Below, in pieces: positions 1 through 64,000 of a DNA stretch of 64,000 nucleotides; the stretch's first letter is position 1, and each line of letters opens with the position of its first letter. The stretch is from contig JABISG010000131.1 of the NCBI GenBank assembly GCA_018699955.1, positions 62,001 to 126,000 on the forward strand. Reading direction: 5' to 3'. The stretch is from Planctomycetaceae bacterium (lineage in GTDB: Bacteria; Planctomycetota; Planctomycetia; Planctomycetales; Planctomycetaceae). The notes under the pieces were generated by a model that saw nothing but the letters and a program-made list of their open reading frames with translations, had not been told where the DNA came from and made no database searches. Made by a program: the position numbers and the translations under genes.

Positions 1-484
1 CGTGCCGGCACTCGATTATGCGCGAGCCGACAATTTTGGCGGCATCGAATTGGGAATGCACGAACAGGGCGAGTCCGTGCCGTTGGCAACCATCGACAGT
101 TTTCAATTGCCCCGCTGCGATTTCATCAAGGTCGATGTCGAGGGGATGGAAGAGGATGTGTTCCGAGGAGCGGCCGAGACCATCGCCCGCTGCAAGCCCA
201 TTCTGTACTGCGAATGCGACCGGACCGACAAATCCGACTCGCTGATTCGATTGCTGGATTCGCTGGGATACACGATGTTCTGGCATCTGCCGCCGCTGTT
301 TCACCCGCAGAACTTCGCCGGTAATCCGACGAATGTCTTCGGCGAGATTGTCTCGAAGAACATTCTCTGCGTCGATGCTGCGATCGCAGAGCGGCTCTCG
401 GGTTTCGTTCCGGTTGACGTTCCCGAATCTTCGGAAACGCACAGTTTCCCGTCGGCAGCGCCGCCCCAGTCGCGCGCCGCGTAA
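1..484 (+). CDS. FkbM-family methyltransferase, C-terminal part
   Basis: This is the 3' end of a gene that begins before the window. The visible 160 residues contain FDFIKVDVEGME-like residues (CDFIKVDVEGMEEDVF) and a PILYCECD segment, the usual C-terminal half of FkbM-type SAM-dependent methyltransferases, which O-methylate sugars or other small molecules. The N-terminal SAM-binding glycine motif is missing because of the window edge, so the GTG at base 2 is unlikely to be the true start. The last 25 residues are Ser/Pro/Ala-rich and look unstructured. The substrate cannot be told from this fragment. Confidence 0.8.
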   Translation, partial: VPALDYARADNFGGIELGMHEQGESVPLATIDSFQLPRCDFIKVDVEGMEEDVFRGAAETIARCKPILYCECDRTDKSDSLIRLLDSLGYTMFWHLPPLFHPQNFAGNPTNVFGEIVSKNILCVDAAIAERLSGFVPVDVPESSETHSFPSAAPPQSRAA

Positions 485-611
485 CCCCCCTTTTTTGACT
501 GCCACGTAGCTGTTGTTACAGAACCGTTACGATGTGCGCTGCAATAATTGATTATCATGCGTGAACGGTGCGCCGTCGCGTTTGCGGGGGGGAAGAGGGG
601 TACAACAAATT

Positions 612-636
612 AGCTGCGGTGCAATGCACCGCAGCT
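612..636. repeat. Short near-perfect palindrome in the gap before the response regulator
   Basis: A 12-bp arm (agctgcggtgca, 612-623) is mirrored exactly at 625-636 around one central base. It lies about 130 bases after the methyltransferase stop and 47 before the response-regulator start. It has no T-tract, so it is not a classical intrinsic terminator. A related hairpin with core ctgcgatgc lies at 26539-26559, which suggests a dispersed repeat. Confidence 0.6.
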
Positions 637-682
637 CGTGAGATAATAATTACGAGTAGGATTAAGATCAAGAAATTGTCAC

Positions 683-1384
683 ATGAGCGTCAGACGCATA
701 CTTGTGATTGAAGATGACGCGGCGATTCGTCGGGCGGTTGTCGATGCGCTGACAAGTGCTGGATACCGTGCGGATGACGCGGGCGACGGTGAAACGGGAT
801 TGCAGGCTGCCGACAGCGACAACTTTGATCTGGTGCTGCTCGATCTGATATTGCCGGGCATTGGTGGTCTGGAAGTTCTTGCCGGGCTGCGGGAGTCGCA
901 ACCGGCGACGCCGGTGATCATCCTGACGGCAATGGGTGAAGAGGCGGATCGCGTTCGTGGGCTGCAGTTGGGAGCCGACGATTATGTGGTCAAGCCGTTC
1001 AGCGTTCGTGAACTGTTGGCACGCGTTGAGGCGGTGCTGCGGCGCACGCCCGATCGTTCCAGTGGACCGGCAGAGTTGCCGATTCCCGATGGCACGGTTG
1101 ATTTCGCCCGCTGCGAAGTGCGATTCAGCGACGGCAGCCGTCAGGAACTTTCGGAGCGGGAGACGAAGTTGTTGCGGTATCTCGCCTCGAACGCCGGCCG
1201 CGCGATATCGCGCGAGGAATTGTTGTCGCGCGTGTGGGGTTTGAATCCCAAGGGCGTGACAACGCGCACCATCGACATGCATATTGCCCGCACGCGTGAA
1301 AAGCTACGCGACGCGACCGATGACACTCGCACTATTTTGACCGTTCGCGGCAAAGGATACATGCTCGCCGCACCGTCGGCGTAA
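683..1384 (+). CDS. OmpR/PhoB-family response regulator
   Basis: This 233-residue protein is a DNA-binding response regulator. The receiver domain (about 4-118) has the acidic pair D11/D12, phospho-acceptor D54 in LVLLDLILPG, T82 and K104. A winged-helix effector domain (about 135-230) ends in the typical TVRGKGYML turn. All residues needed for phosphorylation are present. The sensor kinase gene starts 32 bases downstream on the same strand, so the pair is probably co-transcribed and cognate. The regulated genes are not evident from the window. Confidence 0.95.
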   Translation: MSVRRILVIEDDAAIRRAVVDALTSAGYRADDAGDGETGLQAADSDNFDLVLLDLILPGIGGLEVLAGLRESQPATPVIILTAMGEEADRVRGLQLGADDYVVKPFSVRELLARVEAVLRRTPDRSSGPAELPIPDGTVDFARCEVRFSDGSRQELSERETKLLRYLASNAGRAISREELLSRVWGLNPKGVTTRTIDMHIARTREKLRDATDDTRTILTVRGKGYMLAAPSA

Positions 1385-1416
1385 CACGGACGAGAGACAA
1401 GAGTCTAGACAAGGCC

Positions 1417-3294
1417 ATGAAACGTACGTCTCATATTTGGATCGCATTTGGTACCTGCCTGGCCGTGGTGCTGTTCGCCATGGGCTGGATCAGCCGGACG
1501 GCGGTGCGGCTGGAGCGCGAACAGCAACTTGCCGAGCAACGGGCTGCGTTGGAAGAGAACGTGCGGCTGGCGCTGTGGCGAATGGACTCGACGTTGCTGC
1601 CAATTATCGGACAGGAAAGCGCGCGGCCGCATGAAGAGTACCGATCGTTCGTGCCGATGTCGCAAGCATTGACTACGACCTATTCGCAGGTGAAATCGCC
1701 GGTGCTGTTGCCATCGCCGTTGTTGTCCGGTTCATCTCCGCTGGTACTCTGCTATTTTCAGTACGATCCCCAAGGCAAATTGACCTCACCACAGGTTCCC
1801 CGTGGAGAAGTCAATAAGGTCATACGCAACAACACCGATATGACGGAACGACAAGTGTCGGAAGCCGGCCGTCGATTGACCGCGCTCTCGCATTTCACAA
1901 ATCGCGACATGCTGCTTGAGACGCTACCGGCCCCCAGCATAGAACAAAGGAACTCGTCGACCGTCGTGCCGGGGCAATTGGCAGCGGAAGAAATCCAACA
2001 GCAGACGCTGCCGAACGGATTTCCAAACCCCAACGCGGCGCCCCAGCAACCAACGCCGCAGCCTCAATTCAATTTCAACAATAACGGACGTGCCAGCGTC
2101 GTAGGTCAACAGCAGATGGCCGCAAACGAGTACCGGCTGCGCGCCAAGAATACGGCGCAAGTGGGCAACAATCTGATGTCGAACTGGGGATTCCCCATCC
2201 AGAGATCCAACGTGCGTGTCTCGGCGCTCAGACCGTTGTGGATTGGAGAGCGGCTGCTGTTTGCGCGGCGGGTCTCTGTCGATGGCAGTGAATTGGTGCA
2301 GGGCGTGTGGCTCGATTGGCCGCAAATTCGATCGACGTTGTTGACCGACGTTGGCGATTTACTTCCTGAGGCCGATCTGCAGCCGATCCGTAACGAATTG
2401 CCGGAGGAAGAGGGCCGCATGCTGACGGTGATTCCGGCTCGCATTGTCCCCGGTCCCTTGCAGGATGCAACGGTGGGCGAATGGTCGCCGATTCGCAGTT
2501 CGTTAACAGTGGCGTGGCTGTGTACGCTCTCCGCAGCCGTGTTGGGGGCCGTATTGCTGTCGGGTGTGTTGTCGCTCAGCGAACGCCGCGCGGCATTTGT
2601 CTCGGCGGTCACACACGAATTGCGAACGCCATTGACGACGTTCCAACTCTATACCGAAATGCTGGACGAAGGACTCGTGAGCGACGAACAAAAGCGGAGC
2701 GAATACCTGAAGACGCTTCGCGGCGAAGCGGACCGATTGGGTCATTTGGTCGAAAACGTGCTGGCTTACGCACGCATCGACCGCAGCAGAGAACCGATTC
2801 ACGTCGAGGAGATTTCGCTGGCCGATTTGATCGAACGCGTCACCGGGCAATTACAGCAACGGGTCGAACGCTCGGGAATGCAGTTGTCTGTTGTACCCGC
2901 TGAAGAGGGGAAGCCGACTGTGGTTTCCGTCGATCCATCGGGGGTCGAGCGGGTGTTGCTCAATCTGGTCGATAATGCCTGCAAGTACGCAGAGACGGCG
3001 GCAAACCGTACGATTGAATTGAGCTGCAACATTCGCAAGTCCCAGGTGGATGTCCGGGTGCGCGATTTTGGCCCCGGCGCGACACCCAAAGAGCGTAAAC
3101 GTTTATTCCACCTGTTCGCAAAGTCGGCCCGCGATGCTGCCGGTTCTAAGCCTGGCATCGGTTTGGGACTGGCGTTGAGCCGTGAACTGGCGAGAAAACA
3201 GGGTGGCGACTTGTCGATTGACGGCACCGTGACCGACGGGGCTTGTTTCGTTCTCTCGCTGCCGCAGGCAACGAAGTCCCACCGTGGCGACTGA
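1417..3294 (+). CDS. Membrane-bound sensor histidine kinase
   Basis: This 625-residue kinase has a transmembrane segment at about 8-25, a long extracytoplasmic region, and a second transmembrane segment at about 363-386. The dimerisation/phospho-acceptor helix follows, with H400 in VTHELRTPL, then an HATPase_c domain with N-box LLNLVDNACKYA and glycine box GIGLGLALSREL. It is a canonical partner for the upstream regulator. The roughly 335-residue sensor region matches no domain I recognise, and residues 183-235 are rich in Gln, Asn and Pro, a probable flexible linker. No HAMP domain is evident between the second membrane helix and the His box. Confidence 0.93.
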   Translation: MKRTSHIWIAFGTCLAVVLFAMGWISRTAVRLEREQQLAEQRAALEENVRLALWRMDSTLLPIIGQESARPHEEYRSFVPMSQALTTTYSQVKSPVLLPSPLLSGSSPLVLCYFQYDPQGKLTSPQVPRGEVNKVIRNNTDMTERQVSEAGRRLTALSHFTNRDMLLETLPAPSIEQRNSSTVVPGQLAAEEIQQQTLPNGFPNPNAAPQQPTPQPQFNFNNNGRASVVGQQQMAANEYRLRAKNTAQVGNNLMSNWGFPIQRSNVRVSALRPLWIGERLLFARRVSVDGSELVQGVWLDWPQIRSTLLTDVGDLLPEADLQPIRNELPEEEGRMLTVIPARIVPGPLQDATVGEWSPIRSSLTVAWLCTLSAAVLGAVLLSGVLSLSERRAAFVSAVTHELRTPLTTFQLYTEMLDEGLVSDEQKRSEYLKTLRGEADRLGHLVENVLAYARIDRSREPIHVEEISLADLIERVTGQLQQRVERSGMQLSVVPAEEGKPTVVSVDPSGVERVLLNLVDNACKYAETAANRTIELSCNIRKSQVDVRVRDFGPGATPKERKRLFHLFAKSARDAAGSKPGIGLGLALSRELARKQGGDLSIDGTVTDGACFVLSLPQATKSHRGD

Positions 3295-3691
3295 CACCCA
3301 TGAGGGCGACCGTTTTCGTCGCGTTCCCACGTGGCCTTGAACATCGGGCCGTCGTGCGCCAGCGGACGACTCGACTTGTCTTGAGTCTCCAAGTGTGCTT
3401 GAATGACATGTCGAGGATGTGTGCATGTTTAGCACCGCATCCCCAGGATCGCGCACACCGAATGGCAGTTTTCCTAAACCAACAACTTTGATTCCACCGT
3501 CGGTTGCAGCGGTTTGTTGTAATTCACCGATTCCAGGTTATGGGTGAAATTGGGTCGAGAGAACCGAGTTTTCACACTGCTGATGCGGCGTTGGCACACT
3601 GGATCTCACACGACCAAAGTTTGAAGTCATTGGTCCGTCGATCCTGCAGATCGTCGGCCTGGAACTCCTCAGCAGATTCCCGATTGTCGCT
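3295..3691. other. Intergenic stretch, nothing recognised
   Basis: These 397 bases separate the histidine kinase from the kinase-LRR gene. Short open frames cross the region but lack a convincing ribosome site or protein-like composition. I see no tRNA, terminator with T-tract or repeat. It presumably carries the promoter of the downstream kinase. Confidence 0.4.
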
Positions 3692-5702
<2,011 letters not shown>

Positions 5703-5713
<11 letters not shown>

Positions 5714-7301
5714 CATTCGTCGCTTGCCGCTCGATGGAGTCGGTGATTGGAATGAGGCCGACCCACCGCTCTGAATCGACGCCCAGAGTACGAATGCCGA
5801 CTCGGCAGGATTTCCCTTGCGTGACCAACTCAGGCGACACGCCGAGGTAAAAGAAGCCCGCAACGTCATCGGCGGATGACCAACGCATATCGAACATCAA
5901 CACGACGGTATCCTGCGAGTTGCGCCAAAGTTGAGTCGTTCGAGTCAAGTCGAACACGAGTTGGTCTTCACCGTTGAAGGACAACCCGAAACCATCACTT
6001 TGAGGCTCATCGAATGCCCCGAATGAGCCCGCCCAAACGAAACAGGCGAGCGAATCGTCGAAGCCCGGGGGCACCAGGCCGGTTTCCCATTCCACGACAT
6101 TGTCAGCGCTCAGTTGCCGAAGGTGATGCGTCGGTTGCTTTTGTCCTCGATAATCAAACCACACACTGTTCCCACCATCGTTTTGCAACAATCGCCGAAA
6201 TCCAGAGAATAATCCGGCCGTCTGACCGGGCAATTGTTCAAGTTCATCGAGCGAGATGGTCTGGGCCTGTTCGGACTTCTCTTCGCTCTCCGACATGAAG
6301 ATTCCGGATGCTACCGGAGGAACAACATCCAGATTGGTTGTGCGTGGAATTGTCAGCGAGCGAACGACCTGATCGACGCCCTCTTGAAACGCGTCGCCTT
6401 CAGTGGCAGAACCGACGAACTTGCCGACGACGCGGTCAGCCAATTCCGGCAGACCACCCTGTGGACCATCGCCATCAAGTGCACCGTCGAGGTCGAGCAC
6501 CGTGAGCAACCGACGTTGAGGTTCCAAAACACCGGCAGGAAGAACCTCTCGCGCCAAGGCGGATCGCACTGCGGTTTCCACTTGCGGGTTATCGATCGCC
6601 GCGCCCGACACGCAGACGATTAATACGTCGGTGCAGCCGACTCTCATTTTTCTGTCATCGCGACTTTCGCCGGAGGCAGACAGGTTCGCGGGCCAACAGC
6701 GCACTCCCCGCTGTCGTAGCGCTCGAATGAGCCGCTCACCAAAATCAGAGTACTCGTCGGTAAACCAGAGGAGCGACCGCTCGAAGCGCATGGCATCATT
6801 CGAGAACTCCGACAGACTCGCAATGAAGTTTTCGGGAAGACCACAGCCGCGAAGAAACGAAATTGGCCAATCGCCAGCCGACCACATGACCGTATCCACG
6901 TCGATAAAGCTTCGGCCGACATGAACGATTTCATCGAGGCCGACAGTCTGCGCCAGTTCCCGGCTGTTCCAGATCGTGGCTCCGCTTTTCGCACTGCTGA
7001 AGTCGGCCCCTTTCAGGTAGGCATTCGATAGATCCATCCCTCGTAAATCGGCCCGCTCCAGACGGGCGCCGCGCAGATTGGCGCCGGATGCCGTCGCGTC
7101 GGTGAGGTTGGCTCCCGTCAGAACAGCCGCGTTTAAGGCGGCACCATCGAAGTTTGCATTTCTCAAATCGGCACCGCCGAGTTGAATGCGGCTCAGGTCG
7201 GCGTTCGTCAGGTCCATTTGCTGCTGCGGGTGAACAACGCGCCAAGCCCGAACCGCTTCGGTACCCGCCAGCAAAAGCTCGATGTGTTCTGGATTTGCCA
7301 C
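5703..7301 (-). CDS. Pentapeptide-repeat protein with TIR-like domain and C-terminal beta-rich domain
   Basis: This 532-residue protein has three parts. Residues about 28-105 are pentapeptide repeats of the A(N/D)LxG type. Residues about 108-168 (including FLRGCGLPENFI) match the linker known from pentapeptide-TIR proteins. Residues about 172-275 resemble a degenerate TIR domain: LLWFTDEYSDFGERLIRAL, RGVRCW and DVLIVCVSGAAI correspond to the TIR box-1, BB-loop and strand-D regions. By my alignment the conserved Trp of the WxxxE signature is N238, while the catalytic Glu is kept as E242. Residues about 345-532 form an unrecognised, probably beta-sandwich domain. TIR domains in bacteria often cleave NAD or make NAD-derived signals; activity here is inference. 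The gene is divergent from the FHA-cyclase and its 3' end overlaps the kinase gene by 11 bases. Confidence 0.75.
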
Positions 7302-7359
7302 CCGCCCGGTCTCCTCCCCGCTGTTTTCTCGCTGATTTGTCTGATTTTGTTGACACTTC

Positions 7360-7379
7360 CGAATCGTTCACCCGATTCG
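7360..7379. promoter_or_regulatory. Inverted repeat in the divergent TIR-like / cyclase promoter region
   Basis: The 259-base divergent gap between the pentapeptide-TIR gene and the FHA-cyclase contains cgaatcg and cgattcg arms (7360-7366 and 7373-7379) separated by six bases. A ttgaca hexamer lies immediately upstream at 7350-7355, without a clear -10 partner. This could be an operator shared by the two divergent genes. The evidence is only its symmetry and position. Confidence 0.25.
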
Positions 7380-7560
7380 ACCAGCTCGAAGGTTATAACA
7401 CCCGCCGCTTGCACGCGCTCGCCCGGCTATCGTATCATCGGGGATAACCGTATCCTAATGTGGCCAAGTAATTTTTGTACGTGCGAATTCCTTCTTCAAA
7501 CGCGAATCGGGCGCAAGCAACTGGTTCCGACTCCATTGATATCCAGCAGAGGGCTCGCGA

Positions 7561-9369
7561 GTGCCGGAACTGATTGCTGTTGGACCGGAGCCGAATCAAC
7601 GTTGGCGACGGCATATCCCGGACGGTCAGGTGATTCGCCTCGGTCGCGCGCCTCGTAACGGGTGGGCAGTCCCCTGGGACAGGCATATCTCCCGCGAACA
7701 TGCTGAGTTGGCATTGCTCGGCGGCGGTCAAATCAAAGTCCGGCGGCTTGAAGTCGCACGGAACTACATCTCCTACCAAGGCAGTTCATCCAACGAGTTT
7801 ACACTGTCGGTTGGAGAGGAATTTCGGATCGGCGTCACCTCGTTCTATCTCGCGGATGTCGAACCCCGCGACGGGGAAATGATGCCGGTTGAGGAGCAAT
7901 CATTTCGCCCGGGCGAATTGAGACAGTTCACATTTCGAAACGCGGGGCATAGGCTTGACGTTCTTTCGGAATTACCGCGCGTTCTTTCCGAAGTATCCAA
8001 CGACGACGAACTGGCCTTAGGTCTGGTCGATATGTTACTGCGGGCGATTCCGCACGCCGGAGCCGCAGCTGTGTTGCAGTATCCTGCAGAGTTTGAAAAC
8101 ATCGATCCGTCCACGCCAATAATGCTGCGGTGGGATACCCGCGACATGTCCCGGTTTGCCTCGTCTGGCGATCATGGACGGTTTCGCCCCAGCCGCCGGT
8201 TGATCATGCAGTCGCTGGAAAGCTGCGAACCGGTGCTACACGTTTGGAGCGAAAATGAGGAATCCGACGCGGGCTACACAACCACTGGGAAATTCGATTG
8301 GGCGTTCTGCACGCCGATCACCGATATCTCCTGCAAGGGGTGGTGCTTGTACGTGTCTGGGCAATTCGGCTTCGATGTGAGTTCGTCGTCGAAGATTGTC
8401 TCCGAAGATGACCTCCGTAGCGATCTGCGATTTACCGAAATGTTGTCGGAGTTCATCGGCGCCATTCGCCGTGTGAAGATGCTCGAACAAGAGCAGGCCG
8501 GGCTTGCCCATTTCTTCTCGCCGGCAGTCTTGGAAATGATGCGAGTCACCAACGCCGACGAAGTGCTTGCTCCGAAGGAAACAGAAATTACATCGCTATT
8601 TTGCGATGTGCGCGGCTTTTCACGTACCGTGGAACGGTCGCGGGGTAACCTGCAAGGTCTGCTCGACCGCGTGAGTTCAGCATTGGGAGTGATGACGAAC
8701 GGCATTCTCAAATACGATGGCGTCATTGCCGACTTCCAGGGAGATGCAGCGCTTGGATTCTGGGGTTGGCCGACTCAGACGGAAGAGGGGCCGTTATCCG
8801 CATGTCGTGCTGCGCTGGAAATCCATCAGCAGTTTCTGCGTAACAGCCAGCGGGAATCAGATCCGCGGGCGAGAATCAAAGTCGGTATCGGAATTGCACA
8901 CGGCAGCGCAATTGCGGGAAAAATCGGTACCGCTGAACAGGCGAAAGTTGGCGTATTCGGTCCGGTTGTCAATCTTGGCGCACGACTGGAAAGCATGACC
9001 AAACAGTTGCGGGTTCCAATCCTGATCGACGAGGTGACTGCCAATACCGTCAGAAAGTCGTTGTCACCGGAAATCGGCCGCTGTCGTCGGTTGGGACGGA
9101 TTCGCCCCTACGGAATGGATGTGCCGTTAACGGTCAGCGAATTGCTGCCGCCCGAAGATTTTCCCGGAACGATTTCCAACGAGCACATTCGCATCTACGA
9201 AGAGGGCGTCGATGCCGTAGTCGAGGGGCGCTGGGACGATGCGTTGGAGACTCTGGGTTCGCTTCCCAGCAACGATCGCGCGAAGGATTTCCTGCTCATC
9301 TACATTGCTCAAAACGACTACGAGCCACCAGACAATTGGAATGGTGTCATCGAGATGTCGAGCAAGTGA
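7561..9369 (+). CDS. FHA-domain class III adenylate/guanylate cyclase
   Basis: This 602-residue protein begins at GTG. An FHA domain (about 20-100) has the phosphothreonine-binding signature, with R29 and S44-R45-E46-H47. The middle (about 135-305) resembles a GAF-type sensor but is not clearly assignable. A class III nucleotide cyclase domain (about 340-480) has metal aspartates D349 (FCDVRGFS) and D395 (QGDAALGF). The lysine that normally selects ATP (in xKFxGD) is Asp here (D391), and the second selector position lies in GVFGPVVNLGARL, so cAMP versus cGMP cannot be decided. The C-terminal tail looks TPR-like. The nearby kinase could provide the FHA ligand. Confidence 0.9.
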   Translation: MPELIAVGPEPNQRWRRHIPDGQVIRLGRAPRNGWAVPWDRHISREHAELALLGGGQIKVRRLEVARNYISYQGSSSNEFTLSVGEEFRIGVTSFYLADVEPRDGEMMPVEEQSFRPGELRQFTFRNAGHRLDVLSELPRVLSEVSNDDELALGLVDMLLRAIPHAGAAAVLQYPAEFENIDPSTPIMLRWDTRDMSRFASSGDHGRFRPSRRLIMQSLESCEPVLHVWSENEESDAGYTTTGKFDWAFCTPITDISCKGWCLYVSGQFGFDVSSSSKIVSEDDLRSDLRFTEMLSEFIGAIRRVKMLEQEQAGLAHFFSPAVLEMMRVTNADEVLAPKETEITSLFCDVRGFSRTVERSRGNLQGLLDRVSSALGVMTNGILKYDGVIADFQGDAALGFWGWPTQTEEGPLSACRAALEIHQQFLRNSQRESDPRARIKVGIGIAHGSAIAGKIGTAEQAKVGVFGPVVNLGARLESMTKQLRVPILIDEVTANTVRKSLSPEIGRCRRLGRIRPYGMDVPLTVSELLPPEDFPGTISNEHIRIYEEGVDAVVEGRWDDALETLGSLPSNDRAKDFLLIYIAQNDYEPPDNWNGVIEMSSK

Positions 9370-9691
9370 AGCAGGCGCAATTCGGTGATTGCGGTTCGTC
9401 GGTCTCGATACCGAAATCACCTGTAATCGAACTGCCTCAACGACACATTCGACGGTCTGTTTGCGCGACAATCAAAAAAAGCTGGGACGGACTATTGATT
9501 TCCATCGGCGCTTCGGGTGGGATACACGCATTCCGAGAATGGAATCACGTTTGTTTGCCGACTACGGCCGTTGTGCATTCGATCGACTGGCGGGACAATC
9601 TGCAGAGTCGGCTTGAATAGCAACTTCTGACAATTCAACCACGCGCCAACTTTCATCGGCGTTGTCCAGCCAGGCAGGGATCCCCAAGATT
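9370..9691. other. Intergenic stretch, nothing recognised
   Basis: This 322-base gap lies between the cyclase and glutamate dehydrogenase genes. No hairpin with a T-tract, RNA gene or repeat was recognised. The short open frames here have no protein-like features. Confidence 0.35.
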
Positions 9692-11044
9692 ATGGCCGCA
9701 AGCGCAAAAACGGAAATCCAGCAATTCATGGTCGGGCTGGAGAAACGGAATCCGGGCGAACCGGAATTTCAACAGGCCGTGCAGGAAGTGGCCGAAACGT
9801 TGATGCCATTCATCCTCGACCACAAGGAGTACAAGGAAGCTTGCATTCTTGAGCGAATGACCGAGCCAGACCGCGTCGTCATTTTCCGCGTCTGTTGGGA
9901 AGACGACAAAGGAAATATTCGCACCAACCGCGCTTGGCGAGTGCAGTTCAACAACTCCATCGGACCGTACAAAGGTGGCATGCGATTCCACCCGACGGTG
10001 ACGCTGTCGGTCCTGAAGTTTCTTGGGTTTGAACAGGTCTTTAAGAACGCATTGACCGGTTTGCCAATGGGCGGAGGCAAAGGCGGCTCGAACTTCAATC
10101 CCAAGGGCAAAAGCTCGCGCGAAGTCATGCGGTTCTGCCAATCGTTGATGATCGAGTTGCATCGTCATATCGGCGAAGACACCGATGTCCCCGCCGGCGA
10201 TATCGGCGTGGGAGCACGGGAAATCAGCTACTTGTTCGGCCAATACAAGCGGCTCGAAAACCGATTCGTCGGCGTATTGACCGGCAAGGGACTTGCCTTC
10301 GGCGGCAGCCTGATTCGCACCGAAGCAACCGGTTACGGTGCCGTCTTCTTCGTGAAAAACATGCTCGAAAAACAGGGCGACGGAATCGAAGGGAAGACGG
10401 CCGTCGTCTCCGGATCGGGCAATGTTGCAACCTACTGCATCGAAAAACTCGCCGCATTGGGGGCAACCGTCGTCACCGCTTCCGACTCCGGCGGATTCAT
10501 TCACGATCCCGATGGCATCGAAGGCGAAAAACTGGAATGGCTGAAAGAACTGAAGGAAGTTCGCCGCGGTCGCATCTCTGAATACGCCGAACACTTTGGC
10601 GTGGAATATCACGAAGGCCAACGCCCTTGGAGCGTTCCCTGCGATCTCGCCTTCCCCTGTGCAACACAAAACGAGTTGGACGGCGATGACGCTCGCGAGT
10701 TGATTGCGAACGGAGTGAAAGTGGTGGCCGAAGGCGCCAACATGCCCAGTACTCTCGACGCCATTCACTCGTTTCTCGCCGCCAAAATCCTGTTCGCCCC
10801 GGCCAAGGCCGCCAACGCCGGCGGAGTGGGCGTTTCCGGGTTGGAGCAAAGCCAGAATTCGCTCCGCATCGCCTGGAGTCGGGAAGAAGTCGAAGATCGG
10901 CTGAAAGGCATCATGCAACGAATTCACGAACAGTGCGTCAACTACGGCACCGAAGAGGACGGATTCGTGAACTACGTCAAAGGCGCTAACATCGCCGGCT
11001 TCGTAAAGGTTGCCGATGCGATGGTTGCTTACGGTACCGTTTGA
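9692..11044 (+). CDS. gdhA: Glutamate dehydrogenase, hexameric NADP-type
   Basis: The enzyme interconverts glutamate and 2-oxoglutarate plus ammonia in the cytosol. The 450-residue length from the ATG at 9692 fits the bacterial hexameric GdhA class; a TTG ten codons upstream is a weaker alternative. The substrate-binding segments GPYKGGMRFHP and LPMGGGKGGSNF carry the conserved lysines. The PAGDIGVGAREI segment has the catalytic Asp region, and a Rossmann fold begins at VVSGSGNVA. The family usually uses NADPH for ammonia assimilation; the cofactor is inferred, not read. It is followed by two hairpins and then the ThDP enzyme on the same strand. Confidence 0.96.
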   Translation: MAASAKTEIQQFMVGLEKRNPGEPEFQQAVQEVAETLMPFILDHKEYKEACILERMTEPDRVVIFRVCWEDDKGNIRTNRAWRVQFNNSIGPYKGGMRFHPTVTLSVLKFLGFEQVFKNALTGLPMGGGKGGSNFNPKGKSSREVMRFCQSLMIELHRHIGEDTDVPAGDIGVGAREISYLFGQYKRLENRFVGVLTGKGLAFGGSLIRTEATGYGAVFFVKNMLEKQGDGIEGKTAVVSGSGNVATYCIEKLAALGATVVTASDSGGFIHDPDGIEGEKLEWLKELKEVRRGRISEYAEHFGVEYHEGQRPWSVPCDLAFPCATQNELDGDDARELIANGVKVVAEGANMPSTLDAIHSFLAAKILFAPAKAANAGGVGVSGLEQSQNSLRIAWSREEVEDRLKGIMQRIHEQCVNYGTEEDGFVNYVKGANIAGFVKVADAMVAYGTV

Positions 11045-11064
11045 ACTGTTGTAATGTTGTGGAG

Positions 11065-11089
11065 ACAGTCTCCCTTGGCGGGAGACTGT
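11065..11089 (+). terminator. Stem-loop after gdhA
   Basis: A perfect 10-bp stem (acagtctccc / gggagactgt) with a five-base loop starts 21 bases after the gdhA stop. There is no T-run after it, so it may stabilise the 3' end rather than terminate by itself. Confidence 0.55.
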
Positions 11090-11116
11090 GTGTGAGGGGA
11101 CAACTCTTAAATCAAC

Positions 11117-11153
11117 GCCCCTCACCCCAGCCCTCTCCCACAAGGAGAGGGAG
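11117..11153. repeat. REP-like ccctcaccccagccctctccc element
   Basis: The sequence cccctcaccccagccctctc followed by a hairpin (ccctctcc at 11131-11138, ggagaggg at 11144-11151) matches a short palindromic repeat type common in many bacterial intergenic regions. Only one copy was noticed in this window. Its function is unknown. Confidence 0.55.
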
Positions 11154-11212
11154 TTCAGTGCTTTCAATTTCCCTGAGTTGCTCAACTCGCCGCAGAAACC
11201 GATGGTAATCGT

Positions 11213-12865
11213 ATGAAAACGTCCGACCTGTTCGTCAAGTGTCTTGAAAACGAGAACATCGAATACATCTTCGGCGTACCTGGCGAAGAGAATGCTGACT
11301 TTGTGATGTCGCTGGCCGACTCCAAGTCGATCAAGTTCGTACTCACGCGTCACGAGCAAGGGGCCGCCTTCATGGCCGAGGTTTACGGTCGCTTGACCGG
11401 CAACCCCGCCTGTTGTCTGGGAACGCTTGGACCGGGGGCAACCAACCTCATTACCGGTGTTGCCGATGCCAACATGGACCGCGCCCCGATGCTGGTCCTC
11501 ACCGGACAAGGTGCAACCACAAGGCAGCACAAAGAGTCGCACCAAATCATGGACGACGTGTCCATGTACAAGCCGGTCACCAAGTGGGCGCACCTGATCA
11601 TTCACCCGGACAATGTCCCCGAGGTCATTCGCAAAGCGGTCCGCTTGGCACGAACGGAAAAACCGGGCGCCGTCATGATTGAACTGCCTGAAGACATCGC
11701 CAAACTCCCAACCGATGTCGTTCCGTTGGAAGTTATTCGCTATCGTCGTCCCGTTCCCGATGACAAGGCCATCGATCGCTGCTTCGAGATGATCAAGCAG
11801 GCCAAGAACCCCGTCATTCTTGCGGGCAACGGCTGTATTCGCCGCCGTGCCAGCAAGCAATTAAGACGGCTCTGTGAAGCAACCGGCATCGGCGTGATCA
11901 ACACCTTTATGGCCAAGGGTGCCGTCGATATGGATTCGGATCAGTGCCTTTACACCATTGGCCTGCAAGCGAAAGACCTGCCGTCGTGCGCTATCGATGC
12001 GGCCGATCTGGTCATCGCCATCGGTTTCGACATGGTCGAATATCATCCGCGGTTGTGGAACAAAGGCGGCAAGAAACCGGTTGTGCACATCGATTTTCTC
12101 CCTGCCGAAATCGACGCCGATTACCATCCCGATGTCGAGGCGATTGGCGACGTTGCCCACGCCCTGTGGATGCTCAACGAACGGGTCGAACGCAATGGCG
12201 GCCTGAAGTTTGCTCTGCCGCAACAGCGAGCGACGCGGCGCGACATGACGGAGGACATTTCGGCCCTGAAGGATGACGATGCCGAGGGCCTCATCAAGCC
12301 GCAGAAGGTCTTGTGGGATGTGCGGCAGGTGATGGGGCCGGACGACATTCTGTTATCCGACGTCGGTGCCCACAAAATGTGGATCGCCCGCTACTACCAA
12401 TGCCACGATCCGAACACCTGCCTGATTCCCAACGGATTCTGCTCAATGGGCTTCGCATTGCCGGGCGTAATTGCGGCCGATTTGGTGAACCCCGACCGCC
12501 GCACGATGGCCATCTGCGGTGACGCGGGATTCATGATGAACGTGCAGGAAATGGAAACCGCCAAGCGGCTGAACTCGAACATCGTGGTGATGGTCTGGGA
12601 AGACAACGCTTACGGCCTGATCGCCTGGAAGCAGGACACCCACTTCGGACATCATACGGAGTTGGAATTCACCAACCCAGACTGGCTGAAGCTGGCCGAC
12701 GCGTTCGGCTGGAACGGATTCTGGTGCGACAAGAGCGCCGAACTGCACGACACGCTGGAACAAGCGTTTGAAGCGGACGGCCCGTCGCTGGTGGTGGTTC
12801 CCATCGATTACCGCGAGAACTCGCTGCTGACCGAACGGCTGGGAAACATCGCCTGTCCGATCTAA
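11213..12865 (+). CDS. ThDP-dependent acetolactate-synthase-type enzyme, large subunit
   Basis: This 550-residue protein has the full three-domain thiamine-diphosphate layout. The N-terminal Pyr domain has FGVPGEENADF and catalytic glutamate E48 in RHEQGAAFMAE. A central domain follows, then a C-terminal PP domain with GDAGFMMNVQEMETA and DNAYG that binds Mg-ThDP. The best family match is acetolactate synthase (two pyruvate to acetolactate plus CO2). It resembles the stand-alone type, and no small regulatory subunit gene is adjacent. Related ThDP enzymes with other 2-oxo-acid substrates cannot be excluded. The flanking hairpins suggest its own transcription unit. Confidence 0.85.
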   Translation: MKTSDLFVKCLENENIEYIFGVPGEENADFVMSLADSKSIKFVLTRHEQGAAFMAEVYGRLTGNPACCLGTLGPGATNLITGVADANMDRAPMLVLTGQGATTRQHKESHQIMDDVSMYKPVTKWAHLIIHPDNVPEVIRKAVRLARTEKPGAVMIELPEDIAKLPTDVVPLEVIRYRRPVPDDKAIDRCFEMIKQAKNPVILAGNGCIRRRASKQLRRLCEATGIGVINTFMAKGAVDMDSDQCLYTIGLQAKDLPSCAIDAADLVIAIGFDMVEYHPRLWNKGGKKPVVHIDFLPAEIDADYHPDVEAIGDVAHALWMLNERVERNGGLKFALPQQRATRRDMTEDISALKDDDAEGLIKPQKVLWDVRQVMGPDDILLSDVGAHKMWIARYYQCHDPNTCLIPNGFCSMGFALPGVIAADLVNPDRRTMAICGDAGFMMNVQEMETAKRLNSNIVVMVWEDNAYGLIAWKQDTHFGHHTELEFTNPDWLKLADAFGWNGFWCDKSAELHDTLEQAFEADGPSLVVVPIDYRENSLLTERLGNIACPI

Positions 12866-12904
12866 CGGATTGGGTGTTTCCGATCGGCAGTCGCGCTACG
12901 CACA

Positions 12905-12956
12905 GAAGCCTGAATCGCAAGACAAGGTTATGTCCTTCGCTTGCGCTTCAGGCTTC
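12905..12956. terminator. Long imperfect hairpin between the ThDP gene and the coiled-coil gene
   Basis: The arms gaagcctgaatcgcaag (from 12905) and cttgcgcttcaggcttc (to 12956) form a stem of about 20 paired bases with a few mismatches. It sits between convergent genes, so it could serve both. The cgcaag core resembles the larger palindromes at 24181 and 43315. Confidence 0.55.
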
Positions 12957-13009
12957 AATCGTTGAGCAGCTTGCTTCCACACACTGTGCGGGTAGGGCGA
13001 TGGGGGCCG

Positions 13010-13336
13010 TTACGTCGATGGAAATCCATCGGGGCCGAATTCGACGGTCTGCATCCCTTTGCCCCCGGCACCCGATTCCTCTTTTTCCTGAACAGGCTCA
13101 ACTTTTTTTGCGGGACGAGAGCCACCGCTTTTTCCGGCGGGTTTCACTTTGGCCGGTTTGGACACCGGCGTGCCACCATCTACCTTCGACAGCAGATAGG
13201 TTTCCAGTGTGGCCAATTCGGCGATGGCGTCTTCGGAATCGACGATGGCCTGTTTGGCATCTTCGATGGCCTGATTGGCATTGGCAACGTCGCTGCGAAC
13301 TTCTTCCAACAGCGCGCGATAGTGGCTCTCTTCCAT
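13010..13336 (-). CDS. Small coiled-coil protein of unknown function
   Basis: This 108-residue protein has an N-terminal helix (about 1-52, MEESHYRALLEEVRSDV onward) rich in Ala, Glu and Asp with heptad-like spacing. A Lys/Pro/Gly-rich tail ends in TVEFGPDGFPST. An AAGGA-type ribosome site (gaaggacattgga) precedes the ATG. No membrane segment or enzymatic motif is visible. It is divergent from the ROK gene. I do not recognise the family. Confidence 0.65.
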   Translation of the reverse strand: MEESHYRALLEEVRSDVANANQAIEDAKQAIVDSEDAIAELATLETYLLSKVDGGTPVSKPAKVKPAGKSGGSRPAKKVEPVQEKEESGAGGKGMQTVEFGPDGFPST

Positions 13337-13607
13337 TCCAATGTCCTTCGTGTACGCGAATTGAATTCATGAATTGAGACCGGAAACGTTGCCTTCATCG
13401 TAATTGTACTCTGGACACAACGCAACCAGTTCACCGACAAAACCGCCGGAAACCTCTCCTTCACATTGTCGCGTTCTCGCGGGCTGTTAACCTGAGTTCA
13501 AGCAACACGAAACGTTTGTAGCCACGGTCACGACGGTCGCACTTTTGCAGTGGACTGCTACAATTGCGGCGTGTGATTATCGTCGTGCATTCAAGGCAGA
13601 GGGAAAC

Positions 13608-14606
13608 ATGCCTGAAGACAAAGAAAAGGACTACTGGGTCGGCTTCGATCTGGGCGGAACGAAGATGCTGGCGGCCGTTTTCGACGCGAAGTTCAAGCAG
13701 CTGGGAAGCGAACGCAAGAAGACCAAGGGACACCTGGGTGTCGAAGCGGGATTGGAGCGGATGATCGGCACCATCCGCTCCGCACTCGAAGAAGCGGACA
13801 TCGATGACACCCAGCTACTTGGAATTGGTGTCGGTTGCCCCGGTCCACTCGACCTCGCCCGCGGCGTGATTCTCGAAGCGCCAAATCTCGGTTGGGAAAA
13901 CGCGCCGGTTAAGAAAACCCTCGAAAAGGAGTTCGGCTGTCCGACGGTCATCGCCAACGACGTCGATACCGGAGTCTTCGGAGAATACCGATTCGGGGCC
14001 GGAAAAAATGAACGTTGTGTTCTGGGAATTTTTCCCGGAACGGGTGTCGGTGGCGGCTGCGTCTACGAGGGCCGCATCTTCCGCGGGAAGACGATGAGCT
14101 GCATGGAGATTGGTCACATGCAGCTGCTGGCCGATGGTCCCCGCTCTGGCACGGGACAGGCTGGTTCGCTCGAAGCCGTTGCCAGCCGTCTCGCAATCGC
14201 AGGTCAGGCGGCGCAAGCTGCGTTTCGCGGACAGGCTCCCTACTTGCGAGAACAGGTGGGAACCGACATCTCAAAAATACGAAGTGGCGTCCTGGCTGCG
14301 GCCATTGAAAATGGCGACCGAGTCATCAAGCAAATCATCGTCGATGCGGCAAACCACATTGGCATTGCCCTGGCCGGGGCGATTCATCTGCTGGCTCCCG
14401 ATGTGGTTGTGCTGGGAGGCGGACTCGTGGAAGCGATGCCCGAACTGATTGTCGAAACGGTGAACAAGTCCGTCCGCAAGCACTTGTTGCCGTCCTTCCT
14501 CGACACCTTCGAGGTGGTTGCGGCTGAATTGGCAGATGATGCCACAATCAAAGGAGCGGCAGCCTGGGCAGAGGTCGAGTTTCGCGAAACCGACTCTAAG
14601 TCTTGA
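13608..14606 (+). CDS. ROK-family sugar kinase/glucokinase-like protein
   Basis: This 332-residue protein has the ROK ATP-binding motif at its N-terminus (FDLGGTKMLAAVFD), the central GIGVGCPGPLDL, the GTGVGGG phosphate loop and EIGHMQL. These mark sugar kinases such as glucokinase, which phosphorylate glucose with ATP in the cytosol. The ATG at 13608 is chosen because gcagaggga precedes it; an upstream in-frame ATG lacks this. Unusually, the ROK zinc-binding CxCGxxGCxE motif reads SGTGQAGSLE, so every cysteine ligand in that motif is lost. There is no DNA-binding domain, so it is not an Mlc/NagC-type repressor. Confidence 0.88.
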   Translation: MPEDKEKDYWVGFDLGGTKMLAAVFDAKFKQLGSERKKTKGHLGVEAGLERMIGTIRSALEEADIDDTQLLGIGVGCPGPLDLARGVILEAPNLGWENAPVKKTLEKEFGCPTVIANDVDTGVFGEYRFGAGKNERCVLGIFPGTGVGGGCVYEGRIFRGKTMSCMEIGHMQLLADGPRSGTGQAGSLEAVASRLAIAGQAAQAAFRGQAPYLREQVGTDISKIRSGVLAAAIENGDRVIKQIIVDAANHIGIALAGAIHLLAPDVVVLGGGLVEAMPELIVETVNKSVRKHLLPSFLDTFEVVAAELADDATIKGAAAWAEVEFRETDSKS

Positions 14607-14634
14607 GGGTAATTGAGTCGGAGTTGACACTTCA

Positions 14635-14664
14635 GAAACCCGGTTTTTTGAAAAACCGGGTTTC
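14635..14664. terminator. Perfect 14-bp hairpin after the ROK gene
   Basis: The arms gaaacccggttttt and aaaaaccgggtttc pair completely around two central bases. It lies 29 bases after the ROK stop and before ppx. The T- and A-runs inside the arms mean it can act as a bidirectional terminator-like structure. Confidence 0.7.
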
Positions 14665-14711
14665 CCACACCACAATCTTCACACTGGACGGTTACAATCT
14701 GACCGCACACA

Positions 14712-16370
14712 ATGAATTGGCTGGCTAGCCGATTCCAACAACGGAAATTGCTCCCCTCGGACGTGGCGATGAATGCACGAAAGACGGCATCTGCGGCGGA
14801 TGGCAACGTGACGGCTGCCGATTCGGCATCGAACGTGCGTCCCGTTGCGGTCATCGACATCGGCACGACGCTCATTCGCATGGCAGTCGCCGAAATCGAT
14901 CCGGCCGGAGAAATTCGCCGCCTCGAAACGCTGTCGCAGGCGGTTAATCTGGGCAAGGATACATTCACAACGGGCGAGATCCGCAAATCGACCATCGAAG
15001 ACTGCGTGCGCGTCTTACGGAGTTATCAGCGCGTGCTGAGCGAGTTTCGAATTGAGAGTCCCAGCGAAATCCGTGTCGTCGCGACCAGTGCCGTCCGCGA
15101 AGCCAGCAACCGCCTGGCATTTCTCGACCGCATTTATGTTGCCACCGGAATCGAAGTGGAGCCGATTGACGAGGCCGAGGTCAACCGCATCACATACCTC
15201 GGCATCCAGCCGTTGTTGCAGGCCGAGGAAAAATTGGCATCGGCACAGACGATTGTCATCGAAGTGGGCGGCGGCAACACCGAAGTGCTGATTATTCGCG
15301 GTGAAGATGTCTTGTTTGCGCACACGTACCGGCTTGGCTCGCTGCGTCTGCGGGAGACGCTCGAATCGTACCGCGCGCCATTGGGGCAAATGCGGGCGAT
15401 TATGGAATCGCACATTCGCCGTACCGTCGAACAGGTCGCGCAGCACGTCGATCTCGGCCAACAGCGCGAGTTGATTGCAATCGGTGGCGACGTTCGTTCT
15501 GCCGCATCTCAGTTATTGCCCGACTGGGATCCAGAGCACCCCGGCCGGCTTTCCATCGCGGAGTTGGAGGGATTCACACAACGCGTCCTGTCGATGTCGG
15601 AAGACGAACTCAGTCGAACCTATCATTTGAATTTTGCCGATGCCGAAACGCTGGGGCCGGCGCTGCTGGCATACGTTGGGTTGGCACGCGGCCTGCAAAT
15701 CGACCAACTGTTTGTTGCCAACGTCAATCTTCGAGACGGACTGTTGCAGGACGTTGCCTCTCACGGCATCTGGACGGAAGATTTTAATAATCAAATTGTC
15801 AGATCGGCGATGGAACTGGGCCGAAAATTCAACTTCGACGAAGCGCATGCGCTGCAGGTGGCCGAGCTATCGCAAACCTTGTTTCGTGCGCTCGCCGAAG
15901 AACACCAGTTGGATTCGCGGTACGAATTGATGTTGTACGTTGCGGCTCTGCTGCACGAAATTGGGTTGTTCATTTCCAGCAACAGCCACCACAAGCATTC
16001 GATGTACCTCATCCGCAATAGCGAATTGTTTGGGCTGAGTGAGACGGACGTTCTTCTGGTTTCGCTGGTGGCCCGTTATCATCGCCGGGCTTCTCCCAAA
16101 CCGTCTCACGAAGGGTATTCAAGTCTCGACCGCGACCGTCGCGTGGCGGTGGCCAAATTGGGGGCGATTCTCCGACTTGCCGACGCGCTGGACCGGTCGC
16201 GCAGTCGGCGAATTCACGACATCCAATGCAGCCGCGACGAAGGCCGATTGATAATCAGCGCGCCGCACGTCGATGACCTCACCTTGGAACAACTCGCATT
16301 AAAACAAAAGGGAACGTTTTTCGAAGAGGTCTTCGGAATGCAGGCCGAATTGCGGAAGGCGGCCGATTGA
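14712..16370 (+). CDS. ppx: Exopolyphosphatase/pppGpp phosphohydrolase (Ppx/GppA) with HD-type C-terminal domain
   Basis: This 552-residue protein belongs to the actin/Hsp70-like Ppx/GppA superfamily, which hydrolyses terminal phosphates of polyphosphate or pppGpp. The two phosphate loops are VIDIGTTLIRMA (about 48-59) and IEVGGGNTEV, where the usual GGGSTE serine is Asn. A C-terminal HD-type domain (about 360-530) contains LHEIGLFI, NSHHKHSMY and RLADALDRS, as in long Ppx proteins. A later ATG at 14769 would shorten it by 19 residues. The ppk gene starts 69 bases downstream, so polyphosphate breakdown and synthesis are adjacent. Confidence 0.93.
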   Translation: MNWLASRFQQRKLLPSDVAMNARKTASAADGNVTAADSASNVRPVAVIDIGTTLIRMAVAEIDPAGEIRRLETLSQAVNLGKDTFTTGEIRKSTIEDCVRVLRSYQRVLSEFRIESPSEIRVVATSAVREASNRLAFLDRIYVATGIEVEPIDEAEVNRITYLGIQPLLQAEEKLASAQTIVIEVGGGNTEVLIIRGEDVLFAHTYRLGSLRLRETLESYRAPLGQMRAIMESHIRRTVEQVAQHVDLGQQRELIAIGGDVRSAASQLLPDWDPEHPGRLSIAELEGFTQRVLSMSEDELSRTYHLNFADAETLGPALLAYVGLARGLQIDQLFVANVNLRDGLLQDVASHGIWTEDFNNQIVRSAMELGRKFNFDEAHALQVAELSQTLFRALAEEHQLDSRYELMLYVAALLHEIGLFISSNSHHKHSMYLIRNSELFGLSETDVLLVSLVARYHRRASPKPSHEGYSSLDRDRRVAVAKLGAILRLADALDRSRSRRIHDIQCSRDEGRLIISAPHVDDLTLEQLALKQKGTFFEEVFGMQAELRKAAD

Positions 16371-16439
16371 CCACAAAGCGACGCCCGCCAGCAATTACAC
16401 AACTCACGACAACACAATCGAAAGCAACTTACAAATCAC

Positions 16440-18557
16440 ATGGGACGCACACCGGTCAAATACATCAATCGCGAATTGAGCTGGCTCGAATTCAATCAGC
16501 GTGTGCTGGATGAAGCCGGGGATGCGATGACCCCGCTGCTCTCGCGGCTGATGTTCCTTGCGATTACCGGATCGAATCTCGACGAGTTCTTTATGGTTCG
16601 CGTCGGCGGACTTCAGCTGTTGGATCAACAGGGAAGCACCAAGGCCGACGCGAGCGGAATGTCCCCCCAACAGCAGCTCGCATCGATCAGCGCCCGCACC
16701 CATCGGATGATGCTCGAACAGTACACGTGTTATCTGAATGAACTCGAACCGGCGCTGGCCGAAGCAGGCATTCGCCGCGTGCGCCCGGCCGAGTTGACCG
16801 GGCAACAATCGAAATCCATCGCTCAGGTTTTCGAGAACCGCATCTATCCCGTCCTCACTCCCATGGCCGTCAGCGGTCGCGACGACTTTCCACTGTTGAT
16901 CAACCAGACAATGAATGTCTGCGTTCATCTCGAGGCGGCCGCCGATGGTGAGGGACCACGGTTTGCCATCATACCGTTCGGTCCAACATCATCGCGTTTC
17001 ATTACGCTCCCGTCAGAGGGCGGCTACGAATACATGCTGCTGGAAGACGCGGTGGAAATGTTTGCCGACCGTTTCTTTCCCGGAGAGCAAATCGTTGAGT
17101 GTGTCGCGTTCCGAATCACACGCAACGCCGATCTGGCAGTTCGTGAAGACCTCGCATCCGACCTGCTCGTGGAGATGGAACATCTACTCGACGCCCGCAC
17201 TGCAGGCGACTGTGTACGTCTGGAAATTGTGGACGGCGTGACGCCGACGGCGCTGGGTTTCCTCACCGACACTTTGGAAGTCGATGACGTCAACGTTTAT
17301 GCCGCGCCTGGACCGGTGGATCTCGGCGCGTTCATGCAGCTCTCCGATCTTCCCGGTTTCGACAACCTGCGCTACGAGCCGTGGCCGCCACAGGCGTCAC
17401 CCGATGTCGATCCAGCCGGTGACATCTTCAGCACAGTTGCCCGTGACGACGTGCTGTTGTATCACCCTTACGATAGTTTCGATCCGGTACTGCGACTGCT
17501 TGAAGAGGCAGCCGTCGATCCCGATGTGTTGGCGATCAAGCAGACTTTGTATCGCACCAGTCGGAACAGCCCGATTGTCGCGGCGCTGCGGCAGGCAGCC
17601 GAGCGAGGGAAGTACGTCACGGTCATCGTCGAACTGAAGGCTCGATTCGACGAGGCACGCAACATTGAATGGGCACGCAGCCTGGAACAGGCCGGCGTAC
17701 AGGTTTTCTACGGCGTCAAGGGATTCAAAACGCATTCCAAATTGTGCATCGTCGTGAGGCGTGAACCGGCGGGAATTCGCCGTTACGTTCACTTCGGAAC
17801 GGGCAACTACAACGAAGCGACGGCAAGAATATACAGCGATGTCAGCCTGATGACCTGCAACGAGGAACTCGGAGCCGACGCCACCAGTTTCTTCAACGCC
17901 ATCACCGGATATTCGCAACCGCAGAAGTTCCGCCGGATCGAGGCCGCCCCGATCGGCCTGAGAGAACGTTTGCTCGAAATGATTCAGTCGGAAACGCAGC
18001 GGCAGAAGGAGAGCGGCCGCGCTTCAATCACGGCCAAACTCAATTCGCTCGTCGATCCGAAAATCATCGATGCGCTTTACGAGGCCTCGCAAGCCGGCGT
18101 GCCGGTGCGGTTGAACATTCGCGGCATTTGTTGTCTGCGACCGGGAGTCGAGGGACTCAGCGAGAATATTACCGTGGTCGGGGTCGTCGATCGTTTTCTC
18201 GAACATGCACGCATCTTTCATTTTCACCACGGCGGAGACGAACGCCTATTTATCTCCAGTGCCGATTGGATGCCGCGCAATCTGGATCGCCGCGTCGAAC
18301 TGCTCGTGCCGGTCGATAATTCCCGCGCACGCGAGCGGCTCCTTGCAATTTTTGAAATGTACTTCAAAGATACCGTCAAAGGCCGCCGACTGCTGTCCGA
18401 CGGTACGTACGTCCCTGTGGATTCGGCCAACGGCGGCCAACCGTTTCGCAGCCAACAACGGCTTTACGAACTAACCCGCGAGGCGGTTAAACAGGCGCGG
18501 CAATCGCGGTCAACCGCATTCGAACCACACCGAGCGCCAGGTCATTCGACATCCTGA
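16440..18557 (+). CDS. ppk1: Polyphosphate kinase 1
   Basis: This 705-residue protein reversibly makes inorganic polyphosphate from ATP. The N-terminal domain has YINRELSWLEFNQRVL, typical of Ppk1. The two phospholipase-D-like catalytic domains carry the autophosphorylated histidine H432 in GFKTHSKLCIV and the second histidine segment RIFHFHHGGDERLF, followed by FISSADWMPRNLDRR. The length and motif order fit the family. It lies between ppx and sixA on the same strand with short gaps, which suggests one polyphosphate operon. Confidence 0.97.
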   Translation: MGRTPVKYINRELSWLEFNQRVLDEAGDAMTPLLSRLMFLAITGSNLDEFFMVRVGGLQLLDQQGSTKADASGMSPQQQLASISARTHRMMLEQYTCYLNELEPALAEAGIRRVRPAELTGQQSKSIAQVFENRIYPVLTPMAVSGRDDFPLLINQTMNVCVHLEAAADGEGPRFAIIPFGPTSSRFITLPSEGGYEYMLLEDAVEMFADRFFPGEQIVECVAFRITRNADLAVREDLASDLLVEMEHLLDARTAGDCVRLEIVDGVTPTALGFLTDTLEVDDVNVYAAPGPVDLGAFMQLSDLPGFDNLRYEPWPPQASPDVDPAGDIFSTVARDDVLLYHPYDSFDPVLRLLEEAAVDPDVLAIKQTLYRTSRNSPIVAALRQAAERGKYVTVIVELKARFDEARNIEWARSLEQAGVQVFYGVKGFKTHSKLCIVVRREPAGIRRYVHFGTGNYNEATARIYSDVSLMTCNEELGADATSFFNAITGYSQPQKFRRIEAAPIGLRERLLEMIQSETQRQKESGRASITAKLNSLVDPKIIDALYEASQAGVPVRLNIRGICCLRPGVEGLSENITVVGVVDRFLEHARIFHFHHGGDERLFISSADWMPRNLDRRVELLVPVDNSRARERLLAIFEMYFKDTVKGRRLLSDGTYVPVDSANGGQPFRSQQRLYELTREAVKQARQSRSTAFEPHRAPGHSTS

Positions 18558-18560
18558 TCG

Positions 18561-19070
18561 ATGGATTCCTCTGTCATGAAGACACTCCTGTTACTGCGGC
18601 ATGCCAAATCAAGTTGGACCGACGCAACACAAACCGACCACGATCGTACACTCAACAATCGGGGCGAACGCGACGCACCGCGGATGGGACAGTTGGTTGA
18701 AAGCGAAGGTCTCGTTCCCAATTGCATTGTTTCGTCCACTGCCGTGCGCGCCCGCACAACCGCAGAACTCGTCGCCGAGAACTGCGGTTTCGAGGGTGAG
18801 ATTCAACTGGCCCGCGAGTTGTATCACGCGCCGCCGGCGGCTTACTTCGAAGTTCTGGCGCAGTTACCAACCTCCTGCGACATTGTCCTGGCGGTCGGCC
18901 ACAATCCCGGAATCGCAGAGCTTCTTTCGCAACTGACCGGTGTGGAAGACTCGATGCCGACTGCGGCGCTCGCCCATATTCAACTCGATATCGACATTTG
19001 GGACCAATTCGACAGGAAGTGCGATGCCCAACTCGTCGAGTTCTGGCGCCCCAAAGATCTGCCGGAGTGA
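18561..19070 (+). CDS. sixA: SixA-type phosphohistidine phosphatase
   Basis: This 169-residue member of the histidine phosphatase (phosphoglycerate-mutase-like) superfamily has the RHAKSSW catalytic motif near its start, the RGERDAPRMG segment, and VLAVGHNPGI with the second histidine. SixA removes phosphate from phosphohistidine of HPt domains or phosphotransfer proteins. An internal ATG five codons in (18576) is an equally likely start. The gene follows ppk1 by three bases and is probably translated from the same mRNA, an arrangement seen in several bacteria. Confidence 0.9.
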   Translation: MDSSVMKTLLLLRHAKSSWTDATQTDHDRTLNNRGERDAPRMGQLVESEGLVPNCIVSSTAVRARTTAELVAENCGFEGEIQLARELYHAPPAAYFEVLAQLPTSCDIVLAVGHNPGIAELLSQLTGVEDSMPTAALAHIQLDIDIWDQFDRKCDAQLVEFWRPKDLPE

Positions 19071-19100
19071 TCGGTCGCCGACGTACTCCGAAGTCCGCGC

Positions 19101-19135
19101 AAAAAAACGCCGTTTGCTCGTTGCAGCAAACGGCG
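19101..19135 (-). terminator. Intrinsic terminator of clpX
   Basis: Read on the minus strand, an 11-bp stem with a six-base loop (arms at 19108-19118 and 19125-19135) is followed by seven T residues. It lies just beyond the clpX stop codon. The plus-strand sixA mRNA would also contain the stem, but without the T-tract. Confidence 0.9.
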
Positions 19136-19169
19136 GTTCGATAGATTTGGCCCGCAAAATCATCGGCAG

Positions 19170-20450
19170 CTATGCGGCAGCCGACCCGTCCTCGGGAAGG
19201 ACGCTCTCTTCGCCGCGAATCATCTCAGCAGTGAGAACATACTTCTGGCCCGGCTTGCGGTCGGGCAATTCGTACATCAGATCGAACATGCATTCTTCGA
19301 CGACACTTCTCAGCCCGCGTGCTCCGGTCTCTTTCTTTTTGGCGATCATGGCAACTTCGCGTAAAGCATCGTCGGTGAAGTCGATTTCCGCTTCTTCCAT
19401 CTGGAAGAACTTTTTGAACTGCCTGACCAGGGAATTCTTCGGCTCGGTGAGAATGCGGACGAGGTCTTCCACTGCGAGCGATTGCAAACTCGTGATGACT
19501 GGAAGGCGTCCTACCAATTCGGGAATCAGGCCGAATTCGAGCACGTCATCCACGGTCACCTGACCGAGCAATTCACGGTTTCGTTCTTCGATGGCGTCGC
19601 GGCTGTCCTGGCCGAAGCCGATCATTTTGCGGCCCATTCGTTTGCCGACAATGTCCTCGATGCCGACGAATGTCCCGCCGCAAACGAACAGAATATTCGT
19701 CGTGTCGATTTGAATGTATTGCTGTTCCGGGTGCTTGCGTCCTCCCTGGGGTGGCACATTGGCAACTGTTCCTTCCAGCATTTTCAGCAATGCCTGCTGG
19801 ACACCTTCACCCGACACGTCGCGGGTGATGGACACGTTTTGGCTCGTCTTACCAATCTTGTCGATTTCGTCAATGAACAGAATGCCGCGCTGGGCCGCTT
19901 CGATATCGAAGTCGGCAGCGTGCAGCAGTTTGAGTAACAGGTTTTCGACATCTTCACCCACGTAGCCCGCTTCGGTCAGCGTGGTGGCATCGCCGATGGC
20001 GAACGGCACTTGCAGGAATCGGGCCAGTGTGCGGGCCATCAGAGTTTTGCCGCAACCGGTCGGACCGATCATCATGATGTTCGACTTCTCGATTTCGACG
20101 TCGCTGTCGATCTCCTCGTGTAGCATCAACCGCTTGTAATGGTTGTGAACCGCAACGGCGAGCACCTTTTTGGTGTGTTCCTGACCAATGACGTACTCGT
20201 CGAGATACGCGACAATCTCGCGTGGCGAAGGAACGTTGTTGAACAGATCGCGAGAGCCGCCACGGCGACGTTTTTCCTGGTCGAGGATCGACTGGCATAA
20301 TTCGATACATTCGCCACAAATATAAACGTCTTCGGGGCCTTCCACCAACGGTCCAACTTCGCGGTAGCTCTTTCGGCAAAAAGAGCAGTTGGCATTTTTC
20401 TTGGCGGTGGAACTTCGCTTAGCGGAGGTCGTATCTTTACGTGAGGGCAT
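19170..20450 (-). CDS. clpX: ATP-dependent Clp protease ATP-binding subunit ClpX
   Basis: This 426-residue AAA+ unfoldase delivers substrates to ClpP. The N-terminal zinc-binding domain has C22, C25, C45 and C48. The ATPase has Walker A GPTGCGKT, Walker [11 protein letters not shown], and a pore-loop region near AGYVGEDVE. The C-terminal small AAA+ domain includes [15 protein letters not shown] with the sensor-2 arginine. Length and order are normal. Neither clpP nor tig is adjacent, so clpX is a separate transcription unit here, ended by a strong terminator. Confidence 0.97.
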
Positions 20451-20635
20451 CGGGTCTCCTTCAGTGTCAGCCGTTCATGTCGGGGAGTTCAAGTCCTCAA
20501 CGTTCCCTGGTGCGCCTCCGTGCTACCCTGGCGGTTCATAACGTCAAGTCAAATTGTTGTGCCGGAAAAACGTTGCCGGGCTTGTTTGCCGCGTTGTTGA
20601 AAACGAAGGCGGCAGTCGAGTCATCGAATGGCAGG

Positions 20636-20992
20636 TCAGGGCTGTTTCTCGGAATCGTGAGATGGGGGGTCTTGCATGCGCTGGATGAGTTGACTTTTGA
20701 TGGATCGGTATTCTGACTCCGAGAGGTCACCTTCACGGTGCAAATCTCCCAGCCCCAGCAACATTGATTGATCGACTGCGGCAGGATCGTCATCATCGCG
20801 AAACAGTGACCTGATCCGAACGATCCCCCAAATCAAAACCACAAGCGCGGCAAGAACAGCGGCAGACCAACCGAATAACTCGGCCAAATCCGCCCCCGTG
20901 CCGTTTAATAGCTTCCAAAAGAATGAACCCAGACCTCGCCGCACTTCAATCGCCCCCAGCAAGACGCAAGATGAGAAAAACCAACCAAACAA
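20636..20992 (-). CDS. Small membrane protein with C-terminal SHOCT-like domain
   Basis: This 118-residue protein has an N-terminal hydrophobic stretch, a clear transmembrane helix at about 41-60 (WSAAVLAALVVLIWGIV), an acidic linker and a short C-terminal helical hairpin (LLGLGDLHREGDLSESEYRS) resembling SHOCT oligomerisation motifs. A TTG start is proposed because gaggag sits about eight bases before it. The function is unknown. It lies 185 bases upstream of clpX on the same strand. Confidence 0.7.
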   Translation of the reverse strand: MFGWFFSSCVLLGAIEVRRGLGSFFWKLLNGTGADLAELFGWSAAVLAALVVLIWGIVRIRSLFRDDDDPAAVDQSMLLGLGDLHREGDLSESEYRSIKSQLIQRMQDPPSHDSEKQP

Positions 20993-21373
20993 CCGCTGCT
21001 CTCCTCGCTTTTATTATCCGCAGATGGTCGCCAATCGACAAGTCTTGCTACGCGGTCTCTCTGCGGATACGCATATCCTGCGCCAATCGCCAGTTTAGTC
21101 TTCGGAAGGTTGACGTTGCCGGTCCAGCACCAGGAACCCGCCCTGTTCCGGCACAAACTGCCGGTCGATTTCTAAACTTGGAGCAAGTCCGATTGTTCGG
21201 GCCAACTCAACTTTGCATTCTTTACACAGCGTTGAACGTTGTCACAAATGGTAAGCCCGATCTAACGCTGTCATAGCAGCAGTTGCGACCGGCCAAAGTC
21301 AGGCATAGAATGGCGGCAGACGCTTCACAAACAAAATCGCAATCGGCACTGCCCAGCGCGCCTTGGAATCAAA
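20993..21373. other. Divergent intergenic region, no feature recognised
   Basis: This 381-base gap separates the minus-strand SHOCT protein from a plus-strand hypothetical gene, so it should hold both promoters. No clear -35/-10 pair, repeat or RNA gene was identified. Confidence 0.35.
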
Positions 21374-21856
21374 ATGGATTTCGACAAACGACTCGAAAAA
21401 GCGATCGACCGTGGCCGCCAGACGCGCGCGGCCCAGGGGCAGAAGCAAGCCAGCGATGCAATGAGCATCGAGGATCTGAAAAACCTCCACTCCAAGTGTC
21501 GGCTTGATCTTTCCGAGCACATTGAGACTTGCCTGAGACAGTTGTCCGACCACTTCCCCGGGTTTCAGTTTCAGTCGGTCGTGAGTGAAGAGGGTTGGGG
21601 AGCAAAAATCAGCCGCGACGATTTCGTGGGCGGTCGTGGAGATGTCAAGAGTCTCTACAGCCGCACCGAAATGCTGATTCGCCCGTTCAGTTCGACGCAC
21701 ATCATCGAATTGGCCGCCAAAGCAACCGTCCGCAACAAAGAGATTTTCAACCGATCACATTTCCAGTTTCTCAATCAGGTTGACGTCGATTCGTTCAGAG
21801 AATTGATCGACCTGTGGGCTCTCGAATACGCCGAGCAATTCGCCGCCAGAATGTAA
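21374..21856 (+). CDS. Hypothetical cytosolic protein
   Basis: This 160-residue protein starts MDFDKRLEKAIDRGRQTR. It has a basic, helical N-terminus and a mixed alpha/beta body with a strand-rich middle (FQFQSVVSEEGWGAKISRDD). No signal peptide, membrane helix or catalytic motif is visible. Protein-like composition and a normal gap of 40 bases to the aldolase gene support it as real. I do not recognise the family. Confidence 0.7.
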   Translation: MDFDKRLEKAIDRGRQTRAAQGQKQASDAMSIEDLKNLHSKCRLDLSEHIETCLRQLSDHFPGFQFQSVVSEEGWGAKISRDDFVGGRGDVKSLYSRTEMLIRPFSSTHIIELAAKATVRNKEIFNRSHFQFLNQVDVDSFRELIDLWALEYAEQFAARM

Positions 21857-21896
21857 TCTCCGGCAAGCGCACCGTTTTAAGGAAGCAATTGACAAC

Positions 21897-22547
21897 ATGA
21901 GTCGGCAAGCAGACACCCAACGGGTTTTAGACAGTGGCATTGTTGCCATCATTCGCGCTCCATCCAGCGAGCAATTGGTCGCGGTTGCCCGAACGCTGTA
22001 CGAAGCGGGCATCGACGTGCAGGAAGTGACGCTGACCGTACCCGGCGCACTCGATGTGATTTCTGCGGTTCGCCGGGAACTGGGTGATCGCGTGCTATTG
22101 GGAGCCGGTACCGTGCTGGATACCGAAACCGCCCGCGCTGCGATGTTGGCCGGCGCCGAGTTCATTGTTTCTCCCACCGTTAACGTCGATGTCATCCGCA
22201 TGTGTCGCCGATACGACAAACTCATCATGCCGGGCGCGTTCACGCCGACCGAAGTTCTGACCGCTTGGGAAGCAGGGGCCGACTTCGTCAAGATATTCCC
22301 TGCAGACATCGGCGGCCCCGGTCACCTGAAAGCCTTGCGTGGACCGTTGCCGCAGATCCGCCTGCTGCCAACCGGGGGAGTCGATTTGGATACGCTGCGC
22401 GGATTCGTCGAAGCGGGCGCATCGGCCGTCGGGCTGGGTAGCGCACTGGTGGAGAAACAGGCCGTCCTCGATGGCGACATGAACCGCATCGGCGAACTGG
22501 CGTCGCAATATGTCGCGCTAATGAAAGAAGTCCGCGCAAGCCTCTAA
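21897..22547 (+). CDS. eda: KDPG/KHG aldolase
   Basis: This 216-residue class I aldolase cleaves 2-keto-3-deoxy-6-phosphogluconate to pyruvate and glyceraldehyde 3-phosphate in the Entner-Doudoroff pathway, and may also act on 4-hydroxy-2-oxoglutarate. The catalytic glutamate E43 lies in QEVTLTVPG and the Schiff-base lysine K132 in DFVKIFPAD. The phosphate-binding LLPTGGVDLD segment and length are typical. A partner edd gene is not nearby. Confidence 0.95.
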   Translation: MSRQADTQRVLDSGIVAIIRAPSSEQLVAVARTLYEAGIDVQEVTLTVPGALDVISAVRRELGDRVLLGAGTVLDTETARAAMLAGAEFIVSPTVNVDVIRMCRRYDKLIMPGAFTPTEVLTAWEAGADFVKIFPADIGGPGHLKALRGPLPQIRLLPTGGVDLDTLRGFVEAGASAVGLGSALVEKQAVLDGDMNRIGELASQYVALMKEVRASL

Positions 22548-22592
22548 TCCAACATCCGCCGCTTGCGGTTTCGCATCGCCCCAGCTTCGCGA

Positions 22593-23339
22593 TCACTCGG
22601 AGGGCTTTTCCGCCTCGGCTTCCTTCTCTGCGCTGTCTTTCTCTGCGGGCAATCCCAGCGCTTCGCGTATCGCCGCTTCGATGTCGTGGTGATCGAACGT
22701 GGGGCCTTCTTCGACATTGTCGTCGTTGTTGAACGTCTTGACGAGTTTGCCCTCGCGGTCGTAAATCCGGTACTCCGGCAGAGAGGTCAACTCGAAGGCA
22801 TCAAAGGTTGCTTCGTAATCCTTGCTGCTTGTGAGGTTCTCAATCAAGGTCGCGTCCGTTTTCTTCAAGAACTCCAGCGCTTGTTTGGCTCCGTTTTCCT
22901 CATCAAACTCAATCGAATAGGAAACGACGCGAAGTCCCTGCTCCCGGTATTTGCGGCTCAATTCCACTGTGTGTGGGAACCCCTTCATACACTCGGCACA
23001 CCACGAACCCCAGAAATCAACCAGCACGACTTTGCCGACGCTTTCTTTCAGCACGGAGTCGTAGCCGGCCTTGTCGGTCGAACGGAGTGAGATTTCCCAG
23101 TCGACCGATTTCTCCTTCGGCTTAATCCCGACGGCCGGTTGCTCTGAGTTTTCCCACTCCGCTGCTTTCGTTTCCGGCTCAGTCCCATCGACTTGCGAAT
23201 CGCTTTCGTCGGCGGTGACCGAAGGCGTCGTCGAGTCTGTCGCAGTTTCGCCGGAATCGCTGCCACCACAGCCGACGAGTAGCATGGCGGAACACGAAAA
23301 CGCGATCCACGCAGCAACGGCAAATTTGCGATCCATCAT
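22593..23339 (-). CDS. TlpA-like thioredoxin-fold lipoprotein
   Basis: This 248-residue protein has a lipoprotein signal with lipobox LLVGC (lipidated C24), a low-complexity Ser/Thr/Asp/Glu linker, and a thioredoxin domain (about 90-225). Its active-site motif is WCAEC (C114, C117), preceded by VVLVDFWGSW. Such proteins are anchored outside the cytoplasmic membrane and reduce or oxidise disulfides. A Glu/Lys/Ala-rich tail follows. A second exported thioredoxin-fold gene lies upstream on the same strand, 50 bases away, so the two may form an operon. Confidence 0.88.
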   Translation of the reverse strand: MMDRKFAVAAWIAFSCSAMLLVGCGGSDSGETATDSTTPSVTADESDSQVDGTEPETKAAEWENSEQPAVGIKPKEKSVDWEISLRSTDKAGYDSVLKESVGKVVLVDFWGSWCAECMKGFPHTVELSRKYREQGLRVVSYSIEFDEENGAKQALEFLKKTDATLIENLTSSKDYEATFDAFELTSLPEYRIYDREGKLVKTFNNDDNVEEGPTFDHHDIEAAIREALGLPAEKDSAEKEAEAEKPSE

Positions 23340-23389
23340 TCGTCACGTTCCTTCAGAGAATGTTTCAGGTTCCGGCAAGTCAACGGATT

Positions 23390-24010
23390 CTAATTCGATC
23401 CCGGTTCGTACCCAATGCTGCAACCGATCTGGCGAGTCTCGGTGACTTCGACTTTCTTGCCGTCCAACGTGGCATCGACGGCCTCGCGAACGTAGTTGTT
23501 CTTGATCTTTCTGGGATTCAGCGAGTCGTCAAACTTTCCCATGTAGACAATTTTGCGATCCTTGCCAAGTACGAATATTTGCGGCGTCACAGTCGCACCA
23601 AACGCCCGGGCCGATTCCTGGCTGGAGTCGTGCAGGTAGTCGAAGTTGAAACCGCTTTTTAACGCCCGCTCTCTCATCTTGTCCAACTTATTGTCGTCGT
23701 CGTTGTTTACGTTGATGGCGACGAACTCGACTCCCTTGTCCCTATAGTCCTTGGTGAACTTCACAAAGCGATCGTTGTAGCCCGCGGCGACGGGGCAGGT
23801 ATTGCAGGTGAAGCAGAGTACGAGCACCTTGGCCTTGGCGTAATCACCGATGCTGTGACTTTTTTCGTCGATACCGGTAATCGCCTCGAAGCCCGGCGCT
23901 TTATCGCCGACACTGAGTTTCTTGTTATACTTGCCGGCAAAGCTGGTGTGGGCAAACGACAAACCGACAAACGCCATCAGACAGGAAGAGATTGCGATAC
24001 GTCGATACAT
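23390..24010 (-). CDS. Exported AhpC/TSA-type redoxin
   Basis: This 206-residue protein has a signal peptide (MYRRIAISSCLMAFVGLSFA, cleavage near residue 25). The redoxin fold contains GDKAPGFEA and a CxxC motif CNTC at C69/C72 in LVLCFTCNTCPVA, and a cis-proline TPQIFVLG further on. The family includes thiol peroxidases and thiol-disulfide oxidoreductases. A CNTCP motif is common in an exported planctomycete and Bacteroidetes-type subfamily. The reaction is not established. Confidence 0.85.
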   Translation of the reverse strand: MYRRIAISSCLMAFVGLSFAHTSFAGKYNKKLSVGDKAPGFEAITGIDEKSHSIGDYAKAKVLVLCFTCNTCPVAAGYNDRFVKFTKDYRDKGVEFVAINVNNDDDNKLDKMRERALKSGFNFDYLHDSSQESARAFGATVTPQIFVLGKDRKIVYMGKFDDSLNPRKIKNNYVREAVDATLDGKKVEVTETRQIGCSIGYEPGSN

Positions 24011-24180
24011 GCTGTTGTTCCTCAGATAACGGAGTGTTGCTCACTGCGCGTGCAAGCGGATCGTCTCATTACGATAACAGACCTCTCGGGCGGGGTTCAA
24101 TACAGGATGGAATCTCAATCATAAGGCGGGTACGAACTGCAGTCTGTGCGACGTCGAACAGTTCGGCATCGATAGTGAGT

Positions 24181-24253
24181 ACCAGCCCGCAGCGCAAGCA
24201 AGGGGTTTTCGGACATAATCAGCGTAAACGCCTTGCTTGCGCTGCGGGCTGGT
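24181..24253. repeat. Long dispersed palindrome, copy 1 of the cagcccgcagcgcaag family
   Basis: The 23-base arm at 24181-24203 (beginning accagcccgcagcgcaagca) is mirrored perfectly at 24231-24253, with a 27-base loop. The same 23-base left arm recurs at 43315. Between the redoxin start and the cysteine-desulfurase-like gene's 3' end it does not belong to a gene. The structure could act on RNA or be a non-autonomous mobile palindrome. Confidence 0.85.
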
Positions 24254-24292
24254 TTTGCGCGATCCAAACTAACGTCTGGCGTATCTACTAAA

Positions 24293-25468
24293 TCACACCG
24301 CGCCGGCAAGTTCCGCCAACCCGGTCACCGCAGCATCAATCTCATTCGCTGTTGTAAATGGGCCGACACTAAGCCGCACCGTACCTCCCGCCTCAAACGT
24401 GCGAAGGGCGCGATGTGCGCCGGGGGCGCAATGTAGACCGGCTCGGGTTTGAATTCCAAAACTCTCATCGAGTATCGAAGCCAGCACCTGCGGCTCGAAG
24501 CCGGGAATGGTAACACTAACAACGCCGACCTGTTTTTCGGCATCGCAGGGTCCATGAATTGTCAGCTGTTCGATTCTCGCCAAGCCATCCAGCAAACGGC
24601 TCGTCAATTCCCGTTCGTGTGCACGAATCGACTCGACGCCGCGTTCTTGAATCCATGCCAGCGCAGCTTCCAGCCCACATAATCCCGGCGCGTTGTGGTT
24701 GCCCGATTCGTATTTGTCCGGCAGCAGATCGGGTTGGCGGTCGTCTTCGCTATTCGAGCCGGTCCCTCCCTGCCGCACGCTTTGAAGTTGCTGTTCCACA
24801 CCGGGGCGAACGTAAAGCAGTCCGGTTCCCAGCGGTCCCAGCAATCCCTTGTGACCGGGGCAGGCCAGCAGATCGACCGGCAGGTTTTTCAGGTCGATGG
24901 GCAAATGCCCGGCCGACTGTGCGGCATCGACGAGACAGAGGACGCCCGCTTCGCGGGCGATTGCGGCGATTTCGGCAATCGGCTGGATGGTTCCGGTAAC
25001 GTTCGAGGCGTGAGTGATCGCCACCAGTTTTGTATTCGGTCGCAGCGCGTCTCGGACGGTCGTCGGATCGATGAGGCCCGTCCGATCGGCAGACACGAAG
25101 GTTGTTTCGACACCGAGCCGACGACTTAACTCCCGCAGTGGGCGCAACACCGAATTGTGTTCGATGTCCGAGGTGACGACATGATCGCCCGCGTTCACCA
25201 ACCCATGCAACGCCAAATTGAGGCTGTCGGTTCCGTTGAATGTGAAAACAATGCGGTCCCAACTTTCGGCCCCCAACAAATCGGCGGCATGTTTGCGGCA
25301 ACGATCAACGATGCCCTGCACCTCACCCGCCTGCCGATAAGCCCCTCGCCCAACGGCAACGCCGAGATTCCGATTGTAATCGTCAACCGCGTCGTACACC
25401 GCCGCCGGCTTCGGCCAACTGGTGGCGGCGTTGTCGAGATAAATGCGCGGCGTGGAGGATTCAGGCAT
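24293..25468 (-). CDS. Cysteine-desulfurase-like class V aminotransferase
   Basis: This 391-residue PLP enzyme has the fold-type I layout. The cofactor lysine is K207 in ACPGHKGLLGP, PLP contacts include ITHASNVTG and DAAQSAGH, and a C-terminal cysteine C347 lies in TRAGLHCAPGAH at the position of the persulfide cysteine of this subfamily. It should remove sulfur from cysteine, but selenocysteine lyase or related activity is possible. It lies directly after moaA on the same strand with a 25-base gap. That suggests it supplies sulfur for molybdopterin (thiolation of MoaD) rather than Fe-S clusters. Confidence 0.85.
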   Translation of the reverse strand: MPESSTPRIYLDNAATSWPKPAAVYDAVDDYNRNLGVAVGRGAYRQAGEVQGIVDRCRKHAADLLGAESWDRIVFTFNGTDSLNLALHGLVNAGDHVVTSDIEHNSVLRPLRELSRRLGVETTFVSADRTGLIDPTTVRDALRPNTKLVAITHASNVTGTIQPIAEIAAIAREAGVLCLVDAAQSAGHLPIDLKNLPVDLLACPGHKGLLGPLGTGLLYVRPGVEQQLQSVRQGGTGSNSEDDRQPDLLPDKYESGNHNAPGLCGLEAALAWIQERGVESIRAHERELTSRLLDGLARIEQLTIHGPCDAEKQVGVVSVTIPGFEPQVLASILDESFGIQTRAGLHCAPGAHRALRTFEAGGTVRLSVGPFTTANEIDAAVTGLAELAGAV

Positions 25469-25493
25469 GAGCGGCGGAGGCTAATTCTTTCGG

Positions 25494-26489
25494 TTACCCA
25501 CCAATCGAATACATCGGTCGGTCTGGTTGGATAAAGCGAGCGGTGTTGATTTCGTGGCCTTCTTTTTTCGCGGCCACGCTTTCGCGGATGGCGGCAGCGA
25601 TTTCATCGTCACTGCCGCCGTCGCGAATCATGGTCTTCACGTCGGTCTCTTCCAGACTGAACAGGCAATTGCGGAGTTTGCCGTCGGCTGTTAGCCGGAA
25701 CCGGTTGCAGCTTTCGCAGAACGGGCGGCTGACCGATGCGATGAACCCGATGCGTCCGACTCCATCTTCGAACATGAATTCGGTCGCGGGCGCGGTTTTG
25801 TCTTGTTGTCCGACCGGAACCAATGGCATGATCTCGCGGTTGAGCGATTCGATGATCTCGTGGGCGAACAGCACCTTGTCGCGTTCCCAGGCATTGTCGG
25901 CATCGAGAGGCATGAACTCGATGAAGCGGATTTCCGCACCCGTCTCGCGCGCGAAATGTCCGAACGGCACGACTTGGTCTTCAGTCATGCCGCGAATCGT
26001 CACGGCGTTCACCTTAACCGGATCGAAACCGACTTGCTGCGCTGCTTGAATCCCCTCGATCACCTTTTCGTAGCCTTCGCGGCGGGTGATCTCTTTGAAC
26101 CGCACGGGGTCGAGTGCATCGAGGCTGATGTTGATTCGCCTTAGGCCGGCGGCGTAGAGCGCTTCGGCTTGATCGGCCAGCAGGATGCCGTTGGTGGTCA
26201 GGCCGACGTCGAGAATTTCTGGAATGGCGGCAATTTGAGCCACCAGTTTGTCGAGTTCGCGGCGAACCAGCGGTTCACCGCCGGTCAGGCGAACTTTGTT
26301 GACGCCCAGTTTTGTTGCCACACGCACAAACCGCTCGATTTCTTCGAAGCTGAGCAGCGCGCTACGTTTCATGAAGACGACATCGTCGGCCGGCATGCAG
26401 TAGAAGCAGCGAATGTTACAGCGGTCGGTCACGCTGATCCGCAGGTTGTTATGCACACGGCCGAATGAGTCGATGAGTTGTTCCGTCAT
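25494..26489 (-). CDS. moaA: GTP 3',8-cyclase MoaA
   Basis: This 331-residue radical SAM enzyme converts GTP to the 3',8-cyclo intermediate at the start of molybdenum-cofactor synthesis. The N-terminal cluster motif is C24-C28-C31 in TDRCNIRCFYCMP. The SAM-binding LTGGEPLVR and the C-terminal cluster motif CESCNRFRLTADGKLRNC are present, and the protein ends in Gly-Gly as in other MoaA proteins. A moaC gene is not in the cluster. It is transcribed with moaE and moaD upstream. Confidence 0.96.
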   Translation of the reverse strand: MTEQLIDSFGRVHNNLRISVTDRCNIRCFYCMPADDVVFMKRSALLSFEEIERFVRVATKLGVNKVRLTGGEPLVRRELDKLVAQIAAIPEILDVGLTTNGILLADQAEALYAAGLRRINISLDALDPVRFKEITRREGYEKVIEGIQAAQQVGFDPVKVNAVTIRGMTEDQVVPFGHFARETGAEIRFIEFMPLDADNAWERDKVLFAHEIIESLNREIMPLVPVGQQDKTAPATEFMFEDGVGRIGFIASVSRPFCESCNRFRLTADGKLRNCLFSLEETDVKTMIRDGGSDDEIAAAIRESVAAKKEGHEINTARFIQPDRPMYSIGG

Positions 26490-26538
26490 GGGATCTTACC
26501 ACGATGTTTTTGCGATGTTCGTTTAAATTTGGATCGGT

Positions 26539-26559
26539 CTGCGATGCGTTGCATCGCAG
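26539..26559. repeat. Small hairpin between moaE and moaA
   Basis: The arms ctgcgatgc (26539-26547) and gcatcgcag (26551-26559) pair perfectly around gtt. The hairpin sits immediately after the moaE stop. Its core is close to the palindrome at 612-636. It could stop or tune read-through into moaA, but there is no T-tract. Confidence 0.5.
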
Positions 26560-26982
26560 CTAGGGTGTGTCTGTTCCCGGATGAACCCATTCGGTTGTTC
26601 CGTCGGACCAGTTTTCTTTCTTCCAGATGGGAACGGTCACTTTCAATTCGTCGATCAGGAACCGGCCCGCGTCGAATGCATCCTTGCGGTGCGGACAGCT
26701 GACGGCAACCGCGACGCTGATCTCCCCCAGTTCTAATTTTCCCAGCCGATGAGCAATCGCGACCTGGGTGACCGGCCACTGCGATCTGGCAGCCGCTTCC
26801 AACTCGGTCAGTTTTGCCTCGGCCATCTCGGGATAGCCTTCATAATCGAGCGCGACAGTTTGCCGCCCATTGGTCATTTCGCGGACCGTACCCAGAAACA
26901 GCACAACCGCTCCGGCCAAATCGGAGCGCACCGATTCGGTGAGTGCCTGATAGTCGATAATTTCGCGGGTGAGTTGGATCAT
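26560..26982 (-). CDS. moaE: Molybdopterin synthase catalytic subunit MoaE
   Basis: This 140-residue protein is the large subunit of molybdopterin synthase, which transfers two sulfurs from thiocarboxylated MoaD to precursor Z. Typical segments are LDYEGYPEMAEAKL, HRLGKLELGE and SCPHRKDAFDAG. The active-site lysines lie in VPIWKKENWSDG. It follows moaD directly. Confidence 0.95.
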   Translation of the reverse strand: MIQLTREIIDYQALTESVRSDLAGAVVLFLGTVREMTNGRQTVALDYEGYPEMAEAKLTELEAAARSQWPVTQVAIAHRLGKLELGEISVAVAVSCPHRKDAFDAGRFLIDELKVTVPIWKKENWSDGTTEWVHPGTDTP

Positions 26983-26989
26983 AGTCGAA

Positions 26990-27238
26990 TTACCCTCCGC
27001 TAACCGGGGGGAAACAGGCGATCTCCTGCGTAGAATCGATCAGCGTGTCGTCGGTTGCGTAGTCGGTTCCCATGGCCACGTGCAGGCTGGGCAACAGGGG
27101 AAGCAGTTGCGGCATCGCCTCGCCCAGCGCGGTGCGCAGGTCCGAAACCCTGGCCTTTTCCGGCAAGTCAATTTCAACAGCTTCGGCACCGGCCAAATCG
27201 CGGGCCCGGGCGAACATTTTTACTTCGAGTTTCATCAC
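26990..27238 (-). CDS. moaD: Molybdopterin synthase sulfur carrier MoaD
   Basis: This 82-residue ubiquitin-like protein ends in Gly-Gly (PPVSGG), the residue that is adenylated and thiocarboxylated. Beta-grasp segments such as MKLEVKMFARARDL and EIACFPPVSGG are typical. It starts 20 bases after the large FAD/Fe-S gene and ends 7 bases before moaE, so all three are probably co-transcribed. Confidence 0.92.
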   Translation of the reverse strand: MMKLEVKMFARARDLAGAEAVEIDLPEKARVSDLRTALGEAMPQLLPLLPSLHVAMGTDYATDDTLIDSTQEIACFPPVSGG

Positions 27239-27258
27239 GAGTCCGGTTGTTAGTCCGG

Positions 27259-30249
27259 TTACGAAAGAACCAGTTTGAGTTTCGATGGATTCAGTTGCCG
27301 TTCAAGCTCCGGCAGCAGTCCGTAGGATAAAGCTAAAAGTTTCAACGGATGCAGGGTTGGTTTGGGGGTGCCTTGCTCCATCTGCATTCGGCAGGTGCTA
27401 CATTCGGTGGTGCCGATGGTGAAGTCGGGCTTTCGCATCTCGCCGACCAGTCCCCAGCCGATTCGCAGCGACGTCCGGAAATTCTGTTTCTTCAGGCCGA
27501 ATGCTCCGGCCATTCCCGAGCAGCCTTCATCGATTGTACGCACGTTGAATTCGGGAATCAAAGAGAGAAGCGTCTGCAGCGGCGACTCGGACGAAATTGC
27601 CTTCAAATGGCAGGGCATGTGGTATCCCGCTTCGATTGGAAGCGGGGCGAAGTCTTTGCGTAATCGGCCCTCTGATTCGAGTCCCTGCAGAAACGCCCCC
27701 GCTTCGATTGTCTGGTTCGCAATCTGTTCGACGTCGGGATGATCGAGCAGCATCGAGTATTCTTGCTTCAGGCAGAGGGCGGCCGACGGTTCGGTGCAGA
27801 CGATTTGAAATCCCTCGCGGGCCAGTTCTCCCAGCTCGCGCACATTCTGCTCGGCGACCGCACGTGCTGCTTCAATGTCACCGGCCGAGATCAGCGACAT
27901 ACCGGAAACGGTCTGCGCGGGCGGAACGTGAACCGGAATCCCGTTGTGCCGGAGAATGGCGACAAACGCCCGGGCCAGTTGCGGATCGTGGTAATTGGCA
28001 AAGTAGTCGACGAAATAGACAATCGGCCGCGGCGAGGTTTCCGGCTTGGGTTTTCGCGTGGCCGACCCGCTGAGCGAACGCAAAAACGTGCGTCGGGCAA
28101 ATTTCGGCAACTTTCGCTGCCGTGCGATCCCGAACAGTTTCTCCATTACCCAACGGACGGTCGGGTTATCTAACGCCCAGTTCGACACGGGCGAAACAGT
28201 GCATCCCAATGCGGCAACGTACTGTGCACGGGAAAGCAACCAATCGTTTCGGCCCAGTCCGTTGGCCGCCACATGTGCGGCGCGGGTTTCGATGACCATG
28301 TGTGGGATATCGACGTTCGTCGGGCATTCGAGTTGGCATTGCTTGCAGTTGAAACAGAGGTCGGCCAGCCGCTTCATATCGGGCGATGCAAGCCGCTGCG
28401 GATCAAGACGATCACCGACCCAGTCGCGCACAATGTTCGCTTTCGCGCGGGGACTGGCTTCTTCAATTTGGTCGATACGGAAAAACGGACACATTCGCGA
28501 CAGCGACGATTGCGTCTTGCAGGTTCCGCATCCATTACAAGAGACTGCGGCGTCGGTCAGTTGTTGCGGTTTCCATTGCAATTGGAGATCGACGACGTTG
28601 GGCGACGGATCGGCCGGCGGTCGCAAGTTGCGGACGGTCACATGCTGGTCATCGCTAACAATCTTGCCGGGGTTCATCAGGTTTTGCGGATCGAAAATCT
28701 CCTTGACCTGCTGAAAGACCTTGTACAACGGGCCGTATTGCGAACGGACAAACGCCGTCCGCGATAGCCCGTCGCCATGTTCGCCGCTCATCGTTCCACC
28801 GACCGAGAACACAACCTGATACAGGTCGCGTGCGATCGATTCGAGTTGCTGAGAATCTCTTGGAGCCGGGCTTGGCAGAAACGGCCGCAAATGGAGTTGG
28901 CCCGACGCCGCGTGGGCATACAGCGAGGCGGTGACGTGATGCCGTTGAAACACTTTTTGTGCACGGAGTAGAAAATCGTGCAATGCCGCGACGGGGACGG
29001 CAATGTCTTCGACGAACGGCAGCGGCCGGGTTTGTCCTTTCAGCCGGCTTAGCAGCGGCACGACCTTTGTTGGCAACGACCACAGAAACTCAACATCATC
29101 CAACGTGTACGCCTCACAGGCAACAACCGCCCGCAGGTTGACGTTGTGGACGGCATCAATCACTTGCCGGATGCGGTCGCGCACTTCGTGATCGCTGTTG
29201 CCGGGCTGTTCGACCAACAGTGCCGCCTCGGCCGACGGTGAGATCAACTGTGCAAATCGGCTGTCTGCCTCACGCGCCAGCGACAGCAACCGACGGTCGA
29301 GCAAATCGCACGCGCTGGGTTGTTCGCTCAAGATCGACTGCACGGTTTGAATGGCCGCTTCCAATTGACCAAACAACAACAACACAACGCCGCGATGTCG
29401 TGGCAAGGGGGCGGTGTGAAGCGTGGCCGAGGTGAACAACCCCAGCGTCCCTTCCGAGCCGACCAGCAGCCGGGGCAAATGCAGGTGTGTGTCGGAAACG
29501 ACATTCCGCAAATAATAGCCGGAGCAATTCCGTGTTAAGTGCGGTTGCCGTTCGAGAATTGTGGCTGCATTGTCCGTCAGCAAGTTAGACAGCCGACTGA
29601 CAACGGTTCGTTTGATGATCGACTCCGGAACGTTGTTTCCGACTGCAAGCATTTCCGGCCAGGAAAAACTGGAATGCTCGACGGGAAGCGGCGTGTTGAG
29701 ATTGGCCAACGATTCGTTTCGCGCATCGAGCCGATGCCCGCCGGCCAGTATCATCTCGATCTGCTGCACGTGGTCGCGGGCCGACCCGATACGGATGGAA
29801 CGCGAACCAGCCGCATCGACGGCCAGCATTCCGCCAACCGTAGTGACCGCCGAGTTGGACGGATCGGGTGGAAAATATCGGCCGTGTTGCTTCAAGACGC
29901 GATTCAACTGATCGCGAACGACGCCGGCTTGCACACGGACCGTGTCAGAGTCAATCGCTTCGATCCGCTGCATATGCCGCGAAAAATCGACAATCAGCCC
30001 TTCGCCCAGCGCACCGCCGGCAAGACCGGTCCCCGCGCCACGGGGTACGAGCGGCATGCCGTTCTCACCGGCGTAACGGGCCAGCACCGCCACATCGTCC
30101 TGGTCTTTGGGATAGGCAACGCCCAGCGGAGCGACTTCGTACAGGCTGGCATCGCAGCTGTACATGGAAACGGTCAACGGATCACAGCGGAGCTCTCCCC
30201 TGAACAACCCCGAAAGGTCTTCCGTAATTCGTTGCCGCAATTCATCCAC
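27259..30249 (-). CDS. Large FAD-binding dehydrogenase fused to Fe-S oxidoreductase
   Basis: This 996-residue fusion has an N-terminal FAD-binding PCMH/GlcD-type domain (about 35-225, VPRGAGTGLAGGALGEG), a C-terminal FAD-oxidase domain with SGEHGDGLSRTAF, and two four-cysteine cluster motifs (CNGCGTCKTQSSLSRMC and CFNCKQCQLECP). C-terminal CCG-type Fe-S oxidoreductase segments follow. Relatives oxidise D-2-hydroxyacids (D-lactate, glycolate, D-2-hydroxyglutarate) and pass electrons to a carrier. The substrate cannot be told here. It heads the molybdopterin genes. Nothing in its motifs requires molybdenum, so the shared operon may be regulatory. Confidence 0.88.
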   Translation of the reverse strand: MDELRQRITEDLSGLFRGELRCDPLTVSMYSCDASLYEVAPLGVAYPKDQDDVAVLARYAGENGMPLVPRGAGTGLAGGALGEGLIVDFSRHMQRIEAIDSDTVRVQAGVVRDQLNRVLKQHGRYFPPDPSNSAVTTVGGMLAVDAAGSRSIRIGSARDHVQQIEMILAGGHRLDARNESLANLNTPLPVEHSSFSWPEMLAVGNNVPESIIKRTVVSRLSNLLTDNAATILERQPHLTRNCSGYYLRNVVSDTHLHLPRLLVGSEGTLGLFTSATLHTAPLPRHRGVVLLLFGQLEAAIQTVQSILSEQPSACDLLDRRLLSLAREADSRFAQLISPSAEAALLVEQPGNSDHEVRDRIRQVIDAVHNVNLRAVVACEAYTLDDVEFLWSLPTKVVPLLSRLKGQTRPLPFVEDIAVPVAALHDFLLRAQKVFQRHHVTASLYAHAASGQLHLRPFLPSPAPRDSQQLESIARDLYQVVFSVGGTMSGEHGDGLSRTAFVRSQYGPLYKVFQQVKEIFDPQNLMNPGKIVSDDQHVTVRNLRPPADPSPNVVDLQLQWKPQQLTDAAVSCNGCGTCKTQSSLSRMCPFFRIDQIEEASPRAKANIVRDWVGDRLDPQRLASPDMKRLADLCFNCKQCQLECPTNVDIPHMVIETRAAHVAANGLGRNDWLLSRAQYVAALGCTVSPVSNWALDNPTVRWVMEKLFGIARQRKLPKFARRTFLRSLSGSATRKPKPETSPRPIVYFVDYFANYHDPQLARAFVAILRHNGIPVHVPPAQTVSGMSLISAGDIEAARAVAEQNVRELGELAREGFQIVCTEPSAALCLKQEYSMLLDHPDVEQIANQTIEAGAFLQGLESEGRLRKDFAPLPIEAGYHMPCHLKAISSESPLQTLLSLIPEFNVRTIDEGCSGMAGAFGLKKQNFRTSLRIGWGLVGEMRKPDFTIGTTECSTCRMQMEQGTPKPTLHPLKLLALSYGLLPELERQLNPSKLKLVLS

Positions 30250-30313
30250 AATTCACCGTCGTGGTCCAGGCAAGGGCATTGCCCTTGAAATCCGAATGCC
30301 GAAATCCGCACCC

Positions 30314-30778
30314 TCACTTGCTGTCGGCGAGTCGGGCGGTTTCCTGCCGATGTCGTTCGGCTGTTTCGAGATTGAAAGAGACATGGCGTTCGTCGATTTC
30401 CGTGTGACGATGACGCGCGCCGCAGCGATAGCACACCAACACGTCGCGCATGAGAGAGTACAGCGACAAATCGATGAGCGCGAAAACCATCAGAATACCA
30501 ATCGCCAACATCGGCCACATGTAAGCCCAGGCGATCGTACTCAGCAGAATCCCCGTACCGACAAACATCAGTCCGATTTTTTGCGAAAAGTCCTTTTGCC
30601 GCCAGAGGTCGTCGCAACTGCAGGCCAGGCATCGTTGCGGTCGCTCCTGTTCGTCCAGTTCACCCGGCTCCACAGCACGCGACCAATCGCACGATTCGCA
30701 TTGCAGCGTCTCCAGCGACTTGGACACTTGCACGCGTGACGTCTGCTGGCATCGGAGACATCGATAGATTAATTGCAT
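30314..30778 (-). CDS. Zinc-ribbon membrane protein of unknown function
   Basis: This 154-residue protein has CxxC pairs at C7/C10, C27/C30, C50/C53 and C116/C119, giving two probable zinc ribbons. Two membrane helices lie at about 68-86 and 90-108. The C-terminal ribbon would be cytoplasmic. No enzymatic motif is seen. It is upstream of the FAD/Fe-S gene on the same strand, 64 bases away. Confidence 0.75.
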   Translation of the reverse strand: MQLIYRCLRCQQTSRVQVSKSLETLQCESCDWSRAVEPGELDEQERPQRCLACSCDDLWRQKDFSQKIGLMFVGTGILLSTIAWAYMWPMLAIGILMVFALIDLSLYSLMRDVLVCYRCGARHRHTEIDERHVSFNLETAERHRQETARLADSK

Positions 30779-30948
30779 GGCAGCTGGCAGTCTGGATTCT
30801 TATGACCGAAAAACGGATTCAATCAAACAACACGAACGCTTCAGTATCCCCTGCGGCGACCGAAAGAGCAACGAGCGAAGCGCGGGGCAGAGGCGAAATG
30901 GCCATCCTTGTCTCCCTTTCTCCGAATCTCTCGCACTCCTGATCTCCC

Positions 30949-31770
30949 TTAAAGCGGCTTCCACAGTGCCTGGTAGAGCAGCGACCCGGTCATCTCGCCG
31001 ATAAACGTCACAATCACACCGACAAACAGCACGCCGGTAGCCGCCTGTGTGTTGCGGTATTTCAGAATCCGCCACACCATGAAGGCGACGGCCAACGGCC
31101 CAGCAATGCCGGCGGTCCAACGCAACCACAGCCACATGGAATGTGTGCTGTCACCGATGCTGCCCCACGCCATCGCCAAACCAATCGCCGAAACCAATAG
31201 CCGTAGCATCGCCGCACCGCCAAAGTAACACGTCAATTGCTTCAACGGATCGATCGACATTGTCGGCGCAGTCAGATACCAGTGTCCCAACAACATGGCC
31301 GTCATCGCGCCGCCCAAAATCACCGCCGAGGAAACATCGGACAACATCCGTAACCACTCCGAAGCATCAGCAAACGATCCGATTCGCGGAAAAGACAACA
31401 ACAGCACGGCCAGCGAAACGGCGGCGATTATCGCTGCGAACCAGCCACCCGCCTTTCGCCGTTCCAACGTCCACATCACCGAACCAAAAAACGCAGCGAC
31501 CGCCATCACCACACACAATCCGGTCGTGACCTGCATATTCAACAATGCGGGCAATTGTTCGTCGCTGTCACCCGTAAACATTCCCAGCGTCAACGCCGAC
31601 AGCACGCTCAGTCCCAGCACCACCAGCATTTGAATGCGAAAGAATCCCGATGTGACCTGACCGCGCGGCATCAGGCACCACATCAGGCTCATGCCGAAAA
31701 TCAACCGTAACGAAAAATGTGCAATCATGGTCGGTCGCGATGTGGCGGCTGGAGTGTGTGAAGAAAACAT
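30949..31770 (-). CDS. Multi-pass membrane protein of unknown function
   Basis: This 273-residue protein is largely hydrophobic, with about seven likely membrane helices (for example VLGLSVLSALTLGMF and AIIAAVSLAVLLLSF). An internal Met at residue 15 (MIAHFSLR) may be the true start. No transporter or enzyme signature is visible. Its function is unknown. It lies between the zinc-ribbon gene and folE on the same strand. Confidence 0.72.
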   Translation of the reverse strand: MFSSHTPAATSRPTMIAHFSLRLIFGMSLMWCLMPRGQVTSGFFRIQMLVVLGLSVLSALTLGMFTGDSDEQLPALLNMQVTTGLCVVMAVAAFFGSVMWTLERRKAGGWFAAIIAAVSLAVLLLSFPRIGSFADASEWLRMLSDVSSAVILGGAMTAMLLGHWYLTAPTMSIDPLKQLTCYFGGAAMLRLLVSAIGLAMAWGSIGDSTHSMWLWLRWTAGIAGPLAVAFMVWRILKYRNTQAATGVLFVGVIVTFIGEMTGSLLYQALWKPL

Positions 31771-31840
31771 GGTTAGCCGCGACGCGAAGGTTTTCCGAAG
31801 CGGAGCGCTCCGCTCCGTAAACTCCGCGTCGCGGCTAACC
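31771..31840. repeat. Cruciform-forming repeat upstream of the membrane-protein gene
   Basis: A 16-base arm (ggttagccgcgacgcg, 31771-31786) is mirrored perfectly at 31825-31840. Between them is a second palindrome, agcggagcgctccgct (31799-31814). It can form a two-stem structure. The gttagccgcgacgcg type is familiar to me as a dispersed planctomycete repeat. It abuts the start codon of the membrane-protein gene and lies just after folE. Confidence 0.8.
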
Positions 31841-31863
31841 GAAAACTGTTCGAAACGTACAAA

Positions 31864-32508
31864 TCATTTCCGGTTAATCAACGCCATCACTTCCGCGCGG
31901 CTCGATTGATTCGTTTTGAATAGACCACGGACTGCACTGGTCACTGTTAAACTGCCCGGTTTGCGAACGCCGCGAATCGTCATGCAGGTGTGCGTTGCTT
32001 CGATCACCACGACCACCCCTTTGGCGTCGAGCTTTGTGTTGACCAGATCGGCAATCTGATGTGTCATTCGCTCCTGCACCTGCGGACGATGCGAAATCTC
32101 TTCAACAACGCGCGCCAGCTTGCTCAACCCGACCACCTTGCCCTTCGGGAGGTAGCCGACGTGTGCAACGCCCATAAACGGCAGCAGGTGATGCTCGCAA
32201 GTGCTGTTGAACGCAATGTCGCGCACCAGCACCAACTCGTCGTATTCTTCGTCAAAACATTTGTCGAGATGCCGCGACGGATCAATATGCAGACCGGAAA
32301 ACAACTCGGCATACATCCGCGCGACACGGGCCGGCGTCTCACACAAACTCGAGCGATCCGGATCTTCGCCGATCGCTGAAAGAATCTCGCGAACCGCACG
32401 CTCGATCCGTGGTAAATCGACCGGCGTCGGCTCCGTCATCTCTCCATTGCCGCCTCCTGCGGAGACGCATTCATCGGAATCCGTGGATGCGGACGAGGAA
32501 TTTGCCAT
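31864..32508 (-). CDS. folE: GTP cyclohydrolase I
   Basis: This 214-residue enzyme opens the tetrahydrofolate pathway by turning GTP into dihydroneopterin triphosphate. It has the zinc-binding [19 protein letters not shown], the SKLARVVE segment, and the second ligand site [17 protein letters not shown]. The ATG at 32508 is preferred over an upstream in-frame GTG because an AGAAGAAGAG ribosome site precedes it. The N-terminal 30 residues are low-complexity and variable. Spacing suggests its own transcription unit. Confidence 0.95.
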
Positions 32509-32767
32509 GACTCTTCTTCTGTTACAACACGATTTCACTGCGACAGCACGCTGCAGAAGGGACGATCGCGGCTGCGATGCCAGCCGGATTCCAGCAGCGA
32601 ACGGCTAATTCTATCACCCGGTTGCCACAGTTGACAGCATGCAGAACGCCAATGCACGGCCGGCCAGTGATTCGAGCGTTGTAAACCCAAGCGAGCGAGG
32701 ATGCCAACCGTTTGACACCCGCGTTCGCCGATCCCACTTTCAAAAAAAGATCAAACCTGCATGCGGG

Positions 32768-34444
32768 CTACTTTTCGATGGCCGATGAGGATTTCCCGGT
32801 ACGCATCGGTTTTATCTCGTTGTCGATGTTGATCCCGTCTGCTCTGTCCATCGAGACGACCTTGGCTTTCGCATCGTTCGAGTACGCGGTGTTGCCGATG
32901 ATCTGTGGTGGCGACGGTGATTTGTTGACGACGAACGCCGCCGAGTGAAAGTTGCCGACGGTGTTATTGATCGCCGTCACGTTCGCTTCGCCGGCCGAGA
33001 GTGCGTGCCGCCACGTTGTAATTTCGTTGTCGCTCATTGCAACGGTCGAACCCTTGAGCGCCCAGACGGCAAAGTTCGGCGGACCACGCCGCCTCAGGCT
33101 GGTTCCCTCAAAGCGATTGTCGTCAATTTTCACATCGCCGGCGACACGGATGCCCGCGACTCCACCACCGCGAATGACATTGCCCGTAAACGTTGCCGAC
33201 GCGCCATTGAAGACCATCACAATCGGTGGCAGCCCGCCCTTCCGCGACAACTCGTTACCCGAGAGACTGACCGTCCAACCGGGGTTGATGCCGACGGCTA
33301 CCAGTGCATTGTCGATTACGCGATTATTCACCACAGTCGCATGCCCTTCCTTGCATGCGGCGAAACCGATTCCTGAGGTTTTGTTGTGATGACAGTAATT
33401 GCCGATGAGCGTGTTGCGTGTGTCGCCGCGCTGACCGATGCCGGCCTTTCCGTTTTCGTAGCACTCGTTGCCGATGATCGTCGCGTGCGCTCCGGTTCGC
33501 GAACCGATGCCGGCCAATTTGTTCTTGTAGCATTTGTTGTTGCGAATCAACGGGGCCGCCTCTTCCCGGGTGCCGATTCCGGCCATGTCGTTTTCGTAAC
33601 ATTCGTTGTTCTCGATCAGCGGCTGTGTCTCGGGTTCGGTACGGGTTCCAATTCCTGCACGGCGGTTCTTGTAGCATTTGTTGCCGCGCACGATCGGTTT
33701 CGATCCTTCACTGATCCCGATGCCGGCGCGAATGTTGCCGTAACAAATGTTATTCACCACCAGCGGGCTGCTGTTGTCGTGTCCGATGCCGGCAAAGAAG
33801 TTTTCAAAGCAGATGTTGCTGCGAATGATGGCGGTCGATCCTTTCATCGAGCCGATGCCGCCGCCCATGTTGCGATAGCAGACATTGTTGGTAACCAATG
33901 GCGAACACCGCTTGCCCTTCACACCGCTGATGCCGATTCCCGAGTAGCCGATGTGGTGCACAATGTTATTGCGAACCGTGCAGGAGACGCCGACGATGCC
34001 GATGCCGGCGACGCCCGGTGCACCGATGTGTTCGTGCGATTGTTCTTCGCCTTGTGTGGCGTAGTGCTTCTTCCACTTCGTTTCGCTGTACGTGCCAATG
34101 TTGGTCACCGTGAATCCGTCGAGTGTTGAACCGGCGGCCATATCAACTCCGGGATCGGTTCCGGCATCGCCTCCGCCGTCAAGAATCGTCGCCTCGGCCC
34201 GCTTCAATCCCACCTTGCCTTTTGCGTCGTCGCCTTCACTTCTGAGAGTCACACCCGCCTTCAGCCGCAGCCGTTCTTCGTAGGTGCCGGCGGCAACCAG
34301 CACGGTATCGCCCGCTGCAGATGCATTGATGGCAGCTTGAATCGTCTTGTGGTCTCCGGGAACACGCAGGTTTTCCGCGAACGAATCCCCACTCATCAAC
34401 AACAGGACGGCCGGTACAACGGCAGCGAATCGGAGCGAATTCAT
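32768..34444 (-). CDS. Exported right-handed beta-helix protein with NxCYxNxxAGIG coils
   Basis: This 558-residue protein has a signal peptide (MNSLRFAAVVPAVLLLMSG) and the TIQAAINASAAGDTVLV opening seen in pectate-lyase-like beta-helix proteins. The middle carries about nine coils of roughly 22 residues built on N(E/K/I)CYxNxxAGIG. ATG 34444 is chosen because gaggtaac precedes it and the hydrophobic signal follows. No pectate-lyase or PbH1 catalytic residues are evident, so a structural or carbohydrate-binding role is as likely as catalysis. The MarR-type gene ends 68 bases upstream. Confidence 0.82.
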   Translation of the reverse strand: MNSLRFAAVVPAVLLLMSGDSFAENLRVPGDHKTIQAAINASAAGDTVLVAAGTYEERLRLKAGVTLRSEGDDAKGKVGLKRAEATILDGGGDAGTDPGVDMAAGSTLDGFTVTNIGTYSETKWKKHYATQGEEQSHEHIGAPGVAGIGIVGVSCTVRNNIVHHIGYSGIGISGVKGKRCSPLVTNNVCYRNMGGGIGSMKGSTAIIRSNICFENFFAGIGHDNSSPLVVNNICYGNIRAGIGISEGSKPIVRGNKCYKNRRAGIGTRTEPETQPLIENNECYENDMAGIGTREEAAPLIRNNKCYKNKLAGIGSRTGAHATIIGNECYENGKAGIGQRGDTRNTLIGNYCHHNKTSGIGFAACKEGHATVVNNRVIDNALVAVGINPGWTVSLSGNELSRKGGLPPIVMVFNGASATFTGNVIRGGGVAGIRVAGDVKIDDNRFEGTSLRRRGPPNFAVWALKGSTVAMSDNEITTWRHALSAGEANVTAINNTVGNFHSAAFVVNKSPSPPQIIGNTAYSNDAKAKVVSMDRADGINIDNEIKPMRTGKSSSAIEK

Positions 34445-34512
34445 GGTGTTACCTCGGTTGTCGGTTGGTTGGGAATCATCCAAACAGATCCCAGTCTGGT
34501 CAACTTTTTCAA

Positions 34513-35028
34513 TCACGTTTTGGAATGAACGCCCGTTGTTTCCATCTTACTCTCTTCGGGCACATGATGGAAAATCAGCTTGTTCAACAGTCCGGTCAGT
34601 TGTTCACGTTCACTGCTATTCAATCCGGCGGTGACATGTTCGAGTTGCTGTTGATGCACTTTCCAGATGCGGTTCAACAGCGACTCACCTCGGCGTGTCA
34701 GTTCGACGAATTTCTCACGTCGGTCGAGTGGATTGGCCCGGCGTCGAATTAACTTTGCCGCCTCCATCCGTGACAGCATGACGGTGATGTTGGGAAACGA
34801 GACATACAACTCGCGGCCCAGTCGCCGTTGTGACACCGGTTCATCCTGCAGCCGATGAATGACCGTCAGCATTTGAAACTGCGGCGGCGTCAAATCGAAC
34901 TGAGCAAAGTACGGCCCCATTTGCCGCTGCACCGCCCCAAACCCACGCACCACCGCCACCACCGCCCGCCGCGCCGGCGAATCGGGGAAGTCGTCCCGCA
35001 GATCAGGTTGTGCGGCCTTCGCAGTCAC
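34513..35028 (-). CDS. MarR-family transcriptional regulator
   Basis: This 171-residue protein has the MarR winged helix-turn-helix: LTPPQFQMLTVIHRL, RRLGRELYVSFPNITVMLSR and the wing NPLDRREKFVELT. It starts at GTG with an AGGA site upstream. MarR proteins usually repress divergent or adjacent genes and respond to small ligands. The downstream same-strand gene encodes the exported beta-helix protein, 68 bases on, so co-transcription is possible. Confidence 0.9.
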   Translation of the reverse strand: MTAKAAQPDLRDDFPDSPARRAVVAVVRGFGAVQRQMGPYFAQFDLTPPQFQMLTVIHRLQDEPVSQRRLGRELYVSFPNITVMLSRMEAAKLIRRRANPLDRREKFVELTRRGESLLNRIWKVHQQQLEHVTAGLNSSEREQLTGLLNKLIFHHVPEESKMETTGVHSKT

Positions 35029-35055
35029 GCTGACGGAATCCTGCTGTGTTGTTGC

Positions 35056-35090
35056 CTGGCAAAATGGTTAACTATTAAACTATCTGCCAG
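35056..35090 (-). promoter_or_regulatory. AT-rich element upstream of the marR-type gene
   Basis: An AT-rich segment (ggttaactattaaactat, 35066-35083) stands out from the GC-rich context. It is flanked by ctggca (35056-35061) and tgccag (35085-35090). The imperfect AGTT-A repeats resemble MarR operators. The likely role is the promoter and autoregulatory operator of the MarR gene. Confidence 0.35.
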
Positions 35091-35235
35091 TGCGGGGGGA
35101 AGTCAAGCAGGCCGCGCTACGAAACCACCTTCGCCGTAGACCGAGACGCGATCGTGGCGTACAATTGGGTTGGTGTTTGCGGCGGTTTCGATATTCCGAA
35201 TGCCGCCCGTCGGTCGTTTTCAAGTGGGTACCACA

Positions 35236-35547
35236 ATGGCTCCCAACAAGCGAATTCGCGAATGGTATGCTCGGGTTGAGGAACTCTGCTCGCTGATCGT
35301 CAAGCGGCCGGAGTTGACTTGGCTGTGGGAAATCCGCATCAAGATTCTGATGTATTTGATCCAGCGTTACGGGGAATCGGACCCCGAACCCACGCCGCCG
35401 GCTCGCCCGCGTCCCGCTTCGTTCACCTGGCCAAAACATGCTCCCGGCCGCGAACCCTGCACCGCCACGCGCCGCAAGCAGATCCACACGCTGCTGGAAA
35501 ACATCCACCGCGTGAATCGCATCTCGAAGACAAAGACAGCCTGCTAG
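35236..35547 (+). CDS. Small hypothetical protein
   Basis: From ATG 35236 this gives 103 residues. The N-terminus MAPNKRIREWYARVEELCSL is helical, with a hydrophobic ELTWLWEIRIKILMYLIQRY segment that is amphipathic rather than a clear membrane helix. A basic Pro-rich tail contains one CTATRRKQ. No known domain. It lies alone between the MarR region and the sigma-54-like promoter. Confidence 0.55.
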   Translation: MAPNKRIREWYARVEELCSLIVKRPELTWLWEIRIKILMYLIQRYGESDPEPTPPARPRPASFTWPKHAPGREPCTATRRKQIHTLLENIHRVNRISKTKTAC

Positions 35548-35829
35548 GCCGACCGAACTCCCGCTCTCCCTCACTCCTTTTCTTCCCCACTCGCCGTCTC
35601 CCCGGCACAACACCGAGAACCAATTGGCACACCGCTTGCGTTCTAACCGCTAGAGTCCCCGCAAGGAACGGCATTGACCATTCGGGGGGAAAGCCAATAA
35701 ACTTTGCGGCAGAGGGAACTTACGTCTCGACCCGGCGGCTCTGTTTGCACCGCGAGCACTGTCGCCGTTTGTCGCTGCGCTAAACGTTCAGACTGCCATT
35801 CTGACAGGCAATAACCAACAGGCTGTGTG
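35548..35829. other. Leader region before secA
   Basis: These bases hold the sigma-54-type promoter described separately and a long presumptive 5' untranslated region. No SecM-like leader peptide or known riboswitch was recognised. Confidence 0.4.
35624..35640 (+). promoter_or_regulatory. Sigma-54-type promoter upstream of secA
   Basis: The sequence ttggcacaccgcttgcg matches the RpoN -24/-12 consensus (TGGCAC, five bases, TTGC). The GG (35626-35627) and GC (35638-35639) dinucleotides have the required 10-base spacing. It points toward secA, whose start is about 190 bases downstream, with no other gene between. Sigma-54 genes exist in planctomycetes, but this assignment rests on sequence match only. 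Confidence 0.5.
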
Positions 35830-39417
<3,588 letters not shown>

Positions 39418-39453
39418 CGTTGAAACGTTGAATTCTGAACGATGAATTAAACT

Positions 39454-39473
39454 CGCCGGTCGCGTTCGGCGGG
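39454..39473. terminator. Hairpin leader/terminator copy 1 after secA
   Basis: Arms cgccg (39454-39458) and cggcg (39467-39471) flank a short loop, followed by ggaaactcc. It lies 37 bases after the secA stop and about 30 before the tiny membrane ORF. The same sequence pattern recurs before waaA (39649-39670). It could terminate secA or be a leader element. Confidence 0.5.
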
Positions 39474-39502
39474 AAACTCCAAACATGATCGGAGATCGTT
39501 TG

Positions 39503-39619
39503 ATGAAGAACACCCGCAAACTTCGGTTGGTCGCATTGTGTTCCTTGCTGCTCATTGTTGCCTCACTCGCATTCTACAGAATGTTTTTCGCAATGCCGTC
39601 TCCAATCGTGGCAGGTTGA
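39503..39619 (+). CDS. Possible 38-residue single-pass membrane peptide
   Basis: An ATG at 39503, preceded by GGAGA at good spacing, opens 38 codons ending TGA. The peptide starts MKNTRKLRLVAL and has one hydrophobic helix (about residues 9-27) between a basic N-terminus and a short tail. An in-frame ATG at 39485 would add six residues. Supporting features are the ribosome site, the helix and its position between two similar hairpins. It may still be non-coding. Confidence 0.45.
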   Translation: MKNTRKLRLVALCSLLLIVASLAFYRMFFAMPSPIVAG

Positions 39620-39648
39620 ACGAAATCCGTTCTAACAACGAATAAAAG

Positions 39649-39670
39649 CCCGCCAGCCGCGTCCGGCGGG
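39649..39670. repeat. Hairpin leader copy 2 before waaA
   Basis: Arms cccgcc and ggcggg flank a loop and are followed by aaacacc. The segment cgcgtccggcgggaaacacc parallels cgcgttcggcgggaaactcc before the tiny membrane ORF. The two copies lie at similar distances upstream of their start codons. Confidence 0.5.
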
Positions 39671-39698
39671 AAACACCATTGGGAATGGATGCCCTTTG

Positions 39699-41036
39699 AT
39701 GTCGTGGTTGCTCAACATCGCCTACATTCTGCTGCTGATCGCAGTTTCCCCCGTGCTGCTGTACCGCAGGCTGGCTCACGGCAAATACCGTGACGGCTGG
39801 GGTGAGAAACTGCTGGGACGGTTGCCCGCGCGATCTTCCGAGCGCCCCTGTATTTGGTTTCACGCGGTCAGCGTTGGCGAGGTGCTGCAGTTGCAGTCGG
39901 TTCTGAACGAACTCGAACCGCGGCTGCCTGGACACGACTTCGTCATTACGACAACAACGGTGACCGGCTTGAGTGTTGCCCGCGAAAAGTTTGCGGCGGA
40001 TCGGCATCACGTCTGTTACTTTCCGCTCGATTTCAGTTGGGCGGTCAACCGCGCACTCAAAGTCATTCAGCCACGCGCGATTGTGTTGGTCGAATTGGAA
40101 CTCTGGCCGAACTTCATTGCAGCGGCGGGGCGGCGGGGCATTCCGCTGGCTTTAGTCAACGGTCGGATTAGCGAGCGGAGTTTTCGCGGTTACCGGCGGA
40201 TTCGTGTGCTGATGCGATGGTTGCTCCGGCGATTTGAAACGTTGGCCGTGCAGAATGAGACCTACGGCCAGCGGCTGATTGAATTGGGCGCCCCGAAAGA
40301 TCGGGTTGTCGTCACCGGTTCGATTAAGTTCGACGGCGTGAACACCGACCGCGAAAACCCACAAACTGCTGAGTTGCGTCGTTCATTCGGAATCGGCCAA
40401 GCCGAACGCGTTTTCGTCGCTGGCAGTACGCAGGCACCGGAAGAAGACTACGCGCTGCAAACCTGGATATCACTCCGCGAAGAATTCCCCGAACTTCGCC
40501 TGATTCTCGTCCCGCGACACAAAGAGCGGTTCGAAGAAGTCGCCGAGCTGGTCAAAAGTCATGACCTGCCCTTAATGCGACGAACTGAGACCAAAGGCGA
40601 GCGGGGGGTGTTAACCCCCCGGTGCGATGACAGTTATTCGGCCCCGATCCTCCTCCTCGACACCCTTGGCGAATTGGGCGCCTGCTGGGGGTTGGCCGAT
40701 GTCGCATTTGTCGGCGGCAGTCTGACGCGGCGCGGCGGACAGAATATGATCGAACCGGCCGCGTATGGTGCTGCCGTCTTGTTCGGACCGAACACCTGGA
40801 ACTTTCGCGACGTCGTCGAACTATTGCTGAATTCTGGGGCGGCCCGCGTTGTTGCCGACCGCGAAGAGTTGACGCAAACCGTCGGCGAACTGCTAAGGGA
40901 CGGGGCAACAGCGACGAAACAGGGACAAATCGCACAGCGGCTGGTCGTCGCACAACAGGGCGCGACGGAAAAAACGAGTAAGCTGCTGGTGCAAATGGCC
41001 GGTCCGATCACCGCGCCACAATCGCGTGCCGCGTAG
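39699..41036 (+). CDS. waaA: 3-deoxy-D-manno-octulosonic acid transferase WaaA
   Basis: This 445-residue membrane-anchored glycosyltransferase adds Kdo to lipid A precursors. It has an N-terminal membrane helix (LLNIAYILLLIAVSPVLLY), the WFHAVSVGEV motif, VELELWPNF, and VFVAGSTQAPEE. The C-terminal half contains VGGSLTRRGGQNMIEPAAYG, which binds CMP-Kdo. ATG 39699 is chosen over an upstream TTG. A GERGVLTPRC stretch in the middle, coded by a palindrome ggggggtgttaacccccc, is not part of the family consensus I know. Presence supports an LPS-like envelope. Confidence 0.93.
   Translation: MSWLLNIAYILLLIAVSPVLLYRRLAHGKYRDGWGEKLLGRLPARSSERPCIWFHAVSVGEVLQLQSVLNELEPRLPGHDFVITTTTVTGLSVAREKFAADRHHVCYFPLDFSWAVNRALKVIQPRAIVLVELELWPNFIAAAGRRGIPLALVNGRISERSFRGYRRIRVLMRWLLRRFETLAVQNETYGQRLIELGAPKDRVVVTGSIKFDGVNTDRENPQTAELRRSFGIGQAERVFVAGSTQAPEEDYALQTWISLREEFPELRLILVPRHKERFEEVAELVKSHDLPLMRRTETKGERGVLTPRCDDSYSAPILLLDTLGELGACWGLADVAFVGGSLTRRGGQNMIEPAAYGAAVLFGPNTWNFRDVVELLLNSGAARVVADREELTQTVGELLRDGATATKQGQIAQRLVVAQQGATEKTSKLLVQMAGPITAPQSRAA
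40603..40620. repeat. Palindrome inside the waaA frame
   Basis: The sequence gggggg-tgttaa-cccccc lies in the waaA coding region. The next bases (ggtg) fit a gggggtgttaaccccccggtg element type seen in planctomycete intergenic DNA. It adds a short run to the protein without breaking the frame. Confidence 0.45.
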
Positions 41037-41189
41037 ATCGCGCGTCGCTGGTAAAGTCGAATCCAGCCCGCTATCGTCTACCCAGTTGTAACGGTCGGTA
41101 CTTCATGCCGCCGTTGGGCGACGTCCGACGTGGTGCGGCATTTCTGCATTGCGAAGTTGATTGAGTTTGGTTGAATCCCGGAGTTTTGC

Positions 41190-42332
41190 ATGTCCCAGTA
41201 TTTGTTTACGAGTGAATCGGTCAGTATGGGACACCCCGACAAGGTGTCCGATCAGGTCTCTGACGGCATCCTCGACGCGCTGTTGGCCCAGGACCCTGCT
41301 TCCCGCGTTGCCTGTGAAACATTGTGTACCACCGACCTTGTTGTGCTGTCCGGCGAAGTGACAACGACTGCGAAAATCGACCACGCCGAAGTCGTCCGTC
41401 GCGTAATTCACGACATCGGCTATACGAGCGACGACGTTGGGTTCGACGCCGAATCGTGCCGCGTCTTTCTCGCCCTGCACAGCCAAAGCGGCGATATTGC
41501 CCAGGGTGTCGATCGCGACGGTGCCGGCGATCAGGGGCTGATGTTCGGCTACGCATGCAATCAAACCGAAGAATTGATGCCGCTGCCGATCGCCTTGTCA
41601 CACCGCATTCTGCAGCGGCTGACCGTGGCCCGGCAAAAGGGGGAAGTCGGCTGGCTCCGTCCGGACAGTAAGAGCCAGGTGACGGTGGAATACGACGGCA
41701 CGAAACCGGTGGGTGTCTCGGCGGTTGTCGTCTCGACGCAGCATGACGAAGACGTCTCGCAGGAGGAAATCGCGACATTCATCAGGGAATCGATCGTTCC
41801 CGATTCGATTCCGGAAGGCTATCTCTCGGATTCAACCGTCTATCACGTCAATCCCACTGGGAGATTCGTCATTGGCGGTCCGCACGGCGACACCGGACTG
41901 ACCGGACGGAAAATCATCGTCGATACCTACGGCGGTTGGGGTCGTCATGGGGGCGGAGCGTTCAGCGGGAAGGATTCGACGAAAGTCGATCGTTCGGCCG
42001 CCTATATGGCCCGGCACGTCGCCAAAAACATTGTGGCTGCAGAACTTGCCGATGAATGCGAGATCCAGTTGGCCTACGCCATTGGTGTCGCCGACCCGGT
42101 CAGCATTCACATCGAGACCAATGGCACCGCAAAAGTGGCCGAGACGGCCATTGCCAATGCCGTCCGCGAAATGTTCCCGTTGACACCGGGCGGGATTATT
42201 GAGTATTTGAAGCTGCGCCGGCCGATCTTTCAGTTGACAGCATGGGGTGGACACTTCGGCCGCAGTGAGCCGGAATTCACATGGGAAGCGACTGATCGGG
42301 CGTCGGAACTTCGCGAAGCGGCCGGGGCATAG
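41190..42332 (+). CDS. metK: S-adenosylmethionine synthetase
   Basis: This 380-residue enzyme makes SAM from methionine and ATP. It has the N-terminal [17 protein letters not shown], the [25 protein letters not shown] segment with catalytic residues, the [21 protein letters not shown] loop and the [12 protein letters not shown] phosphate-binding loop. Length and order are typical. No SAM riboswitch is evident in the 153-base upstream gap. Confidence 0.97.
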
Positions 42333-42402
42333 CCGAAAGGCGTCTCTGTCCGCTGAATACCGCCACGGATGGCGGCTTGGCAATTCTCGATGGAACGAGT
42401 CC

Positions 42403-43299
42403 ATGCCCAAACGCGCAGCAACTACGCTGCAACGTAACGATTGGCGTCGCACATTGGCGGCGGCGTTGTGGACGGCCACCACAATTATGGCCGCCGTTGT
42501 CGTTTCACGCCGATTGGGCGGACACTTTGCGGGCGGGCTTCACCCTGCGCCAACCTCTTTAATTGTCGCCCTGCTGACCGGATTGAACATGGCGGCGGCC
42601 GCGTTGTTGAAGTCGGCGACCACAGACAGGGCGATGCAGCGTTGGTCCGTATCGCTTGGCGTCTTCCTGGCAACGCTTGTTCCGCCGTTTTCAATGGGGG
42701 TTTCGCTGCTGGCAGCCGGATCGACGACTGGCTTCCCGGCGCTGGTGACGCTGGCACTGCTGTGTGCTGTTGCGATGCTGGTTTGCGGTACGGACATTCG
42801 TTGGTCTCCTTCGGCAGATGAATCCCCAAGCGACATTGCCGTGACCGTCGGACTAACGGAAACGATCAACGGAACCTCCGCAGTGCGTGAACTCGTGATT
42901 GCAGAGGCACCGGAACCAGATGAGTCTTCGCCACTTGGCGAATCTGACGAAACGGATGCGGAAGATCTCGCTGAAGGCGACGGGCAGGCGTTTTCGCAGT
43001 CGATGAGTCGTGTAACACAGGATGACGGCAGTGAGACGATTGAGGGGACCGTCACGCTGCGGTTTGGTGCGGGACAGCAAATCGGCGTGGTTCATCTTCC
43101 CTTCAGTCCGCCGTTGGTTGGTCAGCCGCAGGTCAGTTGTTATTTGCTGGAAGACCTCCCGGTGCGACTCCGCGCGACCGCAACACACACCTACGGCGCG
43201 CGCCTCGAAGCCAGAAGAATCGAAACGACATCGGATCCCGAGGAAATCATCGTCGGCTACACGGTCTCGGCAAGTGAATCTCAAACCCGGGCCGCATGA
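42403..43299 (+). CDS. Membrane protein with cytoplasmic or periplasmic tail
   Basis: From ATG 42403 (ggaacgag upstream) this gives 298 residues with four likely membrane helices at about 18-35, 51-69, 83-107 and 111-128. A 170-residue soluble tail includes an acidic linker (about 190-220) and a beta-rich domain (GTVTLRFGAGQQIGVVHL). An open frame upstream of this ATG overlaps metK and lacks support. Function unknown. The tail domain may be a family shared by planctomycetes. Confidence 0.7.
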   Translation: MPKRAATTLQRNDWRRTLAAALWTATTIMAAVVVSRRLGGHFAGGLHPAPTSLIVALLTGLNMAAAALLKSATTDRAMQRWSVSLGVFLATLVPPFSMGVSLLAAGSTTGFPALVTLALLCAVAMLVCGTDIRWSPSADESPSDIAVTVGLTETINGTSAVRELVIAEAPEPDESSPLGESDETDAEDLAEGDGQAFSQSMSRVTQDDGSETIEGTVTLRFGAGQQIGVVHLPFSPPLVGQPQVSCYLLEDLPVRLRATATHTYGARLEARRIETTSDPEEIIVGYTVSASESQTRAA

Positions 43300-43314
43300 T
43301 CTCGTGAACTGGAA

Positions 43315-43388
43315 ACCAGCCCGCAGCGCAAGCAAGGCTTCTTGGGGCATTCTTACGGTTCAAACCTTTGCATGCGCTGCGGGCTGGT
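43315..43388. repeat. Long dispersed palindrome, copy 2 of the cagcccgcagcgcaag family
   Basis: The left arm (43315-43337) is identical over 23 bases to that at 24181. The right arm ends gcgctgcgggctggt (43374-43388) with two small changes near the loop. The element follows the membrane-protein gene and precedes a minus-strand gene. A shorter half copy (gcagcgcaagcaag) lies at 47807-47820. Confidence 0.85.
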
Positions 43389-43407
43389 ATTCTGTTACCG
43401 CGATGGG

Positions 43408-43836
43408 TCACACTTGCTGAATCTCAATCGCCACCGGACGCCACAACCCGCCCGGTTCTGCGGGAGACGCATCGGGAGCGAAGCACAATTCGACCAGCAG
43501 CGTGTTTCTCGACTTGAGCAAGCGGGTCACATCATATCGTGCACTGGTTTGTTTGCCGTCGAGTGTTCCCAGTTCCCCGCCGTTCAGACGCACGGTTCCC
43601 GTCCCGCCGATGCCGTCGAAACAGAGAAACACCCGTTCGTTGCTCTCAAGATTAGTCGGTTTTCCAAACGAACGACGAAAGCGAACATTTCCCGTGACCG
43701 GACCAAAAAGATCGTTCCACACAGCGGGTAGCTTGATACGCAGCGGTTCCGCCTGGCGTTCGCTGCCACGATCGTCCTTACGGCCAATCCACTCGTAAGT
43801 CCACGGCCCATTAAGATGAATTCGGTGTGGCTGCAT
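43408..43836 (-). CDS. Stand-alone GH2-like jelly-roll domain protein
   Basis: This 142-residue protein looks like the N-terminal sugar-binding domain of glycoside hydrolase family 2: HLNGPWTYEW, a VRFRRSF strand, FLCFDGIGGTGTVRLNG, and LLKSRNTLLVEL. No catalytic TIM-barrel domain follows, so alone it would only bind carbohydrate or protein. No signal peptide is visible. It could also be a remnant of a larger gene. The palindrome at 43315-43388 lies just downstream of it. Confidence 0.72.
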   Translation of the reverse strand: MQPHRIHLNGPWTYEWIGRKDDRGSERQAEPLRIKLPAVWNDLFGPVTGNVRFRRSFGKPTNLESNERVFLCFDGIGGTGTVRLNGGELGTLDGKQTSARYDVTRLLKSRNTLLVELCFAPDASPAEPGGLWRPVAIEIQQV

Positions 43837-44319
43837 TGCTCTGTAGAGCTAAACAGGGGCTGAGTTCATTTTGCCAACATTCCAAAGCCCACGGGTCGCG
43901 CCCCGTGGGACCCGAGCGGCGCAGATTGTATCTCTTTCCCGCCTTTTTCCCAGTTTAACGACAAGAATCGGCGAAATACGTCGAAATATAGGGTAGGCCA
44001 AACCGTTGGATACAGTTCATTTTTCAGGAAAATGGTCCATCCTTCGTGACACTCACCACCGAACTTCGCCTGTGAGAATGTTGCGGAAGGCGGTTTCTGA
44101 CGCAAATGTCGCTAGTTTCGGAAGTTGAGACCCGTTATACTCCCCCATCGCAACGATGGAGTGTCGCGCGCCCGGCCCGTGGTTTGGCCTTACAGATGTA
44201 TTACGTGTTTCAGCTGTAATGCGGACTGCGAACGGAATTCGTGGGCGGGATGATGGATCGCCAAAAGTCGTTTGAAGGCTGGAGGTGTTGACATCAACTC
44301 TCTACAGGGCTGTAGAGTT
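43837..44319. other. Non-coding region before fabH
   Basis: These 483 bases hold the ccc-acggg hairpin described below and a ttatact hexamer at 44135-44141 that could be a -10 box. No gene was recognised; a 79-codon minus frame (43866-44105) looks like a shadow over the hairpin. Confidence 0.4.
43888..43909. repeat. cccacggg palindrome, copy 1
   Basis: Arms cccacggg (43888-43895) and cccgtggg (43902-43909) with loop tcgcgc. A second copy with the same stem and loop cagcgc lies at 46392-46419. The pair looks like a dispersed palindrome family. Confidence 0.6.
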
Positions 44320-45453
44320 ATGCATGAAAGTTCGCCGCATTTTCAAGTCGATGCCGAAAACGCATCCCGAAGCGAGGGTACGCCCGCCGCATCGGTCGCT
44401 GTCGGCCAAAAAACTCGTGCAATTGAAAAACAGAAGCCACGAAAGTTGTTCAATCTAAGTCGTCGCACTAATTCTCTGCTGGGCATTCAGATTGTGGCCA
44501 GCGGAGCTTACGTTCCGGAAAACGTGGTCACCAACGAACAGTTGGAGACGCAATACGGGTTCGATCCCGGTTGGATCGAGCAGCGGACCGGTATTCGTGC
44601 GCGACGACATGTTGAAGCGGGACAGTCCACCAGCCATCTCTGCACCGAAGCTGCGCGTCGAGCCATTCGCTCCGCCCGCATCGATCCGCAGGAGATCGAT
44701 CTCGTAATCGTCGGCACCTTCACTCCCGATTTCAACTGCCCCTCGACCGCATGCCTGGTACAAGACCAACTGGGACTGGATGCCCCGGCGGTTGACATGC
44801 AGGCAGCCTGTTCCGGCTTTATGTACGCACTGGTCACCGCAGCCCAGTATGTTGCGACGGGCAACAGCAAAATGGCGTTGGTGATTGGCGGCGATACCAA
44901 CAGCCGTATCGTCAACCCGCAGGATCAACGCATCGGCCCCTTGTTTGGCGATGGTGCAGGTGCCGTTCTGCTGACGCGCGGAGAACCGCATCAGGGTTTG
45001 ATGTGCTATCAGATGGGTGCCGACGGCAGTGGCGGCCCAATGCTCGAAATGCCGGCCGGCGGAACCCGCAATCCCATGACCCCGGAAGACCTGGATTCCG
45101 GCAGGCAGTTCCTGCAAATGGATGGCCGCAGTGTCTTCAAGTGGGCGGTTCGCGCCCTCACCGACACGATCGACCTCATGCTGGAAAAGACCGGCATGAG
45201 TCCGCACGATGTCTCGCTGTACCTCGTTCATCAGGCGAACATTCGCATCATCAATTATGCGATGGAGCAGCTTGGCATTCCCCCGCAGAAGATGCACAAC
45301 AATCTTCATAAATACGGGAACACGTCGGCCGCCTCGATCCCGCTGGCGCTCGACGAAGCCTTCCAGGAAGGCCGTATCAACCGTGGAGACACGTTGTTGT
45401 TGAGCGGCTTCGGTGCCGGTTTGACCTGGGGTACGGCCCTGTTCCGCTGGTAG
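44320..45453 (+). CDS. fabH: 3-oxoacyl-ACP synthase III
   Basis: This condensing enzyme starts fatty-acid chains from acetyl-CoA and malonyl-ACP. The catalytic triad is C164 (DMQAACSGF), H304 (LVHQANIRI) and N334 (KYGNTSAASI), and the C-terminus FGAGLTWGTALFRW is typical. From ATG 44320 it is 377 residues, about 45 more than usual; the fold begins near residue 54 (LGIQIVASGAYVPE). The N-terminal 50 residues are low-complexity and either an extension or untranslated leader. An open frame further upstream begins at TTG. Related acetyltransferase uses of FabH are possible. Confidence 0.92.
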   Translation: MHESSPHFQVDAENASRSEGTPAASVAVGQKTRAIEKQKPRKLFNLSRRTNSLLGIQIVASGAYVPENVVTNEQLETQYGFDPGWIEQRTGIRARRHVEAGQSTSHLCTEAARRAIRSARIDPQEIDLVIVGTFTPDFNCPSTACLVQDQLGLDAPAVDMQAACSGFMYALVTAAQYVATGNSKMALVIGGDTNSRIVNPQDQRIGPLFGDGAGAVLLTRGEPHQGLMCYQMGADGSGGPMLEMPAGGTRNPMTPEDLDSGRQFLQMDGRSVFKWAVRALTDTIDLMLEKTGMSPHDVSLYLVHQANIRIINYAMEQLGIPPQKMHNNLHKYGNTSAASIPLALDEAFQEGRINRGDTLLLSGFGAGLTWGTALFRW

Positions 45454-45629
45454 GCGTTGGCCACCCGCCGCGGAATGTCTCTCACATTGCACTCCTCAGA
45501 GAGAGCGTGCGCTTGCTCTGCATTCCTGTTGGCTGGTAACGTGACACGTGACGATTGACGCGTTGCTCGACACTGTCGTGTCGCCAGCGACACTCTTTGA
45601 TCGAGAACTCACTCACGGGAGACACATCG

Positions 45630-46391
45630 ATGAAGCTCGGCATGGTGACCTACTTGTGGGGCGCGAAGTGGGACCTGCCCACGCTGATTAAGAACTGTGC
45701 AGAGACCGGATTCGCGGGAGTGGAACTTCGCAGCACCCACGCGCATGGTGTTGAAGTCACGTTGACCGAGGCCGAGCGAAAAGAAGTCCGCCTGCGGTTT
45801 GCCAACTCGCCGGTGGAACTGGTCGGTCTGGGGTCCGCCTGCGAATATCAGAGTCCCGATGAAAAGGTGCTGCGGCAGAACATCGAGTTGACCAAGAAAT
45901 TCATCGTGCTGTCACACGATGTCGGTGGAAGCGGAGTCAAGGTGCGGCCAAACCGGTTCAACCCAGGCGAAGACCGCGAGACAACCATCGCCCGCATCGG
46001 CATGGCATTACGCGAATGCGGCGATTTCGCCGCCGATTACAAGCAGGAACTTCGAGTCGAGGTGCATGGCCGGGGAACCTCCGACCCGATGGTCATGCAC
46101 GAAATTATGCAAGTGGCCGACCATCCCCAGGTCCGCGTCTGCTGGAATTCCAATCCGGGTGAAACAATCGACGGATCGATCCAGCACAACTTCGATTTGC
46201 TCAAAGACCATCTGAGCGGCGTGATCCACATTCACGATTTGTACGACGAGAAATACCCGTACCGTGAGTTGTTCTCGCTGTTGAAGCAGGAAAAGTTCGG
46301 CGGCTACTGCCTCTCAGAAAGCCCGGCCACAACCGATCCCCTGCGCGTCATGCGGTACTACAAAGCCATGTGGAACGAATTGACGCGCTAA
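45630..46391 (+). CDS. Sugar phosphate isomerase/epimerase family protein
   Basis: This 253-residue protein resembles the xylose-isomerase-like TIM-barrel family: MKLGMVTYLWGAKWDLPTL, GFAGVELRSTHAHG, LRVEVHGRG and HIHDLYDEKYPYREL. These carry the metal-binding Glu, Asp and His. ATG 45630 has cgggaga upstream; a longer in-frame start has no ribosome site. The family includes many sugar isomerases and epimerases, so the substrate is open. No signal peptide is seen. Confidence 0.8.
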   Translation: MKLGMVTYLWGAKWDLPTLIKNCAETGFAGVELRSTHAHGVEVTLTEAERKEVRLRFANSPVELVGLGSACEYQSPDEKVLRQNIELTKKFIVLSHDVGGSGVKVRPNRFNPGEDRETTIARIGMALRECGDFAADYKQELRVEVHGRGTSDPMVMHEIMQVADHPQVRVCWNSNPGETIDGSIQHNFDLLKDHLSGVIHIHDLYDEKYPYRELFSLLKQEKFGGYCLSESPATTDPLRVMRYYKAMWNELTR

Positions 46392-46419
46392 AATCCCACG
46401 GGCAGCGCCCCGTGGGATT
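46392..46419. terminator. cccacggg palindrome, copy 2, after the isomerase
   Basis: Arms aatcccacggg (46392-46402) and cccgtgggatt (46409-46419) pair over 11 bases around cagcgc. It sits at the stop codon of the isomerase gene and just before the 3' end of a minus-strand gene, so it can serve as a bidirectional terminator. Confidence 0.65.
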
Positions 46420-46440
46420 GCCCTTTGCGTCACAACGGTT

Positions 46441-47751
46441 TCAACTCGCGGAATCCGGCTGTTCATCGGGTTGTTCCGCTGGCGGACGCTCGATGACCGG
46501 TTGATCCGAGTCGGCAACCCCCACGAGTGGCAGCAGTTCGTCGTCTTCCACTTGATCCGGCAGATAGACCTCGTCGGGATCGGTCCCGTCGTCGCTCTTA
46601 CGCAGCAGGAAGTAGATGATCGTCGTCGCCGTCCAGAAGTAGCTGTACGCGAAACCGGCCTGCAGCAAGGCGGCAAGATTCAACCAAACGCCAGCCAGTA
46701 TCCCACCTATCTCCGGTTCATATCCGGAACGAGGTCTCCAATCAGACGTTCCGCCCAGATGTTCCGGCGCTGCCGAATACAAATCGCTCATTCCTTTGGG
46801 GCCGAGTCCACTCGCAACCGACCAGCCCGCCAGATAAACCGTCAGCGAGAACAGTAGCGACACGAAGACGACGAGAACCGTTCCGTAAGTCACCGCCACG
46901 ACGGCGTACCACAGGTAATGCAATGGGCGGTCGTAAACGTAACTGAACGTCCGGCTCAATCCGTCAAAGGCGTCGCTGCCCTCGGCACTAATGGTGGCGT
47001 ACATCAACGGCCAACCCGCGGCAACACCGATCAGAATCAACGCCATCAACAGGCTGAAAATCAGCGGCAGAATCCACAACGCACCGAGTATCGATTCGCC
47101 GACCAAGGGAATACGGCCAACCAATCCGCCGAGCATGCACAACAACCAAAAGAAACCAATGCCGGCCAAAGGCAGCAACGGGGCCGAAAAATACGAAAGC
47201 AGTCGCGCGGCGGCGAATTTCAGCGATGCCAACATACCGATGCGTTCGTCTCGCGAAAAATGCAGGGCCGCCATTCGAGTGATTGCCCCGCCGAACACCG
47301 ACCAGACCAGCAGCGTCCATAGCAGCTTCGTCCACGCGTAAGCGGCCAGCGTCCAACTCAGTCGCGGATGAAACAGCAAGCGAGTCGGCTCGACAAACCC
47401 GTCAATCGGTCGCAACACTGCACGCCAAGTTTCGGTGAAAGCCCGCGGCATCTGCACCAGCACGGATCCAGGTTGGCCGTCGATGGCGGAGAATCCATCC
47501 CATTGCACCGGTTGCTCCCAAGGCCACTGCATCGCTGCGGGGTTTTCCTGCGGCGGCGCAAAGGGAAGCCGATCGATACCCCATTCGCCAGCCGAAAGAA
47601 ACAACATCGCCAGTCCGGCCAACAACAATTTGCGAGGATCGACGGCGATGCGAAACGCGCGAAAAATATGCAGCCAGGGAAGTTGCCGTCGCCAGAGGAT
47701 CGGCATGTTCGCATTTCGCGCATCGTCCATGGGGACCGGCTCCCGGGGCAT
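46441..47751 (-). CDS. Large multi-pass membrane protein of unknown function
   Basis: This 436-residue protein has an exposed N-terminal segment of about 35 residues, several membrane helices between about residues 40 and 385 (for example LLLAGLAMLFLSAG and PLIFSLLMALILIGV), and an acidic C-terminal tail (about 390-436). No transporter, kinase or protease signature is evident. The family seems common in planctomycetes. It stands alone between two hairpin regions. Confidence 0.7.
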   Translation of the reverse strand: MPREPVPMDDARNANMPILWRRQLPWLHIFRAFRIAVDPRKLLLAGLAMLFLSAGEWGIDRLPFAPPQENPAAMQWPWEQPVQWDGFSAIDGQPGSVLVQMPRAFTETWRAVLRPIDGFVEPTRLLFHPRLSWTLAAYAWTKLLWTLLVWSVFGGAITRMAALHFSRDERIGMLASLKFAAARLLSYFSAPLLPLAGIGFFWLLCMLGGLVGRIPLVGESILGALWILPLIFSLLMALILIGVAAGWPLMYATISAEGSDAFDGLSRTFSYVYDRPLHYLWYAVVAVTYGTVLVVFVSLLFSLTVYLAGWSVASGLGPKGMSDLYSAAPEHLGGTSDWRPRSGYEPEIGGILAGVWLNLAALLQAGFAYSYFWTATTIIYFLLRKSDDGTDPDEVYLPDQVEDDELLPLVGVADSDQPVIERPPAEQPDEQPDSAS

Positions 47752-47806
47752 CGTGTTCAGAGGGGCAACTCACGCAACTGCGGCGTATTATAACCACACC
47801 ACCCCT

Positions 47807-47820
47807 GCAGCGCAAGCAAG
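47807..47820. repeat. Partial copy of the gcagcgcaagcaag palindrome
   Basis: Fourteen bases (gcagcgcaagcaag) match the left arm of the 24181 and 43315 elements, without the partner arm. It lies between the multi-pass gene and the hydrolase gene. Confidence 0.4.
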
Positions 47821-47858
47821 AAGGTCAATAGAACAACGGCCATCGACCGACTCGGCGC

Positions 47859-48713
47859 TCATGGAAGTGCATCGATAAACTCATCGAACGCGCGGCGATA
47901 CTCTTCGCTTTGCGGTGAGTTATGTCTTCCACCCGTAATCGCGACAAAACGCTTCGGCCCAGGCGCCTGCTCGAATAGCCGACGGCCCAATTTGTAGGGA
48001 ATGACTTCGTCTGAGTCACCGTGCGATTGCAGAAGGGGGCCATCGTAGCGCGCGATCTTTTTCGCGGAGTCGAAGCGATTCTTCATGACGACGCCCGCTG
48101 GAATCCCGCCCGCATGATGATTGGCAACAGCGGGAAGCGTCGTAAATGTGCTTGCCAACACCAGTCCGCGGGCTCCATCATTTGCTGCCAAATCGACGGC
48201 GACTCCACCGCCCAACGAACGGCCCATCACCACAACCTCTTGTTCTTCGATGCCGGTTCGCTCCGCCAGCCATTTCCGCGCTGCACGGGCATCTTGCAAC
48301 AGACCCGCCTCGTCGGGGATTCCCTCGCTTCGACCGTATCCACGGTAGTCGAATGCTAACACGGCCAGCCCGTGGCGTTCGTTGAGAATCCGCAGCGACT
48401 CTTCGCGGTGCGTGATGTTTCCGGCATTTCCGTGGGCGAACAACACGACTGCCCTTGGATTCTCGTGTGGAACAAACCACCCATGCAGTTTTGTGCCATC
48501 CTCGGCCGTGAACCGGGCATCCTCAAACTGCAAGTCTTCGGGATGCCAATTTCCTTCGGGAAACTTCGACGGATAGTAGACGTGCGAATGCTCGTAGGTC
48601 GCCAACGGTGATTTCAACAGCGGTGATTTCAACAGCGGCGAGGCGCACCCTGCAATCAAAGATCCAATCGACACAGCGAAACACAACAGCACAAGACGCG
48701 CGAAACGGCGCAT
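47859..48713 (-). CDS. Alpha/beta hydrolase lipoprotein
   Basis: From ATG 48713 this gives 284 residues. A lipoprotein signal ends at IAGC (lipidated C23). The alpha/beta hydrolase core has the oxyanion-region HGNAGN, the nucleophile serine in GRSLGGGVA, and the Asp and His of the triad in HGDSDEVIPY and GGRHN. The family covers esterases and peptidases, so the substrate is unknown. Just after the signal there is a doubled LLKSPLLKSPL, caused by a 15-base tandem duplication near 48607-48640. Confidence 0.85.
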   Translation of the reverse strand: MRRFARLVLLCFAVSIGSLIAGCASPLLKSPLLKSPLATYEHSHVYYPSKFPEGNWHPEDLQFEDARFTAEDGTKLHGWFVPHENPRAVVLFAHGNAGNITHREESLRILNERHGLAVLAFDYRGYGRSEGIPDEAGLLQDARAARKWLAERTGIEEQEVVVMGRSLGGGVAVDLAANDGARGLVLASTFTTLPAVANHHAGGIPAGVVMKNRFDSAKKIARYDGPLLQSHGDSDEVIPYKLGRRLFEQAPGPKRFVAITGGRHNSPQSEEYRRAFDEFIDALP

Positions 48714-49394
48714 AATTCGGCCCAGAGTTGGAAAGGTCAAGAGAGACAGCGAGGAAGATTTGGGGGTTGAGAGGGCGGAAGATTATCAGTCCAGCAGAAA
48801 CTGGTCAATCCCCACTCCATTGCCACAGCCAGTGTGTACCGATTCTATCGGTTGCAACGGTCACAATTGCCCGCAGCAAGCGACTCTCACGCGACAGGTC
48901 ATTTTTATTGTTCGACAGCAACCTGCCTTTTGATCCGTGGGTGGGAGGGATTCTGCCGGTTATGAGGATCGTTCGGATTCAACACTGCTGCTGCGCAACC
49001 AAAATCGGCAATTTCGGGTGCCGAATCGTCGGGGAATTCCGCGTCCTCTGAAGCCGAAAACTCCTCATTTCCGGCAGTCTGGCGGAACTGTTCTTGCCCC
49101 ATCGCTACAGTCGTCAGGACCGAAACTCGGTTCCAGCTAGGTAACTTGCGCATGGCGCTGCTGCACTCTTCAAGAGACGACTTCAGAGAGGACGATCTTC
49201 GCATCTGCGGAGACATAATGGATTGCGCTCCGATTCAGTCGATGGATCTTTGACCCAGCCGGTGCGTTGCACAAGCGGATTTTGAAGCCTTCGACGACGA
49301 GGGATCATTAGGGAAAGAATGCCCCCCGTCCTTTCGAATCCGACTATGACAACCATCTGCCACGATTGACTCTCGGACGAATTGAAGACCAGCG
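48714..49394. other. 681-base region with no secure gene
   Basis: Two opposite-strand frames cross here (48728-49051 plus; 48905-49216 minus), but neither has a known motif, signal, or good ribosome site. I see no tRNA, hairpin terminator or repeat family. Promoters for the hydrolase (minus) and htrA (plus) are expected here. Confidence 0.4.
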
Positions 49395-50774
49395 ATGATG
49401 AATCGTTCAATCCGAACATCCCTCTCTGCCGCCCTGTTTTCTGCGTTGCTGTTGGCGTCGATTTCGCCACGCTGCACGGCATCTGAGGCACGCGAAACGC
49501 CGATGGTGCGTGCCGTCAAACGCGCCAAACCGGGCGTTGCGAACATCCACAGCAAGAAGACGGCTTTCGCCGGCGACTCGCTGTTCTCGACGCGCAAAGG
49601 TCGCGAAGTGAACGGAATGGGGACGGGAATCGTCATCGATCCCCGCGGCTACATTCTCACCAACCACCACGTCGTCAACGGAGTCGATTCACTGCGGGTC
49701 ACGCTCGAAGATGGAGCGAGCTTCGATGCCAAGGTGATTTCATTTGATCGGAAACACGATCTGGCTGTTATCAAGATCAAGTCAAGTCGGTCGCTAACCA
49801 CCGTCCCCATGGGGACATCGTCCGACCTGATGCTGGGTGAGACCGTGATCGCCATCGGCAATGCCTTTGGATACGAGCACACGGTAACGGCCGGAATTAT
49901 CAGTTCGCTTTCGCGCGATGTGGAGGTGAATGAGAAGCAGTCGTACGAAGGACTGCTGCAAACCGACGCCAGCATCAATCCCGGCAATAGTGGCGGGCCG
50001 TTGATCAATCTCGACGGCGAAGTTGTCGGTGTCAACGTTGCAATTCGTGCCGGCGCACAACGGATCGGGTTTGCAATTCCCATCGACGAGGCACGTCGGA
50101 TTACCGCTGAGTTGCTCAGCGTAGAGCAACTCAATCATCACTATCATGGTCTGCAGGCAAAGGACCACAAGTCGGCCGAACTGCGAGAGATGATCGTCTC
50201 TGCGGCACAGTCTGGCAGCCCCGCGGAGAAGGCCGGGTTCAAGAAAGGCGATGTCGTCATTAAGGCGGCCGAAGTGGACGTGATTGATCGTGCAGACTTT
50301 GAACGCGCCCTGTTGGGGCGGTCCGTCAGCGATGCCATCGAAGTTGTTGTTCGCCGCGACGACGAAACCAGCACACTCTCGCTGACGCTTTCGGAACTGG
50401 GATCGAAACGCATTTCGGCAAAGAAGACGACCGCGACAGTCGTCTCGTCAAAACGATCTGTCGAGTCGGTCGGCGAATCCTGGAAGACGTTTGGGTTCCG
50501 CCTCACACCGCTCCCCAAGAGTGAACGCCAATTGGTTGGCGACCAGTATCGCGGAGGTCTTCGCATCACTGCTGTGAGACCCGACAGCCCGGCCGCACGC
50601 AACGGCATCCGCTCGGGCGACATTCTTGTCGGGCTGCACATCTGGGAGACGGTCAATCACGAGAATATCTCGTACGTGATCGATCACCCACAACTGACGT
50701 CCTTCGATCCGCTGAAGTTCTACATCATCCGTGGCAGCGAAACCCTCTTCGGCTACCTGCACCTGGCAAGGTAG
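49395..50774 (+). CDS. Exported HtrA/DegP-type serine protease with two PDZ domains
   Basis: This 459-residue protein has a signal peptide (about 1-30). The trypsin-like domain has catalytic H92 (TNHHVV), D122 (RKHDLAVI) and S199 (NPGNSGGPLIN), and two PDZ domains follow (about 270-345 with SPAEKAGFKKGDVV, and about 385-455 with SPAARNGIRSGDIL). HtrA proteins degrade or refold damaged envelope proteins. The linker between the PDZ domains is rich in Ser and Thr. It stands alone; gene order gives no substrate. Confidence 0.94.
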   Translation: MMNRSIRTSLSAALFSALLLASISPRCTASEARETPMVRAVKRAKPGVANIHSKKTAFAGDSLFSTRKGREVNGMGTGIVIDPRGYILTNHHVVNGVDSLRVTLEDGASFDAKVISFDRKHDLAVIKIKSSRSLTTVPMGTSSDLMLGETVIAIGNAFGYEHTVTAGIISSLSRDVEVNEKQSYEGLLQTDASINPGNSGGPLINLDGEVVGVNVAIRAGAQRIGFAIPIDEARRITAELLSVEQLNHHYHGLQAKDHKSAELREMIVSAAQSGSPAEKAGFKKGDVVIKAAEVDVIDRADFERALLGRSVSDAIEVVVRRDDETSTLSLTLSELGSKRISAKKTTATVVSSKRSVESVGESWKTFGFRLTPLPKSERQLVGDQYRGGLRITAVRPDSPAARNGIRSGDILVGLHIWETVNHENISYVIDHPQLTSFDPLKFYIIRGSETLFGYLHLAR

Positions 50775-50836
50775 TGGCAGCTTGAGGCAACGACAAAGAT
50801 TGCCCTTCAATCGCACCGCCCGGCCGAACGCGCCGG

Positions 50837-50863
50837 GAGCCGAGACGTGCGCGTCTCAGGCTC
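50837..50863 (+). terminator. Hairpin after htrA
   Basis: Arms gagccgagacg and cgtctcaggctc pair over 11 bases with one bulged base and a four-base loop. It follows the htrA stop by about 60 bases. No T-run follows. Confidence 0.4.
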
Positions 50864-51241
50864 GCGACGACCGCATTCATGCGGCTTGTTTGCTTTCACG
50901 AGCGCGAAAATCCCACATTTCGTGCACTCCACACGGCTTGCTCGGCAACCGCACAGGGATGGAGAAAACGCCGATCTATCCGGTTAGGTAGGATAGGCAG
51001 CCATTTCTCTGTGTAGAAACTCGGCGGAGTTCGCACGACTTCGACGGTTCTGGGGCTGAAACTTCTTGCATCAGCCCGGATTCCACCTAGAATAAATGGT
51101 AGGTCGTGTTTGGTGCCTTCAGCAATGCACGTCCGACTTCCTTCTCGAATTCAGAAAATCAAACTGGATGGGCTTGGTCTCTGGGACAGGTGCCGTCAGC
51201 CTTTGCTGGCTTGCGGGTTCGTCTCATGGAATCTCCATCCA

Positions 51242-51280
51242 CGGTCGCCGTCCCGCATTACGGGCGGCTTTCCGCGACCG
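51242..51280 (+). promoter_or_regulatory. Leader stem-loop before the HTH-repeat gene
   Basis: Outer arms cggtcg (51242-51247) and cgaccg (51275-51280) enclose an inner near-palindrome (gccgtcccgcattacgggcg, 51247-51266). It lies about 50 bases upstream of the start codon. It might fold in the mRNA leader or be an operator. Confidence 0.3.
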
Positions 51281-51328
51281 CTTAAACCGGTAGCGACGCA
51301 GACGATGCACTTGGGAGCGTGAAACACG

Positions 51329-52900
51329 ATGGCAAAGAAGTACATTGGACTGGAAGAGGCAGCTGAATTTCTTGGAGTTCAGCAGGACGAGTTGGTACGT
51401 CTTCGGGAAACCGGCAAGGTTCGCGGTTTCGCCGATCGTGGAACCTGGAAGTTCAAGATGGACGACCTGGAAGAATTGAGCCGCACCTTGCAGGCCGATT
51501 CCAACCCGGACGTTTCGATCATGCCCGTGGCCGGTTCCGATGAAACGGCTGCATCCGCTTCGGTGCTGGGTGGCGAGGAAGACTCCGTCGGCGAACAATC
51601 GACGACAATACGAGGAAGCGCCGACAGCGATGCCGCCCTCGTTGAAGGAACTTCGGATAGCGACGTCCGTTTGATTCTCGATGACGGCCTCGATGCCGCA
51701 GGCAGTGAACCGGATATGCCGTTACCGTCCGATCTCGACTCAGACAGCGACGTGCAACTCTTCGACGATTCATCAACGGTGTTAGACGCGGGCAGCGATA
51801 GCGATGTCGCACTCGTTGGGGCCGACTCGGACAGCGACGTCCGACTCGCACCAGTTGGCGACACCGATCCCGGCAGCGACAGCGATGTCCGGTTGGTTGA
51901 TGAAGATGAAACTGCGACAGCCGAACTCTCCAGCGACAGCGATGTCGCCCTCATTCCTGCGGACAGCGACGGATCCAGCGTTGTCCTTGGGGGTGACGAT
52001 GACGACGAATCGATTCTTTCAGAGGAAAGCGGAATTGAGTTGTCCGCCGAAAGTGGAATTTCTCTGGAGAATCTCGACGACAGTGGAATTTCCCTGGAAG
52101 CCGACAGTGGTCTCACACTGGCTGAAGACGACAGCGGTCTCTCCATCCTCGATGCCGACAGCGGACTAACGCTGGAATCGGATGACAGTGGAATTTCTTT
52201 GGAAGCCGACAGTGGAATCGCGCTGGCATCCGATCCTGATCTCGAAGACACGGACAAGACGGCTGCAATGCTCGCGATGCCGTCGCTCGACAGTGACGAC
52301 GGCGACAAAGACACGGAGTTGGAAATCCCGTCGCTCGATTCTGACGGCGACAGTGAATTTGAATTGCAGTTGGATGACTCTGAGATGGACAGCGCCGGCG
52401 ATTCGAGCGTGCTGCTGTTCGACGACGAGGATGAAGACCCAGACGAACATTCGCAGACCGTCGTCAAGAAGAGCAACGACTTCGAAGATGCCGAAGGCGA
52501 AACCTTCGATATCACCGAAGGCGACGACGATGGATTTGACCTGGAAGAGGACGAATTCGACGACGATGACGATCTGGATATTTCGGATGATGTCATCGGC
52601 GAAGACGATGAACTGGACGACCTCGACGTCTTCGATGCCGACGACGACGTGTTCGACGACGCGATGGAAAGCGGAGAGAGTCAGGCCGAATTTGCCGCGC
52701 CTGGCAGAGGACGCGTGGAAGTTGCCGCTCAGGAAGCCGACTGGGGTGGTGGAACCTTCGCGGGACTTCTGGTTTCCACCGGCTTGATGGCCCTTTGCAC
52801 CATGCTGATGTTCGACCTGGTTCGCGGCATGTGGGCCTGGAACGAGCCAAGCTCTTTCAACAGCGTGCTTCTCGAAGCTCTCTCTGGCTTGTTTGGCTAG
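51329..52900 (+). CDS. HTH-domain protein with acidic SDSDV/DSGI repeats and C-terminal membrane anchor
   Basis: This 523-residue protein begins with an excisionase/MerR-type HTH (about 1-50, IGLEEAAEFLGVQQDELVRL). A very acidic low-complexity region holds six SDSDV(R/Q/A)L repeats (about 108-208) and eight (D/E)SG(I/L)xL repeats (about 233-300). More Asp/Glu-rich segments follow. One membrane helix (about 476-497) precedes a 25-residue tail. The HTH would be cytosolic and the repeat region a long flexible linker, if the protein is tail-anchored. A role in DNA-membrane tethering or signalling is inference. The gene ends before a strong terminator. Confidence 0.82.
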   Translation: MAKKYIGLEEAAEFLGVQQDELVRLRETGKVRGFADRGTWKFKMDDLEELSRTLQADSNPDVSIMPVAGSDETAASASVLGGEEDSVGEQSTTIRGSADSDAALVEGTSDSDVRLILDDGLDAAGSEPDMPLPSDLDSDSDVQLFDDSSTVLDAGSDSDVALVGADSDSDVRLAPVGDTDPGSDSDVRLVDEDETATAELSSDSDVALIPADSDGSSVVLGGDDDDESILSEESGIELSAESGISLENLDDSGISLEADSGLTLAEDDSGLSILDADSGLTLESDDSGISLEADSGIALASDPDLEDTDKTAAMLAMPSLDSDDGDKDTELEIPSLDSDGDSEFELQLDDSEMDSAGDSSVLLFDDEDEDPDEHSQTVVKKSNDFEDAEGETFDITEGDDDGFDLEEDEFDDDDDLDISDDVIGEDDELDDLDVFDADDDVFDDAMESGESQAEFAAPGRGRVEVAAQEADWGGGTFAGLLVSTGLMALCTMLMFDLVRGMWAWNEPSSFNSVLLEALSGLFG

Positions 52901-52952
52901 CGCAGGGGTTTGTTCGGCTAACGCAGAAAACCTGACAGCACAGTTTCAGATG

Positions 52953-52992
52953 AAAGATCCCGGGGGTTCTCGAATCCCCGGGATCTTTTTTT
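52953..52992 (+). terminator. Intrinsic terminator of the HTH-repeat gene
   Basis: Arms aaagatcccgggg (52953-52965) and ccccgggatcttt (52976-52988), extended by further loop pairing, are followed by a T-run. It is a textbook Rho-independent terminator about 50 bases after the stop codon. Confidence 0.93.
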
Positions 52993-53449
52993 GTGGCTTG
53001 ACTTGAGAAGCTTGGAATTATCGCCTCGCCGCACAATTGAAACGACCCAAAACGTCCAGATCATCGATCCACCCCTGTTTTTCGCGTCAAGTCGCGCGTT
53101 CCCTACGGCCGATACGATTGGATAGCGCCCGGATATTCTCCGAAGAGGATGGACGTGCGCCGTCAGTTTTCGACTAACAACACCGTTTGGTGATGCCTGG
53201 GGGGGCGTTTGAGGGGCCACCATTCCGCCGCCGAGCCAGTTCGCTGCCGGCACGATGGGATGAGCCTCACAGCGGGAGCCGCGCACCCGCACGCAGCGCC
53301 CACCCAAAATCGCCGCAGTTGCGCGCTGCGATTGCGGCGGATCGTCCGGTGAACAAGACGAGACAATATCTGGGCGTAGTAGATATCAGTCGTTGGGCCA
53401 CCAACCAAAAATCATGGCACGCATCGACAAGTCATCCAGAGGGAATTCG
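52993..53449. other. Non-coding region before the Ig-like protein gene
   Basis: No gene, hairpin or repeat was recognised in these 457 bases. They should include the promoter of the downstream exported protein gene. The start of that gene is fixed by an agaggga site at 53438-53444. Confidence 0.4.
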
Positions 53450-55081
53450 ATGAGACCGATTGTCACAGTGATTGCCCAACTGGCGATGATTCTTGCGGCA
53501 GCCCAAGCACAGGCTGCGCCGGAGTCGCCCGCGCCGATCCATACCAGCAAAACGCAGTTCCGTATTCCGTATCGGTACGATGCCGGGGAGATGCGGAAAC
53601 TCGATGCGCAGGAAATCCGGCTGTTCGTTTCGATGGATCGGGGAACTAACTGGCAGCACGTCCAAACGGTGGCTCCGGCGACAGGCCGGTTCGACTTCGT
53701 CGCGAAGGGTGACGGCGAATATTGGTTTTCGGTGCGCACCGTCGATGGTGGGGGCCGTCTCTTTCCCCGTGGCGAATTGAATCGTGCCGGCCTGAAAGTC
53801 ATTGTCGATGCGACGCCTCCCAGGTTTGAAGTCAAGGTACGCCAGCAAAAACCGGGACGCGTGCAACTCTCCTGGCGGTCCGACGACACGAACATCGATA
53901 CGCGCACACTCAGACTCGAATATTTGCAAGAGGGCCGCCAGCGCTGGCAACCGGTCAGCGTGATGCCACAGGCAAGCGGCCAAACCTCGTGGTCGATTCC
54001 GCAGGGCGGCAGAGTGTCCGTCCGTGGCAGCATCACCGATATGGCTGACAACATCGCTCGGGCCGAACAGCAGACACAAATCGCCCCCACCGCTCCTGTT
54101 CGTCGCCCGCCCCGCGAACCCAGTTACGATGAACCGATCGCCCAGCTCCCCGGCACAGATTTCATGTCCGAAGGCAGTGGCGAACCCGACGGTCGTCTAC
54201 CGTTGATTGCCAACGGGCGTCCGTTTGCAGATATTCCCAGCCAATCGGCCGCGGAGCTCAACAGCCAGTTTGCTTCCAATCGCGACGAAGTGCCGCTACC
54301 ACCGCTGCCGCCGGTCGAGGAGCAATTTTCGATGACCGAAGTGGAGAAGCAGGCTCCAATTGAGAAGCAGACTCCAGCAACCGACTTCGAGAAGCAGACT
54401 CCAGCCGCCGAAGCGGAATCAGAAATCTTCCTCGACGCGGCCGGAAACCGGATCGTTCGCGACGGCAGTTTCGACATCAGTTATGAAATCGGCGAGGTGG
54501 GGCCTTCGGGCATTGGAGCCGTCGAGTTTTATATCACCCGCGATGCCGGACGGAAGTGGTTCAAACTGGGCGACGATCTCGACCATCGCAGTCCGTTTCG
54601 CGTGAAGGTTCCCGGCGACGGGATCTATGGCTTCGAGATCCGCGTCCGCAGCGGTGCCGGCCTTGCCGCCGACCCGCCTCAACCGGGAGACGATCCCTCA
54701 ATTATCGTCGTCGTCGATCAGACGCCGCCGGTGGTGCAACTCTATCCGGCGCAGCAAGGACAGGGGGCATCGCTCAACAAGATTATGATCCGCTGGAAGG
54801 CCGAAGACGAAAATCCGGCTTCCCGGTCAGTTTCGCTGGCCTATTCAACAACGCCAAACGGACCCTGGACCACCATTCGCGATTGGGATAAAGACACAGG
54901 CAGTTACCTGTGGGTTGTTGCCGGCAACGTGGGACCGCAACTGTTCGTCGCCGTTTCCGCACGGGACGCGGCGGGGAATGTGCGCCGCGTGGTGACGAGC
55001 AAGCCGATCCTCGTCGATTTGAAAAAGCCATCGGCGAAAATCGTCGGTGTCAAATCTTCCGCCAAGGGTTCGCGACGGTAA
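53450..55081 (+). CDS. Exported multi-domain beta-rich (Ig/FN3-like) protein
   Basis: From ATG 53450 this gives 543 residues. The signal peptide (MRPIVTVIAQLAMILAAAQA) is followed by repeated beta-sandwich segments with the VDATPPRFEV and VDQTPPVVQL motifs typical of bacterial Ig-like or FN3-like domains, separated by Pro/Gln-rich linkers with a KQTPAxxxEKQTP repeat (about 303-325). No enzyme motif was found. It is probably a periplasmic or envelope protein. A family common in planctomycetes, function unknown. Confidence 0.78.
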   Translation: MRPIVTVIAQLAMILAAAQAQAAPESPAPIHTSKTQFRIPYRYDAGEMRKLDAQEIRLFVSMDRGTNWQHVQTVAPATGRFDFVAKGDGEYWFSVRTVDGGGRLFPRGELNRAGLKVIVDATPPRFEVKVRQQKPGRVQLSWRSDDTNIDTRTLRLEYLQEGRQRWQPVSVMPQASGQTSWSIPQGGRVSVRGSITDMADNIARAEQQTQIAPTAPVRRPPREPSYDEPIAQLPGTDFMSEGSGEPDGRLPLIANGRPFADIPSQSAAELNSQFASNRDEVPLPPLPPVEEQFSMTEVEKQAPIEKQTPATDFEKQTPAAEAESEIFLDAAGNRIVRDGSFDISYEIGEVGPSGIGAVEFYITRDAGRKWFKLGDDLDHRSPFRVKVPGDGIYGFEIRVRSGAGLAADPPQPGDDPSIIVVVDQTPPVVQLYPAQQGQGASLNKIMIRWKAEDENPASRSVSLAYSTTPNGPWTTIRDWDKDTGSYLWVVAGNVGPQLFVAVSARDAAGNVRRVVTSKPILVDLKKPSAKIVGVKSSAKGSRR

Positions 55082-55115
55082 CGCTTGCGGTTTAGCAGCT
55101 GCGAAACCGCAAGCG
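55082..55115. terminator. Hairpin between the Ig-like gene and the TatA-like gene
   Basis: Arms cgcttgcggttt (55082-55093) and aaaccgcaagcg (55104-55115) pair over 12 bases with a ten-base loop. It lies between two convergent genes and probably serves both. Confidence 0.7.
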
Positions 55116-55139
55116 GGCATTCCGCGGGTCAGGAAATCA

Positions 55140-55442
55140 TTATTCCGTCGCCGTTGGCGCGGTTTCCGGCGGCTCGAATTTTGGGGTGGTGACTTCGTCC
55201 TGCTCTTCTTCGGGAACCGGTCGCGACGTGGATGATGTCGCCGAGTAGCTCGAGTTGTACGTCGCCGAATCGACTTCGTCCTCAATGCCGCGCACGCCCT
55301 TCTTGAATTCGACGATTCCCTTGCCCAGGCTGCGGGCAACTTCCGGCAATCGCTTGCCGAACAACAACAACGCAATGCCGCCGATAATCATCAACTCGAA
55401 CGGGCCGGGAGCAAATCCGAATGCCAATACGTGTGTGGTCAT
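55140..55442 (-). CDS. TatA/TatE-like twin-arginine translocase subunit, gene 1
   Basis: This 100-residue protein has the TatA layout: a short N-terminal region, a membrane helix (FELMIIGGIALLLFGKRLP), the FGKRLPEVARSLGKGI hinge and amphipathic helix, and an acidic disordered tail. TatA pores export folded proteins with twin-arginine signals. No tatC is adjacent. A second related gene lies 118 bases upstream on the same strand. Confidence 0.88.
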   Translation of the reverse strand: MTTHVLAFGFAPGPFELMIIGGIALLLFGKRLPEVARSLGKGIVEFKKGVRGIEDEVDSATYNSSYSATSSTSRPVPEEEQDEVTTPKFEPPETAPTATE

Positions 55443-55560
55443 AATTCTGTTTCCTTTCGCCAGTTGGTGACCCCGACACTGCGGGAGCGGGATCTTTCTG
55501 ACTCAGCTTTCACGAACGGGTCGTTTGGTTCCGTATTCCATCAATTCTATGCGACGGCGT

Positions 55561-55785
55561 CTAACTTTCCGGCTTACCAGAATCCTCAGAGTCAGATTTC
55601 TCCGAGTCGGCGTCGCCGGTATCGCTGATACCCTTCTTGAATTCCACAATGCTGCTTCCCAGTGATCGCATGACGCCCGGCAATCGTTTGCCGAACAGCA
55701 ACAATATGATGACAGCCACAATGGCCATCTCCGGAATCCCAGGCATACCGGTAAAAATTGCGAGGATTGCTGAATCGATCATCAT
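55561..55785 (-). CDS. TatA/TatB-like twin-arginine translocase subunit, gene 2
   Basis: From ATG 55785 this gives 74 residues, with a membrane helix (MAIVAVIILLLFGKRLP), the amphipathic MRSLGSSIVEFKKG helix and an acidic tail. Upstream in-frame Met (55836) is less likely because gtggga directly precedes 55785. The two TatA-like genes differ enough to be complementary subunits, perhaps one TatA-like and one TatB-like, but which is which cannot be decided. Confidence 0.8.
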   Translation of the reverse strand: MMIDSAILAIFTGMPGIPEMAIVAVIILLLFGKRLPGVMRSLGSSIVEFKKGISDTGDADSEKSDSEDSGKPES

Positions 55786-56253
55786 ATCATCCCACGTGGT
55801 CGGCACATTGAAAACTCGCGCAAACAGGACGCCCATTTGCCATCATACCGTCCAACAAATACGGAACAACGTCGGTCAAGCCGAGGTAAAAAGCGAGGGG
55901 GATGAAAGCGCCTGTGAGCAACCTGCCTAAGAACATCCGCACTCGCGCCCAGCCGGCACGACAGTTTCCCAGTTGGATGTCCACTCGAGGTGCCCGCTTA
56001 AGGCAAGCAGGTGGGATGAGCGGTGGTGCATTTATTGTATCCCGCCGCCGGTGATTGTCAACGCAATTCCGCGCGACTCGCCTCGCGGTATGACAACACG
56101 CTGCCGTTGAAACGCAGGAATCTTGCGCAAGCGTTCATTCCCGAGGCCCACTGGACACGTTATAACAATTGTAACGTATAGATGTCCGCGAGGCTGCAGG
56201 ATGCCGGCAGCCCGTCGATCGTGCCGTCCGCCAGAAACTCGGGAACAATCGCC
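55786..56253. other. Region between the second tatA-like gene and the DUF1080 gene
   Basis: Besides the speculative small frame, these bases show no RNA gene, hairpin or repeat. Promoters of the divergent genes should be here. Confidence 0.35.
55787..55936 (-). CDS. Possible 49-residue membrane peptide coupled to the second tatA-like gene
   Basis: An open frame of 49 codons from ATG 55936 ends one base before the tatA-like ATG at 55785. The peptide begins MFLGRLLTGAFIPLAFYLG and is hydrophobic over about 27 residues. A ribosome site is weak, and the frame may be non-coding. The tight spacing and hydrophobicity are the only support. Confidence 0.2.
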   Translation of the reverse strand: MFLGRLLTGAFIPLAFYLGLTDVVPYLLDGMMANGRPVCASFQCADHVG

Positions 56254-57642
56254 ATGCGTTACTATTCACTCATCGCCGCCCTTGGCCTGTTCGGATTGGT
56301 CTCCTGCAACGGCGATTCCGCCCCCAACGATCCGGAAGTCCCCACAAAGGGAGATTCGGCGACGGCTGACGATGCCGAACCACAGAGCGATTCCCAACCC
56401 CAAGCGCCCGACGGTTCCAAGCCGTCGGATGCGGCGACCGTTGCTGCACCTCCAAAACTTCTTGATACCAATGATGTTACTGCGGGCTGGATCAGCCTGT
56501 TCGACGGCCAGTCGCTGTTCGGCTGGAAAGCGAATGACAACCCCGATGCCGGCGGCGTGAACTGGCGCATCGAAGACGGCGTGATTGTTGCCGACGAAAG
56601 TGAAAAGCCGGGACTCCTGCTGACATCGGTCCGCTTTTCCGATTATGAGTTACAAGTGGACTATCGGCTTGAAAGCGGAGGCAACAGCGGCGTCTTTCTG
56701 CGAAGTGTTCCCACACCGGAGAACCCCGCCGTCGATTGCTATGAACTCAACATGTGCAACACGCACCCGGAATTTCCCACCGGCAGCATCGTCGGCCGCA
56801 AGAAAGTTGTCCTCGATGATGCGGGCGGCGACGAAACTGCGCCGGAAGGGAAATGGCATAGGTTCCACGTCCGTGTCGAAGGCAACCAGATTGTGGTCAC
56901 ACTCGACGGCCGCATCATTCTCGACTTCATCGATGATTCCGAGAATCAGCGCGAAATCGGGTTCATCGGACTGCAGCAAAATGAAGGCAAGATCGAATTC
57001 AGTAACGTCGCGCTGCGTCCGCTTGGGACGATGCCGTTGAATGATGGAAAAACACTGGCCGGTTGGCGCGAAGTTCCCGAATCGAAGTCCGAATTCAAAC
57101 CTGACGAAGACACGATCCAACTCACTGGTGGTCCCGGTTTTCTCGAAACCGAAAAGACATGGGCCGACTTCGTTCTGCAATTTGAAGTTCACCCGAATGC
57201 GAAGAACATTAACAGTGGCGTGTTCTTTCGCGCCGCCAAGGGAACGGCCGAAAATCCGTCGAACGGATACGAACTACAAATCTGCAACAGTTTTGCCAAC
57301 GGAAACCGCGCACAGCCGAACGACTACAAAGGCGGCTTCGGAACGGGCGGCATTATGCATCGGGCGCCGGCTCGGTACATCGTGGCCGACGACATGCAGT
57401 GGGCCACCATGACGCTCGTCGCCGACGGCCCACGGTTTTCCACGTGGGTGAACGGCTACCCGACGGCACACTGGATCGACGACCGCAAGCCGAACGACAA
57501 CCCACGCAAAGGGCAGCGTCTCAAAGCGGGCCATCTCAGCCTGCAGGGACACGACGACGAGAGCGACGTCGATTTCCGATCGTTGCGGATTCTCCCGGTG
57601 AATGGCGACACGGCTTCCGACGACTCGCCCACTGATGAATGA
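56254..57642 (+). CDS. Lipoprotein with two DUF1080 (3-keto-disaccharide-hydrolase-like) domains
   Basis: From ATG 56254 this gives 462 residues. A lipoprotein signal (lipobox LVSC, C18) precedes a Pro/Asp-rich linker. Two concanavalin-like DUF1080 domains follow, the first with WISLFDGQSLFGWK and GGNSGVFLRSV, the second with DGKTLAGWREV, NINSGVFFRAA and NGYELQICN. Each keeps the NSGVFxR signature. Characterised family members act on 3-keto-glycosides. Having two domains in one secreted lipoprotein is less usual; the ligand is unknown. The next gene starts within its stop codon (ATGA). Confidence 0.85.
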   Translation: MRYYSLIAALGLFGLVSCNGDSAPNDPEVPTKGDSATADDAEPQSDSQPQAPDGSKPSDAATVAAPPKLLDTNDVTAGWISLFDGQSLFGWKANDNPDAGGVNWRIEDGVIVADESEKPGLLLTSVRFSDYELQVDYRLESGGNSGVFLRSVPTPENPAVDCYELNMCNTHPEFPTGSIVGRKKVVLDDAGGDETAPEGKWHRFHVRVEGNQIVVTLDGRIILDFIDDSENQREIGFIGLQQNEGKIEFSNVALRPLGTMPLNDGKTLAGWREVPESKSEFKPDEDTIQLTGGPGFLETEKTWADFVLQFEVHPNAKNINSGVFFRAAKGTAENPSNGYELQICNSFANGNRAQPNDYKGGFGTGGIMHRAPARYIVADDMQWATMTLVADGPRFSTWVNGYPTAHWIDDRKPNDNPRKGQRLKAGHLSLQGHDDESDVDFRSLRILPVNGDTASDDSPTDE

Positions 57643-58085
57643 GATTCGTGAAACTGCGTTGCTGGCGGCGAATGTTTGCAGGCGTCTGCGCGCCTCTGGT
57701 CAAGGCAAGTCTTTTAGTCAAACACAAAGCATATGGAGAACCAGGGTCACAGCTTCCGGCAAGAGTGGATGAATTGCGAGAAGGCAGCAGAAAGCTTGCA
57801 AATGACTTGATCCAAAGTGAGTCGACGTGGGAAGAGGGGCTCTCCGACGACTACATTTGGATACACGCGACAAGCGCTGAGGCACGGCCACTTCGCGAAG
57901 AATGGAAGGATGCAGCCCGGTTCTACAAGAACGCCTGTGCGCAACGGGGTGTCATGCCGTTTCATCGCGAGTCGATGCGGAAACAGGTCGAACGCATCGT
58001 GGAAGCCTTCGACCGGCTCGGAATCGAAGTTGGCGAGCCATTCGATGACCTCGATGAAATCTTTGGGCCGACTGCTGACAGTTGA
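57639..58085 (+). CDS. Hypothetical protein overlapping the DUF1080 gene
   Basis: This 148-residue frame starts at the ATGA overlap with the DUF1080 stop, as in translationally coupled genes. It has a basic N-terminus, a hydrophobic stretch at about 10-27, and an acidic helical C-terminal half (RKQVERIVEAFDRLGI). No family is recognised. It may be a real coupled gene or an extended shadow. Confidence 0.5.
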   Translation: MRFVKLRCWRRMFAGVCAPLVKASLLVKHKAYGEPGSQLPARVDELREGSRKLANDLIQSESTWEEGLSDDYIWIHATSAEARPLREEWKDAARFYKNACAQRGVMPFHRESMRKQVERIVEAFDRLGIEVGEPFDDLDEIFGPTADS

Positions 58086-58318
58086 TTTGACGCGTGACGT
58101 TGACGTCCGTCGCGACCGTCATATTTGACACCACCGTCCGAAAGGCAACGCCGAACGGCATGGTTGATCTCTTTTCCACCAGCAGACAGGGTCGGTATCA
58201 CTCGGTATCGGCCGCATGCTAGAATCGGTTACTCGTGCTGTCGGGGCCGCGTTGGAATGCATTGTATTCAGCCGTTTGACTTGATGGCGTTGTCGGATTG
58301 AAACACAGGTGAGCGAAG

Positions 58319-59296
58319 ATGGCAAAGTGTCTGGTGACGGGCGGAGCGGGATTTATTGGCAGCCACGTGACCGAGTATCTACTCGAAGCGGGGCATGAGG
58401 TTGTCGTACTCGATAACCTTTCGACGGGGCGCGAAGGAAATCTGAAAGCCGTCGCCGATCACCCCAAGCTCACGTACCGTAGCGGATCGATCACCGACCC
58501 TGTGTTGCTCGCCGAGTTGGTGCCGGGAGTCGATGTCATCTATCACCTTGCCGCGGCGGTCGGAGTAAAACTCGTGGCCGACGATCCGGTGCGAACGATC
58601 GAAACAAACATTTACCCCACCGAGTTGCTGTTACGGTTGGCCGCGCAAGGAGGACAGCGTTTCTTCCTCGCATCGACCAGCGAAGTGTTTGGCAAGAACG
58701 CCAAAGACCGCTGGGATGAAGAAGACGACCTGGTGCTGGGTCCGACATCGCGGCCTCGATGGGCCTATGGCTGCTCGAAAGCCATCGATGAGTTCCTTGC
58801 GCTGGCGTATCACCGCAAGTACGGATTGAAGGTTGTCGTCGGGCGATTCTTCAATGTTGTCGGACCGCGACAAGTGGGACATTACGGTATGGTGATCCCA
58901 CGATTCGTCGATTGCGCTTTGGATGGGAAACCGGTCACGGTCTACGACGACGGCGGGCAGGTCCGCTGCTTTGCACACGTTAAGGAAGTCGTCGATTCCG
59001 TTGTCGGCCTGATGCATACCCCCGAAGCCGAAGGCCGAGTCTTCAACATTGGCGGCGATCAACCCGTGTCGGTCAAAGAACTGGCCGAACAAGTCATCGA
59101 GCGCGTTGACCCGGAGATTCCAATCGAATACATCCCCTACAGCGAAGCGTACGGAGACGATTTTGAGGACGTTCGCCGCCGGGTTCCCGATTTAGCGCGT
59201 TTGCAGGAAACGCTGGGCCGACGGCCGAACATGTCGCTCGGCGGAATTCTCGATGACATCATCCGCTGGAAACGGGAACAACGGGCCGCCGAATGA
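58319..59296 (+). CDS. NAD-dependent NDP-sugar epimerase/dehydratase
   Basis: This 325-residue extended short-chain dehydrogenase has the NAD motif GGAGFIGSH, the active-site Tyr and Lys in [11 protein letters not shown], a catalytic Ser/Thr region LASTSEVFG, and the sugar-binding [11 protein letters not shown]. It belongs with UDP-glucose 4-epimerases and UDP-glucuronate decarboxylases; exact substrate undetermined. It probably feeds surface polysaccharide synthesis. No glycosyltransferase is adjacent. Confidence 0.9.
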
Positions 59297-59343
59297 ACGG
59301 CCCTGTTCACCGGGGCGCAGGCCGGCGGCCTTGAGAAACGCGA

Positions 59344-60012
59344 TTACAGTACGCCGTATTTCTTGTACGCGTCGGTGGCTTTCATTCCTGCGCGAATCGC
59401 GTCGCGGGTCACGTTCTCGTCGTGAACTTTCTGCCACGCGCGGCGAACCGCTTCGCCTTCAATTTCTTGCGGCACAACAACCACACCATCCACGTCGGCG
59501 ATGACCAGATCACCGGGCGAGAATATCACGTCGTCAATTTCGACGGGTACGTCAAATCCCACCACCCGCTGGCGGTTCTGGCTGTCATAAATGCAGGTGC
59601 TGCGGGCAAACACCGGAAAGTCCATCTCCGTCATCTGGCGGATATCGCGAACCGCTCCGTCAACAATTACTCCCACACACCCCGAATTGCGGGCAGCCGT
59701 CGAAAGCAGTTCTCCCCACACGCCCGAGCGCACCGAGCCTGAAGCGGCAGCAATCAGCACGTCATCGGGTCGGCAACTATCGACCGCCTGCAATTCCAAC
59801 TCGTACGGCTTCGGATCCTCGTGCGCCATATCGACCCACTGAGTTGTCTTGCAGCGTCCGATGAGAACGCCACTACCGGTTCGCGGGGGCAATTGCACGC
59901 GCGGCGACTGTCGTTTGAATCCCAACCCATCCAGCGCATCGCAAACGACGGCGCTGGAAAACGTGTCGCGCATCATCGCCAGCGTAATCTCGCCGGCTGC
60001 TGAATCTGTCAT
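59344..60012 (-). CDS. RraA-like / HMG-type aldolase family protein
   Basis: From ATG 60012 (ggagcgagac upstream) this gives 222 residues. It has SSAVVCDALDGLG, the GSVRSGVWGELLSTAA segment, GVIVDGAVRDI and DLVIADVDGVVVVP typical of the RraA/4-hydroxy-4-methyl-2-oxoglutarate aldolase family. Metal-binding Asp/Arg residues are in the GAVRDI segment. Members are either aldolases or RNase E inhibitors; enzymatic use is more likely, given the conserved Arg-Asp. The 3' end converges on the epimerase gene. Confidence 0.85.
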   Translation of the reverse strand: MTDSAAGEITLAMMRDTFSSAVVCDALDGLGFKRQSPRVQLPPRTGSGVLIGRCKTTQWVDMAHEDPKPYELELQAVDSCRPDDVLIAAASGSVRSGVWGELLSTAARNSGCVGVIVDGAVRDIRQMTEMDFPVFARSTCIYDSQNRQRVVGFDVPVEIDDVIFSPGDLVIADVDGVVVVPQEIEGEAVRRAWQKVHDENVTRDAIRAGMKATDAYKKYGVL

Positions 60013-60354
60013 ATCGTCTCGCTCCGGCGCGCGGGCATCGTTGGCATGAAGTGAATCCAGTTCATCGCGGGAAACAATCGAGGTGAGACCGGGCAAAATG
60101 GCTTCGGTGAATCAGTGTTCCAGTCGTAAGAAACATCCGAAAATCAACAACAAGTTGTGTCGGCAATGGTCCGGATGGTGTAGCATACGCTGGAGGTGTC
60201 GGCAAGCGGCTGCCTCGTTGGAAGATGCCAACGTGAAGAGAGCAATCATCACAGTCGCCTTGAAGTTCTTGTTTCTTGTCTGATTCGGCCATCGTTCGAC
60301 GGCCTTTACGTTTCTGTTTTGCGCGGGTCTGTCAACGGCCCCCAGAGGAATGTT

Positions 60355-60642
60355 ATGAGCAAGAATCTGTACATCGGGAATCTTCCCTTCTCGGCCACCG
60401 ATGACTCCCTGCGTGCCGTGTTTGAGCAGTTCGGAACCGTCTCCAACGTGAAAGTTATTTCCGACCGCATGACAGGCCGGTCGCGTGGATTTGGTTTCAT
60501 CGAAATGGACGAGGGCGGCGATGCAGCCATCGAGGCAATGAACGGCAAAGAATTGGAGGGTCGCGTTCTTACCGTCAACGAAGCACGACCACGAACCGAT
60601 CGCCCCCGCAGTGGCGGAGGCGGTGACGGTGGACGTTACTAA
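60355..60642 (+). CDS. RNA-binding protein with one RRM and Gly/Arg tail
   Basis: From ATG 60355 (agaggaatgtt before it) this gives 95 residues. The RRM has RNP2 LYIGNL and RNP1 RGFGFIEM, and the tail is Arg/Pro/Gly-rich. Such single-RRM proteins in bacteria bind RNA, often under cold stress. The long leader before it (60097-60354) may hold its regulation. Confidence 0.93.
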   Translation: MSKNLYIGNLPFSATDDSLRAVFEQFGTVSNVKVISDRMTGRSRGFGFIEMDEGGDAAIEAMNGKELEGRVLTVNEARPRTDRPRSGGGGDGGRY

Positions 60643-60681
60643 CGTATTTGCGCACTCTCGGGTCAATGGGAGATCAATGCA

Positions 60682-61425
60682 ATGACCAACAATTCCGCGC
60701 ACCGGACGCACGTGGCAACCAAGACATCGACGCAGAGGAGCGGATTCAGCTTACTCGAGATTTTCGTCGTACTTGCCATTATTGCAATACTGATCGTAAT
60801 GCTGTTGCCGGTAACGCGAAGTGCCGGACCTGCGGCGCGGCGTTCAACATGCAAGAACAATCTCAAGCAGATTGGCTTGGCGATGCACAACTACGCAGAC
60901 GTCTATGGTGATTTTCCTCCCGCTTACACAGTCGATGAGGATGGCAATCGCCTACATAGCTGGCGTACGCTGATTCTGCCTTACTTGGATCAGCAGCCAC
61001 TTTACGAACGGCTCGATTTGTCGAAGCCGTGGGACGACCCGGCGAATGCGGAGGCGTTTGAAACGAGCGTCTATAGCTACCGCTGTCCTTCGGCCGACTC
61101 TGCTGAGACTCACACAACGTATCTGGCTGTTGTGACAAGGATGAGTTTCATTCGCCCCACCAAACCAAGACCGTTTTCCGAGATCACAGACGAATTCGGC
61201 GAAACGTTGATGGTAATCGAGGTCGATCCTGAGAACGCTGTCCACTGGATGTCGCCAATGGATTCAGATGAGACATTGGTATTTGGGCTTGGGCCGGAAT
61301 CGGCGCTACCGCATGAAGGCGGAATGCATGCATTGTTCGCTGACGGCAGAGTGCATTTTCTTAGCGCCGAAACCCCGACCGCAAAACGTCGTGCGCTGAT
61401 TTCCTTTGACGACGCCGACAAGTAA
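60682..61425 (+). CDS. DUF1559 prepilin-type protein
   Basis: This 247-residue protein has a type IV pilin-like N-terminus (GFSLLEIFVVLAIIAILIVM) that would be cleaved by a prepilin peptidase after Gly, followed by the DUF1559 domain (KNNLKQIGLAMHNYADVYGDFPPA and the C-terminal HALFADGRVHFLSAET). This family is strongly expanded in planctomycetes. It is probably an envelope pseudopilin or surface protein. It lies 40 bases after the RRM gene. Confidence 0.94.
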   Translation: MTNNSAHRTHVATKTSTQRSGFSLLEIFVVLAIIAILIVMLLPVTRSAGPAARRSTCKNNLKQIGLAMHNYADVYGDFPPAYTVDEDGNRLHSWRTLILPYLDQQPLYERLDLSKPWDDPANAEAFETSVYSYRCPSADSAETHTTYLAVVTRMSFIRPTKPRPFSEITDEFGETLMVIEVDPENAVHWMSPMDSDETLVFGLGPESALPHEGGMHALFADGRVHFLSAETPTAKRRALISFDDADK

Positions 61426-61450
61426 AACGCACGCCGTGTTTGGGCGCACC

Positions 61451-62140
61451 TTAATCACCGGCAGATCCGAGTTTTCCCGCTCGAACGGAATCATCGAGCC
61501 TGGAAAAATGCGAGACCTTGAAAAGACCGCTCAACTCGAAAACTGACAGCGGCACTATCCAACTTGCCCACGAAGCCAGCGGGTCAAACCATTCAGACTG
61601 AACACCGCAAACCGTCGCCAATCCCCCCAGGAGCCGAAGGCTAACTGCGGAGCATAGCAGGAGGAAGCACCTCAACATCCAGCGTCGATGAACGGCGAAT
61701 CGGCACCGGACGGCAGCTCTCCAACCCAGTGCGGCACACAGTCCCGTTAAGACGGCCAGCAAAGCGAATCCAATTGCAGCAACGGTTCCAGTCGATGCAT
61801 AATATGCCATCCACAGCCCGCTGGGAGCGACAATCAGCAAAATGGAAGCGACCTGAATCCGCCCGAGAAAACGGTGCCACTTCGGAAGCCTCAGTCGAAA
61901 TTGTTTGCTAATCAGGATCATCCCAATGATGAGAGACACGGGACCAGACGCAATGTGGGGATAGAACGCCCATTGGTAACTGGAAAAATAGTCTTCGCGT
62001 CCTCGCAGAAATTCCGAATTGAAATTCGGCGGGAAGTAATTGGAATAGCCGAGAGTCACTGCCACGGTGACCCTCAAAATCAACAGGCCTGCCAACCAGA
62101 TCAATGCTCGCTGCAGTTTCGCTGATCGGATGATTGACAT
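61451..62140 (-). CDS. DUF2306-type membrane protein
   Basis: This 229-residue protein has an N-terminal helix (ALIWLAGLLILRVTVAV), a periplasmic loop, and several further membrane helices with HIASGPVSLIIGMILIS, LPKWHRFLGRIQV and VHRRWMLRCFLLL. These His-containing helices match the DUF2306 family, some members of which are haem or iron related. Function is unknown. It converges on the DUF1559 gene with a 25-base gap. Confidence 0.82.
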   Translation of the reverse strand: MSIIRSAKLQRALIWLAGLLILRVTVAVTLGYSNYFPPNFNSEFLRGREDYFSSYQWAFYPHIASGPVSLIIGMILISKQFRLRLPKWHRFLGRIQVASILLIVAPSGLWMAYYASTGTVAAIGFALLAVLTGLCAALGWRAAVRCRFAVHRRWMLRCFLLLCSAVSLRLLGGLATVCGVQSEWFDPLASWASWIVPLSVFELSGLFKVSHFSRLDDSVRAGKLGSAGD

Positions 62141-62310
62141 GGTTCGGACACCGGGGCGCGATGGAGAACGTGTGGCTCTGCGGTATTATATGCGACCAAT
62201 CGTTCGATGTCTGCAGGTTGAACCGTTGTCGGCGATGGCACGACCTGGAGCGGCAACTTTGAGTTGATCAGGGATGACATTCGATCCCGTTTTTTGACAA
62301 TGGAAACGCA

Positions 62311-64000
62311 ATGACCGAGAAGAAGCGGCGGCAGTTTGGATTGTGGGATAGTCCCATCACAGCCAGCAGTTTGGCTGCGGGGCGACGGCTCGATGGCGTT
62401 GCCTGGGATACGGACGGCGAAACGGTTGTCTGGCTCGAAGGACGCTCGGGGCATGGAGTGCTGGTTTCGCAGTCATCGTTGGGAGACGCTGCTTGTGATT
62501 TGACGAGTGATCTTAGTGTGCGGGCAAAAGTTGGATACGGCGGCGGTGACTCTACCGTTGCAGACGGCCATGTGTACTTCGCCGCGCATCTGAACGGTCA
62601 GTTGTATCGGCAACGATTGAGCGAAGGCGCTGCTCGGCCGGTGACGTCTTCGTTCGGTTCTGCCTGTTCTCCGGCCGTGTCACCCGATGGCGCATCGATC
62701 GCCTACGTTCATAACGACGGTGTGGGCAATGATCGAATTGCCGTCGTCGATAGTGAAGGCAAACATTGGCCACAGGTTCTCGTCTCCGGTCACGATTTCT
62801 TTATGCAGCCGCGTTGGAGTCCGGACGGTCGGCGGTTGTGCTGGATTGCGTGGGACCATCCCAATATGCCGTGGGATGGAACGACGCTGTATGTGGCCGA
62901 CGTTTTGGATGGAAGTTCCCTTCTGCCGAGATTGGGCGAGGCGCGGGCGATTGCCGGTGGATCGGACATCGCGATCTTTCAACCCGAGTTCATCGACGAT
63001 CGACGCATTGCTTTCATTTCTGATGAAACCGGATCGGGCCGCATTGCCGAGTACGACCTGGAAACTTCAGAACGCCGCTGGCTGACTCCCGATGGCATCG
63101 AACACGGTTTGCCGGCGTGGCGGTTCGGCATGCGGACCTATGTTGTGATTGGTGATGGCCGCACACTGGTGGCAGCGCGAAACGTCCAGGGATTTCAAAG
63201 CCTGTGGCAAATCGATCTCGATACGCTGAACGCCGAACCGATTCAAGCGACGGAAGACTACACGGAGATCACCGACATCGCCGCGGCTCCGGCGAGACGT
63301 CGGTTTGCGTTCATCGGCAGCCGAACCGACTGCCCGCCACGCGTCGTGCAGCACGATCTCGAAACGGGAACGTCGCGAGTTCTGGCCCGCGCGGCAGCGG
63401 AGACGATCCCAGCGGCGGCCTTGTCAAAATGCGAACCGATTTCCTGGAAAACCAACAATGCCGAAACGGTCCACGGGTTGTTCTTTCCGCCCGCCGGTCA
63501 AGGCGTTGAAGGAATTGGCAAGCCACCATTAATTGCCATGATTCACGGCGGGCCGACGTCGCAAGTGAGAGCGGGGTGGAAGCCCGACGCACAATTCTTC
63601 GCCACGCGCGGTTATGCCGTGTTGTACGTCAACTATCGCGGTAGCACCGGATACGGTCGCAATTACATGCTCAAGTTGCGTGGCAATTGGGGGATCTGCG
63701 ATGTCGAAGATGCCATCAGCGGCAAAGAGGCGTTGGTGGCCGAAGGTCGAATCGACCCCCATCGCACGGTGATTATGGGAGGCAGTGCCGGCGGTTTCAC
63801 CGTCCTGCATGCCCTTTCGCAACATCCGCAGTCGTTCACGGCCGGCGTCAGTCTGTATGGAGTTGCCGACCAGTTTCATCTGGCCGCGCAAACGCACAAG
63901 TTCGAAAGCCGATATCTCGATACAATGCTCGGCCCGTTGCCGGAAGCAGCCTCGGTCTATCGCGAGCGGTCACCCGTTTATCATGCCGACCGCATCACGC
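62311..64000 (+). CDS. S9 (prolyl oligopeptidase) family peptidase, partial
   Basis: The gene runs off the window; 563 codons are visible from ATG 62311. The N-terminal part is a beta-propeller with WSPDGRRLCW and VSPDGASIAY blades. The C-terminal alpha/beta hydrolase domain begins near LIAMIHGGPTSQVRAGW and has the nucleophile serine S492 in MGGSAGGFTVLHAL. The catalytic Asp and His lie beyond the window. No signal peptide is visible, so it is likely cytosolic, cleaving short peptides. The family (dipeptidyl/oligopeptidase) is clear; the exact specificity is not. Confidence 0.9.
   Translation, partial: MTEKKRRQFGLWDSPITASSLAAGRRLDGVAWDTDGETVVWLEGRSGHGVLVSQSSLGDAACDLTSDLSVRAKVGYGGGDSTVADGHVYFAAHLNGQLYRQRLSEGAARPVTSSFGSACSPAVSPDGASIAYVHNDGVGNDRIAVVDSEGKHWPQVLVSGHDFFMQPRWSPDGRRLCWIAWDHPNMPWDGTTLYVADVLDGSSLLPRLGEARAIAGGSDIAIFQPEFIDDRRIAFISDETGSGRIAEYDLETSERRWLTPDGIEHGLPAWRFGMRTYVVIGDGRTLVAARNVQGFQSLWQIDLDTLNAEPIQATEDYTEITDIAAAPARRRFAFIGSRTDCPPRVVQHDLETGTSRVLARAAAETIPAAALSKCEPISWKTNNAETVHGLFFPPAGQGVEGIGKPPLIAMIHGGPTSQVRAGWKPDAQFFATRGYAVLYVNYRGSTGYGRNYMLKLRGNWGICDVEDAISGKEALVAEGRIDPHRTVIMGGSAGGFTVLHALSQHPQSFTAGVSLYGVADQFHLAAQTHKFESRYLDTMLGPLPEAASVYRERSPVYHADRIT

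Follow-up and report, generated by a model that had tools for sequence, protein, structure and literature searches.

The gene at positions 51329 to 52900 of the window, the whole stretch of 64,000 nucleotides analyzed here from a Planctomycetaceae bacterium, encodes a protein that probably belongs to a widespread and little-studied device tying the cell interior, perhaps the chromosome, to the envelope. The explanation that we tentatively place first is that it may be an envelope-anchored tether working like RacA or RocS, with disordered motif arrays replacing the coiled coil. The C-terminal helix would sit in the inner membrane with a short tail outside, and about 410 disordered, strongly acidic residues would hold a winged helix-turn-helix (HTH) head off the membrane. 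We infer that the head would contact DNA mostly by way of its basic wing and the backbone, hardly reading the sequence; that through it the nucleoid would be tied to the envelope in the RacA/RocS fashion; that the Ser/Asp-hydrophobic repeats would be many equal docking sites for a partner, possibly phosphorylated; and that in many of the phylum's other families the membrane side would be physically coupled to a neighbor-encoded small protein and an OmpA-type lipoprotein. The predicted features of the gene are as follows.

51329..52900, + strand: whole gene, ATG start, 523 aa plus stop (ORF list, relatives in other genomes)
51329..51499, + strand: MerR/excisionase-type winged HTH head, residues 1-57 (PF12728, AlphaFold2 fold, fold matches, conserved wing)
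51653..51952, + strand: six SDSDVxL repeats, residues 109-208 (motif script)
52025..52225, + strand: seven strict (eight relaxed) [DE]SG[IL]xL repeats, residues 233-299 (motif script)
52235..52708, + strand: hyperacidic disordered stretch, residues 303-460, net charge -63 (charge count, AlphaFold2)
52748..52831, + strand: predicted membrane helix, residues 474-501 (hydropathy peak, AlphaFold2 helix, C-end hydrophobic segment of relatives)
52853..52894, + strand: short C-terminal amphipathic helix, residues 509-522 (AlphaFold2), which would lie beyond the membrane
52953..52992, + strand: intrinsic terminator of the gene (-29.9 kcal/mol, z -4.66)

AlphaFold2 (22 sequences) modeled the head with a mean pLDDT of 91-95 over residues 11-50, left residues 61 to about 468 without structure (pLDDT mostly <50), and placed a helix at residues 474-501 (pLDDT blocks of 79-91), followed by a short helix at 509-522. 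The C-terminal membrane helix claimed in the original prediction was recovered by hydropathy and by AlphaFold2, and its picture of an HTH head on a long disordered, membrane-held tether is borne out at the level of prediction, with conservation both within the class and among proteins picked from elsewhere in the phylum; the role in chromosome condensation that it suggested would be conjectural. The entire 523-aa protein carries a net charge of -132. Membrane orientation and signal peptides were assessed by eye; since the N-terminal part is long and acidic and no signal peptide was seen, the short tail is tentatively placed outside and the acidic N-terminal part would be cytoplasmic. The strong terminator that had been claimed for the end of the gene was located as a long GC-rich stem closed by a 4-base loop and followed by a T-run; a consensus scanner reported only a short inner stem at this site. 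An antisense ORF of 405 aa was observed opposite the acidic repeats (window 51379-52596, - strand), and its Ser-rich translation is probably a mere reverse reading of Asp/Ser codons.

The N-terminus had been described as an excisionase-type HTH, and both the predicted fold and the fold matches agreed with this assignment. AlphaFold2 yielded a helix-helix-hairpin-helix winged-HTH fold (mean pLDDT 81) matching Xis, BldC and MerR-type chains. The scores of PF12728 (HTH_17) straddled the cut-off of 27 bits, with 24.7 bits in the Pfam scan of the window protein (E 2.8e-5) and 29.3 bits at the same place in the whole-genome search, and TIGR01764 (excise) scored 19.2 bits on the window protein, below its cut-off of 28.8. 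The Foldseek neighbors of the head included BldC-DNA, RacA-DNA, RdfS, Pukovnik Xis, CbpM and MerR-type proteins, none with an E value below 0.01, and VIA-align gave Z scores up to 7.7, graded middling by the tool, with 7.0 for CbpM, 6.3 for RacA and 5.7 for Par (8csh). RacA was not returned by the head-profile search of PDB sequences; the one strong match in that search, 8vd6, is named in a protein-design paper and was set aside as uninformative on function. Identity with the methylation-associated defence protein MAD1 (NF047737) was rejected at 15.2 bits against a cut-off of 80, and PADLOC gave no match at E 0.01.

Most of the listed fold neighbors of the head are DNA-binding proteins of the MerR/Xis/RacA type. 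CbpM, also among the best matches (TMq 0.69-0.70 in Foldseek), has the same small fold and was solved with a J-domain protein; it binds the CbpA J-domain and is not known to have a membrane anchor or an acidic linker. CbpM speaks for a protein-docking adaptor, in which the HTH fold would bind a cytoplasmic protein and the arrays would gather more partners at the envelope with DNA uninvolved, whereas the predominance of DNA-binding proteins among the neighbors speaks against it. We consider such an adaptor possible, if somewhat unlikely, and it ranks as a close, strong rival of the tether.

Conservation within the head bears on both explanations. Among 93 sequences of the window's family, residues R26, R32, D36, R37 and K41 were invariant, and the mean entropy was 0.39 bits over the wing (36-43) versus 1.81 bits over the turn and recognition helix (16-27), where conservation within the head was lowest. 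Position 20, at the start of the base-reading helix, was D or E in 74/93 family and 38/43 other class sequences. An acidic, variable base-reading helix combined with a nearly invariant wing patch favors docking, whereas the mostly basic nature of that patch in the family (R26, R32, R37, K41) fits a phosphate backbone and counts against it. The contrast in entropy was weaker in the 43 other class sequences (1.06 bits for the wing vs. 1.95 bits for the turn and helix), where position 37 was G in 29 and position 26 was A in 20, and in genome G080 the wing motif was lost with the layout and neighbor genes retained. In a rough control using the HTH_17 places of the own genome (15, aligned only partly), a T-V/I/L step at the start of the base-reading helix was present in 7 of the 10 other alignable places, one of which also had E at position 20. 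The sequence pattern suggests that the head would make backbone-type contacts or form a protein interface rather than read a fixed operator.

The same pattern bears on another alternative, a membrane-bound transcription regulator that would control promoters from the membrane, sensing the state of the envelope via a small protein encoded upstream in other families, or would have its head released by proteolysis. ToxR/ToxS-like logic is the model here. The variable, acidic recognition helix and nearly invariant wing of the family are not what a fixed regulon would call for, which lowers the likelihood of a sequence-specific regulator at the membrane; moreover, only 22 residues follow the predicted membrane helix, which are few for a sensor domain. 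Overall, we regard a regulator of this kind as unlikely.

The motif script counted six SDSDVxL repeats in the window protein, as originally reported. The eight (D/E)SG(I/L)xL repeats reported with them were reproduced if DSGLSI was counted and fell to seven under the strict pattern [DE]SG[IL]xL. In 10,000 shuffles of the 415-aa linker, SDSDVxL reached a mean of 0.0015 and a maximum of 1 copy, and [DE]SG[IL]xL a mean of 0.021 and a maximum of 2, so neither array is explained by chance. The high acidity claimed for the linker was confirmed (96 Asp, 42 Glu and 60 Ser among the 415 residues, 58-472), with the correction that its most acidic stretch follows the repeats and does not lie inside them.

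Motifs and charge were then counted in 130 full-length proteins (87 of the window's family and 43 others of the class), obtained from 156 sequences via 136 after deduplication; the 6 dropped were all of the window's family. SDS[DE][VI]-type (SDSDV) motifs were present in 87/87 family proteins (0.9 expected from shuffles) and 17/43 other class proteins (0.2 expected), and DSGI-type motifs in 87/87 (6.1 expected) and 40/43 (2.3 expected), respectively. Two further patterns were less informative for the family: the SQVVALDE type was found in 1/87 family proteins, though in 22/43 other class proteins, and the EFEL type was near the shuffled expectation in the family (76/87 vs. 44). The linker net charge ranged from -53 to -264 in the 87 family proteins and from -33 to -133 in the 43 others, and the membrane segment started 48-67 residues before the C-end in all 130 proteins, which were non-redundant.

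These counts weigh on the notion that the repeats are a decorative low-complexity expansion of little function and that only the head and the anchor matter. Family members do vary widely in repeat number and in length (429-949 aa), as such an expansion would; however, the presence of both motif types in all 87 family proteins, and of the DSGI type in 40 of the 43 others, well above expectation in shuffles, argues against it, and the copies in the window gene differ in codons, which makes recent DNA duplication look unlikely as their origin. We consider a decorative origin very improbable, and the repeats probably act as multivalent docking or modification sites.

The original prediction had pointed to other planctomycetes as the place to look for the same repeat layout, and matches to the protein were widespread there. 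Fifty of 59 genomes (the own and its nearest) were positive, among them 34 of the 36 other genomes from the window's family. The head profile matched 171 of 198 class genomes at E 1e-8; 17 of 20 re-tested misses matched when queried with a divergent relative, and a further positive genome, G080, was located via its small neighbor gene. At least 189 of the 198 sampled class genomes therefore had a match, mostly one each and some of them partial; seven more misses stay counted as misses, and the total counts matches, with the layout verified in the opened proteins only. Among the best 80 of 109 contig loci, for which the query favors close relatives, every title but one, which read just "bacterium," was planctomycete (Schlesneria, Planctomicrobium, Thalassoglobus and others, mostly metagenome assemblies).

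In 57 class-wide rows, which contain two proteins twice, a hydrophobic segment near the C-end was present in 57/57 and the acidic linker, hence the full layout, in 56/57; the 57th is a retron paralogue. A phylum sample gave an HTH match at E 1e-6 in 152 of 246 genomes (16 of the 152 from the window's class) and none in the other 94. The layout was seen in 19 of 20 opened proteins from outside the class, hand-picked largely from among the best-ranked matches, and one was cut by undetermined bases. The linkers of these 20 were shorter and less acidic (61-275 aa, net charge -10 to -53), and in some of the proteins there was a second hydrophobic segment or the tail that followed was longer. Since it is conserved across the class and in the picked proteins of the wider phylum, the layout is probably under selection.

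Among the window genes upstream of the HTH gene is one for a trypsin-PDZ (HtrA-type) protease. Ten window neighbors, including this protease, an Ig-like protein and two TatA-type proteins, were searched for beside relatives, and none was found in 40 loci (E 1e-8) except a common DUF1080-type gene in 2. The protease lends some support to a membrane-bound regulator, whereas its absence beside the relatives at those 40 loci detracts from it. The two TatA_B_E-type genes adjoin each other at window 55140-55439 and 55561-55833 (-).

Two genes that are not part of this window recurred in the cross-family comparison, encoding a small protein upstream and an OmpA-type protein downstream. By the gene calling of this run 14 of 80 loci were without the focus gene, and in the all-ORF run the focus ORF was present in 160 of 160. 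The small protein (109-163 aa, 14 aligned) showed by eye an N-terminal hydrophobic segment and had the conserved core AVYxxD..G.I.L.SVR...WDL (examples L258:6737-7147 and L255:5981-6331), and neither Pfam (best E 0.036) nor NCBIfam (best E 0.015) gave a convincing match. Outside the window's family, its gene stood immediately upstream in the same orientation at 24 of 32 class loci, the remaining eight being those of families f3, f6 and f8, and at 12 of 20 phylum loci. A genome-wide search found it in 57 of 118 class genomes, with one match each and none in the window's family. In 49/49 genomes with both places listed, it lay 11-249 bases upstream of the HTH match on the same strand, and three of the eight small-protein genomes without a listed HTH place, when opened, had the genes in this order too, followed downstream by an OmpA-type match. 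Within the window's family it was directly upstream at 0 loci and had no match in the window's own genome; the lone trace was a weak distant match in L130/L046, two handles for a single contig.

Of the 32 class loci outside the family, 11 had the OmpA-type gene downstream, four of them as weak matches (E about 1e-9 to 1e-13, all f2, including L055, which overlaps the focus ORF by 820 bases); so did 9 of 20 phylum loci. Among loci of the window's family with 2 kb downstream, it was adjacent in 10 of 62 that are named and in 5 of 26 others (the sets overlap), and a relative in the window's genome is on another contig (E 2.2e-88). The Pfam OmpA domain was found in five of six scanned downstream proteins, with the sixth sub-threshold, and by eye the OmpA-type proteins share a conserved Gly-Cys start that resembles a lipobox. 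ResB/CcsA-type cytochrome c biogenesis genes were also observed downstream in several families (L258, L255, L259, L261, L071, L061), as was, in some, a downstream protein without a Pfam match (e.g., L255:8656-9750).

Judging from strand and spacing, the small gene, the HTH gene and the OmpA-type gene may be co-transcribed as an operon. A physical link would not be required everywhere, since the window's family and the opened f3, f6 and f8 loci are without an adjoining small gene and the OmpA-type gene is adjacent in a minority of family loci. The neighbor genes are envelope-type and not DNA-type, which favors the docking adaptor. The constant position of the small protein with its hydrophobic segment directly upstream in the 49 genomes, and the OmpA-type gene as a possible downstream target, are points for the membrane-bound regulator.

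Several known systems resemble the window protein in part. ToxR/ToxS and RodZ also place a cytoplasmic HTH on a membrane protein, and ToxS is a small membrane partner; they are set apart by other HTH types and large periplasmic parts. RacA of Bacillus subtilis, among the best fold matches of the head, is described as a DNA-membrane tether with an N-terminal DNA-binding HTH (PMC6593407), but it contains a coiled coil and attaches to the membrane via DivIVA, whereas the window protein has a disordered acidic linker and its own predicted membrane helix. RocS of Streptococcus pneumoniae is described with an N-terminal MerR-type winged HTH, a long middle part and C-terminal membrane attachment, like the window protein, and its DNA binding is reported to be reduced by phosphorylation (PMC11500499). 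RocS differs in its amphipathic helix and coiled coil, and its phosphosite is in the head and not in an acidic repeat array. The pSK1 Par protein shares the MerR-type winged HTH head, and is described as a plasmid partition protein with a coiled coil and a disordered C-terminal domain; in RacA and Par, the same source describes a helix entering the major groove and a wing mainly contacting the phosphate backbone (PMC11500499). Euo of the Chlamydiae, also of the PVC group, is an excisionase-like winged HTH protein, but is presented as a master transcription factor and reported as unique to Chlamydiae (PMC4989314). The window protein has the N-terminal MerR-type winged HTH of RacA and RocS and, by prediction, C-terminal membrane attachment, with no coiled coil in the AlphaFold2 model (residues 61-468 without structure). 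It is filed as a member of neither, and its DNA binding is putative.

The tether is supported by the conserved layout, by the mostly single match per genome, by fold neighbors including RacA, Par, BldC and Xis, by the invariant basic wing in the family and by the envelope-type neighbors in other families. It is weakened by the acidic start of the base-reading helix, by the less constrained wing outside the family, by CbpM being as close as RacA, by the missing prediction of a RacA/RocS-type coiled coil and by a family without an adjoining small gene. An extended chain can be drawn from the nucleoid through the winged HTH, the disordered tether, the inner membrane, the small one-pass protein and the OmpA-type lipoprotein to the peptidoglycan or outer membrane; by fastening the condensed planctomycete chromosome to the cell wall, this three-gene chain would serve to place and segregate it, a counterpart, in logic only, of eukaryotic nucleus-to-cytoskeleton linkers. 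We judge this full chain to be distinctly improbable.

Planctomycetia are described as having highly condensed DNA, and in Planctopirus limnophila certain genes of cell division and peptidoglycan, although essential to most of the bacteria studied, are reported to be dispensable (PMC10632474). A protein matched in nearly all sampled class genomes represents a concrete, testable candidate for a cytoplasm-envelope link, and its relatives provide a natural series of disordered tethers differing in length and motif number. No description of the protein or its gene neighborhood was found in the titles and abstract starts of the open-licence literature; the parts are of known kinds, and their combination and breadth across the phylum appear undescribed in the literature searched.

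Paralogues were also observed. The window protein had no PADLOC match at E 0.01, IHF-VHL_X included, and was rejected as a retron type X effector. Outside the window, the own genome encodes a paralogue (L069:5139-7156, G000:C60) in which the HTH subtype is fused to an IHF-VHL_X part (PADLOC E 5.4e-44) and a C-terminal hydrophobic helix is present. The HU/IHF domain of this paralogue was considered as support for DNA work and set aside, with a Pfam E of 0.055 only and a PADLOC assignment as retron type X effector; the PDB sequence search returned nothing related. By eye, a reverse-transcriptase-like ORF adjoins the paralogue, and the pair is likely a retron type X system; a homologous pair is present in genome G023 (L293), with RT_X at E 1.2e-102. 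In two family genomes there is also a second copy that is more divergent (L208 in G033 and L209 in G001); its layout is unchanged and its repeats are mainly of the DSG type.
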